Below, piece after piece: positions 1-47,370 of a DNA stretch of 47,370 bases. The stretch covers positions 1 to 47,370 of the forward strand of contig JAFQEE010000006.1 in assembly GCA_017399175.1 (NCBI GenBank), in the 5' to 3' direction. The first letter of the stretch is position 1, and every line of letters starts with the position of its first letter. The notes under the pieces were generated by a model. The model was not told the DNA's origin and did no database searches. It was given only the letters and a program-made list of their open reading frames with translations. This DNA comes from Clostridia bacterium. GTDB taxonomy: Bacteria; Bacillota; Clostridia; Oscillospirales; Acutalibacteraceae. Both the position numbers and the translations under genes were made by a program.

Positions 1-43
1 ATCACTATTATACTTGGAGGTTAATCTTTTCTCTACTGCTTTT

Positions 44-77
44 CGTGGCTTGCCATTGCTCGCCACGTTTTATTTTT
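44..77 (+). terminator. Intrinsic terminator of a gene left of the window
   Basis: CGTGGC (44-49) pairs with GCCACG (62-67) and is followed on the + strand by TTTTATTTTT. It would end a rightward transcript that begins outside the window. No coding sequence for that transcript is visible in positions 1-43. Confidence 0.6.
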
Positions 78-94
78 ACTAAAGCTTTTTTTAT

Positions 95-113
95 CCCCCG
101 GTAGAACCGGGGG
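95..113. repeat. Perfect 8-bp-arm hairpin without U-tract
   Basis: CCCCCGGT (95-102), loop AGA, ACCGGGGG (106-113). The stem is very GC-rich in an AT-rich background. Neither strand has a T-run directly after the stem, so it is not a classical terminator. It sits between two good terminators that converge on this spot. Confidence 0.6.
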
Positions 114-135
114 ATTATATCTTTGCTAAAGACCA

Positions 136-172
136 TATAAAAATACCGCGAGCCGAAAGACACGCGGTATTG
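136..172 (-). terminator. Intrinsic terminator of argS
   Basis: On the - strand ATACCGCG pairs with CGCGGTAT (arms at 163-170 and 143-150), followed by TTTTATATG. It lies just past the argS stop codon. Confidence 0.75.
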
Positions 173-190
173 CGGAAAATATGCAAAAAA

Positions 191-1936
191 CTACATTGAT
201 TCTGGTGTACTGATACTGAATGTTGTGAGAGTGTTTGTAATTACATTCATAACGCAAGTGCAAAGGTAAAGACGAGCCTGCATAAGCGATTCGTCCTCCA
301 CAGCAACACGACAAGCATTGTAGAACTTGTGGAAAAGTGTTGCAAGGTCAATGCAATATCTTGTAATTTTTGCAGGGTCATAGTTCTTTGCAGAGTTTAC
401 GATTTCGTCAGTAAGTGATGCAAGATGACGGATAAGTTCAATTTCTTCAGGTGCTGTAAGGAGTTTAAGTTCGTCCTTTGTACAATCACGAACTGTTACA
501 CCGTCCGCTTCAACCTTGCGGAGAATACTATGAATACGAGCATTTGCGTACTGACAGTAATAAACAGGGTTCTGGCTTGACTGTTCAACAGCCAAATCAA
601 GGTCAAAGTCCATCTGTGAACCGGGTTCACGCATATTAAAGAGGAAACGAACTGCATCGACAGGAATATCCTCAAGCAAGTCAACGAGTGTAATTGCCTT
701 ACCTGTTCTCTTACTCATTCTTACAACTTCACCATCACGAGTAAGGCGAACAAGTTGCATAAGAATAATGTCAAGACGATTGCTGTCAAGGTCAAGTGCT
801 TCAAGAACACCTTTCAAACGAGCAACATGACCGTGGTGGTCAGCGCCCCAGATGTTAATTGCCTTGTCAAAGCCACGAGTAACAAGTTTATTCTTATGAT
901 AAGCAATATCAGCTGCAAAATATGTGGGGTTACCATTCTGACGGATAAGAACATCGTCTTTGAGTTCAAGTTTATCAATATCTTCTTGAGTTTTGCCTTG
1001 TTTCAAGAGCATTTCTGTCTGCACTTTGATATTGTTATACCAGATTGCACCATCTTTTTCGTAAGTCAAACCTTTATTTGTAAGGTAATCAATAACCTCT
1101 TTAACAGCACCGCTGTCGTGAAGCTGACTTTCCTTGAACCAAGTCTTGTATTCAATACGGTATTTTGCCATATTTGCTTTCATATTTTCAATGTTTTTTG
1201 GCAAAGCAAATTCAACAAGAGCCTTTCTTCTTTCATCTTCACTCTTATCCAAATATTCATCACCGTAAACATCGGCAAACTGCTGTGATCTTTCCTTGAT
1301 ATCCTCACCATGATAACTGTCTTCAGGTAATTCTACTGCATCTTCGCCCTTGAATATCTGCTGATAACGGATATCAAGTGAAAGACCGAATTTTTCAATC
1401 TGATTACCTGCATCATTGATATAGAATTCTCGCTCAACTTCGTAGCCAGCCATATCAAGAACTGCTGCAAGGCAGTCACCTAAAGCACCACCACGAGCAT
1501 TACCCATATGCATAGGTCCTGTTGGATTTGCTGAAACGAACTCAACATTGATTTTCTTGCCCTGACCATAGTCACTTCTACCATAATCCTTGCCAAGTGC
1601 CTTAACATCAAGAAGAATGTCAGCATAAAAATCCTTTGAAAGTGTAAAGTTTACAAAACCTGCGCCTGCAACTGTGCAAGAATCGAAATATGAACCGTCA
1701 AGTTCGATATGTTTTGCAACTAAATCTGCAATCATTTTAGGTGCACGACGGAAAACCTTTGCACATACAAACGCGATATTTGATGAATAGTCACCGTTAT
1801 CACGATTTGCAGGAACTTCAATATTAAATGCAGGAATAGGCTCTGCAGGGATTTCGCCATCTGCTACTGCCTTACCGAGTGCATCAACAATAAGTGTATG
1901 TAATTGGTCTGTTGCCCGTTTAACTAATTTTGACAT
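191..1936 (-). CDS. argS: Arginyl-tRNA synthetase
   Basis: Class I aminoacyl-tRNA synthetase of 581 residues that charges tRNA-Arg with arginine using ATP in the cytoplasm. The HIGH-type signature appears as HMGN in the stretch ANPTGPMHMGNARGG (about residues 135-150). The KMSKS-type region is present as MSKRTGK. The C-terminus matches the anticodon-binding DALR end of the family (STPESM). The full length fits the family. The start ATG is 7 bases after AAGGAGA. The gene is the last of a ddl-DUF1934-argS run, 12 bases after the DUF1934 stop. DUF1934 genes commonly sit beside argS in Firmicutes (ywiB in Bacillus), which supports both calls. A terminator follows at 136-172. Confidence 0.97.
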   Translation of the reverse strand: MSKLVKRATDQLHTLIVDALGKAVADGEIPAEPIPAFNIEVPANRDNGDYSSNIAFVCAKVFRRAPKMIADLVAKHIELDGSYFDSCTVAGAGFVNFTLSKDFYADILLDVKALGKDYGRSDYGQGKKINVEFVSANPTGPMHMGNARGGALGDCLAAVLDMAGYEVEREFYINDAGNQIEKFGLSLDIRYQQIFKGEDAVELPEDSYHGEDIKERSQQFADVYGDEYLDKSEDERRKALVEFALPKNIENMKANMAKYRIEYKTWFKESQLHDSGAVKEVIDYLTNKGLTYEKDGAIWYNNIKVQTEMLLKQGKTQEDIDKLELKDDVLIRQNGNPTYFAADIAYHKNKLVTRGFDKAINIWGADHHGHVARLKGVLEALDLDSNRLDIILMQLVRLTRDGEVVRMSKRTGKAITLVDLLEDIPVDAVRFLFNMREPGSQMDFDLDLAVEQSSQNPVYYCQYANARIHSILRKVEADGVTVRDCTKDELKLLTAPEEIELIRHLASLTDEIVNSAKNYDPAKITRYCIDLATLFHKFYNACRVAVEDESLMQARLYLCTCVMNVITNTLTTFSISTPESM

Positions 1937-1948
1937 ACCTTTTTCTCC

Positions 1949-2368
1949 TTATTTTTCCTCAATATATATAATCATTGTGTTTTCTGATATAAGTCCGTTA
2001 TTAAAGTCAAGGGAGTATCTCATTTTGAGAACCGCACCTTTGTCGTCCTTTGACCATTCAACCTGATTTCCGTAAATGCCCATTGTCAATTCACCGTAAG
2101 GTGTTCTGTAAAAAGTCAGGTGACGGTTATTTTTCTCGACCATCATTTCCGAACTGAACTGACCGTTACGGACAATGCTTACTGTATCATTTGCGAAAAC
2201 AGTAATCGTTGTATCTTCAGGACCTGTTTCTTCATTATTTTCGATATATTCAATTATGCTTTTGTCCTCGTCGTAGGTTACAGTACCTACAACTGACATT
2301 TCACTTGTATTGTCACCATTTTCTGTTCTTTGTTTGCTGACAATTCTTATAACTGCATCTTTTTTCAC
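1949..2368 (-). CDS. DUF1934 (YwiB-like) beta-barrel protein
   Basis: A 139-residue small protein of the DUF1934/YwiB family, thought to adopt a calycin-like beta-barrel; its biochemical role is not established. I place the start at GTG 2368, which overlaps the ddl stop as GTGA. AAAAGGA stands 9 bases upstream, and this start gives the family-typical N-terminus (KKDAVIRIVS after Met). A longer reading from ATG 2389 is open but has a poorer ribosome site and a non-family N-terminus. Alternating hydrophobic strands run through the protein (TVTYDEDKS, HLTFYRTPYGELTMGIYG, LKMRYSLDF). The neighbourhood, between ddl and argS, is the usual one for the family. Confidence 0.85.
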   Translation of the reverse strand: MKKDAVIRIVSKQRTENGDNTSEMSVVGTVTYDEDKSIIEYIENNEETGPEDTTITVFANDTVSIVRNGQFSSEMMVEKNNRHLTFYRTPYGELTMGIYGNQVEWSKDDKGAVLKMRYSLDFNNGLISENTMIIYIEEK

Positions 2369-3444
2369 TGTGCAAATTCCTTTTCCCATTTTTCAATCGC
2401 AAGAGTACAAAGCTTATCAATCAAGTCACCATATGAAATTCCTGCTTTTTCCATAAGCATAGGATACATACTGATATTTGTAAATCCCGGAAGTGTGTTA
2501 GGCTCATTAAGAAGAACTGCACCGTCAGAATATCTCACGAAGAAATCTACTCTTGCAAGGCCTGAACACCCCCATGCCTTATAGGCTCTGATTGCCTGCT
2601 CCTGAACTTCCTTGATTTTTTCTTCACCAATTCTTGCAGGAATATGAAGTCCGCTGTCAGATTCATACTTTGCCTCAAAATCATAGAATTCGTTACTTGG
2701 TTCGATTTCACCAACTGCACCTGCAAACGGCTCGTCATTACCCATAACGGCACATTCAACCTCTGCACCAAGAATTGCTTCTTCAACAACGACTCTTGAG
2801 TCAAATTTGAAGGCATAATCGAGTCCGCGTTGAATTTCTTCAAGCGTTTTTGCCTTTACAACACCGACCGATGAACCTGCATTTGCCGGCTTGATAAAAA
2901 CAGGAAGACCTAAATATTCTTCACATTCTCTTGCGAATTCTCTGGCACGACGCTCAAAGTCATATTTAGTAATATATTTCCACTTTGCCTGTGCAATTCC
3001 GTTTACATCACAAATCGCATTTGTCATAGCCTTATCCATACAAACTGCTGATGCCATTGTGTTGCATCCTACATACGGAATACCCGCTACTGTCAAAAGA
3101 CCTTGCATTGTTCCGTCTTCACCATTCTTACCGTGCATTACAGGGAAACAAACATCAATTTTGATTTTTTCATATCCGTTTTCGTTAAAAACAATAATTC
3201 CACGGTCAGCACGGTCAGTTGAAATTACCGCCTTTTTAAGATTTGACTTGCACTCAAGCCAACCGTCATTTTTAAGGTTGTTGTAATCTCCATCATAGAC
3301 AAACATCTCGCCTTGCTTTGTGATGCCCATCATAATTATATTGTATTTTTCCTTTGGAATATTTCTTATAACCGAAGTTGCTGAAACACAGGAAACATCG
3401 TGTTCAGAAGAAACACCGCCAAAAATAATAAGCGCATTTTTCAA
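2365..3444 (-). CDS. ddl: D-alanine--D-alanine ligase
   Basis: ATP-grasp enzyme of about 359 residues that joins two D-alanines for the peptidoglycan stem peptide. The N-terminal signature IIFGGVSSEHDVS is clear. The glycine-rich ATP loop reads NAGSSVGVVKA, and the metal/substrate region reads LNEPNTLPGFTNIS. The NEPNT form replaces the usual NExNT residue without loss of the motif. I chose TTG 3444 because GAGGTGG stands 5 bases upstream and the protein then starts at the family position. An ATG at 3468 in the same frame would add eight residues but has a weak ribosome site. A promoter TTGAAT-17-TACAAT lies at 3487-3515 on the - strand. DUF1934 and argS follow in the same run. Confidence 0.95.
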   Translation of the reverse strand: MKNALIIFGGVSSEHDVSCVSATSVIRNIPKEKYNIIMMGITKQGEMFVYDGDYNNLKNDGWLECKSNLKKAVISTDRADRGIIVFNENGYEKIKIDVCFPVMHGKNGEDGTMQGLLTVAGIPYVGCNTMASAVCMDKAMTNAICDVNGIAQAKWKYITKYDFERRAREFARECEEYLGLPVFIKPANAGSSVGVVKAKTLEEIQRGLDYAFKFDSRVVVEEAILGAEVECAVMGNDEPFAGAVGEIEPSNEFYDFEAKYESDSGLHIPARIGEEKIKEVQEQAIRAYKAWGCSGLARVDFFVRYSDGAVLLNEPNTLPGFTNISMYPMLMEKAGISYGDLIDKLCTLAIEKWEKEFAQ

Positions 3445-3486
3445 ATTTGCCACCTCGCAAATAGTCATACTACCACATTTAACAAT

Positions 3487-3515
3487 ATTGTACTATATTT
3501 TAATTCAATATTCAA
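3487..3515 (-). promoter_or_regulatory. SigA-type promoter for ddl
   Basis: On the - strand the -35 TTGAAT (3510-3515) and -10 TACAAT (3487-3492) are separated by 17 bases, upstream of ddl. Read by eye. Confidence 0.5.
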
Positions 3516-3537
3516 TTATAATATTCACAAATTTTTA

Positions 3538-3566
3538 ATGACAAATTGAAATAAATGTGTTATATT
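3538..3566 (+). promoter_or_regulatory. Candidate promoter of the 3608 gene
   Basis: ATGACA (3538-3543), 17 bases, TATATT (3561-3566) on the + strand, about 40 bases before the start codon. It is weaker than the other promoters noted here. Confidence 0.35.
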
Positions 3567-3607
3567 ATATGGGATATATAAATTTAAGGAGATTTGAGGT
3601 ATATAAA

Positions 3608-4456
3608 ATGCTTGAAAGAAAAGAAGCACTCCAGCTTATCTTAAAAAACTGTTCCGAAAAATTTGAACAGTTAGGTTTTACTTCTGCACCGGTTTTTGAA
3701 AACGATGACGAAGCTTATGTTGATTTTACAAAAGACGATATCACAATTCGACTTTTAAGTCACGACAACCTTCTTGATGTTACAGAAAAAGCAGGTGAAA
3801 GTGATTTTGTGAAGGTTGAATCAAATCTTCTTGACCTTGAAACTTACGAAGAAAGAGATATCAAATCACTTTCTAACGAAATAATTGAAACAGTAAGTTC
3901 ATCATATGGCAAAAAGGCTCGTCAGGCTGCAAAGAAAGCACCGCAGACAATTTCAAAAACTGCTGCTAAAAATGGTACTGAATACGATGCAAACACACTT
4001 GCAAGCCGTATTTCAACACTTTACCCTGAACTTAAAGATGCATACAAGGAAAATTTCCAGACATATGACGAATTCCTTGGTGAGGATTTCTTTGTGAATC
4101 ACGCAAACAAGTACATTATGCAGACAATCCGTTCACATGATAGTCAGACAATGAAAAAACTTTTCAAAATCTTGAGCGACATTTATGAAAACGGTTCAAA
4201 CGATGTTCAGGACCTTGTTGTTGTTACAATTCTTGGTGAACTCGATAACGACCAGGAACTCCTCGCAAAATGTCGTGAACACATTACAGATGACGATTTC
4301 TATGAAACACTTGTTGCAGTTAATAAGTATCTCGCTTCTCCTGCAGGTAAAAAGGCAAAAGAGCGTATGAAAAATCCTCCTGCATACAAGCCACCTAAAA
4401 AGAAAAACGGCGGTATGATGAATTCCCTCATGAATGCACAACCACCACAGCAGTAA
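3608..4456 (+). CDS. Unrecognised soluble protein
   Basis: A 282-residue protein I do not recognise. ATG 3608 is chosen because AAGGAG (3586-3591) and GAGGT (3596-3600) lie just before it; the 17 further open codons upstream are not plausible. There is no signal peptide or membrane segment. The N-terminal half (to about residue 95) is mixed and acidic. A Lys/Ala-rich linker follows (YGKKARQAAKKAPQ). The second half is helical and rich in Asp/Glu and aromatic residues (YPELKDAYKENFQTYDEFLG, DDDFYETLVAVNKYLASPAG). The C-terminus is a basic Pro/Asn/Met tail (NPPAYKPPKKKNGG). The gene is monocistronic and faces the membrane-protein gene at 4523 across a shared terminator. No function is proposed. 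Confidence 0.75.
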   Translation: MLERKEALQLILKNCSEKFEQLGFTSAPVFENDDEAYVDFTKDDITIRLLSHDNLLDVTEKAGESDFVKVESNLLDLETYEERDIKSLSNEIIETVSSSYGKKARQAAKKAPQTISKTAAKNGTEYDANTLASRISTLYPELKDAYKENFQTYDEFLGEDFFVNHANKYIMQTIRSHDSQTMKKLFKILSDIYENGSNDVQDLVVVTILGELDNDQELLAKCREHITDDDFYETLVAVNKYLASPAGKKAKERMKNPPAYKPPKKKNGGMMNSLMNAQPPQQ

Positions 4457-4483
4457 AATGCAAAGTGCAAAATTTAATTCTAA

Positions 4484-4516
4484 ACAAAAAGGGACGAAAA
4501 CTCGTCCCTTTAATTT
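4484..4516. terminator. Bidirectional terminator
   Basis: AAAGGGACGA (4488-4497), loop AAAC, TCGTCCCTTT (4502-4511), with A-rich and T-rich flanks. It can stop transcripts from both convergent genes (3608-4456 + and 4523-6277 -). Confidence 0.75.
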
Positions 4517-4522
4517 TACTTA

Positions 4523-6277
4523 TTATTTAACGCCTTTTACAGGAATAATCTCGCCCTTTGCGTTTTTGTCAACTGTGAATGTGATTTCATCACCTACATT
4601 AAGGATTACGATTTTTTCTGCATCCTTCACAGCAACCTTATAATACGCATTGTTGTCAGCGAGCTTGATATAGAAATAAGTTTCACCACCTGTGATGACA
4701 CTTCTGATTTCCTGAACCTTGCCTTTGACATCAACGGTTTCTTCCTTTGGTGCATCAGGAGTTTCTTCCTGACCCATTGAGTCAACATCAACATTAACAT
4801 TCACACCGTTTTTCTGGAGCTCTGCTGCGTAGTTTTCAGTACATTCTGCAAGATTTGAACCAACACCAACAAGAGTGGACTGTTCAACATTTACCATTGC
4901 ATACATCTTAACGAGTTCACTTGAGTCCTTAAGAGCCATAAAGTACGTTGGCTCACCGCTTACATTGAGAAGAATCGGGAATGTCGCACGGTAACCATAC
5001 TGCTGAACCTTACCCTGTGCAGATGTTCTTGCAGTTTCCTCGAGAGCACCTGCCTGTTTGTAATAAACAGCTTCCTTTGTTCTCTGGTTAATAAGAACGA
5101 AACCGATAATTGATTGGTCAGAACTGATTGAAGTTACGCCTGTGTACATATAAACGTCGTCATTAAGTGCAAGGTAATTTGAACCCTGACTTGTTACACG
5201 AACATTTTCCTGACCGATAATCGAGTTCCAGAAACCGTTGTTGTATTTTCCGTAGTAATTGTACTGCTGATTAACAATATTAACTGAATAAACCTGGTCA
5301 AGCCACTGGATTTCCTTATCTGTCACAAACTTGTCAGTAGGAAGCTTTGTGTTCTTATCAAGGCTTGTTGAAACGAGAGTTGTGTCACCATTGATTGAGT
5401 CAACAATAATAGCACCGATTACATCTGTACCGCCGAAAAGACCGATTGTCTTATCAAGAACAGGAACAATCCAATATGGTCTGCCTGTATCGTCAATTTC
5501 AAATGATGGGTCACCAAACATAAGTGACGGATACTTAAAACGAACATGACGGATAAGGTATTCGTTGAAATGCTCAGCAGGAGAATATTTCATACCTTCT
5601 TCTAAACGAACAGTTTCAGCCTTCTGTGTAGTCATATCAACGATAATGTATGCAGGAATACCCTCTTTTGTATTCTTGAGCCATTTGAAAATATCACCGT
5701 AATCAAGCGACTGAACACGAACAGGAGTACCCTTGTAGTTAATCTGTGTTGAATAATATGAATTCACAACAAACTGTGAAACATAATCAGAAAGTTCACC
5801 AAGAGCACGAGTTGCAATCATATTTGATGAGTCCTTGTCAAGACGAGGAACACTATTGAAATCAACTTCTGCAATTTCTTCTGCAAAATTACCTTCTTTG
5901 ACATCAATGAGTTCTGCGTAATCCTTTGCACGGAAGAACTCTGCACCTGTAAGATAACCCACAGCCACAACTGCAACAAGCACACCGATAAGGATAATCG
6001 GAATTTTAACCTTATTCTTTGCGTATTCCATATATTCAGGTCTGAAATATGCCTTTGAAAGCACACCAAAAATACCGATATATGAAACGAGAATAACACC
6101 AATGTAGATGTAAAGCTCCATTGCCTTGAAATTAAGTGCAGGAAGCATAAAGTAATATGCCACAGCACCTACAACGAGAGTAAGTAAAAGGCTCACAATA
6201 ACTCTTTTAACTGTACTGCCTTTCGGTGTTTCCGGCATAACGCTCTTGTTACCGAAATCAACATTAATTGGGTCCAT
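4523..6277 (-). CDS. Three-helix membrane protein with OB-fold-like C-terminus
   Basis: A 584-residue protein of unknown function. ATG 6277 follows AAAGAGGT at proper spacing; the 30 hydrophobic codons upstream are judged untranslated. Three membrane helices are visible at about residues 25-46, 53-74 and 93-112, followed by a large domain of about 400 residues, predicted outside, with many Tyr-rich strands (YSTQINYKGTPVRVQSLDYG). The last 70 residues (VDVKGKVQEIRSVITGG to the end) look like an OB-fold: strands, a YFYIKLADN segment, then GDEITFTVDK. The OB assignment is inference from pattern only. The gene is alone, with its own promoter at 6308-6337 and a terminator at 4484-4516. Confidence 0.75.
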   Translation of the reverse strand: MDPINVDFGNKSVMPETPKGSTVKRVIVSLLLTLVVGAVAYYFMLPALNFKAMELYIYIGVILVSYIGIFGVLSKAYFRPEYMEYAKNKVKIPIILIGVLVAVVAVGYLTGAEFFRAKDYAELIDVKEGNFAEEIAEVDFNSVPRLDKDSSNMIATRALGELSDYVSQFVVNSYYSTQINYKGTPVRVQSLDYGDIFKWLKNTKEGIPAYIIVDMTTQKAETVRLEEGMKYSPAEHFNEYLIRHVRFKYPSLMFGDPSFEIDDTGRPYWIVPVLDKTIGLFGGTDVIGAIIVDSINGDTTLVSTSLDKNTKLPTDKFVTDKEIQWLDQVYSVNIVNQQYNYYGKYNNGFWNSIIGQENVRVTSQGSNYLALNDDVYMYTGVTSISSDQSIIGFVLINQRTKEAVYYKQAGALEETARTSAQGKVQQYGYRATFPILLNVSGEPTYFMALKDSSELVKMYAMVNVEQSTLVGVGSNLAECTENYAAELQKNGVNVNVDVDSMGQEETPDAPKEETVDVKGKVQEIRSVITGGETYFYIKLADNNAYYKVAVKDAEKIVILNVGDEITFTVDKNAKGEIIPVKGVK

Positions 6278-6307
6278 AATTTTACCTCTTTTCCATATTA
6301 TGCTAAT

Positions 6308-6337
6308 AGTATAGCATAAAAGTAATATAAAATACAA
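6308..6337 (-). promoter_or_regulatory. Candidate promoter of the 4523-6277 gene
   Basis: On the - strand TTGTAT (6332-6337), 18 bases, TATACT (6308-6313), about 30 bases upstream of the start codon. Confidence 0.4.
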
Positions 6338-6475
6338 TATTAAAATACAAAACGCAAAATTTAACAACCGTCTTTATTAAATTGGAGGTTGTAGAGATAA
6401 ATGTAAAGTGGAAAATGGAAAGTGTAAAGTTTTAGAACTGCGTTGCAATTATAAATAAACCAATATGGTTGGAAT

Positions 6476-6551
6476 GTAGGGGCAATTCACGAAGCGTCCG
6501 AATGAGGGTTTCAGCACACTTTGAAACGGATCATTCGTGAATGACCCCTAC
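6476..6551. repeat. 76-bp imperfect palindromic element (MITE-like)
   Basis: The left arm GTAGGGGCAATTCACGAA (6476-6493) matches the complement of the right arm TTCGTGAATGACCCCTAC (6534-6551) at 16 of 18 positions. A nested inner hairpin (GTTTCA ... TGAAAC) lies between them. Similar GTAGGGG...CCCCTAC elements are dispersed in gut Firmicutes as I recall them, so a non-autonomous mobile or REP-like repeat is likely. No transposase or clear target duplication is visible. Confidence 0.65.
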
Positions 6552-6610
6552 AAGGTTTTCGTTCCTATTTTAATTTCCTATCTTCCCGACAAATTATAAT
6601 TTAAACATCA

Positions 6611-6639
6611 AAAAAGGAAGCTCACAATCGTGAACTTCC
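6611..6639 (-). terminator. Intrinsic terminator of glgP
   Basis: On the - strand GGAAGTTCAC pairs with GTGAGCTTCC (9 of 10), loop GATT, followed by TTTTTT, eight bases after the glgP stop. Confidence 0.8.
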
Positions 6640-6646
6640 TCATTTT

Positions 6647-9061
6647 TTATTTTTTAAGTGCTGATTTTGCGTTCCAAATGTTTGCTGCGTACTCATTAAT
6701 AGCACGGTCTGCTGCAAATCTGCCTGCACCTGAGATATTCATAAGTGACATCTTGTTCCAGTTATCACGGTCAAGGAAATCTCTTGAAATTCTCTGCTGT
6801 GTATTTCTGTAATCCTCAAAGTCAGCAAGAACCATATATGGGTCGTGGTGAACGATTGTTGATGTTACTTCGTGGAACATCTTGCCACCGATACCATTAT
6901 TGTTTGCAAAGTTGAGAATCTTCTGGAGTTCTGCATTTGCATTATAGAAATTCTGTGGAACATATCCGCGTTTCTGCAACTGCTGAACTTCAGGTGTTTT
7001 CATACCAAAGATGTAGATGTTATCTTCACCAACTGCATCGTAAATCTCAACATTTGCACCGTCCATTGTACCGAGTGTCACAGCACCGTTGAGCATAAGT
7101 TTCATATTACCTGTACCTGAAGCCTCTGTACCTGCAAGTGAAATCTGCTCTGAAATATCAGCAGCAGGCATAAGCTTTTCAGCAAGAGTAACATTGTAGT
7201 CCTCAACATAAACAACCTTGATTCTGCCTCTTACATCAGGGTCGTTATTAATTACATCAGCAAGTGCACAGATGAAAGAAATAATCTTCTTTGCCACAAA
7301 GTAGCCTGATGCAGCCTTTGCACCGAAAATATATGTGTGAGGAATGAAATCACCATTTGGATTTTCCTTGATTGCAAGGTAATGTGAAAGAATATTGAGT
7401 GCGTTAAGGTGCTGACGCTTGTATTCGTGAAGTCGCTTAACCTGAACATCAAAGATTGAATCAGGGTCAAGCTGAATTCCGTTGTGCTTGAGCACATATT
7501 TTGCAAATTCTTCCTTATTTGCTCTCTTGATTTTACCGAGCTCGTCAAGAACTGCCTTATCATCCTTAAACTTTCTCAAATCGAGAAGTTTATCTGCATC
7601 TTTTACAAATCCGTCACCGATAGTTTCTGTAAGGAAGCTTGTGAGCTTTGGATTAGCCTGACAAAGCCATCTTCTGTGAGCAATACCATTTGTAACATTT
7701 GTGAATTTGTCAGGAGTAAGTGCATAGAAATCAGAGAAAACTGTATCCTTAAGAATGTCACTATGAAGTGCAGAAACACCGTTTACACAATGTGAACCTG
7801 CAACACAAAGGTTCGCCATTCTTACAACACCGTTTGAAATAACAGCCATTCTTTCAACTGTGTCAGCATTATATGTGCTGTTCCATACATATGAACGGAA
7901 ACGATTGTCGATTTCCTTTGTAATCTGCCAAAGACGAGGCATAAGACGCTTATAAAGGTCTTCAGGCCAACATTCAAGAGCTTCTTTCATAACTGTGTGG
8001 TTTGTATAAGCAACTGTATTTGTAACAACGTTCCAAGCGTCGTCCCAACCGTATCCGCATTCGTCAAGAAGAATACGCATAAGTTCAGGAATTGCCATTG
8101 TCGGGTGAGTATCGTTAACATGAATTGCAACCTTGTCTGCAAGGTTATCCATTGTGCCAAATTCACGAAGATGATGCTGAACAATATCCTGAATTGATGC
8201 AGAAACAAGGAAATACTGCTGACGAAGACGAAGTGATTTTCCTTCAGGATGATTATCTGCAGGATAAAGAACCTTACTGATAACCTCTGCCATAGCATTT
8301 CTTTCCATAGCTCTCATATAGTCACCCTGATTAAAGAGTGCCATATCAAGACCGGGTGCTTTTGCAGACCAAAGACGAAGAACAGAAACACCCTTGCCGT
8401 CTTTACCTGCAACGTGCATATCATAAGGAACAGCCTGAATTACTGTTGGATTTTCGATTTCAACATGGTGATAATCGTTATCCCACATATCACGAACTTC
8501 ACCCTCGAACTTGATTTCCATTGACTGTTCTTCATGTGGAACAAGCCATACATCACCGCCAGGAAGCCAGAAGTCAGGAAGTTCTGTCTGCCATCCATCA
8601 ACAAGTTTCTGCTTGAAAATACCGTATTCGTAAAGGATTGTGTAACCCTTTGCAACATAACCCTGAGTTGCAAGACCATCAAGATAGCAAGCAGCAAGAC
8701 GGCCAAGACCGCCATTACCAAGACCTGCATCCGGCTCACAATCATAAATTGAGTCCATCTTGATACCGTAATCCTTTAACACACTTTCAAAAACCTTTGT
8801 AAGGTTAAGGTTGTAAAGATTGTTTTTAAGTGAACGGCCCATAAGGAATTCCATACAGAGATAATAAACTCTTTTTGTTCCCTTCTTTGAGCCTTCTTTT
8901 GAAAATTCAGCTCTGCCCTGACTCATCATATCTCTTACGATAAGAGCGATTGCCTTATAGAACTGTTCATTTGTTGCCTCATTGGGATTTACTCCGATAA
9001 AATGAGAAAGTTTTGATTCAACAAGCTCTTTTGCTTGTTTCTTTGTAAGTGAATAATTCAT
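6647..9061 (-). CDS. glgP: Glycogen/starch/maltodextrin phosphorylase
   Basis: GT35 enzyme of 804 residues that releases glucose-1-phosphate from the non-reducing ends of alpha-1,4-glucans using phosphate and pyridoxal phosphate. The PLP site EASGTGNMKLMLNGA is intact, with the PLP lysine at about residue 654. Family signatures include the N-terminal CEPDAGLGNGGLGRLAACYLD and VKRLHEYKRQHLN. The length is typical of bacterial phosphorylases. The start ATG has GGAGG 6 bases upstream (GGAGGTTTTGT then ATG). A promoter TTGAAA-17-TAAAAT lies at 9117-9145 and a terminator at 6611-6639, so it is a single-gene unit. Glucose-1-phosphate also feeds GalU, encoded elsewhere in the window, but the two genes are not linked. 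Confidence 0.97.
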   Translation of the reverse strand: MNYSLTKKQAKELVESKLSHFIGVNPNEATNEQFYKAIALIVRDMMSQGRAEFSKEGSKKGTKRVYYLCMEFLMGRSLKNNLYNLNLTKVFESVLKDYGIKMDSIYDCEPDAGLGNGGLGRLAACYLDGLATQGYVAKGYTILYEYGIFKQKLVDGWQTELPDFWLPGGDVWLVPHEEQSMEIKFEGEVRDMWDNDYHHVEIENPTVIQAVPYDMHVAGKDGKGVSVLRLWSAKAPGLDMALFNQGDYMRAMERNAMAEVISKVLYPADNHPEGKSLRLRQQYFLVSASIQDIVQHHLREFGTMDNLADKVAIHVNDTHPTMAIPELMRILLDECGYGWDDAWNVVTNTVAYTNHTVMKEALECWPEDLYKRLMPRLWQITKEIDNRFRSYVWNSTYNADTVERMAVISNGVVRMANLCVAGSHCVNGVSALHSDILKDTVFSDFYALTPDKFTNVTNGIAHRRWLCQANPKLTSFLTETIGDGFVKDADKLLDLRKFKDDKAVLDELGKIKRANKEEFAKYVLKHNGIQLDPDSIFDVQVKRLHEYKRQHLNALNILSHYLAIKENPNGDFIPHTYIFGAKAASGYFVAKKIISFICALADVINNDPDVRGRIKVVYVEDYNVTLAEKLMPAADISEQISLAGTEASGTGNMKLMLNGAVTLGTMDGANVEIYDAVGEDNIYIFGMKTPEVQQLQKRGYVPQNFYNANAELQKILNFANNNGIGGKMFHEVTSTIVHHDPYMVLADFEDYRNTQQRISRDFLDRDNWNKMSLMNISGAGRFAADRAINEYAANIWNAKSALKK

Positions 9062-9116
9062 ACAAAACCTCCAAAAAAATTTATAAAATCAATTAAAATT
9101 TAATGTCTGTTTGTCT

Positions 9117-9145
9117 ATTTTACACTAAAATAAGAGTTTTTTCAA
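9117..9145 (-). promoter_or_regulatory. SigA-type promoter for glgP
   Basis: On the - strand TTGAAA (9140-9145), 17-base spacer, TAAAAT (9117-9122), about 55 bases upstream of the start codon. Confidence 0.55.
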
Positions 9146-9201
9146 CTATAATAAGAAACTTTTTTAAAATATATTTATATTATGCTTTTATTATACATAA
9201 A

Positions 9202-9229
9202 AACGCCCTGTATTTTCACACAGGGCGTT
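9202..9229 (-). terminator. Intrinsic terminator of the DUF4474 lipoprotein gene
   Basis: AACGCCCTGT (9202-9211) and ACAGGGCGTT (9220-9229) form a perfect 10-bp stem with an 8-base loop. On the - strand it is followed by a short T-run and lies 14 bases after the stop codon. Confidence 0.75.
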
Positions 9230-9243
9230 ACCATTTATTACTT

Positions 9244-10344
9244 TTATCCTTCTATATCAGGATTTTGTGCTGTACTATAGTTCACATAACCAGCTTCATG
9301 CCATACAACAGAGAATCTGTTACCGTTTCTTATGTAGAAATCTTTTGCAGTTGAGCCGGACTTATAAGGTACAAAGCCTTTTCCTGTAAGATTGTTCTTG
9401 CCATCAGTAAGATTCTGAAGACCTGCTTCAATACCGTCAGCCATTTCATCGTCATGAGCATAAAGAGTTGCTCTTACAACACAGTTCTTTGGATTAACCA
9501 TACCAAACTTGAAGCCTGTAAGCCACCAGTGCTCCTGTTCAAGTCTTGTGAAAAGTCTGTTACCTGACTGATAGTCAGCCCAGCTATGATAAAAGTCCAT
9601 ATTCATCTTAAGAAGCTGATCATCCTCTGCACACTTATAGAAAGTTGACTGATTAAGTGGATCTTTTGTATAAACACCTAATTCAGCACCTTCAAGAACA
9701 CCATACTGGCCTTTCCACCACTGAAGTCTCCAGAGAAGGTCTCCATAAGCAAAGTCAGCTTTAAGTGTAAGATACCACATATTTGTGAGAGGTGCAGCCT
9801 GGTCATAAATATCTGCAAATCCCATTGCACGCTGCCATGGATTAAGACTTGTGTAGTAAATGTCCTGTACAGGGTCATATTCATAACCTGCAAGAGCGAG
9901 CATATCATTTCTTTCTTCAGGAGTATCAATATGAGTCATAAAGTGTTTAATTTCGTACTCTAAATCAGCTGCAATTCCGCTCAAAATTGAGGAACCACCT
10001 GAACTTGAGCCTGTGTTAGGGTTTGGGGTTGTGCCTGTATTAGGATAGTTTGGTGTTACAGTTGATGAACCACCGTTAGGAACATAGCTATTGCCACCAT
10101 TAGGAACATAACTGCTTCCGCCATTTGATGAACCACCGTTGTTTTCGTCAGGAATGTCACCTGTATTGCTTGAACCATCGTTCACAAAAGTGTCGTCTGA
10201 ACCCATATTGTTTGGGTTTGTCGGCATTTCAATCTCATATACCGGTTCATTTTCATCTTCCTTGCCTCCACAAGCAGAGAAACAACAAACAATAAGGCTG
10301 AGTGCCAAAATAATTGATAAAATTCGTGTAATGTTTGATTTCAT
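9244..10344 (-). CDS. DUF4474 lipoprotein
   Basis: A 366-residue surface lipoprotein. ATG 10344 has GGAGGT 9 bases upstream; the earlier in-frame ATG overlaps that ribosome site. A signal peptide (MKSNITRILSIILALSLIV...) ends in a lipobox FSAC, so the mature protein should start at the Cys before GGKEDEN. Residues about 30-115 are a low-complexity Gly/Ser/Asn/Pro linker with short repeats such as YVPNGG. The rest matches the DUF4474 pattern I know: GYEYDPVQDIYYTSLNPWQR, FADIYDQAAPL, WWKGQYGVLEGAELGVYT, HWWLTGFKFG. DUF4474 proteins are common in Clostridia and have no assigned function. The gene stands alone with its own terminator. Confidence 0.85.
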   Translation of the reverse strand: MKSNITRILSIILALSLIVCCFSACGGKEDENEPVYEIEMPTNPNNMGSDDTFVNDGSSNTGDIPDENNGGSSNGGSSYVPNGGNSYVPNGGSSTVTPNYPNTGTTPNPNTGSSSGGSSILSGIAADLEYEIKHFMTHIDTPEERNDMLALAGYEYDPVQDIYYTSLNPWQRAMGFADIYDQAAPLTNMWYLTLKADFAYGDLLWRLQWWKGQYGVLEGAELGVYTKDPLNQSTFYKCAEDDQLLKMNMDFYHSWADYQSGNRLFTRLEQEHWWLTGFKFGMVNPKNCVVRATLYAHDDEMADGIEAGLQNLTDGKNNLTGKGFVPYKSGSTAKDFYIRNGNRFSVVWHEAGYVNYSTAQNPDIEG

Positions 10345-10480
10345 TACATCACTACCTCCATATTCCAAAATTACATTTTATACTTCCATCCATACACAGA
10401 TATTATGCCACAACTTTCATTTAATGTCAATGATTTCAAACAGGATATTTTTGGTTACAGCCACAATCCCTCAAAAACTC

Positions 10481-10509
10481 TTGAATTAAATAAGATAATA
10501 TGATAAAAT
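10481..10509 (+). promoter_or_regulatory. Promoter for the Lgt-like gene
   Basis: TTGAAT (10481-10486), 17 bases, TAAAAT (10504-10509), 26 bases before the start codon at 10536. Confidence 0.5.
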
Positions 10510-10535
10510 AACCTATAACAATCGAGGTGATTATT

Positions 10536-11393
10536 ATGCATCAGTTTTTTGGTGACTTGAACGCATTTGACTTATTTAATAATATTGCACTTTATGTAAC
10601 AATAATTTCAAGTATCTTTTTTGTAAAAGCAAAAACGCAAGCAATGGGACTTTATTCAAGATATGTCCTTTTCTATGTTTCAAAAAAAGGTTTACGTGCA
10701 AAAAAATTTCTTGAATATTTTCTTGCCTTTATAGAAATGTTTATACTGATGGCAATTTCTCTTATATCTGCATTCTTCAATGCACCGCTTGGCAACCTCT
10801 TAAATACAGGTGTAAATTATTTTGGTAATTTATTTAGTATCGCACCTCTTGTGTTTATTTTTTCGCTTATTATTATGGCTAACCCCATGAAGCAAATGGA
10901 TATTGTAACGCTCCTCTTGCCGATTCGTTTGTTTTTTGTAAAACTTGCTTGTTACTGTCAAGGATGCTGTTGGGGAATTTCATGGAAATATGGTCCACAC
11001 AATCATCATTATGACCATCCGGGAAATCAAGTTCCCGTGCAGGCAATTGAAGCATTTTGGGCAATAGCTATCCTTTTTTTCTTGCTTGTGTACAGAAAAA
11101 AAGCAAAGACAGGCACCCTATTTCCAATATATATGATTTTGTACAGCGGAACACGATTCTTTAGCGAGTTCTTCCGTAACGAAGAAAATGTGCTCTGGAT
11201 TTTTAAAACATATCATCTTCTTTGTCTTGTCGGTATTGCAATCGGACTTATAATGTTACTTATTGTTAAAATATTCGGCGAGAAAATTACTGAACATTTT
11301 GAAAATTCACACAGAAAACTCGACTTAAAAATCGCACAACACGAGGAACAAAAAGGCATGAGAACCCACTTAATCAGCAAAGGAAAAGCTTGA
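10536..11393 (+). CDS. Divergent prolipoprotein diacylglyceryl transferase-like membrane protein
   Basis: A 285-residue polytopic membrane protein related to Lgt, the enzyme that puts diacylglycerol on lipobox cysteines. ATG 10536 follows GAGGTG with a 6-base gap. About seven hydrophobic helices can be drawn. Lgt-family features are KLACYCQGCCWG, the PVQAIEAFWA segment, GTRFFSEFFRNE, and a final helix beginning TYHLLCLVGIAIG. The canonical HGRxGNF motif of catalytic Lgt is not visible, the N-terminal half is unlike classical Lgt, and a charged C-terminal tail of about 35 residues is added. It is therefore better called Lgt-like than lgt; activity is uncertain. Its neighbour on one side is a lipoprotein gene, which may be coincidence. 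Confidence 0.75.
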   Translation: MHQFFGDLNAFDLFNNIALYVTIISSIFFVKAKTQAMGLYSRYVLFYVSKKGLRAKKFLEYFLAFIEMFILMAISLISAFFNAPLGNLLNTGVNYFGNLFSIAPLVFIFSLIIMANPMKQMDIVTLLLPIRLFFVKLACYCQGCCWGISWKYGPHNHHYDHPGNQVPVQAIEAFWAIAILFFLLVYRKKAKTGTLFPIYMILYSGTRFFSEFFRNEENVLWIFKTYHLLCLVGIAIGLIMLLIVKIFGEKITEHFENSHRKLDLKIAQHEEQKGMRTHLISKGKA

Positions 11394-11454
11394 AAAAGCA
11401 GAAAAAGTTAAACTCGTGTGAGCAAAAACAAGAAAAAACAACTAAAACTACAGC

Positions 11455-11491
11455 AAAATACCGAAGAACCGTTTAAAGGTCTTCGGTATTT
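11455..11491. terminator. Bidirectional terminator between the Lgt-like gene and the NRPS
   Basis: ATACCGAAGA (11458-11467) pairs with TCTTCGGTAT (11480-11489), with A-run and T-run flanks on opposite sides. It ends the + gene and the long - operon that converge here. Confidence 0.75.
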
Positions 11492-11494
11492 TTA

Positions 11495-14400
11495 TTATTC
11501 AAAAATCTTAACAAGAATGTCTACAAGAATGTCGCTATTATCTGATTGGAAATAGTGCGAATCTGTTTCAATAAAGTGAACATTGTTGAAATTGTCCGCA
11601 TTTAGTTTCCACAATTTTTCAGCATTCTTATAATTTTTTGTGAAGCTGTCAGTCTTACTGATAATAACATCGGTCTGCGCCTTGATTTTATTAGGTTTGT
11701 TGTAATGGTACCATACCATAAAGTCAGTATCTTTACGGAAATTGTCAATCATTTCGCAATTTTGACTGTCAGAGAAATTATCTAGAGGTGCACCTGCCGA
11801 AATCAACCGTTTCTTGATATATTTATCAGGAACTATGTTCCAAACATTTTTCTTTAGCGGTTTATGTGGAGGGATATACCCGCCTGCCACATAGCGACAG
11901 ATATCAACATTCATTTCTTCAAGAATATTGATAATTTGCATAGCAACTGCAGCACCTGCACAATGAGAATAAATATATAACTTCTTGTCTTTTCCGATTT
12001 GAGCAAGTGTTTCAGCAATGTTTTTACACTCATCAAATGAACGCAGATACTTAACATAATATATCGCCATATCATTTGACCTGTTTGCCATAGATTCTAC
12101 AAATTTCGCATAAGCGGTAGCGTCGCCACCTGCATACGGCACTACAACAAGCACTTTTTCTGCATCTGGTACATCTCTCAACACTTCTATCCCTTCGGTC
12201 AAAGAAACATTACCCTCTGTAAGAATCTCTGTCAACTTTTTCGGCGTTGGATTTGCAATAAACTGTGCAGGAGTAATATTCTTCATTTCACTTTCCGACA
12301 ACACAGCAATCATATCAATACTTGTACCGCCAAGAGAGAAGAAACTTTCATTTCTGCCAACTTCTTCAATATTAAGTGTTCTCTCAAAGATACTGCAAAG
12401 CATTTTTTCTGTGTCATTTATCGGTATTTCCTTGACAAATTCGTCCTCAAAAACAACTTCTATACTTTTAAGTTGTTTACGGTCAAGTTTACCGCTTGCA
12501 TTGAGCGGCATTTTGTCAAGTATTACAAATGCACTCGGCACCATATAGCGAGGAAGTTTGTTACCGCAGTATTCTTTAATCTTTGTATTGTCAATATTAT
12601 CTCCACAACAATATGCAACAAGAACATCTTTGCCGTTGTTTTGCATAATCATAACAACCACAGATTCCACGTTATCAACTTCACCGATAACTTTTTCAAT
12701 TTCACCTAATTCAATTCTTTGACCGTTAAGTTTAATCTGATGGTCCATTCTGCCACAGAAGATGATTTCTCCATCTTCTCTCCAGTATGCCAAATCGCCT
12801 GTTTTGTAGATTTTGCCTTCGCGGAATGGGTTGTCTATGAACTTTTCGTTTGTGAGAATTTCGTTATTAAGATAACCTTGTCCTACATTAACACCACCAA
12901 TACAAAGTTCACCCACTACTCCTATCGGTGTTGGGTTCATATATCTGTCAACTATGTAAAGCTGTGTATTGTATATTGGTTTACCAATAGGCACAGGGTC
13001 TGTGTCTGTTGGTACGCAAGGATAGTAACTTACATCAACTGCACACTCTGTCGGTCCGTAAAGGTTATGCAACTGCACCTTATTGTAATCATATATCTTA
13101 TAGAATCTGTTAATATGATTTGCTGTTAATGCTTCACCTGAAAGGAACACATACTTAACCGTGTTGAATTTGCTTTGTTCTTCAGGGTTGTTTTCAAGAT
13201 AAGTCAGAAACAAATCAAATACAGACGGAACAAAGTGCAAATGTGTTACCTTGTTCTTTTCTGTTTCTTCAAGGATTTTTGCAGGTAAGAAATGTTCATC
13301 AGGCTTTGATGCACAAAGTGTTCTTCCTGTCATACCCCACCAGAAAAGCTCCCATACTGATACATCAAATGTATATGGTGTTTTCTGGAGAATTACATCA
13401 TTTTCTTCCAACGGATAGAAATCATGCATCCACAGTATTCTGTTTACTGCAGACTTATGACTAATTTTTGCTCCCTTTGGATTTCCTGTGCTACCTGATG
13501 TGTAGATTACATATGCTGTATCTTCAAGCTTTGCAAGTATTTCTTTTGTTTCTATTGTTTCTTTGTTTTTCAGAACTTCTGTTGCATCAATACAAGGAAC
13601 ATCTCCTGCAAGATGGCAGAATTTATCCTGTGCTATTACTGCTTTTGCATTACTGTTCTCTAATATGTAATCTATTCTGTCTTGCGGATAATTCGGGTCA
13701 ATAGGTAAGTATGCATTACCGCCACGAATAACACCATAAACAGCACCATACATTTCAAAGCTTCTCTCACAGATTACTGCGATTACACTCTTTTCACCCT
13801 TAGTAATATCTCTTGTTCGAGCATCTATTCTTTCTGCATATTTCTTAAACTCTTTAAATGTGATTTCCTCGTCATTTGCTATGATACATACTTTATCCTT
13901 ATTCTTTTCTGCTTGTTCTTCAAACAGACTGTAGATTGTTGAATTATTAGGTATGTCATATGTATATGCTGTATCGTTGAAATCTTTGAAAACCTTATTC
14001 TTTTCCTCTTCTGTCAGGACAGAGATGTCTTTTATGAGAATGTTTTCATCAAGACATTGTGTAAGAATTGAATTGTATGATTTAATAAACTTGTTGATTG
14101 TTTCCTCCTTAAAGATATCTGTACAGTACTCTGTCATAAGCACAATTTCTTTTTCTCTCGGAAACACATAGAAAGACAAATCACACTTTGATGTAGTTAC
14201 AGGTGTCGGAATAACCTCTGCTTTCTTATCTCCAATTGTGATTTCTGTCATTTCTTCACTCTGGTATGCGAACATAACATCATACAATGGATTTCCGTTT
14301 TTTGTGTGTATATTCAGTTTATTTACAAGTTCCGAGAACGGATATTGCTGATTAGCTATTGCAGATATTGAGTTTTCCTTAACTTCATTTGCAAATTCTT

Positions 14401-17400
14401 TAAATATCTTTGTTCCGACAGGATAGTTTCGGAGTGCTATTGTATTTACAAACATACCCATTGTATTAAGATACTTGCTGCTTCGTCCGCTTACAGGCAT
14501 TCCTACACAGATATCTTCATTTCCTGAAAACTTTGAAAGAAGAATATTGTAACATGCCATGTAATATGCATAAGGAGTTATACCCAACTGTTTACACTTG
14601 CCCTGTATCTTCTCATTAAGTTCATTATCTATTCTTGTATAGATATTTGTTCCCTTGAAACTCTGTGTTTCCGGTCTTTGGTAATCTGTTAGTAATTCAA
14701 GTGTTTCAATTTCTTCATTAAAGACATTTAACCAATACTTCTCATTTTCATCAGTATATGTATCTGTTACTGCAAATTCACCGTACTGAACTGTTGGTTT
14801 AAGCTCTCTGCCCATATACAACTCATTTAGTTCTCTCATGAAAATTGCAGATGATGAACCATCAGCTATAATATGGTGCATATCTATCATAACTGTATTT
14901 TCAATATATCCGACTCTTAACAATGGTACTTTTGTAAGGTCAAACGGTTTAATAAAATCCTTTGCATTTTCACTTTCAAGTTTTCGTACCTGTATTGTTG
15001 CTTCTTCGTTAATTACCTGTACTACTTGTCCGTTTCTGTTTTCAAAATGTGTTCTTAAACTTTCGTGTTTTTCAATTAGTTTATTGATTGCTTTTTCAAG
15101 TCTTTCTACATCAAGCTCTTCTGTCTTAAAAATATATGAAATATTGTAAAGGGTTGAGTTTCCGTCTATCTTCTGGGCTGTATACACATTCATCTGTGCT
15201 GATGTTGCAGGAATAACAGAATCATAAATAACTTTTTCTTCTTTTTCTGTTTTTTCCTGAAGTTTCTTTGCTAAACTTTGAATGTCTGTTGCTTCAAAGA
15301 TATCTCTTACATTTACTGTGTAACCATTTTCTTCTATCTTATTTGTCAGTTCTATTGACTTTAACGAATCTCCACCCATATCAAAGAAATTGTCAATCAC
15401 ACTAACCTTCTCTGTGTTAAGCACTTCTTTTATTGCTTCTATGAGGACGTTTTCTTCTCTTGTTTCTGGTGCTACATATTCTGCTTCTGCAGAGATATTT
15501 GTTAAATCAATTTCAGGTAATGCTTTTCTGTCAAGCTTACCACTGACTGTCATTGGTAAAGTTTCAAGATGTGTAAAAACATGCGGAACCATATATCTTG
15601 GTAATGTTGATGAGAGTATTGTTCTGAGTTCCCTTGTATCAATTTCTTTACCTGTATAGAAGGCACAGATATATTGTCTGTCATTTTCGTCCTGACGAAC
15701 AATCGCAACAGCATGTTCTACTTCGTCAATTGCCTCTAATACACTTTCAATTTCACCGAGTTCTATTCGAAGTCCACGAACCTTAACCTGGAAGTCATTT
15801 CTTCCCACGTAACAGATATTTCCGTCAGGTCTCCAATATGCAAGGTCACCTGTTTTATAAAGTTTACCTTCGCCAAATGGATTTTCTATAAATCTTTCTG
15901 CTGTAAGCTCAGGATTATTGATATATCCCGAGCCTACACCATCACCTGCAATACAGATTTCTCCTGTTACACCAATCGGAGTTGGATTTAAATATCTGTC
16001 CACAATATAGATTTGTGCATTAGCAATAGGTTTGCCGATATGAACATCAAGACCATCAGATTTTTCTAATCGACCACCCATATCCCAAACACTACATTCA
16101 CTTGGTCCTATAGGGTTGTACACCATTGTATCGGGTGATTTTGTGTACATCTGTTCAAGAAGTTCAGGAGTTAAAGGCTCACCTGATGTACAAATACAAG
16201 CCATATTTTTCAATGCTGAACAATTATGCTTGTCACTAAAATAAATTTTAAGACGAGTTGGGGTTGTCATAATAACATTTATGTTATTTTTGGTGACAAC
16301 ATCTAAAAAGCGGTCTTGCATAGTGCTTTCATTATCATCTAAAACAACAGTTGTAAATCCGTTTGTTAACGGCAAGAGCGTTTCTGCAATAAAATAGTCA
16401 AATGAAGCACTGTTTACACATGCAAAAATAGGTTGTTCTATGTAATTCAATGTTTCAAGTGTGTTGTTATTCATACAGAAATTCAAGAGGCCTTTTCCTG
16501 TAAGAAGACAACCCTTTGGCATCCCTGTACTACCGGAAGTATAAATAATATAGCAATCCCCTAAATTTGTAACTGTTTCAGCCGCTTTTGTTGACGATAC
16601 TGAATTAAAATCATTTAAAAGAATAACATTAGCATTAACAGAAGATTTGTCTAACTCATCAGTAATTAACAGTTTAACATCACAATTGATGCACATTTGC
16701 TGAATGCGGTCAACAGGATATCTTTTATCAACAGGTAAGAATATTGCACCAATTTTCAATATTGCTAATTGAAAAACAATTAATTCATAGCTTCTTTCAA
16801 GATGTACGGCAACAACATCGTCAGCCTTGAGACCGAGCGAATTTAACCTGTCGGCACATTCTTTTATTTTGTCATTCAGTTGAGAATATGTCAGTTTGAT
16901 ATCTTTAAATATGACCGCAGTTTTATCAGGTGTTTTCACAACTTGATTTTCAAAAAGTTCGTAAACACCTTTATCTTTTGGATATTCAACAGTTGTATTG
17001 TTGAAATCATAAAGTATTTTCTGCTTTTCTTCTGCTGAAACCATTTCAAGCTCATATATGGTTTTTTCAGGATTTTCAATAGCATTTTCTGCTAAAGCAA
17101 TTATTGAGTTCAGCATTGTCTGAACTTCTTGTTCACTAAACATTGCTGTTCTGTAACGGATTTTGAGGTTATGCTTCTCGTTATTAAAACTCTGCAAATG
17201 AATTTCTAACGGTGTTGAAAGTGCGTCGCTGTATTGAAAAACGAATTCATAATTATCATTTTTATTGAATTCCTGATAATCGCACACAATATCAAAAAGA
17301 GAATTGATTTTTACAACATTCTCATTTAACATTTCCTTAATATCGGTTTGCGTAAACTTTTGATGTCTATATAAGTTTAACTGCAAATCTTCGAATTGTT

Positions 17401-18280
17401 TTGCAGTTTCTATAAACGTGTCCGATGTAATATTTACAATCAAAGGCAAAACATGCATATATAATCCGATAGTGTTAAGTTCTGCCGCTGTTGTACGGTT
17501 AAACACGGGCATACCGATGGTAAAATTATTAACTTCATATTTACGCCATATATATATGCCGTAAACAGTATTAAAAAAGGCATTAAGTGAAATATCGTTT
17601 TTATCGCAAAACTCTGAAGCCTTAACAAAAGTTTCGCGAGAGATTTCACGATTCACTTCGGATGATGTATAATCAAATTCTGCTCTATCTTTTGAAATGA
17701 CAGAACAAATAGGTTCTGTTAAGAATTGTTCTTCCCAGAACTTTTTATCACGATTATAACGATTGCTGGCTTTATAGGTTTTTTCGGCTTTTATATAATC
17801 TTCATATGACTGAATTTTTTCAGGAATATAAGGTCTGCCGTTCAAATAATTATCAAAGAAATCAGCCATGACCTGTGTGCTGAAACCATCAATTATTATG
17901 TGGTGGGCACAAATTATAAAACCTGATTTTTTAGGTGTTTGAAAAATTACACACTTAAATAAAATATCATTGGTGTCAAGCGGTTTGTTAACAAAAGTCT
18001 GTGTAAACTTTTGCAGGGCATCTTCTGACTCGAACTGTAGGAAAGGATAATCTGTAAATTTATATTCATCTATATATGAACAAATTTTTCCGTTTTCTTT
18101 ATTTATTCTTAATCTAAGGTTTTCAAATGTTTGAATTAATCTGTTAAAGGCGTCATTCAATTCTTCATAATTATACTTCTTATTAAAACAATCAATTACT
18201 CCTTGATTCCAAATAGAATATTCAGATGTGATTTTTGTTTCATAAAAGCTTTTTTGTTGAGAGTTTAACTCAAAATTCAT
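11495..18280 (-). CDS. Two-module non-ribosomal peptide synthetase, C-A-T-C-A-T-TE
   Basis: A 2261-residue NRPS. ATG 18280 has AAAGGAGG upstream (the six codons before it contain the ribosome site). Domains in order: C1 with HHIIIDG near residue 126; A1 with YTSGSTGMPKG near 580 and NPIGPSE near 720; T1 with GGDSL near 970; C2 with HHIIADG near 1134; A2 with YTSGSTGNPKG near 1592, FDVSVWE near 1637 and NLYGPTE near 1738; T2 with GGTSI near 1986; TE from VVVPYAGGDATAY near 2043. Read by eye against GrsA, A2 gives DVWHFSLVDK, which equals the EntF serine code as I recall it. A1 gives about DYAMCSPVWK, which I cannot match. The TE resembles type II thioesterases but reads SHCAG, so Cys2107 replaces the usual Ser; His2242 fits the catalytic His. 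An N-terminal C domain plus the upstream AMP ligase and ACP suggests N-acylation of residue X, then Ser. No E, MT or reductase domain. The product is unknown. Confidence 0.95.
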   Translation of the reverse strand: MNFELNSQQKSFYETKITSEYSIWNQGVIDCFNKKYNYEELNDAFNRLIQTFENLRLRINKENGKICSYIDEYKFTDYPFLQFESEDALQKFTQTFVNKPLDTNDILFKCVIFQTPKKSGFIICAHHIIIDGFSTQVMADFFDNYLNGRPYIPEKIQSYEDYIKAEKTYKASNRYNRDKKFWEEQFLTEPICSVISKDRAEFDYTSSEVNREISRETFVKASEFCDKNDISLNAFFNTVYGIYIWRKYEVNNFTIGMPVFNRTTAAELNTIGLYMHVLPLIVNITSDTFIETAKQFEDLQLNLYRHQKFTQTDIKEMLNENVVKINSLFDIVCDYQEFNKNDNYEFVFQYSDALSTPLEIHLQSFNNEKHNLKIRYRTAMFSEQEVQTMLNSIIALAENAIENPEKTIYELEMVSAEEKQKILYDFNNTTVEYPKDKGVYELFENQVVKTPDKTAVIFKDIKLTYSQLNDKIKECADRLNSLGLKADDVVAVHLERSYELIVFQLAILKIGAIFLPVDKRYPVDRIQQMCINCDVKLLITDELDKSSVNANVILLNDFNSVSSTKAAETVTNLGDCYIIYTSGSTGMPKGCLLTGKGLLNFCMNNNTLETLNYIEQPIFACVNSASFDYFIAETLLPLTNGFTTVVLDDNESTMQDRFLDVVTKNNINVIMTTPTRLKIYFSDKHNCSALKNMACICTSGEPLTPELLEQMYTKSPDTMVYNPIGPSECSVWDMGGRLEKSDGLDVHIGKPIANAQIYIVDRYLNPTPIGVTGEICIAGDGVGSGYINNPELTAERFIENPFGEGKLYKTGDLAYWRPDGNICYVGRNDFQVKVRGLRIELGEIESVLEAIDEVEHAVAIVRQDENDRQYICAFYTGKEIDTRELRTILSSTLPRYMVPHVFTHLETLPMTVSGKLDRKALPEIDLTNISAEAEYVAPETREENVLIEAIKEVLNTEKVSVIDNFFDMGGDSLKSIELTNKIEENGYTVNVRDIFEATDIQSLAKKLQEKTEKEEKVIYDSVIPATSAQMNVYTAQKIDGNSTLYNISYIFKTEELDVERLEKAINKLIEKHESLRTHFENRNGQVVQVINEEATIQVRKLESENAKDFIKPFDLTKVPLLRVGYIENTVMIDMHHIIADGSSSAIFMRELNELYMGRELKPTVQYGEFAVTDTYTDENEKYWLNVFNEEIETLELLTDYQRPETQSFKGTNIYTRIDNELNEKIQGKCKQLGITPYAYYMACYNILLSKFSGNEDICVGMPVSGRSSKYLNTMGMFVNTIALRNYPVGTKIFKEFANEVKENSISAIANQQYPFSELVNKLNIHTKNGNPLYDVMFAYQSEEMTEITIGDKKAEVIPTPVTTSKCDLSFYVFPREKEIVLMTEYCTDIFKEETINKFIKSYNSILTQCLDENILIKDISVLTEEEKNKVFKDFNDTAYTYDIPNNSTIYSLFEEQAEKNKDKVCIIANDEEITFKEFKKYAERIDARTRDITKGEKSVIAVICERSFEMYGAVYGVIRGGNAYLPIDPNYPQDRIDYILENSNAKAVIAQDKFCHLAGDVPCIDATEVLKNKETIETKEILAKLEDTAYVIYTSGSTGNPKGAKISHKSAVNRILWMHDFYPLEENDVILQKTPYTFDVSVWELFWWGMTGRTLCASKPDEHFLPAKILEETEKNKVTHLHFVPSVFDLFLTYLENNPEEQSKFNTVKYVFLSGEALTANHINRFYKIYDYNKVQLHNLYGPTECAVDVSYYPCVPTDTDPVPIGKPIYNTQLYIVDRYMNPTPIGVVGELCIGGVNVGQGYLNNEILTNEKFIDNPFREGKIYKTGDLAYWREDGEIIFCGRMDHQIKLNGQRIELGEIEKVIGEVDNVESVVVMIMQNNGKDVLVAYCCGDNIDNTKIKEYCGNKLPRYMVPSAFVILDKMPLNASGKLDRKQLKSIEVVFEDEFVKEIPINDTEKMLCSIFERTLNIEEVGRNESFFSLGGTSIDMIAVLSESEMKNITPAQFIANPTPKKLTEILTEGNVSLTEGIEVLRDVPDAEKVLVVVPYAGGDATAYAKFVESMANRSNDMAIYYVKYLRSFDECKNIAETLAQIGKDKKLYIYSHCAGAAVAMQIINILEEMNVDICRYVAGGYIPPHKPLKKNVWNIVPDKYIKKRLISAGAPLDNFSDSQNCEMIDNFRKDTDFMVWYHYNKPNKIKAQTDVIISKTDSFTKNYKNAEKLWKLNADNFNNVHFIETDSHYFQSDNSDILVDILVKIFE

Positions 18281-18326
18281 ACAGATTCCTCCTTTCAAAA
18301 TATTTTAGGAACGGTGCCACAAATTA

Positions 18327-18989
18327 TTATTTAATCTCATAAGGTGCATCTTTTAAGCTAACTTTACAACCTCTACCTTCTGATATTTGACGGCAAAAAA
18401 AGTTAAAAAGTCTGTTAAATTTTTTTGCTTCATTTTCAGATAAGTATTCAGGTTTGTTAAAGTCAATCGCTTGTTTATAAAAGAAATTGCCATTTTGCTT
18501 TACAAATAAACTCCCCATCTCTTTGTAACTGTCAAGAACGGATTGCCAGCTTTGGTCAATAGCAAAACGCACGTTTATTCCATAACTTAAAATACCGTTA
18601 AAATTGCTATTCAAAAATTTCGAAATAGTTTTTAAAAAATTTTCGCAATATATTCGCTGACAAGCTTCCGGGAAGCCACTTTGTATAATAAAAGAAATGT
18701 TGCGTTTGACTGAATATTTTTGTTCCTTTGAAACATCAGAATAAAGTTCCTCTAAAAACTCCATAAAATAACCCGGAATAGTAGCGGCAAAAACAGGAAG
18801 AGCAAATACAATATTTTCATTATTTAAAAATGCAAGCTTTGATTTTTCCCAATGAGTTTTTTGTGATAAGTGATATGTTTCAACAGTTGAATTTTCTTCG
18901 ATAACCCCTTGCTGAAACGCTTCAATTACTTGTGCAGTATTACTTGCAGAAACGGTATGAGGCGATGCGTTTATAATTATGAAATGCAT
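18327..18989 (-). CDS. Flavodoxin-like NAD(P)H/FMN oxidoreductase in the NRPS operon
   Basis: A 220-residue cytoplasmic protein of the flavodoxin/NADPH-dependent FMN reductase fold. The N-terminal strand and phosphate loop (FIIINASPHTVSASNT) match the FMN-binding loop type SPxxxSxSNT. A second flavin-side segment is FALPVFAATIPGYFMEFLEE. The C-terminal third is basic and aromatic and I do not recognise it. ATG 18989 has GAGGAGGT upstream and lies inside the 3' end of the preceding gene (13-base overlap), so translational coupling is likely. The NRPS follows 46 bases downstream. Its substrate may be the acyl chain, residue X or the released peptide; the sequence does not say which. Confidence 0.8.
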   Translation of the reverse strand: MHFIIINASPHTVSASNTAQVIEAFQQGVIEENSTVETYHLSQKTHWEKSKLAFLNNENIVFALPVFAATIPGYFMEFLEELYSDVSKEQKYSVKRNISFIIQSGFPEACQRIYCENFLKTISKFLNSNFNGILSYGINVRFAIDQSWQSVLDSYKEMGSLFVKQNGNFFYKQAIDFNKPEYLSENEAKKFNRLFNFFCRQISEGRGCKVSLKDAPYEIK

Positions 18990-19489
18990 TTATTTACCTC
19001 CTCAATATTATTAATAGAAAAAACTCCAATGGGAATGCTACTGAAATGCTCAGCATATTTTTCAAACCACTTGGTTAGTACTTCTTCATTTGCACTACCC
19101 TTATATAACAAAGCCAATCTTAATGTCAGGTCATATCTTGGAATATGAAGAATTTTACCATTCTCAAAAGCAGAGAATACCGTAACAAGAGGGAACATTC
19201 TTTGAATAATATTTATTGTTTTATGGTTTATAAAATCGAATGAAGTATCTGAAATGAAAACAATGGTATCATAATTAAAAAGAGAGGCGAAGATTTCTTT
19301 GTAATCATCATTAAGAAGACATTTACCCGGAGTGTCAAGCATACAAGTACAACAACCCGTACAATGCGAAATGTTAAGTTCAGAGGTATTTATGATTTTA
19401 TATTTCTCTGCATTTTCTGTTAACTTTTCTATAGCGTTTTGTGTTTCCGCATCATTTTCCAATGATGTGTTAATAATTAATAAGCTCAT
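18977..19489 (-). CDS. Cysteine-cluster flavodoxin-like protein in the NRPS operon
   Basis: A 170-residue flavodoxin-fold protein of the iron-sulfur flavoprotein/NADPH-dependent FMN reductase group. The signature HCTGCCTCMLDTPGKC places Cys at residues 43, 46, 47, 49 and 57, followed by LLNDD, as in family members with a CxGCxxC...GKCxxxDD pattern. The N-terminal strand ends in NTSLENDAETQN, a degenerate phosphate loop that has lost the usual SxR/SxSN pattern, so FMN binding is less certain than in its neighbour. ATG 19489 has AAGGAGG 5 bases upstream. It overlaps the next flavodoxin-like gene by 13 bases, and the two may form one heteromeric enzyme (inference). Confidence 0.78.
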   Translation of the reverse strand: MSLLIINTSLENDAETQNAIEKLTENAEKYKIINTSELNISHCTGCCTCMLDTPGKCLLNDDYKEIFASLFNYDTIVFISDTSFDFINHKTINIIQRMFPLVTVFSAFENGKILHIPRYDLTLRLALLYKGSANEEVLTKWFEKYAEHFSSIPIGVFSINNIEEVNKCIS

Positions 19490-19523
19490 AAAATCCTCCT
19501 TCTTTTGTTATGTGTTTTTAGAG

Positions 19524-19748
19524 TTAGCCGATAATCTTTTTAAGATAATCCACTACATTTTTTACAGACTTGAAGCTCTTTAAATCCTTGTTGGAGATTT
19601 CAATGTCAAATTCATCCTCAATCGCACATATTAACTGCACAAGACCTAATGATGAAAGTTCTAAATCCTTGAGTTTCATCTGTGGGTCTAATTTTATATC
19701 CTCGCGACCTGAAATTCCGTTATATAATTCTTGAAGTTTTTCAAACAT
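19524..19748 (-). CDS. Stand-alone acyl carrier protein
   Basis: A 74-residue acidic helical carrier protein. The phosphopantetheine site is LELSSLGLVQL; Ser33 aligns with the modified serine, and the usual preceding Asp of the DSL motif is Ser32. The length and the DLKSFKSVKNVVDYLKKII end are typical of ACPs. It lies 14 bases after the AMP-ligase gene and 34 bases before the flavodoxin pair, so it most likely accepts the acyl group made by that ligase and presents it to the first condensation domain of the NRPS. No phosphopantetheinyl transferase is encoded in the window, so a housekeeping enzyme must modify it. Confidence 0.9.
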   Translation of the reverse strand: MFEKLQELYNGISGREDIKLDPQMKLKDLELSSLGLVQLICAIEDEFDIEISNKDLKSFKSVKNVVDYLKKIIG

Positions 19749-19762
19749 ATTCTATTTCTCCT

Positions 19763-21466
19763 TTAAGCATTAATTTCTTTTTCTAATGATAAATAATCAA
19801 CCTTACCCATATTTGTAACAGGTATTTCATCACGGAAAATTATTTCGTGCGGTAACGAATACTCTGCAAGATTATTTTTACAGCATTCCATTATCTTTGA
19901 TTTTACAAGCTCTTTGTCGGCATCCTTATTATTAAGCACAACAAATGCACCGATTTTCTGACCGTAAATTCTGTCGTTGATACCTACAACACAGCATTGT
20001 GCAACAGCAGGACATGTGCAAACTGCATCTTCAACCTGAGTAGCATAGACATTATATCCACCACTGATAAGAATTCGTGAGTTTCTTTGACGGAAGTAAA
20101 TGTATCCATCATCGTCCATTGAAAACGTATCTCCTGTATGAAGCCAGATTTTACCATCAGCGTGTCGTTGAAGTGATTTTGCTGTTGCTTCTTCGTTTTT
20201 GTAGTAGCCTTTCATAACAATAGGACCTGAAACGCAAAGTTCACCATCTTCACCGTTTGGTAATTCTTCTTGTGTATCAGGTTTAACAATTTTAAAGTAA
20301 ACATCGGGATATGCAATGCCGGCACTACCGATTCTTATATCAAAATCCGGGTTAATTGAACAGCCTGCTACACACTCTGTTTGTCCATAGGCTTCTCGTA
20401 ATGCAACACTTGCCCCACCTTTTTTAAGAAGCTTGTTTACTCTGTGCTGAAGTTTTTCGGGTAATTTATCACCACCACACACAAGAAGCTCCATAAACGA
20501 AAGGTCATCAGTATCAATTTTCGGGTATCTAATCAATGCTTCATACAATCCCGGAACACCGTAAATGCAGTTGATTTTCTTCTTAAAAATCAGTTTACTG
20601 CATTCTTGGAAATCGTATTTTGGTAAAAGAAATACATGAAATCCCAAACACAACATAGCGTGTACGCAAATCACAAGACCAAATCCGTGGAAAAGCGGCA
20701 TAACCGCCAATGACTTTTTACCCACAACTTCTTCAATACCGCCGATGTCATAAGTGTGCATCGCAAGGCTGTTGATGTTCATATTGGTAATCATAACACC
20801 CTTTGGTGTACCTGATGTACCGCCACTGTAAAGAATAACTGCTGTATCGTCAGCTTGTCCGTCATCTTTTGGCATCTTTGGATTTTGCTCTTTACCGAGT
20901 TTTATTAAGTCGTTCCAATAGATTACATCATGTTCCGGATTGAAATTAAGACTTAACTTGTTTTGTGAAGCATACACAGGCTTTGCATAAAGTGGTAATG
21001 CATCAACAATTCTTGCTAAAATCATTTTAGGCTCTTTTGAAGTATTCCATTTGATTTTTGCAAATTTTGGATAAATCATATCAAGTGTGAGAATTGCCAC
21101 ACTGTCCGTATCTTCAATAAATTTCTGAATTTCTGCTGCAGAAAGTAATGGGTGAATCATATTAGCAATCGCACCAATTCGATTAACTGCATATATCATA
21201 AAAAGTGCTTGAGGAGTGTTTGGAGTAACAACGGAAACAGTATCGCCCTTTTTTACACCAATTGCCACAAGTGATTTTGCAACCTTTTCAATGTTTTCTA
21301 TAAGCTTTTTGTATGTATATTTTTTTCCTTGAAATTCAACTGCAGTGAGATTAGGATATCGCTCAGCGCCCTTGCGCAAATGCTCATACATTGAATATTC
21401 AGGGTATTCAGGAATCCATTTTTCAGGATTTTGATGCTCATACCAAATGCTTTTTTCTCGTTTCAT
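19763..21466 (-). CDS. Acyl-AMP/acyl-CoA ligase of the NRPS operon
   Basis: A 567-residue class I adenylate-forming enzyme, first gene of the NRPS operon. The ATP loop reads ILYSGGTSGTPKGVM, then EAYGQTE, the LHTGD motif, and a C-terminal subdomain ending in VTNMGKVDYLSLE, where the Lys in GK is the catalytic lysine position. The overall look (HPLLSAAEIQKFIEDTD, GFGLVICVHAMLCLG) is that of long-chain acyl-CoA synthetases, not of the aryl-AMP ligase EntE. The immediate neighbour is an ACP, so loading of a fatty or related carboxylic acid onto that ACP is inferred. ATG 21466 is used; a TTG further up overlaps the GAGGAG ribosome site, whose spacing from ATG is long (about 12 bases). Confidence 0.88.
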   Translation of the reverse strand: MKREKSIWYEHQNPEKWIPEYPEYSMYEHLRKGAERYPNLTAVEFQGKKYTYKKLIENIEKVAKSLVAIGVKKGDTVSVVTPNTPQALFMIYAVNRIGAIANMIHPLLSAAEIQKFIEDTDSVAILTLDMIYPKFAKIKWNTSKEPKMILARIVDALPLYAKPVYASQNKLSLNFNPEHDVIYWNDLIKLGKEQNPKMPKDDGQADDTAVILYSGGTSGTPKGVMITNMNINSLAMHTYDIGGIEEVVGKKSLAVMPLFHGFGLVICVHAMLCLGFHVFLLPKYDFQECSKLIFKKKINCIYGVPGLYEALIRYPKIDTDDLSFMELLVCGGDKLPEKLQHRVNKLLKKGGASVALREAYGQTECVAGCSINPDFDIRIGSAGIAYPDVYFKIVKPDTQEELPNGEDGELCVSGPIVMKGYYKNEEATAKSLQRHADGKIWLHTGDTFSMDDDGYIYFRQRNSRILISGGYNVYATQVEDAVCTCPAVAQCCVVGINDRIYGQKIGAFVVLNNKDADKELVKSKIMECCKNNLAEYSLPHEIIFRDEIPVTNMGKVDYLSLEKEINA

Positions 21467-21514
21467 TATATTGTGTTCACTCCTCAAAAATAATCGTAAA
21501 TTTATATATAATAA

Positions 21515-21543
21515 ATTATATCACAAGCACTATCTTTTTTCAA
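21515..21543 (-). promoter_or_regulatory. Near-consensus promoter of the NRPS operon
   Basis: On the - strand TTGAAA (21538-21543), 17 bases, TATAAT (21515-21520), about 50 bases before the AMP-ligase start. No other good promoter is seen inside the operon, so the five genes are probably one transcript ending at 11455-11491. Confidence 0.65.
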
Positions 21544-21600
21544 GTTTTAGAAAAGATAAATAGTTGGCAATACACTTAAACTTTAAAACCAAACCATCTC

Positions 21601-21629
21601 TTGCCTTTGATAAAATGATATGATATAAT
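21601..21629 (+). promoter_or_regulatory. Promoter of panD
   Basis: TTGCCT (21601-21606), 17 bases, TATAAT (21624-21629), 30 bases before the panD ATG at 21659. Confidence 0.55.
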
Positions 21630-21658
21630 ATTTATTATTTTATTAACGTGGTATTAAA

Positions 21659-22042
21659 ATGTATATTACTATGTTATAAAGTAAAATTCATCGTGCGACA
21701 GTCACTCAATCAGATTTGAATTATGTTGGTAGCATTACAATCGACAAAGCATTGATGGATGCTGCCGGGTTACTTGAATACGAAAAAGTGCAGATAGCCG
21801 ATATTGATAACGGCAACAGATTTGAAACTTACATAATTGCCGGTGAAGAAAACAGCGGTTGCATTTGTCTTAACGGTGCTGCAGCAAAATGTGTTGAGGT
21901 AGGCGACAAGGTCATAATTATGGCATATGCCCATATGACACCTGAGGAAAACAAAGACCATTATCCAAAGGTTGTTTTTGTTAATGATAAAAACGAAATT
22001 ACTGAAGTTGCAAATTACGAAAAACACGGTGAAATAAAATAA
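21659..22042 (+). pseudogene. panD: Aspartate 1-decarboxylase with in-frame stop
   Basis: PanD makes beta-alanine from aspartate for pantothenate and CoA, using a pyruvoyl group formed by self-cleavage at Gly-Ser. From ATG 21659 the frame reads MYITML, then TAA at 21677-21679, then [20 protein letters not shown] and the rest of a normal PanD to 22042. The stop stands where the family has Lys (AAA in MLKSKIHR), so one A-to-T change explains it. The cleavage site YVGS, the essential Lys of SKIHR and the C-terminal half ([15 protein letters not shown]) are otherwise intact. Restart at TTG 21716 would lose SKIHR and leave only four residues before the cleavage site. Promoter and terminator are intact, which points to a recent mutation or a sequence error. 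Confidence 0.85.
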
Positions 22043-22049
22043 CACAATT

Positions 22050-22084
22050 AAAAGACAGTTGTATTATACAGCTGTCTTTTTAAG
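22050..22084 (+). terminator. Intrinsic terminator of panD
   Basis: AAAGACAGTTGT pairs with ACAGCTGTCTTT (one G-T mismatch) around a short loop, followed by TTAAG after a T-run. Confidence 0.75.
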
Positions 22085-22113
22085 TTGCTTTTTATGACAA
22101 TTTGTGGTATTAT
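22085..22113 (+). promoter_or_regulatory. Promoter of ahcY
   Basis: TTGCTT (22085-22090), 17 bases, TATTAT (22108-22113), 35 bases before the ahcY ATG. Confidence 0.45.
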
Positions 22114-22147
22114 AATTTATTATAATCAATTCATTGGAGTAAATAAA

Positions 22148-23392
22148 ATGAGTATCGTAAGAAATATTGACCTTTTTGAGTCAGGTCAGCAGAAAATCGA
22201 TTGGGTAAAGGCGCATATGCCTGTGCTTCGCAGTATTGAAAAAGATTTCAGCGAAACAAAGCCTTTTGCAGGTAAAAAAGTTGCTCTCTCAATTCATCTT
22301 GAGGCAAAAACTGCATATCTTTGTACTGTACTTGCAGCAGGCGGTGCTGAAATGTATGTTACAGGTTCAAATCCACTTTCAACACAGGATGATGTTGCTG
22401 CTGCACTCGCACACAACGGACTCAATGTGTTCGCTTGGTACAATGCAACAAGTGAAGAATATATGGACCATCTTCGTCATGTTATCTCAGCAGGTCCCGA
22501 CATCATCATTGACGATGGTGGCGACCTTGTTAACCTTATCCATAACGAATACCCTGAACTTTTACCTAATGTTTTAGGTGGTTGTGAGGAAACAACAACA
22601 GGCATTATCCGTCTTGTTTCTATGCACAATGACGGCGAGCTTAAATTCCCTATGATTGCTGTTAACAACGCAAAATGTAAATATCTTTTCGACAACCGTT
22701 ACGGTACAGGTCAGTCCGTATGGGACGGTATTAACCGTACAACAAACTTAATTGTTGCAGGTAAAAAGGTTGTTGTTGCAGGTTACGGTTGGTGTGGTAA
22801 AGGTGTTGCAATGCGTGCAAACGCTCTTGGTGCACAGGTTATTGTTACCGAAATCGACCCGATTAAGGCTATGGAAGCTCGAATGGACGGATTTTCTGTA
22901 ATGGAAATGACAGAGGCTGCTAAAGAAGGTGACTTCTTCGTTACTGTTACAGGCTGTAAGGATGTTATTACAGAAAAAGTCTTTAAGAATATGAACGACG
23001 GTGCAATCTGTTGTAATGCAGGTCATTTCAATGTTGAAATCAATATTCCTGACCTTGAAAAGATGTCAGTTAAAATCAAGCCACAGAGAAACAACATTCT
23101 CGGTTATGTTCTTCCTGACGGCAGAACAATCAGCATTATCGCCGAAGGCAGACTCGTAAACCTTGCTGCAGGTGACGGACATCCCGCAGAAATTATGGAT
23201 ATGAGTTTCTCCATTCAGGCTCTTTGCGCTGAATATATCGTAAAAAACAACGGCAACTTACCTGTCGGCGTTGTTGATGTGCCTGAAGAAATCGACAAAA
23301 AAGTTGCTCTTCGTAAACTTAACAGCTGGGGAACAGAAATTGATAAGTTAACTGACGAGCAAGAAAAATATATTAACAGTTGGAACGTGTAA
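22148..23392 (+). CDS. ahcY: Adenosylhomocysteinase
   Basis: A 414-residue NAD-dependent S-adenosylhomocysteine hydrolase that recycles the by-product of methylation to homocysteine and adenosine. Visible family blocks are SIHLEAKTAYLCTVLAAGGA, the IIDDGGDLV substrate site, GGCEETTTGIIRL, the NAD Rossmann loop VVVAGYGWCGKGVAMRA, and GHFNVEI. It lacks the roughly 40-residue insertion of eukaryotic enzymes, so it belongs to the short form found in archaea and many anaerobes. ATG 22148 has GGAG 8 bases upstream; the open codons before it carry the promoter. A DUF2628 gene starts one base after its stop, so the two are co-transcribed, possibly with galU. Confidence 0.95.
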   Translation: MSIVRNIDLFESGQQKIDWVKAHMPVLRSIEKDFSETKPFAGKKVALSIHLEAKTAYLCTVLAAGGAEMYVTGSNPLSTQDDVAAALAHNGLNVFAWYNATSEEYMDHLRHVISAGPDIIIDDGGDLVNLIHNEYPELLPNVLGGCEETTTGIIRLVSMHNDGELKFPMIAVNNAKCKYLFDNRYGTGQSVWDGINRTTNLIVAGKKVVVAGYGWCGKGVAMRANALGAQVIVTEIDPIKAMEARMDGFSVMEMTEAAKEGDFFVTVTGCKDVITEKVFKNMNDGAICCNAGHFNVEINIPDLEKMSVKIKPQRNNILGYVLPDGRTISIIAEGRLVNLAAGDGHPAEIMDMSFSIQALCAEYIVKNNGNLPVGVVDVPEEIDKKVALRKLNSWGTEIDKLTDEQEKYINSWNV

Positions 23393-23393
23393 A

Positions 23394-24344
23394 ATGGCAG
23401 ATAATAAATTCAGATTTACAAACGAGAAATGTCCCGTTTGTAACAATACTTTTAAGCACGATGATGACATTGTAGTTTGTCCCGAATGCGGAACACCACA
23501 TCACCGTGAATGTTATATAGAAAACAAAAGTTGTGCAAATCATCATAAACACAGCGAAGATTATCGTTGGGAGCCTACCTTTGTTTCTCTTGAAGAAGCT
23601 GAAACAGTAAATTCACAATCAAAAGAAAAAAGCATTTATCAACAGGCAATTGATATGACTGAATTGTCATATCCCAACATACAATCTGATAAAATCAATC
23701 CTTTTTTCCGTGAATATTACGGTGACCTTGAAGAAGAAGTACCTGCAGAAGATGTAGCAATTTTTGTTCGTCAGGATTCTCACAGATATGTGTCAAATTT
23801 CCATTCAATAGCAAATGGAAAGCTCACTTGGAACTGGGCAGCGTTTTTCTTCACACCATACTGGTTCTTTTACAGAAAACTTCACAAAATCGGAGCAGTC
23901 ATTTTTGCAATATTTCTGTTGATTACTTCAATCAGTTTTCTTCCACCCGTTGTGCAGTTAAATACTGCTCTTGCATCATTTGAAACGGAAATTCAGGAAA
24001 TTACCGACTCCGATAAAACTGAAGAAGAATATCAGGCTGCTTTACTTGAAATTACAAGTGAGATGAGTGAAACCATACAGAAAAACCGAACAGGTGCCAT
24101 CCTTGTTATGTCACAAAGTGTTGCATCAGTTGTTCTTTCCATTTTAGTTGGACTTAATGCAAACAAGTGGTATTATAAACACATAAAATCACAATTAAAA
24201 ACAATCAAAACTGAAAGTACAAGTGAAAACTACAAAAACAACCTTTTCTTAAAAGGTGGCGTAAGTTACGGCTCTGCTTTCCTTGTTGTTCTTTTAGAAA
24301 AAGCAATTTTTATGGCGTTGGAAATGTTGTTTTCAGCATTTTAA
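23394..24344 (+). CDS. RING-like zinc-finger DUF2628 membrane protein
   Basis: A 316-residue protein of unknown role. The N-terminus has a prokaryotic RING/treble-clef-like metal site: Cys13, Cys16, Cys29, Cys32, His36/37, Cys40 and Cys47 (CPVC ... CPECGTPHHREC ... CANHHKH). After an acidic linker comes a DUF2628 region that starts with LTWNWAAFFFTPYWFFYRK and contains a first membrane helix at about residues 162-185. Two more helices follow near 235-255 and at the C-terminal end. It would place a zinc-binding cytoplasmic head on the membrane. ATG starts one base after the ahcY stop, with only a weak ribosome site, which fits translational coupling. galU follows 40 bases later. Confidence 0.82.
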   Translation: MADNKFRFTNEKCPVCNNTFKHDDDIVVCPECGTPHHRECYIENKSCANHHKHSEDYRWEPTFVSLEEAETVNSQSKEKSIYQQAIDMTELSYPNIQSDKINPFFREYYGDLEEEVPAEDVAIFVRQDSHRYVSNFHSIANGKLTWNWAAFFFTPYWFFYRKLHKIGAVIFAIFLLITSISFLPPVVQLNTALASFETEIQEITDSDKTEEEYQAALLEITSEMSETIQKNRTGAILVMSQSVASVVLSILVGLNANKWYYKHIKSQLKTIKTESTSENYKNNLFLKGGVSYGSAFLVVLLEKAIFMALEMLFSAF

Positions 24345-24384
24345 TAACTGAAAATAATTATAATAATTTTAAGGAGTTCTTGAT

Positions 24385-25260
24385 ATGAAAATCAGAAAAG
24401 CCATTATCCCCGCAGCAGGTCTTGGTACAAGAGTTCTTCCCGCATCAAAAGCAGTTCCAAAGGAAATGCTTAACATTGTTGATAAGCCTGCAATTCAATA
24501 TCTTGTTGAAGAAGCAGCAAAATCAGGTATTACAGATGTTCTTATTATCACAAACCGTGGCAAGGGTGTTATTGAGGACCATTTTGACCACGCCTATGAG
24601 CTTGAGGATAAGCTCAGCAAAAATCCTGATAAAAAAGACCTTTATGATTCTGTTGTTGAGTGCGCAAAACTTTGCAACACATATTTTCTTCGTCAGAAAG
24701 AAACAGGCGGTTTAGGTCACGCTGTCCTTTGTGCAAAAAACTTTGTAGGTAATGAGCCTTTTGCAATCCTTTATGGTGACGATGTATTCATTTCTGACAA
24801 TGAACCCGTTACAAAACAGCTTATTGACACTTATGAAAAGTATGGTAAGGGTGTTGTAGGTGTTAAGGAAGTCCCTGCAAAAGATGTATGCAAATACTGT
24901 TCTCTTCAGGTTGAGCCCATTGAAGATAAGGTTTTCAACTGTACAGATATGATTGAAAAACCAAAACCGGAAGAAATTATGTCAAATTACTCAATTCTCG
25001 GTCGAGTTGTTATGCCTCCTGAAATTTTTGAAATTCTTGAAAACACACCAAAAGGTGCAGGCGGTGAATTACAGCTTACAGATGCTATGAAAACTCTTGC
25101 ACAGACAAAAGGTGTTATTGCCCTTGATTATGACGGTACTCGCTATGATATGGGTAATAAAATGGGAATTATGAAAGCAAACTGTGAAGTTGCTCTTAAA
25201 CACCCTGAAATCGGCGAAGATTTCAAAGCATATATCAAAGAATTAGCAAAAACTTTATAA
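24385..25260 (+). CDS. galU: UTP--glucose-1-phosphate uridylyltransferase
   Basis: A 291-residue nucleotidyltransferase that makes UDP-glucose from UTP and glucose-1-phosphate for wall polysaccharide, glycolipid and galactose metabolism. The N-terminal nucleotide-binding signature is complete (AIIPAAGLGTRVLPASKAVP followed by KEMLNIVDKPAIQY). Other family blocks are GGLGHAVLCAK, LYGDDVF, EKPKPEE and the GGELQLTDAM segment. The length is standard. The start ATG has AAGGAG 8 bases upstream. It is the last gene of the ahcY-DUF2628-galU run and is followed by a terminator-like hairpin at 25268-25296. Confidence 0.96.
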   Translation: MKIRKAIIPAAGLGTRVLPASKAVPKEMLNIVDKPAIQYLVEEAAKSGITDVLIITNRGKGVIEDHFDHAYELEDKLSKNPDKKDLYDSVVECAKLCNTYFLRQKETGGLGHAVLCAKNFVGNEPFAILYGDDVFISDNEPVTKQLIDTYEKYGKGVVGVKEVPAKDVCKYCSLQVEPIEDKVFNCTDMIEKPKPEEIMSNYSILGRVVMPPEIFEILENTPKGAGGELQLTDAMKTLAQTKGVIALDYDGTRYDMGNKMGIMKANCEVALKHPEIGEDFKAYIKELAKTL

Positions 25261-25267
25261 CAAACAC

Positions 25268-25297
25268 AAAAGGCGGTTGAATTAAACCGTCTTTTTC
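25268..25297 (+). terminator. Terminator of galU
   Basis: AAGGCGGTT pairs with AACCGTCTT (one G-T pair) around a loop of about 6 bases and is followed by TTTTCTG. Confidence 0.6.
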
Positions 25298-25347
25298 TGT
25301 AAGATTTTGCTTCAATTTGCGTGTATATGGGTGAAAGGAGGTTGCAT

Positions 25348-25908
25348 ATGGAAGACAAGGATATTGTAAATTTGTATTGGGAAAGAAATCAAAAGGCAAT
25401 AAGCGAAACACAGACAAAATATGGTAATTACTGCCATTCTATTGCGATGAACATACTATTAAATAACGAAGATGTGGAAGAATGTGTGAATGATACATAT
25501 CTTAACGCTTGGAATTCAATGCCTCCTCACCGTCCAAAGATTTTATCTGTTTTTCTTGGCAAAATCACAAGACACCTCTCTTTTGACAAATTAAGATATA
25601 AAAATGCTGACAAAAGAGGTAGCGGTGAAATTCCCCTTATCCTTGATGAATTGGCAGAAATCGTTTCAGGAAATGAAAGTGCAGATGATGAACTTTATCG
25701 TAAAGAACTCATCAAAGAAATCAACGATTTTCTTAATAGTCTTTCAAAGGAAAAATGCAATATCTTTATTTGTCGCTATTGGTATGCATACCCGGTTTCA
25801 CAGATTGCAAGACAATTTGGAGTGACCGAAAATAATGTTTCTGTCACCTTAAATCGCATAAGAAACAATCTGAAACAATTTCTTACAGAAAGGGGTTATG
25901 ACCTGTGA
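25348..25908 (+). CDS. ECF-type RNA polymerase sigma factor
   Basis: A 186-residue sigma-70 family factor with regions 2 and 4 only. Region 2 covers about residues 20-95 (NNEDVEECVNDTYLNAWNS, then a -10 recognition helix with FLGKITRHLSFDKLR). Region 4 covers about 130-186 (LSKEKCNIFICRYWYAYPVS, helix-turn-helix QIARQFGVTENNVSVTLNRI). ATG 25348 is preceded by AAAGGAGG with a 6-base gap. The next gene overlaps its stop as GTGA and encodes a one-helix membrane protein, the classic sigma/anti-sigma arrangement. Its regulon cannot be read from the window; the pair may control its own promoter. Confidence 0.9.
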   Translation: MEDKDIVNLYWERNQKAISETQTKYGNYCHSIAMNILLNNEDVEECVNDTYLNAWNSMPPHRPKILSVFLGKITRHLSFDKLRYKNADKRGSGEIPLILDELAEIVSGNESADDELYRKELIKEINDFLNSLSKEKCNIFICRYWYAYPVSQIARQFGVTENNVSVTLNRIRNNLKQFLTERGYDL

Positions 25909-26588
25909 AAAAAGAACAATTATTTGATATTTTAGGCGAAGTTGATGAGAAAAAAATTCAATCAGCAGGAGAAACAATGTCAAGAAAAAAGAAAACTTCT
26001 TCCATTTGGCTTAACTACGGAACTTTGGTTGCTTGTTTATGTCTTGTGATAATCAGTATATTAAGCTTTCATTTGTATGCAAAACAATATGTTATCAGCA
26101 ACCATATAACTGTTCACAACGAGTTATTATTGGGGTCTGATTATTGTGAGGTTACAGAGGAACAAGCCAAGAAGCTGGAAAAGGCAAACAGCATTCATAA
26201 TAAACTGTCAACTCAGAATTTTGAGTGGTACGGAAATTGCTACTACGATTTTGAAAACGACAAAATTATGTTAGGCTTAACAGAAATTTCTGACAGTAAC
26301 AAAGAAACCGTGCTTTCCTACACAAGAAATACTGCTGTTGAGTTCTATCAATGCGATTACTCATATCAGTATCTGGAAGAATTATATAACAAGCTTTATA
26401 AAAACCGTGTAATTCTTTATTTGTTCGGTGCAGACCGATTTAACATCTCCATTGATAAGAACAAAGTTAATGTGCATCTTACAAACGATAATAAATATAT
26501 AGCAATTTATATTGCGAACAAAATGGATACCATTGGCGGTGCGATTACATTCAGTTCTGATATTCAACCGACAGATGGTGATGGTTAA
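25905..26588 (+). CDS. Probable membrane anti-sigma factor
   Basis: A 227-residue protein starting at GTG, 4 bases before the end of the sigma-factor gene. The cytoplasmic N-terminus (about 34 residues, MKKEQLFDILGEVDEKKI then a KKKK-type patch) is followed by one membrane helix (about 35-58, WLNYGTLVACLCLVIISILS) and an extracytoplasmic domain of about 170 residues rich in Tyr and Asn. Genes coding for Ile-Gly-Glu-Val/Asp-type N-termini (here DILGEVDEKKI) next to ECF factors are common in Ruminococcaceae and are taken as anti-sigma factors. No zinc HxxxCxxC motif is present, so the contact with the sigma factor is not of the ZAS type. Role inferred from context. Confidence 0.7.
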   Translation: MKKEQLFDILGEVDEKKIQSAGETMSRKKKTSSIWLNYGTLVACLCLVIISILSFHLYAKQYVISNHITVHNELLLGSDYCEVTEEQAKKLEKANSIHNKLSTQNFEWYGNCYYDFENDKIMLGLTEISDSNKETVLSYTRNTAVEFYQCDYSYQYLEELYNKLYKNRVILYLFGADRFNISIDKNKVNVHLTNDNKYIAIYIANKMDTIGGAITFSSDIQPTDGDG

Positions 26589-26600
26589 TATTCACACAGT

Positions 26601-26637
26601 AAAAGGGACTTGCTCGATTGAACAAGTCCCTTAGTTT
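26601..26637. terminator. Bidirectional terminator between the sigma/anti-sigma pair and the dockerin gene
   Basis: AAGGGACTTG (26603-26612) and CAAGTCCCTT (26623-26632) form a 10-bp stem with A-rich and T-rich flanks, between convergent genes. Confidence 0.75.
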
Positions 26638-26641
26638 TATC

Positions 26642-27526
26642 TTAATATGCGATTTTCCATTTTTCTGCTGTGCCAATACCGATATTCATTTTGAGCATCT
26701 CAAACATATTCATTTCCATAACATACGGAGTATCAACATAATATTCAATCATATTACCTGTTGCCTTGTCTATTGTTGCCTTCACGGTAACATCATTATA
26801 TCTGCTGTTTACCTTCATAACCAAACGGAATTCTTCGTCACTCATTTCAGGGTCAATTTCATTTTTCATAGCAGATTCAAGTTCTTCTTTTGTAACGATA
26901 GTCGCAACAGCACCAACACCTTTACCGCGTGTAGGATTTGTTTCTCCCCTTACTTTGAAAGATATCTCATAGTAGTTTTCTGTTTCTGTAAATTCAAAAT
27001 CTTTTACCTCGTTATAAGTAAGACTACAAGTTGCTCCTACAGGCGGAAAGTTTGCTGTAATATCTGCACCTGTAAATGTCTGATTGACAACCTGTTCACC
27101 AACAGTTTCCTGAATCATTGCTTCATAGTCCTCTTTGAATTCATCAGGACCTGAATATGGTTCAGATTCATAAACATTAACCGTAGCAAGTGTTACAGAA
27201 GAAGCATTTTCTTTTACACCATTGAATGCATTTACAAAAATTTGCATCTGTTCTTCTTTAACAGGGTCTATAATACCCGCAACAATCTGAAGAATTATTC
27301 TTGCATCCACTGCTGTAACTTTACCGTCATTATTCATATCAAGGTTTGATGTGTCTTCGATAGTATTAACACCGGCCACATGCTGTAAAATCATACGAGC
27401 ATCAACAGCAGAAAGCTTGTCGTCACCATTTGCATCACCGATTTTGCCACCACCTGCAAATGCAGTTACACAAAATGCAGAACAAATCAATGCAAGTGCT
27501 AAAGTAATTGAAATTATCTTTTTCAT
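26642..27526 (-). CDS. Secreted dockerin-type protein with unknown C-terminal domain
   Basis: A 294-residue secreted protein. ATG 27526 follows AAAGGTGG. A signal peptide (MKKIISITLALALICSAFCVTAFA) is followed at once by two type I dockerin calcium repeats: GDANGDDKLSAVDARMILQH and LDMNNDGKVTAVDARIILQI, about residues 30-90. The remaining 200 residues form a beta-rich domain that I do not recognise (ATVNVYESEPYSGPDEFKED, TVKATIDKATGNMIEYYVDT). No catalytic glycoside-hydrolase motif is seen. Dockerins bind cohesins on a scaffoldin or the cell surface; an N-terminal dockerin is less usual than a C-terminal one. Promoter TTGATT-18-TATAAT at 27559-27588. Confidence 0.85.
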   Translation of the reverse strand: MKKIISITLALALICSAFCVTAFAGGGKIGDANGDDKLSAVDARMILQHVAGVNTIEDTSNLDMNNDGKVTAVDARIILQIVAGIIDPVKEEQMQIFVNAFNGVKENASSVTLATVNVYESEPYSGPDEFKEDYEAMIQETVGEQVVNQTFTGADITANFPPVGATCSLTYNEVKDFEFTETENYYEISFKVRGETNPTRGKGVGAVATIVTKEELESAMKNEIDPEMSDEEFRLVMKVNSRYNDVTVKATIDKATGNMIEYYVDTPYVMEMNMFEMLKMNIGIGTAEKWKIAY

Positions 27527-27558
27527 AATTATTACCACCTTTGTTTTTATTAACACAA

Positions 27559-27588
27559 TTATATCACAATGTCTATAAACAAATCAAC
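27559..27588 (-). promoter_or_regulatory. Promoter of the dockerin gene
   Basis: On the - strand TTGATT (27583-27588), 18 bases, TATAAT (27559-27564), about 30 bases before the start codon. Confidence 0.5.
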
Positions 27589-27601
27589 TACCAATATGTA
27601 C

Positions 27602-27634
27602 CAAAAAAAGACAGCACATTTTGTACTGTCTTTT
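27602..27634 (-). terminator. Intrinsic terminator of dapL
   Basis: On the - strand AAAGACAGTACA pairs with TGTGCTGTCTTT (one mismatch), followed by TTTTT, just after the dapL stop. Confidence 0.75.
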
Positions 27635-27641
27635 CTTATGA

Positions 27642-28856
27642 TTATTTTGCAAAATAATTTTTGATTCTTTCAACTGCTTTGATTGTGTTTTCTGTTGAAC
27701 CGAATGCTGTAAGTCTGAAATAACCTTCACCACTTGGACCGAAACCTTCACCTGGAGTACCAACAACCTGAATGTTTTCAAGAAGTGTGTCAAAAAATTC
27801 CCAGCTTGACATTCCATCAGGAGTTTTAAGCCATACATAAGGTGAATTTACTGCACCGTAAACTGTGAAGCCACACTCTTTAAGTCCGTTATAAATAATT
27901 TTTGCATTGTTCTGATAATATGCAATAATTTCACGAACCTGCTTTTTGCCTTCTTCACTGTAAACAGCTTCTGCAGCTCTCTGTGTGATATATGAAACAC
28001 CATTGAACTTTGTTGCCTGACGACGAGCCCAAAGCGCATTGAGTTCAACTCCGTCAACCTTGATGTCGTGAGGAACTACTGTATAACCACAACGAACACC
28101 TGTGAAACCTGCTGTCTTTGAGAAACTTCTGAATTCGATAGCACAGCTCTTCGCACCTTCGATTTCATAAATTGAATGAGAAACATTTTCTTCAGTAATG
28201 AATGCTTCATAAGCAGAGTCAAAAAGGATTACTGCACCATTTTCATTTGCATAATCAACCCATTTTTTGAGTTCATCCTTTGTTGCAGCCATACCTGTTG
28301 GGTTATTAGGGAAACAAAGATAGATAATGTCCACTTTTTCCTTTGGAAGTTCCGGCAAGAAGTTGTTTTCTGCATTGCAAGGCATATAGTAAATGTTGCT
28401 CCAGCCTTCTTCTGTTTTATCACCTGAACGACCACTCATAACATTTGTATCAACATAAACAGGATAAACAGGGTCACAAACTGCAACCTTGTTGTCAGTT
28501 GAGAAAATGTCGCCAATATTGCCGCAATCGCTCTTTGCACCGTCTGAAACAAAGATTTCGCTGTTATCGAGTTCCACACCGCGTGCTTTATAATCGTTTT
28601 CATTAATAGCATCCAAAAGCCATTTGTGACCATATTCAGGTGGGTAACCCATAAATGTTTTTTCGTTTGCCATCTCATCAACAGCCTTGTGCATAGCTTC
28701 AATACAAGCGTCAGCAAGAGGACGGGTAACGTCACCGATACCAAGACGAATAATAGGCTTGTCCGGATTTGCCGCAACATAAGCATTTACCTTTTTAGCA
28801 ATGTTAGAGAAAAGGTATGAACTCTGAATTTTTAAAAAGTTATCATTTATTTTCAT
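27642..28856 (-). CDS. dapL: LL-diaminopimelate aminotransferase
   Basis: A 404-residue PLP-dependent class I/II aminotransferase that makes LL-diaminopimelate directly from tetrahydrodipicolinate and glutamate, bypassing the acetyl and succinyl routes. Family blocks: [59 protein letters not shown], the CFPNNPTG motif, and [14 protein letters not shown] with the PLP lysine at about residue 247. ATG 28856 has GGAGGG 6 bases upstream. The frame stays open upstream through a palindromic repeat, which would add a spurious stretch ([18 protein letters not shown]). dapF lies upstream in the same orientation, so the product of DapL goes straight to the DapF reaction. Confidence 0.96.
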
Positions 28857-28894
28857 AATTGTCCCTCCGACAATATTTTTTGTTTCTATTGTCA

Positions 28895-28978
28895 TTCTGA
28901 GGAACGAAGTGACGAAGAATCTCTTTTTAGATTCTTCGCTTCGCTCAGAACAACTTTTTCGCAGGCGTGGAAGCCTGC
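28895..28978. repeat. Palindromic repeat pair between dapF and dapL
   Basis: The first part is an imperfect inverted repeat: TTCTGAGGAACGAAGTGACG... (28895-28922) against AGATTCTTCGCTTCGCTCAG... (28929-28950), with a 6-base indel. The second part is a hairpin GCAGGC-GTGGAA-GCCTGC (28961-28978) that ends two bases before the dapF stop codon. The CTGAGCGAAGCGAAGAATCT type is a dispersed MITE/REP-like sequence that I recall from many gut bacteria. No transposase is present. Confidence 0.75.
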
Positions 28979-28980
28979 CA

Positions 28981-29799
28981 CTACGCGTATATTTCACCAT
29001 CAAACACTTTGATTGCCTCACCGGTCAAATACACATTATCGTTTTCGCACCATTGAACTTTTAAAATGCCACCTTTGGCTTTAATGGTGATTTCTGCATT
29101 TTTTGAACAATATCCGTTTATAACTGATGCCACACCAACAGCACACGCACCTGTACCACAGGCAAGTGTTTCACCGCTTCCGCGTTCCCACACACGCATT
29201 TTCAGACAATTTATGTCTATGAACTCTGCAAACTCTGTGTTTATTCTTTCAGGAAACATTTCGTGTCGTTCAAAAAGCGGACCGATTTTTTTAAGATTAA
29301 GTTCATCGATATTGTCACAAAATGTTACACAATGAGGATTTCCCATAGATAAACAAGTAATTTTATAATCTTTGTTATCAATATTCAGATTTTTTCCCCT
29401 TACAATACTGTCACCATAGCGAGTAGGAATAAGTCTGCCGTTAAAAATCGGCTTTCCCATATTCACCTTGTAATCATCATCTGAAACCAAAATCTTTTTT
29501 ATTCCGCTGAGTGTTTCAACAGTAATAACAGATTTTCTTATTCTGTTGTCGTATATGTATTTTGCAGTACAACGAACAGCATTTCCGCACATCTGTGCTC
29601 GAGAACCATCTGCGTTATAAATATCCATAAAACAATCGGCTTTTGCTGACGGTTTTATAAGCACAACACCGTCACCACCGATTCCAAAATGCCTGTCACT
29701 TATTTTTTTTGACAATTCACAAGGATTTTCAACTTTTTCATTAAAACAGTCTATGTAAATATAGTCATTCCCTGCACCGTGCATTTTGGTAAACTTCAT
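28981..29799 (-). CDS. dapF: Diaminopimelate epimerase
   Basis: A 272-residue enzyme that converts LL- to meso-diaminopimelate for peptidoglycan and lysine. The two-cysteine catalytic pair is visible: Cys71 in [11 protein letters not shown] and a second in [12 protein letters not shown] near residue 217. Other blocks are [13 protein letters not shown] and [14 protein letters not shown] 29799 is chosen; the in-frame GTG at 29814 lies in the ribosome-site region GTGGGGGAT. That site is buried in the stem 29809-29842 (see separate entry). The stop codon TAG borders a repeat element. It stands between glyA and dapL in one orientation. Confidence 0.96.
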
Positions 29800-29808
29800 T
29801 ATAATATC

Positions 29809-29842
29809 CCCCACTGCATTTTTTATATTTTATGCAGTGGGG
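29809..29842 (-). promoter_or_regulatory. Hairpin covering the dapF ribosome binding site
   Basis: In the - strand transcript CCCCACTGCAT (29832-29842) pairs with ATGCAGTGGGG (29809-29819), an 11-bp perfect stem around a 12-base A/T loop. The right arm contains the GTGGGGGAT that precedes the dapF ATG by about 7 bases. There is no U-tract on the - strand, so it is not a good glyA terminator. On the + strand a T-run follows but no gene needs it. Control of dapF translation or mRNA processing is inferred. Confidence 0.5.
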
Positions 29843-29857
29843 ACTTTTTATTATGAA

Positions 29858-31111
29858 TTATTCGTACAAAGGATATTTTTTGCAGATTTCTGCAACACCG
29901 TTTGTAATGTATTCTTTCTGATTCTGGAAATCAGTTGCTGCAAGATAAATGAACTCTGCAATCTTGTCCATATCTTCTACTCCAAGACCTCTTGTTGTAA
30001 CAGCAGGAGTACCGATTCTTACACCACTTGTAACAAATGGCTTCTGGGGGTCATTAGGAATTGCATTTTTGTTTGCAGTAATATGAACTTCGTCAAGTCT
30101 GTGTTCAAGTTCTTTACCTGTAATACCAACTGAACGAAGGTCAACGAGCATAAGGTGATTATCTGTACCACCTGATACAAGGTTAATACCTCTCTTTGTA
30201 AGACCTTCTGCAAGAGCTTTCGCATTGTCAATAACTCTCTGCTGATATGCTTTGAATTCATCACTTAATGCTTCACCAAAGCAAACTGCTTTACCTGCGA
30301 TAATGTGCATTAAAGGGCCACCCTGTATACCAGGGAAAATAGCCTTGTTAAACTGCATACCAAATTCTTCGTCTTTACAGAGAATGATACCACCACGAGG
30401 ACCACGAAGAGTCTTATGAGTTGTTGATGTAACAACATCTGCGTATGGTACAGGAGATGGATGAAGACCTGCTGCAACAAGACCTGCAATATGAGCCATA
30501 TCAACCATAAAGTAAGCACCAACGCTATGAGCAATGTTTGCCATTCTTTCAAAGTCGATTGTTCTTGGGTAAGCAGAAGCACCTGCTACGATAAGCTTTG
30601 GCTGACATTCCTTTGCTTTCTTTTCAAAAGCATCATAGTCAAGGAAACCGTTTTCGTCAACACCATAAGGTACGAAATTATAATATTTACCTGACATATT
30701 TACAGGTGAGCCGTGAGTAAGATGACCACCTTCTGCAAGATTCATACCCATAACTGTATCACCCGGCTGAATAAGAGCAAAATAAACCGCCATATTTGCC
30801 TGTGCACCTGAATGAGGCTGAACATTTGCATATGCTGCACCGAAAAGCTTTTTAAGTCTGTCACGAGCAATATCTTCTACAATATCAACGTGCTGACATC
30901 CGCCGTAATATCTCTTACCAGGATAACCCTCAGCATATTTGTTTGTGAGTACGCTACCCATTGCTGCCATAACAGCAGGAGAAACGATATTTTCACTTGC
31001 AATAAGTTCAAGATTTTCTCTCTGTCTTTTGAGTTCAAGACCCATAGCAGCAGCAACTTCAGGGTCAGTATTGTTTATAAATCCGATTGAATCAATTAAA
31101 TCTTTAAACAT
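29858..31111 (-). CDS. glyA: Serine hydroxymethyltransferase
   Basis: A 417-residue PLP enzyme that interconverts serine and glycine and loads one-carbon units on tetrahydrofolate. Family blocks: [51 protein letters not shown], and [14 protein letters not shown] with the PLP lysine at residue 233. The length is typical. ATG 31111 has AAGGAA 9 bases upstream. It lies 18 bases after guaB, so the two are co-transcribed; one-carbon units from GlyA also serve purine synthesis, which suits the pairing. dapF follows after 58 bases. Confidence 0.97.
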
Positions 31112-31129
31112 AATTTTAATTTCCTTAAA

Positions 31130-32608
<1,479 letters not shown>

Positions 32609-32627
32609 TTAAAATTCTTTATAAAAT

Positions 32628-32660
32628 AGAGAGAAACTTTTTTCTTTAAAGTTTCTCTCT
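32628..32660 (-). terminator. Hairpin in the guaB leader, possible lysC terminator
   Basis: AGAGAGAAACTTT (32628-32640) and AAAGTTTCTCTCT (32648-32660) form a perfect 13-bp stem with a 7-base loop. On the - strand the stem ends in CTCTCT then ATTTTATAAAG, a weak U-tract. It could end the hom-lysC transcript or attenuate entry into guaB. Confidence 0.5.
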
Positions 32661-32722
32661 AACTAATTTTTATCGCCACTTGTAATCGCTGATTTAAACG
32701 TGGTAATTTGAATTGGCGAGAG

Positions 32723-32804
32723 AAAATTTTGCATATTCTGTTTCAAAACCGCAGGCAATACTTTGTGTATTAACGAGGATTTTGGGACGGAATATGGAAA
32801 TTTT
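32723..32804. repeat. 82-base structured element between lysC and guaB
   Basis: The arm AAAATTTTGCATATTCTGTT... (32723-32750) is nearly complementary to ...GACGGAATATGGAAATTTT (32777-32804), and a small AATAC/GTATT hairpin sits near the apex (32757-32771). The arms tolerate several G-T pairs and one indel, as in a structured RNA or an old palindromic repeat. It fits none of the purine or lysine riboswitch consensus patterns I know. The rest of the 257-base gap holds only the 32628-32660 hairpin. Confidence 0.5.
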
Positions 32805-32847
32805 ATCCGTCAAGTCTTTTACCCTCGCTTGAATTAGTGATTACCCT

Positions 32848-34056
32848 TTATTCCGCAGGGAAGAAAGCCTTGTGAATTGCGCTGACTGCACGGTCAGCAT
32901 CCTCAAGGTTGATAAGAACTGAAATTTTGATTTCGCTTGTAGCAATCATATCGATGTTGATATCTCTTTCATAAAGAGCTTCAAACATCTTTGATGCTGT
33001 ACCCGGATGAGATTCCATACCTGCACCAACGATTGAAATCTTCGCAACAGTTGTATCACAGATAATATCTTCGTCTTCAATATCGAAAACTTTCTTTACA
33101 CATTCAAGAGTTTCGTCTGCGTTACTCTTTGAAACTGTGAATGTAATGTCTTTTGTGCCGTCACGACCAACAGACTGTAAAATAATATCAACATTAATCT
33201 TATGTTTTGCAAGAACATCAAAAAGTTTGAAAGCAACACCTGGAGTGTTTGGGATTTTAGTAACTGAAATTCGTGCTACATCAGTATCTTTTGTAACACC
33301 TCTTATGAGCATTTTTTCCATTTTGGTAACCTCCTTAACGATTGTACCGGGAACTCTCTTAAGACTTGAAAGAACCTCTAATTCAACATTATACTTTTTA
33401 GCCATTTCAACTGAACGATTATTGAGAACCTGTGCACCAAGAGTTGCAAGTTCAAGCATTTCATCATATGTGATTTCCTGAAGCTTCTTTGCATTCTCCA
33501 CTTTTCTTGGGTCAGCAGTATAAACACCTTCAACGTCTGTAAAAATCTGGCAACGGTCAGCACGAAGAGCGGCAGCAATAGCAACAGCACTTGTATCCGA
33601 ACCGCCACGACCGAGAGTTGTAAGGTCATCATATTTATTGATTCCCTGGAAACCTGCAACAACCACAATGTTATGACGGTCAATTTCAGAACGGAGTCTG
33701 TCAGCCTTAACATTTTTAATTCTTGCTGTTCCGTAAGCAGAGCTTGTGTTAAAGCCTGCCTGCCATCCGAGAAGTGAAACTGCAGGACAACCTAATTTTT
33801 CAATGGCCATAGCAAGCAAAGCGATTGAAATCTGTTCACCGGATGCCATAAGCATATCCATTTCTCTTTTTGATGGCTTAGAGTTAATTTCATAAGCCTT
33901 TTCAATTAAATCATCTGTTGTGTCACCCTGTGCTGATACAACTACCACTACATCATTACCTGCACGGTAAGTATCAGTAACAATCTGGGCAACATTCATA
34001 ACTCTTTCGGCGTCACGAACACTTGAACCGCCGAACTTCTGAACTATAAGTCCCAT
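32848..34056 (-). CDS. lysC: Aspartate kinase
   Basis: A 402-residue aspartokinase, the first step of the aspartate pathway to lysine, threonine, methionine and diaminopimelate. Kinase features: VQKFGGSSVRDAERV at the N-terminus, GFQGINKYDDLTTLGRGGSD, and FTDVEGVYTADPR. Two C-terminal ACT domains start near residue 265 (VTKIPNTPGVAFKLFDVLAK; KISIVGAGMESHPGTASKMF), so feedback control by amino acids is expected. The length fits the monofunctional class. ATG 34056 has AGGAGGA upstream. It is 38 bases downstream of hom, which makes a hom-lysC unit. Confidence 0.97.
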   Translation of the reverse strand: MGLIVQKFGGSSVRDAERVMNVAQIVTDTYRAGNDVVVVVSAQGDTTDDLIEKAYEINSKPSKREMDMLMASGEQISIALLAMAIEKLGCPAVSLLGWQAGFNTSSAYGTARIKNVKADRLRSEIDRHNIVVVAGFQGINKYDDLTTLGRGGSDTSAVAIAAALRADRCQIFTDVEGVYTADPRKVENAKKLQEITYDEMLELATLGAQVLNNRSVEMAKKYNVELEVLSSLKRVPGTIVKEVTKMEKMLIRGVTKDTDVARISVTKIPNTPGVAFKLFDVLAKHKINVDIILQSVGRDGTKDITFTVSKSNADETLECVKKVFDIEDEDIICDTTVAKISIVGAGMESHPGTASKMFEALYERDINIDMIATSEIKISVLINLEDADRAVSAIHKAFFPAE

Positions 34057-34094
34057 ATATGTCCTCCTAAAATGGAATAAATACTATTATATAA

Positions 34095-35333
34095 TTAATA
34101 ATCAGTAACTCTTATAAGAGATTTTATGCTGATTGAAGAAATATTGTTAAGTTTCTCTGTAAGTTCACATTCAGTCATTGCAGGTGTAACAAACGCAAGT
34201 TCATTTTCCTTGCAACCGTCAAACGCAAGAACTTCAATCTCACCGATTTCAGCGATAACATCTTCTAAAGCCTTTGCCTTGTCAGCAACTTCTGCACGGA
34301 TATAAAGAGGATTAACTGCTAACTTGTAATCAACAACATAATTTTCCTCTGCATCGTCCCAACCGAAAGGCTTCTTTCTGTCAAGATTTCTTGCACAATC
34401 AATAACATCAGCCACAACTGCTGAAGCAGTAGGAAGCTTACCTGCACCCTTACCATAGAAAACAACATCACCTGTTGCGTTACCACGAACAAGAATAGCA
34501 TTGAAAACATCACTAACTGATGCCAACTGACTACCATTCTTAACGATTGCAGGAGAAACAATAGCGAAAATCTTTCCGTCATCCATTTTCTTTGCACGGC
34601 CAAGAAGTTTAATCACGCCACCGTATGAGCTGATATATGCAACATCATCAAGAGTGATTTTTGTAATTCCTTCTGTATAAACTGAATCAGGGTAAACGTG
34701 TTTTCCAAAACCAAGAGATGCAAGAATACAGATTTTTCTGCAAGCATCGTGACCTTCCACGTCTGCTGTCGGGTCTTTTTCTGCATATCCGTTATCCTGA
34801 GCAAGTTTAAGTGCATCCTCAAAACTCATATTCTTTTCAATCATCATTGTAAGAATAAAGTTTGTTGTACCGTTAAGAATACCTGCTATTTCGTCAATTT
34901 CATTTGCTGCAAGACACTGTGCCATTGGTCGGATAATCGGAATACCGCCACCAACAGATGCCTCGAACAAGAAATTCACATTATTCTCTGACGCATACTG
35001 TAAAAGTTCATAACCTTTTGCTGCAACAAGTTCTTTGTTTGATGTTACAACACTTTTACCAGCCTTAAGGCAAGATGAAACAAACTCATAAGCCGGATGA
35101 AGTCCGCCCATTGTTTCAACAACAACCTTAACATCATCGTCATTAAGAATTATATTAAAATCCTTTATCATTTTATCCTCATGAGGGTCGCCTGGGAAAT
35201 CTCTGAGGTCAAGGATATATTTAACTTCCACTTCATTCTGTGTGCTTCTTTTTACAATACTGTCGTGGTTTTTTGTAATAACTTCCACTACACCTGAACC
35301 GACTGTACCGTACCCCATTACTGCAACATACAT
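34095..35333 (-). CDS. hom: Homoserine dehydrogenase
   Basis: A 412-residue NAD(P)H enzyme that reduces aspartate semialdehyde to homoserine for threonine and methionine. The N-terminal Rossmann loop is VAVMGYGTVGSGVVEV. Central blocks are SNKELVAAKGYELL, EASVGGGIPIIRP, GILNGTTNFIL and the GYAEKDPTADVEGHDACRK signature with catalytic Lys/Asp. A C-terminal ACT-like domain is visible from about residue 330 (LYIRAEVADKAKALEDVIAE). ATG 35333 has AGGAT about 11 bases upstream. It is the first gene of the leftward aspartate-family block and diverges from the AI-2E family gene. Confidence 0.97.
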   Translation of the reverse strand: MYVAVMGYGTVGSGVVEVITKNHDSIVKRSTQNEVEVKYILDLRDFPGDPHEDKMIKDFNIILNDDDVKVVVETMGGLHPAYEFVSSCLKAGKSVVTSNKELVAAKGYELLQYASENNVNFLFEASVGGGIPIIRPMAQCLAANEIDEIAGILNGTTNFILTMMIEKNMSFEDALKLAQDNGYAEKDPTADVEGHDACRKICILASLGFGKHVYPDSVYTEGITKITLDDVAYISSYGGVIKLLGRAKKMDDGKIFAIVSPAIVKNGSQLASVSDVFNAILVRGNATGDVVFYGKGAGKLPTASAVVADVIDCARNLDRKKPFGWDDAEENYVVDYKLAVNPLYIRAEVADKAKALEDVIAEIGEIEVLAFDGCKENELAFVTPAMTECELTEKLNNISSISIKSLIRVTDY

Positions 35334-35514
35334 GAATTTTTCACATCCTAACTAACAGACCTTTTCTCAAAAAAAGGTATAATCAAGCATTATAAAAATA
35401 CTTTTACATATTCTATCACAAAACTTTACTTTAATAAAGGGGTAATATACAATATTTTTATAATAATTTTTCACAATTTTTTAGAAAAATTTACATAAAA
35501 AACATATTTTTTAA

Positions 35515-35543
35515 TTGATACTTAAAGAAAAATAGTTTATTAT
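35515..35543 (+). promoter_or_regulatory. Promoter of the AI-2E family gene
   Basis: TTGATA (35515-35520), 17 bases, TATTAT (35538-35543), 30 bases before ATG 35574. No equally good promoter for hom was found on the other strand of this 240-base divergent gap. Confidence 0.55.
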
Positions 35544-35573
35544 ATAAATACTAAATTATATTGGAGAAAAATT

Positions 35574-36725
35574 ATGACAGGAATTGAAAAGAAAAGACAC
35601 TTTATAATAAACACAGTATATGCGGCAATTATCATTGCCCTCTTTTACCTTTTTTTCAAATATGCTTTGGGTACAGTTTTCCCTATAATCTGTGCTGCCA
35701 TTGTTGCGATGGTGTTACAAAAACCCGTTAATTTTATAAGTCGCACAACACACATAAAAAGGGGATTTGTTTCTGCCGTTTCTGTTCTTTTCAGTTTCTT
35801 TTTCATTGTTGCAATTTTAGGACTTATCCTTGTATGGATTGGTTCCGAATTCAAAGGCTTTTTCCAATATTTTATGGTACAGCTTGAGGACATTCCAGCC
35901 CTTATTGAAAAGGTGAGAGGGTATCTTGCAAATATTCTCACTTTTCTTCCTGAAAAAGCAGAAACAGCTGTTATGAGTTTTATAAACGAAAAAATCAATG
36001 CATTGCTCAATTCAAACAGTGATGCTCCTGTAACCTCACCTGATTTTGATTTTTCTATTCTTTCAACACCACTTTTAAGCATCTGGAACACTGCAAAACA
36101 AATTCCTACCACACTCGTTTCAATTGTTGTTGCGATTGTTGCTTGTTGTTTTATGACCGCTGACTTTGATTCATTAAAAAATCTCGTTTTAGGATTTTTT
36201 AAACCTGAAACACAAAATAAAATTGTCCGTGCAAAAAGACTTCTTTTCCCTTCCCTTGGCAAAATGGTTAAAGCTTATGCGATTATCATCACTATAACAT
36301 TCTGCGAATTATCGTTAGGTTTATCGTTATTAAAACTTCTTAACATCTATGATGGCGGATATATATTTGTTATTTCTGCACTCACAGCAATAATTGACAT
36401 TGTGCCCGTTCTTGGTACAGGTACAGTACTTATACCTTGGGCAATTTATAACTTTATTTCAGGAAATTACTCCCTTGCAATAGGACTTCTTGTGATTTAT
36501 GCTTGTATCACCGTTATAAGACAGGTTATCGAGCCAAAGCTTGTTGCAACACAGTTGGGACTTCCTGCATTCCTTACAATCGTTTCAATGTTCATCGGTT
36601 CACAGATTTTCGGCGTAATCGGAATTTTTATTCTTCCTATTACAATAGTTATGCTCAAACTTCTCAATGATGAAGGAATTATCAACATAACCTATAAGCA
36701 ATCAGAAACGGGGGTTGAAGAATGA
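35574..36725 (+). CDS. AI-2E family transporter
   Basis: A 383-residue polytopic membrane protein of the AI-2E/UPF0118 (YtvI-like) family. Two N-terminal helices (about residues 10-55) and a third (about 65-90) precede a long amphipathic region with coiled character (about 95-150). A cluster of C-terminal helices includes the conserved ALTAIIDIVPVLGTGTVLIP and VIEPKLVATQLGLPAFLTI segments typical of the family. Members move small molecules or ions; some are Na+/H+ antiporters, so the family name does not prove autoinducer transport. ATG follows TTGGAG at 8 bases. The next gene overlaps its stop by four bases (ATGA). Confidence 0.92.
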   Translation: MTGIEKKRHFIINTVYAAIIIALFYLFFKYALGTVFPIICAAIVAMVLQKPVNFISRTTHIKRGFVSAVSVLFSFFFIVAILGLILVWIGSEFKGFFQYFMVQLEDIPALIEKVRGYLANILTFLPEKAETAVMSFINEKINALLNSNSDAPVTSPDFDFSILSTPLLSIWNTAKQIPTTLVSIVVAIVACCFMTADFDSLKNLVLGFFKPETQNKIVRAKRLLFPSLGKMVKAYAIIITITFCELSLGLSLLKLLNIYDGGYIFVISALTAIIDIVPVLGTGTVLIPWAIYNFISGNYSLAIGLLVIYACITVIRQVIEPKLVATQLGLPAFLTIVSMFIGSQIFGVIGIFILPITIVMLKLLNDEGIINITYKQSETGVEE

Positions 36726-37465
36726 TTGATATTCATTCCCATGTTCTGTTCGAAATTGACGATGGTGCTGAAAACTTAAAAACATCACTTCAATTGTGTC
36801 TTGATTCCTATCGCAACGGTTGTGATGACCTTGTTCTCACCCCTCATTTTTTTGAATACGACAACATATCTGATTTCGTGGAAGAAAGAAACGAGAAAAT
36901 AGAGATACTCCGTAATGCGTTATCAGAAAAAAACATACCTTTGCGAGTTCATCCCGGTGCAGAACTTTTTCTAAGCGATGACATTTTCGAGGCAGAAAAC
37001 CTTGATAAACTCACAATCAACGGGTCAAGATATATGCTTTGCGAAATGCCTTTAATTCCCTTTGACACAAGATTTATCACACGATGGTTCGATAATCTTT
37101 TTGACAGAGGATATATCCCTATTCTTGCGCACCCTGAAAGATATTATGAAGTTCACAATGATTATCAGATTCTTGAGGACTTAATCGACAGAGGTGTATT
37201 GTTTCAGGTCAACCTTGACAGCCTTATAGGCTTAAACGGACTTCAACCGCAGATTCTTTCAATAGATTTGGTTGAACAGGGATTTGCTCAATTTATAGCA
37301 AGTGATGCTCACGATACAGAATATCGTCACACTCGTCTTATTGAAAAATTAAACGAACTTCCTGATGAAATCACGGAAGAAATGGTTGAACAATGCCTGA
37401 TTGTAAACCCACAGAAAGTACTTAATAATGAAAAAATAGAAATAAAAATAACCGACGATTTTTAA
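36722..37465 (+). CDS. CpsB/YwqE-type PHP-domain tyrosine phosphatase
   Basis: A 247-residue metal-dependent phosphatase of the PHP superfamily. The N-terminal HSHVLFEIDDGA and LTPHFF motifs, the GAELFL segment, ILAHPERYY and the ASDAHDTEYR motif supply the His/Asp metal ligands of CpsB/YwqE enzymes, which dephosphorylate bacterial tyrosine kinases that control capsule and exopolysaccharide export. No cognate kinase or polysaccharide gene lies nearby, so the partner is elsewhere. It is coupled by ATGA overlap to the AI-2E family gene. The terminator stem starts inside its last codons. Confidence 0.9.
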   Translation: MIDIHSHVLFEIDDGAENLKTSLQLCLDSYRNGCDDLVLTPHFFEYDNISDFVEERNEKIEILRNALSEKNIPLRVHPGAELFLSDDIFEAENLDKLTINGSRYMLCEMPLIPFDTRFITRWFDNLFDRGYIPILAHPERYYEVHNDYQILEDLIDRGVLFQVNLDSLIGLNGLQPQILSIDLVEQGFAQFIASDAHDTEYRHTRLIEKLNELPDEITEEMVEQCLIVNPQKVLNNEKIEIKITDDF

Positions 37466-37486
37466 AGACCGTCGGTTTAATTTTTT
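37450..37486 (+). terminator. Terminator overlapping the phosphatase stop codon
   Basis: AACCGACG (37450-37457) and CGTCGGTT (37470-37477) flank the stop codon and are followed by TAATTTTTTG on the + strand. Confidence 0.7.
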
Positions 37487-37491
37487 GTTGT

Positions 37492-37800
37492 TTATGATGG
37501 AGTAAGACCTGCCGCAACCTGTAAAATCTGTCGTGCGTCAATTGCTGAAACATTGCCCTGTGCGTCCTGATTCATATTCGCACGAAGCATTTGTTTTGCT
37601 GTAAGCTCCTGTGTTCCTGCCACATATTTAAGAACCATAAGGGCATCCACAGCAGAAATCTTACCGTCTGCATTAACGTCGCCTCTTTTACCACCCATTT
37701 TAATTTCTTCCCAAGAAATTTCATCCTCAGCCGCACAAGCAACTACAACGCAAGAAAATGCCATTATAATTGCCAAAAGAACAGAAATGACCTTTTTCAT
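37492..37800 (-). CDS. Minimal secreted dockerin protein
   Basis: A 102-residue protein consisting of a signal peptide (MKKVISVLLAIIMAFSCVVV, cut probably after ACAA) and one type I dockerin with two calcium repeats: GDVNADGKISAVDALMVLKY and MNQDAQGNVSAIDARQILQV. Nothing else is attached apart from about 16 linker residues. ATG 37800 follows AAAGGTT. The promoter TTGACA-17-TTTAAT is at 37838-37866. A free dockerin could occupy cohesins, act as an adaptor, or be a remnant of a larger enzyme; the intact signal peptide, promoter and ribosome site argue against decay. Confidence 0.85.
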   Translation of the reverse strand: MKKVISVLLAIIMAFSCVVVACAAEDEISWEEIKMGGKRGDVNADGKISAVDALMVLKYVAGTQELTAKQMLRANMNQDAQGNVSAIDARQILQVAAGLTPS

Positions 37801-37837
37801 ATTTATCAACCTTTCAGTTAATTATTTTTGTACTTTT

Positions 37838-37866
37838 ATTAAATCATAATATGTATTTTTTGTCAA
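37838..37866 (-). promoter_or_regulatory. Promoter of the minimal dockerin gene
   Basis: On the - strand consensus TTGACA (37861-37866), 17 bases, TTTAAT (37838-37843), about 38 bases before the start codon. Confidence 0.55.
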
Positions 37867-37882
37867 GCAGGTCGACACCGTT

Positions 37883-38782
37883 CTACTTTTTAATTCTGCT
37901 TTTGAAAAATTCTGCAATTTCTTCATTTGCCATATCGCCATATACAGAAAAAGGGTCAACGACGTTGAAAACATGAGTAAGATTTTTACCGTTAAGCTTT
38001 TCTGTAAAATCATGGAAACGGTATTCTGTTCCATTTTTGTCAAAAATTTTCTTTAATTTATATACCTGAGTTCTCAAGAAATCTCCCGTTGCAGTATTTA
38101 TGTAGAATGGCGGAAAATCCTTTGATGCAATTCTGTTAACGTCAAGATATTTTCTGTAAGGACTTTTATGTGACTTTTCACCCAAAAGAATAGGAATATT
38201 CACATTCATTAAAAAGTTAGGGCTTAACAAATCCACAGCAGGGCAAATTGCAGCCACACCACGAAAATCATATCCTATATATTCAACCGAGAAATCCTTT
38301 TGCATATCTTCATTAAGATTTACAGCTGTTGTAACACAAGCGAAATGTCCGCCAGCTGAGTCCCCGGCAAGGAATATATTATCCATATCAGCAGGATATT
38401 GGGATAAGTTTTCACCAAGCCATTTAAGGGCAGCAAAAATATCTCTTATCTGCTCGTCAAAAAGCACACTACCTGCAAGACGATAGTTTATTGAAGCCAC
38501 AAGGAATCCCTTCTGTGCAAGTTTAAGACAGAAATATTTATTGATTTCCTTGTATCCGTACATCCATCCGCCACCGTGAATATCGATTATTACAGGCAAT
38601 TTTTCAGTTGTGCCTTGTGGATAATAAATATCAAGAAGATGACCTTTTTCTCCGTCATCAATATACGGAATATCAAGGATTTGTTCTAATCCTTCGGGTT
38701 CTGTTTGTGATGCAATTCTTTTAGCATCCATTTTCGCAGTGTTTTCCCAGTTTTTTTCAAGAATTGGTTTAAAAATATACAT
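37883..38782 (-). CDS. Alpha/beta hydrolase (esterase/lipase, HSL-like)
   Basis: A 299-residue cytoplasmic serine hydrolase of the hormone-sensitive lipase group. The oxyanion motif HGGGW (IIDIHGGGWMYGYKE, about residue 90) and the nucleophile motif GDSAGGH (about residue 150) are intact. The acid and His fit TATGDFLR and NLTHVFN near the C-terminus. Short-chain acyl esters or acetylated carbohydrates are the usual substrates; the sequence does not tell which. ATG 38782 follows AAGGGG at 7 bases. It lies 29 bases after the TIM-barrel gene, probably as the end of the rny-to-recG run. No clear terminator was seen after it. Confidence 0.88.
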   Translation of the reverse strand: MYIFKPILEKNWENTAKMDAKRIASQTEPEGLEQILDIPYIDDGEKGHLLDIYYPQGTTEKLPVIIDIHGGGWMYGYKEINKYFCLKLAQKGFLVASINYRLAGSVLFDEQIRDIFAALKWLGENLSQYPADMDNIFLAGDSAGGHFACVTTAVNLNEDMQKDFSVEYIGYDFRGVAAICPAVDLLSPNFLMNVNIPILLGEKSHKSPYRKYLDVNRIASKDFPPFYINTATGDFLRTQVYKLKKIFDKNGTEYRFHDFTEKLNGKNLTHVFNVVDPFSVYGDMANEEIAEFFKSRIKK

Positions 38783-38811
38783 ATCAATACCCCTTTTCCC
38801 TTCAATACAAC

Positions 38812-39471
38812 CTACGGATGTGGTTCGCCTTTTCTGTATGCTTCCATAATATCACGGAAAACCTCACCATTTGTAGGTGGTGTCCATGTAATCGCATCTG
38901 CACCCGCATTTATAGTTGCTTTAATTGTTTCTTCTGTTGGTCCGCCTGTTGCCATTATTGGCACATCAGGGAATTTTTCACGAATTTTAGCCACAAGTTC
39001 AGGTGTTTTTGCTGCCGCTGAAACATTTAAAATCTGTGCGCCTGCGTCAAGTCGTGCCCCTATATCATCTTCTTTAACAACGGTTATTACAATAGGCAAG
39101 TCAACAACTTTTGACACTTCACGGATTGAATCATTTGATGTTGGTGCATTAAGAACAACACCTGTTGCACCTTGATATTCAGCGTGTCGTGCAAGGTTAA
39201 TTACACGCTCACCCTTTGTAAGACCTCCGCCAACACCCACAAAAACGGGACAGTCGGCAGCCATCATAACAGCCTGTGTAATAACAGGTTGAGGTGTAAA
39301 AGGATAAACAGCGATAACAGCATCTGCGTTACAGTTACGGATAATACTCACATCTGTTGAAAAAACGATTGATTTTATTCTTCGACCAAAAATTTTAAGA
39401 CCTCTGCAAGTATATATTACCTCGGGAACATCTATTCTGAAATCTCTTAAATAACCCTTTATTTCGTTCAT
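38812..39471 (-). CDS. Putative TIM-barrel phosphate-binding protein
   Basis: A 219-residue protein that I cannot name. It has the look of a small (beta/alpha)8 barrel: alternating strands such as DAVIAVYPFTPQPVIT, DCPVFVGVGGGLTKG, TGVVLNAPTSNDS, LPIVITVVKEDD and QILNVSAAAK. A C-terminal phosphate-binding pattern (PIMATGGPTEETI, then INAGADAITWTPP) resembles KDPG-aldolase and ThiE/HisA-type barrels. No catalytic lysine pattern was certain. ATG 39471 has AGGAGGT at 6 bases. It stands 47 bases after recG and 29 bases before a hydrolase; the neighbours do not reveal a pathway. Confidence 0.75.
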   Translation of the reverse strand: MNEIKGYLRDFRIDVPEVIYTCRGLKIFGRRIKSIVFSTDVSIIRNCNADAVIAVYPFTPQPVITQAVMMAADCPVFVGVGGGLTKGERVINLARHAEYQGATGVVLNAPTSNDSIREVSKVVDLPIVITVVKEDDIGARLDAGAQILNVSAAAKTPELVAKIREKFPDVPIMATGGPTEETIKATINAGADAITWTPPTNGEVFRDIMEAYRKGEPHP

Positions 39472-39518
39472 ATTAAACCTCCTGCCTTTTATTATGTTAT
39501 TATATATTACAAATATTG

Positions 39519-41570
39519 CTAAATTGTGTTTGCAGTATTAGAAACCTGTAAACTATTGATTTTCTTTGATACAAGCCTTGCTATTTGTCGGTTTTCTTGC
39601 TTTTTAAAGCTGTCCGTATCTTCCATAAGTTCTCTTGCAAGTTCCTGTGTCTGCATCAAAATTTTTGTGTCAGTAAGGATGTCTGCAATTCGTAATTTTG
39701 GTAATCCGTGCTGACGAGTACCAAAGAAATCACCGGGACCGCGAAGTTTCAAATCTTCGTCGGCAATCTTAAATCCGTCAGTTGTTTCACACATAATTTT
39801 CATTCGTGCAGTTGCTTCGTCACCTGTTGCATCCGTTACAAGAATACAATGTGACTTTGCTTTTCCTCTACCCACGCGACCACGCAACTGATGAAGCTGT
39901 GACAATCCGAATCGTTCTGCATTTTCAACAACCATTATAACGGCATTTGGCACATCAACACCAACTTCAATAACAACAGTTGAAATGAGAAGCTGTGTTT
40001 CTCCATTTTTAAATTTCATCATTACTTCATCTTTTTTCTTCGGTGTCATTTTTCCGTGAAGCAAATCGAGTTTATATCCGTTAAATGGTGCCTGTGCTTT
40101 TTTATAATATTCTTCTGCGGACATAATGCCTTGCATTAATTCACTTTCTTCCACAAGAGGACAAACGATATATGCCTGATACCCCATATCAAGGTGATTT
40201 CTTATAAACTCAAACATCGAACCTCGTTTTGCTGATTTTACTGCATAGGTATCAATTTTTTGTCTTCCCGGCGGAAGTTCATCAAGAATAGAAACTTTTA
40301 AATCACCGAAAAAGATAAGAGCAAGTGTTCTCGGTATCGGTGTTGCTGACATAACAAACACATGAGGATTTTCACCTTTACTGCAAAGACCTGTTCTCTG
40401 TTTTACGCCAAAACGATGCTGTTCATCGGTTATAACAAGACCTAATCGATCAAACTCCACATCCTCCTGAATAATGGCATGAGTACCGATAATCAAATCA
40501 ATTTCGCCTTTTTTAAGTCGTTCTTTGATTTCCTTTTTGTCCTTTGCTTTTGTGCTTCCTACAAGAAGTTCACATTTAATGCCTGTGTTTTCAAACAGTT
40601 TTTTAAATGTTTCATGATGCTGTACAGCCAACACCTCTGTCGGTGCCATAAGTGCGGATTGCATACCATTTTTTGATGCTGTATAAACGATTGCCGCTGC
40701 AACTGCTGTTTTACCGCTACCAACATCACCCTGTAAAAGTCTGTTCATCTGTTTTCCGCTTTGCATATCAGAGACCGCTTCATTTACTGCTCGTTTCTGT
40801 GCATTTGTTGGCTCAAACGGTAACAATCCAAAGAATTCTTGTGTATATGATTCTTTTACAATATTATTTGTTGTAATTTCAGTATTTTCACTTTTAAGAC
40901 AAAGAAGACTTAACTGCAAAATAAACAATTCATCAAAAATCAGTCTGTCCCTTGCTTTTTGCAAAGCATCATCATCTTTTGGAAAATGAATATCCCTGAT
41001 TGCAGTATCAAGAGAAACAAGGTCGTATCTTTTAATAATATTTTCAGGCAGATACTCCGGTATATTTTCAATACTATTTAAGGCATTCTGTACCGCTGAT
41101 TGCACCATCTTTGATGTAACATTTTTAGTTTGAGGATATATTGGTTTAATATCCACACTCTGATTTGCTTTCATAAACATTGGTGAAACCATTTCTCGAG
41201 CAGAATATTTACCAAGAGTAATTTTACCGAAGAAAAGATATTCCTCACCGCTTTTAAGCATCTTATCAATGTATTTGTTATTAAAAAATGTGACTGCAAC
41301 AACAGAATCCCCATCTGTTACGGTAGCCTTTGCAATAAGCATTCCACCGCGTACACGCTCATTCTTTACAGGGAACATTACAACGCCTTTTATACACACA
41401 TTTTCACCTAAAATACATTGTGATATAGGTACTATTTTGCTCCAATCCTCATAGGCACGAGGATAAAAGCGAAGAAGCTCTCCCACATTAGACACACCAA
41501 CAGAACGAAACGCCGTTGCACGGGATTCGCCGATACCTTTGATGTACTTAATATCATCGGAGAACTTCAT
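39519..41570 (-). CDS. recG: ATP-dependent DNA helicase RecG
   Basis: A 683-residue superfamily 2 helicase that remodels stalled replication forks and branched recombination intermediates. The N-terminal wedge/OB domain (to about 240) opens with KGIGESRATAFRSVGV. Helicase motifs: LLQGDVGSGKTAVAA (Walker A, near residue 280), ITDEQHRFGVKQR (DEQH box), VMSATPIPRTLAL, STVVIEVGVDVPNA and QLRGRVGRGKAKS. The length matches the family. ATG 41570 has AAGGTG at 5 bases. It starts 9 bases after the stop of a solute-binding lipoprotein gene. Confidence 0.97.
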   Translation of the reverse strand: MKFSDDIKYIKGIGESRATAFRSVGVSNVGELLRFYPRAYEDWSKIVPISQCILGENVCIKGVVMFPVKNERVRGGMLIAKATVTDGDSVVAVTFFNNKYIDKMLKSGEEYLFFGKITLGKYSAREMVSPMFMKANQSVDIKPIYPQTKNVTSKMVQSAVQNALNSIENIPEYLPENIIKRYDLVSLDTAIRDIHFPKDDDALQKARDRLIFDELFILQLSLLCLKSENTEITTNNIVKESYTQEFFGLLPFEPTNAQKRAVNEAVSDMQSGKQMNRLLQGDVGSGKTAVAAAIVYTASKNGMQSALMAPTEVLAVQHHETFKKLFENTGIKCELLVGSTKAKDKKEIKERLKKGEIDLIIGTHAIIQEDVEFDRLGLVITDEQHRFGVKQRTGLCSKGENPHVFVMSATPIPRTLALIFFGDLKVSILDELPPGRQKIDTYAVKSAKRGSMFEFIRNHLDMGYQAYIVCPLVEESELMQGIMSAEEYYKKAQAPFNGYKLDLLHGKMTPKKKDEVMMKFKNGETQLLISTVVIEVGVDVPNAVIMVVENAERFGLSQLHQLRGRVGRGKAKSHCILVTDATGDEATARMKIMCETTDGFKIADEDLKLRGPGDFFGTRQHGLPKLRIADILTDTKILMQTQELARELMEDTDSFKKQENRQIARLVSKKINSLQVSNTANTI

Positions 41571-41579
41571 AATTTCACC

Positions 41580-43076
41580 TTATATTCCATTGTATAAGCT
41601 AAATGGCATTTGTTTAAGTTTTAATTCCACATCACCCGATGTAGATACATAACCCGTTCTGAAAAGAATAGGAATAAACGGATAATACTCTGCAAATAAA
41701 TCATAATACTCGGCAGGTGTAATTTCTCCTGCACGATATCTGTAATATTCCTTTGCGACAAGTTCTGTCGTTGAAATTCCTGAACTTAACGGACTGTTGT
41801 CATTGAAAAATTGTTCAATATCCATTGAACCGTCAAGCTTAATTTCACCAAGATACATATCATAGTTTCCTGATTCAATTCGCTGTTCATAATCCTTGAA
41901 CGAAAGTGCTTTAACTGTAATTAAAAAGCCACATTCTGCCAAAGAGTCAGCAATATTATATGCCGCTGCTACTCTGAATTTATTGTCCTTGTTTACAATC
42001 AAGGAAAGGGAAAGAGTATATGCACCGTTTGTCTTGGCTTTGCCGGAATATCGTGTATATCCGCAACGGTCAATAATATTATTAGCAAGTGTCGTGTTAC
42101 CCTTTATTTCAATAGGAGTAACTTCATCACTCAAACTACTTTCAGGAATAATGGGAAGCTTTGCACCCACACCATGACCTTGATATGATGATACAGCAAT
42201 TTTATCACTGTCAAGCTTTGCTGCAATAGCATTTCTTATATAGTTTGTAAGTGCACCTCTTGCGCTGTTAAGTCCAAGATATACCATATTACCGAGAACA
42301 ACTTCTTTTGTTGTTCCTGCCATAACGGTATAATCGCAATTTGACAGGTTACTGAAGAATACATCGGTTACACCAATGTTAAAAGCATTTTCAGCACTTT
42401 CTCTGTTGCCGATAGGAGATAGACTGATTGTTTTTTTACTATTCATTATGCTTATAAGCTTTTGTTCTGAATAGTAATAATCACCGCTACCTGTCGGTAT
42501 GGAATCCACAACATCGGCTGTACCAACTTTTACAACAGGGAAATCGAGTTTTCCTGCAACATATATGTCTTTATATGCAAGAGTAAAATCAACTGCATAC
42601 TGACCAACAGCCTGCGCAGAAATCACACTTTTAAGGGTATTCGACCAACCGTGTGATGCCTTTGCCATATTGAACGAATACACCACATCTTCTGCGTTTA
42701 TATCAGATGAGCCTCTGCAGGATACACCTGAACGAAGTCGCACCGTTGCAACATTGTCAACCACATGAACACTTTCCGCAATAACTCCTGTCGGAGAAAA
42801 TGTTTTATCCAACTGATACAACGGTTCATACATTAAATCGCAAAGATAAAGATTTTCATCACTTTTTGCAAAATAAGGATTAAGACCATCTTCTTCGTTA
42901 TAAGGTAAGACGATTTTTTTGTCACCTGTTTTATCAGGTTTTTCTGTTATTTCTGTATTTTCAGTTGATGGTTCACTATTATCTTCGGGGGTTTCTTCCT
43001 TGCCACCACAAGCACAACAAAGGAAAATCAAACAAAAGCATAAAAGTAATGCAGTTGCTCTTTTTACAATTTTCAT
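41580..43076 (-). CDS. Family 5 extracellular solute-binding lipoprotein
   Basis: A 498-residue lipoprotein of the peptide/nickel-binding (SBP family 5, OppA/DppA) class. ATG 43076 has GAGGTG 6 bases upstream. The signal peptide ends in a lipobox FLCCACGG. A Glu/Thr/Pro-rich linker (about 25 residues) precedes the family start NEEDGLNPYFAKSDENLYLC. Other blocks are LMYEPLYQLDKTFSPTGVIA, INAEDVVYSFNMA and the late RIESGNYDMYLGEIKLDG. No permease or ATPase gene accompanies it. It lies between ymdB and recG, 6 bases after ymdB. It may serve a transporter encoded elsewhere or act as a sensor. Confidence 0.9.
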   Translation of the reverse strand: MKIVKRATALLLCFCLIFLCCACGGKEETPEDNSEPSTENTEITEKPDKTGDKKIVLPYNEEDGLNPYFAKSDENLYLCDLMYEPLYQLDKTFSPTGVIAESVHVVDNVATVRLRSGVSCRGSSDINAEDVVYSFNMAKASHGWSNTLKSVISAQAVGQYAVDFTLAYKDIYVAGKLDFPVVKVGTADVVDSIPTGSGDYYYSEQKLISIMNSKKTISLSPIGNRESAENAFNIGVTDVFFSNLSNCDYTVMAGTTKEVVLGNMVYLGLNSARGALTNYIRNAIAAKLDSDKIAVSSYQGHGVGAKLPIIPESSLSDEVTPIEIKGNTTLANNIIDRCGYTRYSGKAKTNGAYTLSLSLIVNKDNKFRVAAAYNIADSLAECGFLITVKALSFKDYEQRIESGNYDMYLGEIKLDGSMDIEQFFNDNSPLSSGISTTELVAKEYYRYRAGEITPAEYYDLFAEYYPFIPILFRTGYVSTSGDVELKLKQMPFSLYNGI

Positions 43077-43081
43077 TTGTT

Positions 43082-43867
43082 TCACCTCACAGTAACAGCA
43101 CTTATTTCAACGGTTTTTCCGCTGTCCTTATCAATAGTAAAAATACATCCCTGTAAAAATGCAGGAGTATCGGCTGTTTCAAACATACTTGAAAAACCTT
43201 TTCTAAATTTATCTATAATTATCTCTTTTTTCACACCTAAAACAGATTCTTCAGGACCTGTCATACCTAAATCAGTAATATATCCTGTACCACCCGATAA
43301 AATTTGCGCATCAGCGGTCTGCACATGGGTATGTGTACCAAAAACAGCACTCACAACCCCATCAAAGCAATATCCGAAAGCCTTTTTTTCTGATGTTGCT
43401 TCTGCGTGAAAATCAACAAGAATAATGTTAGTTTCTTTTTTCAGTTCTTTAATAATATTTCCTGCAACCTCAAAAGGGTCCCCATGACCTTCAAGCCACA
43501 CTCTGCCCAAAAGGTTTATAACACCGATTTTATATGCACCCTTATCAATTATTCCGTATCCTTTTCCCCAGACTCCGTCACCATAATTGGCAGGTCGCAA
43601 TACATTTTCTTTTCTATCAAGATATTCATATATCTCTCGTCTTTTTAATGAATGATTACCGCCTGTAATCATATCTGCTCCGCTTGTAAAAATATGCTCA
43701 CAGGAATTCGGCAACATACCGTTACCAACAGCAGAATTTTCTCCGTTTACAATACACACATCAACATTGTGTTCGCGTTTTATTTCAGGAAGTTTTTTTC
43801 GCAAAAAGTCGCATCCCGATTGACTTACAACATCTCCTACAGAGAGAATTTTTATTTTGCGTGACAT
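43082..43867 (-). CDS. ymdB: YmdB-family metallophosphoesterase
   Basis: A 261-residue calcineurin-like phosphoesterase of the TIGR00282/YmdB family, which hydrolyses 2',3'-cyclic nucleotides in Bacillus and affects biofilm/motility decisions. Metal-ligand blocks: SVGDVVSQSG, NGENSAVGNG, ITGGNHSLKRREIYEYLDR, VDFHAEATSEKKAFG and FGTHTHVQTAD. The family often has Thr/Val-Trp after the GNH; here it is Ser-Leu. ATG 43867 is chosen over the GTG two codons before. It sits directly after rny, the conserved order in Firmicutes. Confidence 0.93.
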   Translation of the reverse strand: MSRKIKILSVGDVVSQSGCDFLRKKLPEIKREHNVDVCIVNGENSAVGNGMLPNSCEHIFTSGADMITGGNHSLKRREIYEYLDRKENVLRPANYGDGVWGKGYGIIDKGAYKIGVINLLGRVWLEGHGDPFEVAGNIIKELKKETNIILVDFHAEATSEKKAFGYCFDGVVSAVFGTHTHVQTADAQILSGGTGYITDLGMTGPEESVLGVKKEIIIDKFRKGFSSMFETADTPAFLQGCIFTIDKDSGKTVEISAVTVR

Positions 43868-43904
43868 AAGCACACCGTTTCTATATATGGATTTAATTTA
43901 TTTT

Positions 43905-43932
43905 GCCCCGAAGCCGTTTGTGACATCGGGGC
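43905..43932 (-). other. Hairpin between rny and ymdB
   Basis: GCCCCGA (43905-43911) pairs with TCGGGGC (43926-43932). No U-tract follows on the - strand, so it is more likely a transcript-processing or stability element than a full stop. Confidence 0.45.
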
Positions 43933-43944
43933 AGTTGGTATTTA

Positions 43945-45501
43945 CTATTTAGCGAAATCTATCACTCTATTTTCACGCACTATATTAACTTTAATCTGAC
44001 CTGGATATTCAAGTTCATCCTCAATCTTCTTTGCAATATCGCGTGCAACAATAACCATCTTTTCGTCAGAAATCTTATCAGGATTAACCATAATTCTGAT
44101 TTCACGACCAGCCTGAATTGCAAATGATTTTTCAACACCGTCAAATGATGTTGCAATTTCTTCAAGCTTTTCAAGACGCTTGATGTAATTCTGAACATTT
44201 TCACGACGAGCACCCGGACGAGCTGCAGAAATAGCATCCGCTGCCTGAACAAGTACTGCAACAATTGTCTTTGCTTCAATTTCACCATGGTGAGCCTGAA
44301 TAGCGTGAACAATCCTGTCATTTTCCTTATATTTCTTAGCAGCTTCAACACCAAGTTCAATATGAGTACCTTCAAATTCACGGTCAAGTGCCTTACCGAT
44401 ATCGTGAAGAAGACCTGCACGCTTAGCCTGTTTAACATCAGCACCAAGCTCCTGTGCCATAAGACCTGCTATGTATGAAACCTCAAGAGAATGGTTAAGA
44501 ACATTCTGACCGAAACTTGTACGGTATTTAAGTTTACCAAGAAGTTTAACAAGTTCAGGATGAACACCGTTAACTCCTGCGTCAACAACTGCTCTTTCAC
44601 CTGTCTGTTTAATTGTCTGTTCAACCTCACGCTTTGATTTTTCATACATTTCTTCAATACGAGCAGGGTGAACTCTGCCGTCCTGAATAAGCTTTTCAAG
44701 TGTGAGTCTTGCTACCTCACGACGAACAGGGTCAAAACTTGAAACAGTAATTGCTTCAGGAGTATCGTCAATAATAAGGTCAACACCTGTAATTGTTTCA
44801 AGAGTTCTAATATTACGGCCTTCACGACCTATAATTCTACCCTTCATTTCATCGTTTGGAAGAGCAACAACAGAAACCGTTGCTTCAGCAGCGTGGTCTG
44901 CTGCACAGCGTTGGATTGCACCCGAAATAATTTCTCGTGCAAGGTTATCGCTTTCTTCGCGTGTTTTCTGTTCGAAATCGAGGATTTTGAGAGCCTTTTC
45001 ATGAGTAAGTGACTCATCAAGTTCCTGCATAAGTAATGCTTTTGCCTGTTCCTTGCTGTATCCGCTGATTTTCTCAAGCATCTCCAACTGACTGCGTTTA
45101 AGCATTTCAATTTCTTCAACTCTTGTTTCAGCAGCTTTAATTTTTTCAGCAAGCACTTCTTCTTTCTTTTCAAGATTTTCTGTTTTCTTGTCAAGATTTT
45201 CTTCTTTTTGTACGATTCTGCGTTCTTGTCTTTGAACCTCTGCGCGTCTTTCACGAAGTTCTTTATCAACTTCGTTTCTTAACTTGTGTATTTCGTCTTT
45301 AGCCTCAAGAATAGCTTCTTTTTTCTTACTTTCAGCAGTCTGAACTGCCTGATTAACGATTCTTAATGCTTCTTCGTTTGCGGAACCAATTTTAGCTTCT
45401 GCAACCTTTTTACGGTAAACACCGCCGATTACAAATCCTAATGCTCCAAATACAACAGCAGAGACAACGGCAATAATAACAGCCACACCTACAGTATTCA
45501 T
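43945..45501 (-). CDS. rny: Ribonuclease Y
   Basis: A 518-residue membrane-anchored endoribonuclease that starts mRNA decay. An N-terminal helix (about residues 5-27, [20 protein letters not shown]) is followed by a long charged coiled coil (about 35-185), a KH RNA-binding domain ([17 protein letters not shown], near 215) and an HD domain with [11 protein letters not shown] and the later [10 protein letters not shown]. The C-terminus ends in [21 protein letters not shown] 45501 has GGGAGGG upstream. The promoter TTGACA-17-TAAAAT at 45609-45637 is near consensus. It heads the long leftward run. Confidence 0.97.
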
Positions 45502-45573
45502 AGGTTTGTCCCTCCCAATAATAAATATTTAATTTCGCTCTATATAAAATATGCAAGGAAATTAATTTTACCA

Positions 45574-45599
45574 AGTATGGGATACCACTTTCCCATACT
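45574..45599 (-). promoter_or_regulatory. Leader hairpin upstream of rny
   Basis: AGTATGGGA (45574-45582) and TCCCATACT (45591-45599) form a 9-bp perfect stem in the 5' leader, about 75 bases before the start codon, between promoter and gene. No U-tract follows. It may protect the transcript or be involved in autoregulation of rny. Confidence 0.45.
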
Positions 45600-45608
45600 A
45601 TCTTTATT

Positions 45609-45637
45609 ATTTTACACAAAAAAGGACACCGTGTCAA
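45609..45637 (-). promoter_or_regulatory. Near-consensus promoter of rny
   Basis: On the - strand TTGACA (45632-45637), 17 bases, TAAAAT (45609-45614), followed by the leader hairpin. Confidence 0.65.
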
Positions 45638-45681
45638 GAATATACAGTGTAATTATATACAAAATTTGGAATTAAATTTAA

Positions 45682-45715
45682 ATAAAAAACAGGGAAGGAT
45701 GTTGCTCCTTCCCCG
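45682..45715 (-). terminator. Intrinsic terminator of the repeat-rich surface protein gene
   Basis: On the - strand GGGGAAGGA pairs with TCCTTCCCT around a 6-base loop, followed by GTTTTTTATTT, 25 bases after the stop codon. Confidence 0.75.
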
Positions 45716-45739
45716 TTAATTTGTATTATTCAGTTTTAA

Positions 45740-47370
45740 TTATGCTTCATAATGCTTTGCAAGTCCAAAGATTGCTCTGAAGAATCCAAGGAACTGCTGG
45801 AAGAATTTAGCATTTGCTGTTAATTCAACTGTATCAGATGAAATTTCATTTCCTTCAGCATCAACTGCTGTTGCAGTGAATGTTGTTATACCGTCTGTAC
45901 CCTTAACAACCTTCTTTGCCTGAACCTTAACTGAACCATCTTCATAAACTTCAACAACCTTGAAGTTTTCGTTGTCAGCTGTCCATTCAACTGTTACGCC
46001 TTCAGCAACTTCACCTGTGAACACAGGGTGAAGAATGATTGTATCTTTTGCTCTAAGTGTTGTAACACTTGGTGCAGCGATTTCGAATGTAAATTCAACA
46101 GTTAATGCAGGAACATAATCATCAACAAATGTGTCACCACAGAAACATGTGTATGTTGTGTAACCCTGTGATGTGTATGTTGGAGCTGTAACAACAGCGT
46201 TGTTAGGGTCTTTAGTATGACCTGTAGCAGGAACACCCTGAGGAACTACTGCCTGAGCATTACATATTGTGCAAAGCTTACCTTCTGTGTAACCCTGTAC
46301 TGTACATGTAGGTTCAACTGCAGGAATTGTTTCTAATGCAGATGTGCCGTCTGGGTTAGTATGATTAAGTGCAGGGATTTCTTCTGTGTATGAGTCGCCA
46401 CAAGCACATGTGTACTTCATAGTACCTGTTCTTGTACATGTTGGCTCTTTTGTAACACTTGCTTCATAAGAGTGACCTGTAGCAGGAACTTCGTCAGCTG
46501 TGTATGTGTCACCGCAAGCCGGACATGTGTATGTTGTGTAACCACCTTCTGTACAAGTAGGTTCTGTAACTACTGCTTCATAGTCATGGTCTGTAGCTGG
46601 AGTTACATCTCTGTTTTCTGTTGTACCGCAGTTGTTAGCACATGTGTAAACTGTGTAACCGTCTGTTGTACATGTAGGAGCAACTACATCGCCTGCTACC
46701 ATGTTGTGACCGAGAGCGTCAACTTCTGCGCCGCCTTCTGTAGCGTCACATCTTGAACAACCCATAAGAGCTTCTGAACCAGGAGCTGTACATGTAGGTG
46801 CAACTGCTTCTGCGTCAACTTCTGAGAAGTCGTGACCGAGAGCGTCAACTGTTACAGGAGTATCTTCTGCACCGCAACCGCAAACCATTACATAGCTACC
46901 AGCTTCTGTACATGTAGGTTCAGCTACAACTTTCTTTGTAGCATAGTTGTGTTCCTGAGTAGCAGGGATTGTTTCAGTTGTACGGCTGATTTCTGTGCCA
47001 CAAACTGAACAATTAACAACAACTTCTTTTGAACCTGCTGTGTCACATGATGGTGCAACTACGTTTTCATCAACTGGGTCACCAGCTGTGTGGTTGCCTG
47101 TAGCTTCGATAGTTTCTGTCTTTGTTGACTTACAAACTGTACATGTATAGAGCATTTCACCTGCTTCACCACAAGTTGGAGCTACTTTTTCTACACCATT
47201 GTCCCATGTGTGTGTTTCACAAGGTTCAACACCAACTGTAGCTGTAGCAACAGCCTGTGAGTTATCAAATGCTGTTGCAGCAAGGTTAGCTGATGTTGTT
47301 GCAGAACCCGGTGACTTATAATACTTCATTGCTGTTACAGCTGTAGCTGCAGGTGTCATTGAATAAGTAC
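45740..47370 (-). CDS. C-terminal part of a cysteine-rich repeat surface protein
   Basis: The reading frame is open to the right edge, so the N-terminus lies outside the window and the visible 543 codons are partial. Residues after the edge contain nine tandem units of about 36-48 residues of the form PTCT..G...YTC..CG......PA.GH: a Cys, a CxxC-like pair and a final His, as in treble-clef/zinc-ribbon-like repeats of Ruminococcus surface proteins. Unit nine has PTYT instead of PTCT and lacks the last His. After them comes an Ig-like (BIG2-type) domain (VEFTFEIAAPSVTTLRAK to VELTANAK) and a short amphipathic end FFQQFLGFFRAIFGLAKHYE. Extracellular location is inferred; no sortase motif is seen. 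Confidence 0.8.
   Translation of the reverse strand, partial: TYSMTPAATAVTAMKYYKSPGSATTSANLAATAFDNSQAVATATVGVEPCETHTWDNGVEKVAPTCGEAGEMLYTCTVCKSTKTETIEATGNHTAGDPVDENVVAPSCDTAGSKEVVVNCSVCGTEISRTTETIPATQEHNYATKKVVAEPTCTEAGSYVMVCGCGAEDTPVTVDALGHDFSEVDAEAVAPTCTAPGSEALMGCSRCDATEGGAEVDALGHNMVAGDVVAPTCTTDGYTVYTCANNCGTTENRDVTPATDHDYEAVVTEPTCTEGGYTTYTCPACGDTYTADEVPATGHSYEASVTKEPTCTRTGTMKYTCACGDSYTEEIPALNHTNPDGTSALETIPAVEPTCTVQGYTEGKLCTICNAQAVVPQGVPATGHTKDPNNAVVTAPTYTSQGYTTYTCFCGDTFVDDYVPALTVEFTFEIAAPSVTTLRAKDTIILHPVFTGEVAEGVTVEWTADNENFKVVEVYEDGSVKVQAKKVVKGTDGITTFTATAVDAEGNEISSDTVELTANAKFFQQFLGFFRAIFGLAKHYEA

Follow-up and report, generated by a model that had tools for sequence, protein, structure and literature searches.

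A gene island of gut Clostridia encoding a cysteine-thioesterase NRPS, with an N-acyl-aminoacyl-serine β-lactone as candidate product

Which genes form a unit with the two-module nonribosomal peptide synthetase (NRPS) of this contig, and what does the NRPS release? The window, meaning the whole analyzed stretch of 47,370 nucleotides, had been described in a sequence-only reading as containing a compact five-gene operon for an N-acyl dipeptide-type product. All five open reading frames, encoding an AMP-forming ligase, a free acyl carrier protein (ACP), two flavodoxin-like proteins, and an NRPS with the order C-A-T-C-A-T-TE, were found on the minus strand, separated by the same gaps of 14, 34, −13, and 46 bases.

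Borders and gene content of the island

The five genes are not the whole unit. A gene island (10369–22084, no strand assigned) spans the region between a DUF4474 gene and ahcY. Since these two flanking genes adjoin each other without the island in four of the five congeners, the insert is the 11.7-kb island consisting of the five genes, an Lgt-like gene, and panD. In the fifth congener (G327), the flanking genes are on separate contigs and are uninformative on the borders. The four congeners with adjoining flanks also lack the Lgt-like gene and panD between them, and the five-gene operon was thus rejected as the unit. The GC content is 0.341 in the island and 0.380 in the rest of the window. 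The convergent Lgt-like gene (10527–11393), panD at the other end, and the Cys nucleophile of the TE were absent from the sequence-only reading. In a homologue scan of genome contigs, one of the best 80 of 589 matches (goat cecum MAG RGIG1689) shows 74% identity, and the other 79 show 42% or less. The genome searches scored only some candidates per genome (three for the ligase), and the absences given below depend on that.

The near-consensus promoter is present as TTGAAA-17-TATAAT with TG before the −10 element (21515–21543, minus strand; 11/12 match in a pattern scan). Promoter-like matches in the region are no commoner than chance (46 found, 52.0 expected), so the support for this site comes solely from its place. 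At the NRPS end, a terminator-like hairpin was found between the NRPS and the Lgt-like gene (11450–11495, no strand assigned), as had been claimed for the end of the operon. It was detected by folding against shuffles (−18.5 kcal/mol, z −5.1), whereas the pattern scan had not picked it out. The hairpin may serve both convergent genes, because it is also stable on the opposite strand (−18.9 kcal/mol, z −5.8).

The ligase (567 residues; 19763–21466, minus strand) has Pfam AMP-binding and C-terminal domains, and among curated models it comes nearest to those of long-chain fatty-acid ligases, all matched below their cut-offs. The ACP (74 residues; 19524–19748, minus strand) matches Pfam PP-binding. 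Of the TE loci on contigs that extend past the NRPS start, five with the window counted, all contain both genes, which agrees with the idea that the first C domain is fed by a ligase/ACP pair. Homologous NRPSs routinely lacking the four upstream genes had been named as a result that would count against the operon. The relatives do lack the flavoproteins in most cases, but ligase and ACP are kept in all five loci.

The positions of the flavoprotein genes elsewhere should be noted. Flavoprotein 1 (18977–19489, minus strand) is FMN_red-like at best. It has no Pfam match at 0.001 (sub-threshold FMN_red, E 0.0071), and among five members a weak FMN_red match appears in one, while the motif CX2CX2CX7C is kept in all five. 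Iron-sulfur flavoproteins (Isf) carry CX2CX2CX4-7C on a flavodoxin fold. A PDB match named Cd1 (1.2e-7) covers the Cys-motif region. Flavoprotein 2 (18327–18989, minus strand) has a conserved SNT near its N-terminus and a weak Flavodoxin_2 match (23.1 bits, below the cut-off of 27). At 0.001, flavoprotein 1 matches 123 of 300 genomes, mostly with short and weak matches, and strong matches (E < 1e-37) are found in five other genomes. Flavoprotein 2 adjoins in all five, and ligase, ACP, and NRPS are present in one of them (G261); the next match (G259) is a weak pair without cluster genes. Because the pair is in the clusters of only two of six related genomes and otherwise stands alone, the proposal that the flavoproteins are a conserved core of the gene set was rejected; they are accessory. 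Around the stand-alone pairs, a MerR gene precedes the pair in L035 and L036. In L036 and L039 the next gene after the pair encodes an ABC ATPase, succeeded by a weak ABC2-permease match in L039 and by a protein without a match in L036. These MerR and ABC-type neighbors suggest a possible recruitment of the pair from a stress or efflux context.

NRPS modules and the thioesterase

The NRPS (2261 residues; 11495–18280, minus strand) was assigned by Pfam and motifs. Pfam finds Condensation, AMP-binding, and PP-binding twice each, in keeping with the two modules of the earlier description, and the Thioesterase match (22.0 bits) is below its cut-off of 26.4. The C1 domain (17006–18280, approximate limits) has the motif HHIIIDG and is presumed to be an acyl-ACP-accepting starter C domain, as fits the architecture. 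Its PDB matches are weak, the best being bacitracin synthase 3 (1.1e-14). The A2 domain (12464–13924) has the code DVWHFSLVDK, which reads Ser by the code positions and reference code that we take to apply, in line with Ser as the proposed last residue. The A1 domain (15506–16963, approximate limits) has the code DYAMCSPVWK, specifying residue X. The A1 code of three relatives (G320, G190, and G224), DITQ.GI.WK, is Gly-like according to what we take to be the Gly reference code, and the code in the window is unlike it.

The panD (aspartate 1-decarboxylase) frame (21671–22042, plus strand) is interrupted by an in-frame TAA at its third codon, with a later start possible at 21716. The gene was found in two of the 11 genomes tested, both times beside an island-type ligase. 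Its presence does not support β-alanine as X, because the Gly-like A1 code of G320 recurs in G190 and G224, in neither of which panD has a match, and the A1 code in the window differs from theirs.

The TE domain (11513–12151, minus strand) was compared with solved enzymes by alignment and profile searches. Its nucleophile Cys2107 (codon 11962–11960), Gly2134 at position I (11881–11879), Asp2211 at position II (11650–11648), and His2242 (11557–11555) align with Cys1146, Gly1173, Asp1254, and His1284 of ObiF1 (chain numbers 20 higher). The Cys nucleophile is present in all seven TEs of the family. Of 13 Cys-TEs from genomes, 12 were aligned, excluding L183 (G738; 110 residues only); in these the Cys nucleophile, the Asp at position II, and the His are invariant, and position I is never Asp. 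ObiF1 Arg1190, which helps transfer, has no matching residue in the alignment. The counts leave out Ser-type matches, all of them short stand-alone proteins, which were seen at 10 of the 16 places besides the window and at two of the six plasmid loci examined; these six come from 12 plasmid records with a match, and the other four are Cys-type.

A profile of the seven family TEs searched against the PDB gives ObiF1 first (3.8e-11) and the SulM TE third (3.7e-7), whereas type I Ser-TEs, those of surfactin and fengycin for example, fail to match at E 0.1. With a broader TE profile, ObiF1 is at 1.7e-30, and fengycin (2.6e-8) and surfactin SrfA-C (2e-6) are far lower. The Ser-type TE 6vap, however, ranks above SulM in both searches, the Ser-type type II TEs surfactin TEII and RifR also match, and the single TE sequence used alone does not favor ObiF1 (E 0.25, fifth among seven matches). 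Since 6vap, surfactin TEII, and RifR also carry Asp at position II, this position proves nothing by itself. Among structurally characterized NRPS TEs, the part of PMC11298585 drawn on here ascribes the position-II Asp to ObiF1 and SulM only. In ObiF1, triad changes are reported to lower product formation, and the Cys-to-Ser change leads to hydrolysis (PMC6668435, in the part drawn on). Judged by alignment, the TE in the window is not an ordinary one, but carries the triad of the β-lactone- and β-lactam-forming TEs ObiF1 and SulM.

The residue delivered to such TEs was also compared. The terminal A domain reads Ser in all seven family TE loci, and in one relative (G076) a TE of the same kind follows a single module. 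Of the 14 Cys-TEs with a readable code, 11 follow an A domain that reads Ser or Thr; among the other A domains of these loci and clusters, 1 of 12 does so (Fisher test, with rows that are not independent). The terminal codes of L183, of L232, in which no A motif was found, and of L236, whose A domain falls beyond the stretch, are not part of this count; L200, with a broken frame, was read at six of 10 code positions and counted as Ser. The seven family TEs count as about one event, because they share ancestry with their Ser modules. Outside the family, four of seven readable Cys-TEs follow Ser or Thr, a difference from other A domains that is not significant (p 0.11), and those in G739, G628, and Embleya follow A domains not reading Ser or Thr.

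Possible products and the Lgt-like partner

The Lgt-like membrane protein (PF01790, 288 residues; 10527–11393, plus strand), convergent with the NRPS, accompanies all seven related TE loci. It carries KLACYCQGCCWG at the site of GRWGNFTNQEAFG in the genome's canonical Lgt, a separate copy at C50:26546. The canonical GNFxN motif is absent from the island protein and five aligned relatives and is replaced by a Cys-rich motif, which makes canonical Lgt chemistry doubtful. In G076 (L082), the gene is directly behind ligase and ACP, and in G224 the domain is fused to an MFS transporter. The absence of an exporter, noted earlier, therefore holds for a dedicated one in the island of the window but not as a feature of the family. 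No report of an Lgt-like membrane protein as an NRPS partner was found in our literature search.

From the ligase family and the gut fatty-acid-amide systems, the ligase would activate a fatty acid and load the free ACP. Following the observed domain order and Ser code, C1 would couple the acyl group to T1-bound residue X, and C2 would add Ser on T2. The TE would then take the N-acyl-X-Ser chain onto Cys2107. In view of its ObiF1-type triad and of Ser as the last residue, attack of the Ser hydroxyl on the thioester would release an N-acyl-X-serine β-lactone. The flavoproteins would add a redox step with the acyl-ACP as its likeliest substrate, since the two flavoprotein-bearing clusters have the most similar ligases and ACPs yet differ in A1 code. 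The Lgt-like protein, as the constant partner, probably works at the membrane by acting on the product, moving it, or protecting it.

The plain dipeptide acid of the sequence-only reading is disfavored by the triad, which the TE shares with enzymes that form four-membered rings; we consider the β-lactone the likeliest product, with about an even chance of being correct. A linear N-acyl-X-Ser acid, released by hydrolysis and resembling the N-acyl-glycyl-serine lipids of Bacteroidota, has a lesser though real chance. Ser as the last residue at all seven TEs, the missing dedicated exporter, and the Gly-like A1 of G320, G190, and G224, which points to acyl-Gly-Ser as at least part of their products, are all compatible with it; the Lgt-like protein might then decorate the Ser hydroxyl, and Porphyromonas gingivalis is reported to have acyl-Gly-Ser lipids, part of which bear phosphoglycerol, probably on that hydroxyl (PMC10757044, in the part drawn on). 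However, a Cys nucleophile is not needed for hydrolysis, which ObiF1 performs on the Cys-to-Ser change described above, and the nearest solved TE by profile is a β-lactone enzyme.

The Lgt-like partner bears on another outcome, in which the TE or this protein joins acyl-X-Ser to a glycerolipid, giving a membrane lipid conjugate instead of a released small molecule. The constant association, the gene order in G076, and the MFS fusion in G224 would suit such a conjugate, and canonical Lgt acts on phosphatidylglycerol; nevertheless it is unlikely, given the missing GNFxN motif and the occurrence of Lgt-like paralogues with a GCC motif on other contigs too. Closure of a cyclic depsipeptide onto an acyl-chain hydroxyl is highly improbable. 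Macrocyclization is a common TE reaction, but only two residues are present, the seven island genes gave no Pfam match to a hydroxylase or ketoreductase, and the single module before the G076 TE leaves very little to cyclize.

Returning to the β-lactone, we suggest more tentatively that this island family of gut Clostridia makes N-acyl(-aminoacyl)-serine β-lactones, natural counterparts of the synthetic serine β-lactones by which cysteine amidases such as human NAAA are acylated, with the Lgt-like protein as NRPS partner. If so, the simplest product, an N-acyl-serine β-lactone, would come from the single-module G076, and gut bacteria would make a reactive group used by chemists against host and viral cysteine hydrolases. 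The constant Lgt-like partner raises a separate question, that of NRPS products meeting membrane lipids.

Comparison with known systems

No characterized match to the gene set was found in the resources searched, MIBiG and antiSMASH not being among them, in agreement with the earlier failure to recognize a known cluster. The literature search, at the level of titles and abstract beginnings, gave no description of an island-type cluster or of a natural serine β-lactone NRPS. The best curated NRPS model is that of the two-module aureusimine synthetase AusA (NCBIfam NF047350), matched at 1172.9 bits, far under its cut-off of 2500. AusA does not begin with a C domain, and its last domain is a reductase.

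The lipid 654-type lipids of Bacteroidota correspond to what the relatives with Gly-like A1 would build, but come from another phylum, and no link to an NRPS, a Cys-TE, or a lactone was found in the part of PMC10757044 drawn on.

The fatty-acid-amide clusters of gut Clostridia (OaaA, OaaACP, and OaaC) likewise use a stand-alone ligase and ACP to feed a C domain. Their C domain is free-standing, frequently has DHxxxDS, and uses free amines, whereas C1 in the window is inside a two-module NRPS with a TE and has HHIIIDG (HHxxxDG). Gut fatty-acid amides are reported to act on host receptors (PMC13142362, in the part drawn on), and N-Cbz-serine β-lactone to S-acylate human NAAA (PMC3432061, likewise). 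An acyl-serine β-lactone arising from the same loading logic could, speculatively, block the breakdown of fatty-acid amides.

The SulM TE (sulfazecin; 8w2c) shares the Cys nucleophile and the position-II Asp. It has a Gln-Cys-Asn motif, given as a criterion for SulM-type β-lactam-forming TEs in the part of PMC11298585 drawn on, where the window has His-Cys-Ala, and its last residue is 2,3-diaminopropionate instead of Ser. No sulfotransferase was found when the seven island genes were scanned with Pfam. A SulM-type β-lactam was rejected on three of the published criteria (the motif, a 2,3-diaminopropionate A domain, and a sulfotransferase), all of which are absent.

ObiF1 (the obafluorin NRPS TE; 6n8e) shares the Cys nucleophile, position-I Gly, position-II Asp, and His in one alignment, as well as a β-hydroxy residue on the last carrier, which is β-hydroxy-homophenylalanine in ObiF1 and Ser in the window. 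The NRPS in the window has no counterpart of the ObiF1 MbtH-like domain or Arg1190. MbtH (PF03621) has no match in the genome (96.9% complete) and is a feature of ObiF1, not of β-lactone chemistry. The window differs further from ObiF1 in the loading of an acyl group by a ligase and an ACP, and in its Lgt-like partner.

Gene island and its signals

The unit is a gene island, not the five-gene operon taken as the unit in the sequence-only reading; the operon lies within a larger insert of seven genes, the borders of which are drawn from congeners. The DUF4474 gene on the left flank (starting at 10368) adjoins ahcY on the right flank (starting at 22085) in four of the five congeners (41–43% and 70–78% identity, respectively). 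The spacing in the four, measured between the matched parts, is 0.48–0.55 kb and consists largely of the initial third of the DUF4474 gene, which falls outside the match. The remaining congener has its two matches on separate contigs. The insert (10369–22084) contains the Lgt-like gene (10527–11393, +; PF01790), the NRPS (11495–18280, −), flavoproteins 2 (18327–18989, −) and 1 (18977–19489, −), the ACP, the ligase and panD, and its GC content is 0.341 versus 0.380 outside. The copy numbers of PF01790 agree with the island: the window genome has two, the island copy besides a canonical one, and each of the five congeners has a single copy. A 614-aa protein encoded at 4526–6367 (−) has no Pfam match at 0.001.

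Re-reading of the sequence and domain scans bear out the five ORFs, the C-A-T-C-A-T-TE domain order and the intergenic gaps, and the cluster noted in the sequence-only reading is real. A plausible ribosome site precedes each of the five genes (by eye), and folding gives a stable hairpin 3′ of the NRPS, where a terminator had been placed. The promoter proposed suits in position, but promoter-like matches are no commoner than chance in the region. No characterised match to the cluster was found in the resources searched.

The panD gene is present in two of 11 genomes tested, the window genome and G320, and adjoins the ligase of the cluster in both. The third codon of its reading frame (21671–22042, +) is TAA, where G320 has Lys; the gene is broken, starts late or unusually, or contains an assembly error.

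Related clusters and accessory genes

A ligase search of 398 family genomes gives five further ligases at at least 53% identity (genomes G261, G320, G076, G190 and G224), each beside a homologous NRPS, while none exceeds 45% among the matches listed from 391 class genomes. The G261 cluster has the same gene order as the window, flavoproteins included. Its NRPS is interrupted by a contig end, and a second G261 contig ends in a non-overlapping second NRPS half starting inside an apparent E domain; the two pieces probably belong together. In the other four, the NRPS is divergent from the ligase and ACP, and the flavoproteins were not found in the fetched stretches. G190 has two NRPS copies (83% identical over the overlap), each interrupted by a contig end.

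A TE profile search of the 398 family genomes gives seven TEs in six genomes. Ligase and ACP are present in all five TE loci whose contig extends beyond the NRPS start (window, G320, G076, G224 and G261 contig 35), the ligase of the last being of a different type (26% identical). Each of the six TE loci outside the window has a homologue of the Lgt-like gene (32–47% identical), placed either next to the NRPS or after the ligase and ACP. The Lgt-like protein would act at the membrane. G224 (L195:6331–8562) encodes the Lgt-like domain as a fusion with an MFS transporter, which may hint at export of, or membrane work on, the product.

The CX2CX2CX7C motif of flavoprotein 1 is kept in five of five aligned sequences, and SNT of flavoprotein 2 in six of six. 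Each of the five other genomes that match strongly has both proteins, and the two may thus form a heterodimer. The two flavoprotein-bearing clusters, window and G261, share closer ligases (75% identical) and ACPs (66%) than clusters without flavoproteins (53–56% and 34–47%), while the codes of their first A domains (A1) are unlike; the flavoproteins may thus act on the acyl-ACP. As for stand-alone flavoprotein pairs, a MerR gene precedes those at L035 and L036, an ABC ATPase gene follows those at L036 and L039, and the flavoprotein 1 copy of L039 (G191) is broken by TAG.

Release domain and the preceding residue

All seven family TEs have SHC[AV]G in place of the GHSxG of classical TEs. In an alignment of 12 Cys-TEs (the seven and five from the class), Cys, the position-II Asp and His are invariant, and position I is never Asp. 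ObiF1 is the top PDB match of both the family-only (3.8e-11) and the broad profile (1.7e-30), with the SulM TE third after the Ser-type TE 6vap; the window TE as a single-sequence query gives no preference for ObiF1 in the PDB. According to PMC11298585 (in part), a position-II Asp is confined, among NRPS TEs of characterised structure, to ObiF1 and SulM, both of which form four-membered rings, and the uncharacterised AB3403 combines Cys with a position-I Asp. The combination of Cys and position-II Asp is what counts, since type II TEs have this Asp with a Ser nucleophile.

The terminal A domain code is Ser in all seven family TEs, DVWHFS(L/F)VDK. The code positions and reference codes behind the Ser, Thr and Gly readings are those we presume to be standard. 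Outside the family, Cys-TEs follow Ser in G501 and G418 (the latter read at 6/10 positions) and Thr in G772 and a Caballeronia plasmid, while the terminal codes of G739, G628 and Embleya are neither. Ser/Thr codes make up 11/14 terminal versus 1/12 other codes (p 0.0005, kinship disregarded), and 4/7 versus 0/4 outside the family only (p 0.11).

The GQCVG Cys-TEs of G739 and G628 (L197, L198) follow DLTKxAxVSK A domains, and glycosyltransferase-like genes adjoin. Beside the single-module NRPS of G501 (L199; C-A(Ser)-T-Cys-TE) are a 77-aa ORF and two genes resembling ketosynthases (domains assigned by eye), an arrangement that would suit local synthesis of the acyl chain. On a Staphylococcus epidermidis plasmid (L236, NZ_CP070059.1), an annotated phosphopantetheine-binding protein with a GHCAG TE-like part adjoins an NRPS and a gene annotated as serine hydroxymethyltransferase. 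This may be another beta-lactone system, if the analogy with obafluorin holds.

Proposed pathway and product

The sequence itself shows the parts and the order in which they stand, the residues of the TE, the Ser code, the borders of the island and the co-occurrence. By analogy with gut fatty-acid-amide clusters (as far as described in the part of PMC13142362 consulted), the acyl group would be loaded on the ACP and passed to the first C domain. The Ser hydroxyl would then close the ring on the Cys thioester, as in ObiF1 (PMC6668435, in part). The A1 code is Gly-like in three relatives. The most likely product is an N-acyl-X-serine beta-lactone, X being the residue selected by A1, in place of the N-acyl dipeptide proposed from sequence; we give it about an even chance, since some such Cys-TEs follow other residues.

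The window genome also has an AMP ligase directly followed by a free-standing C domain whose motif is HHLAMDA (L003, G000:C11:84509–87999), a second acyl-amide-type locus reminiscent of the gut fatty-acid-amide clusters.
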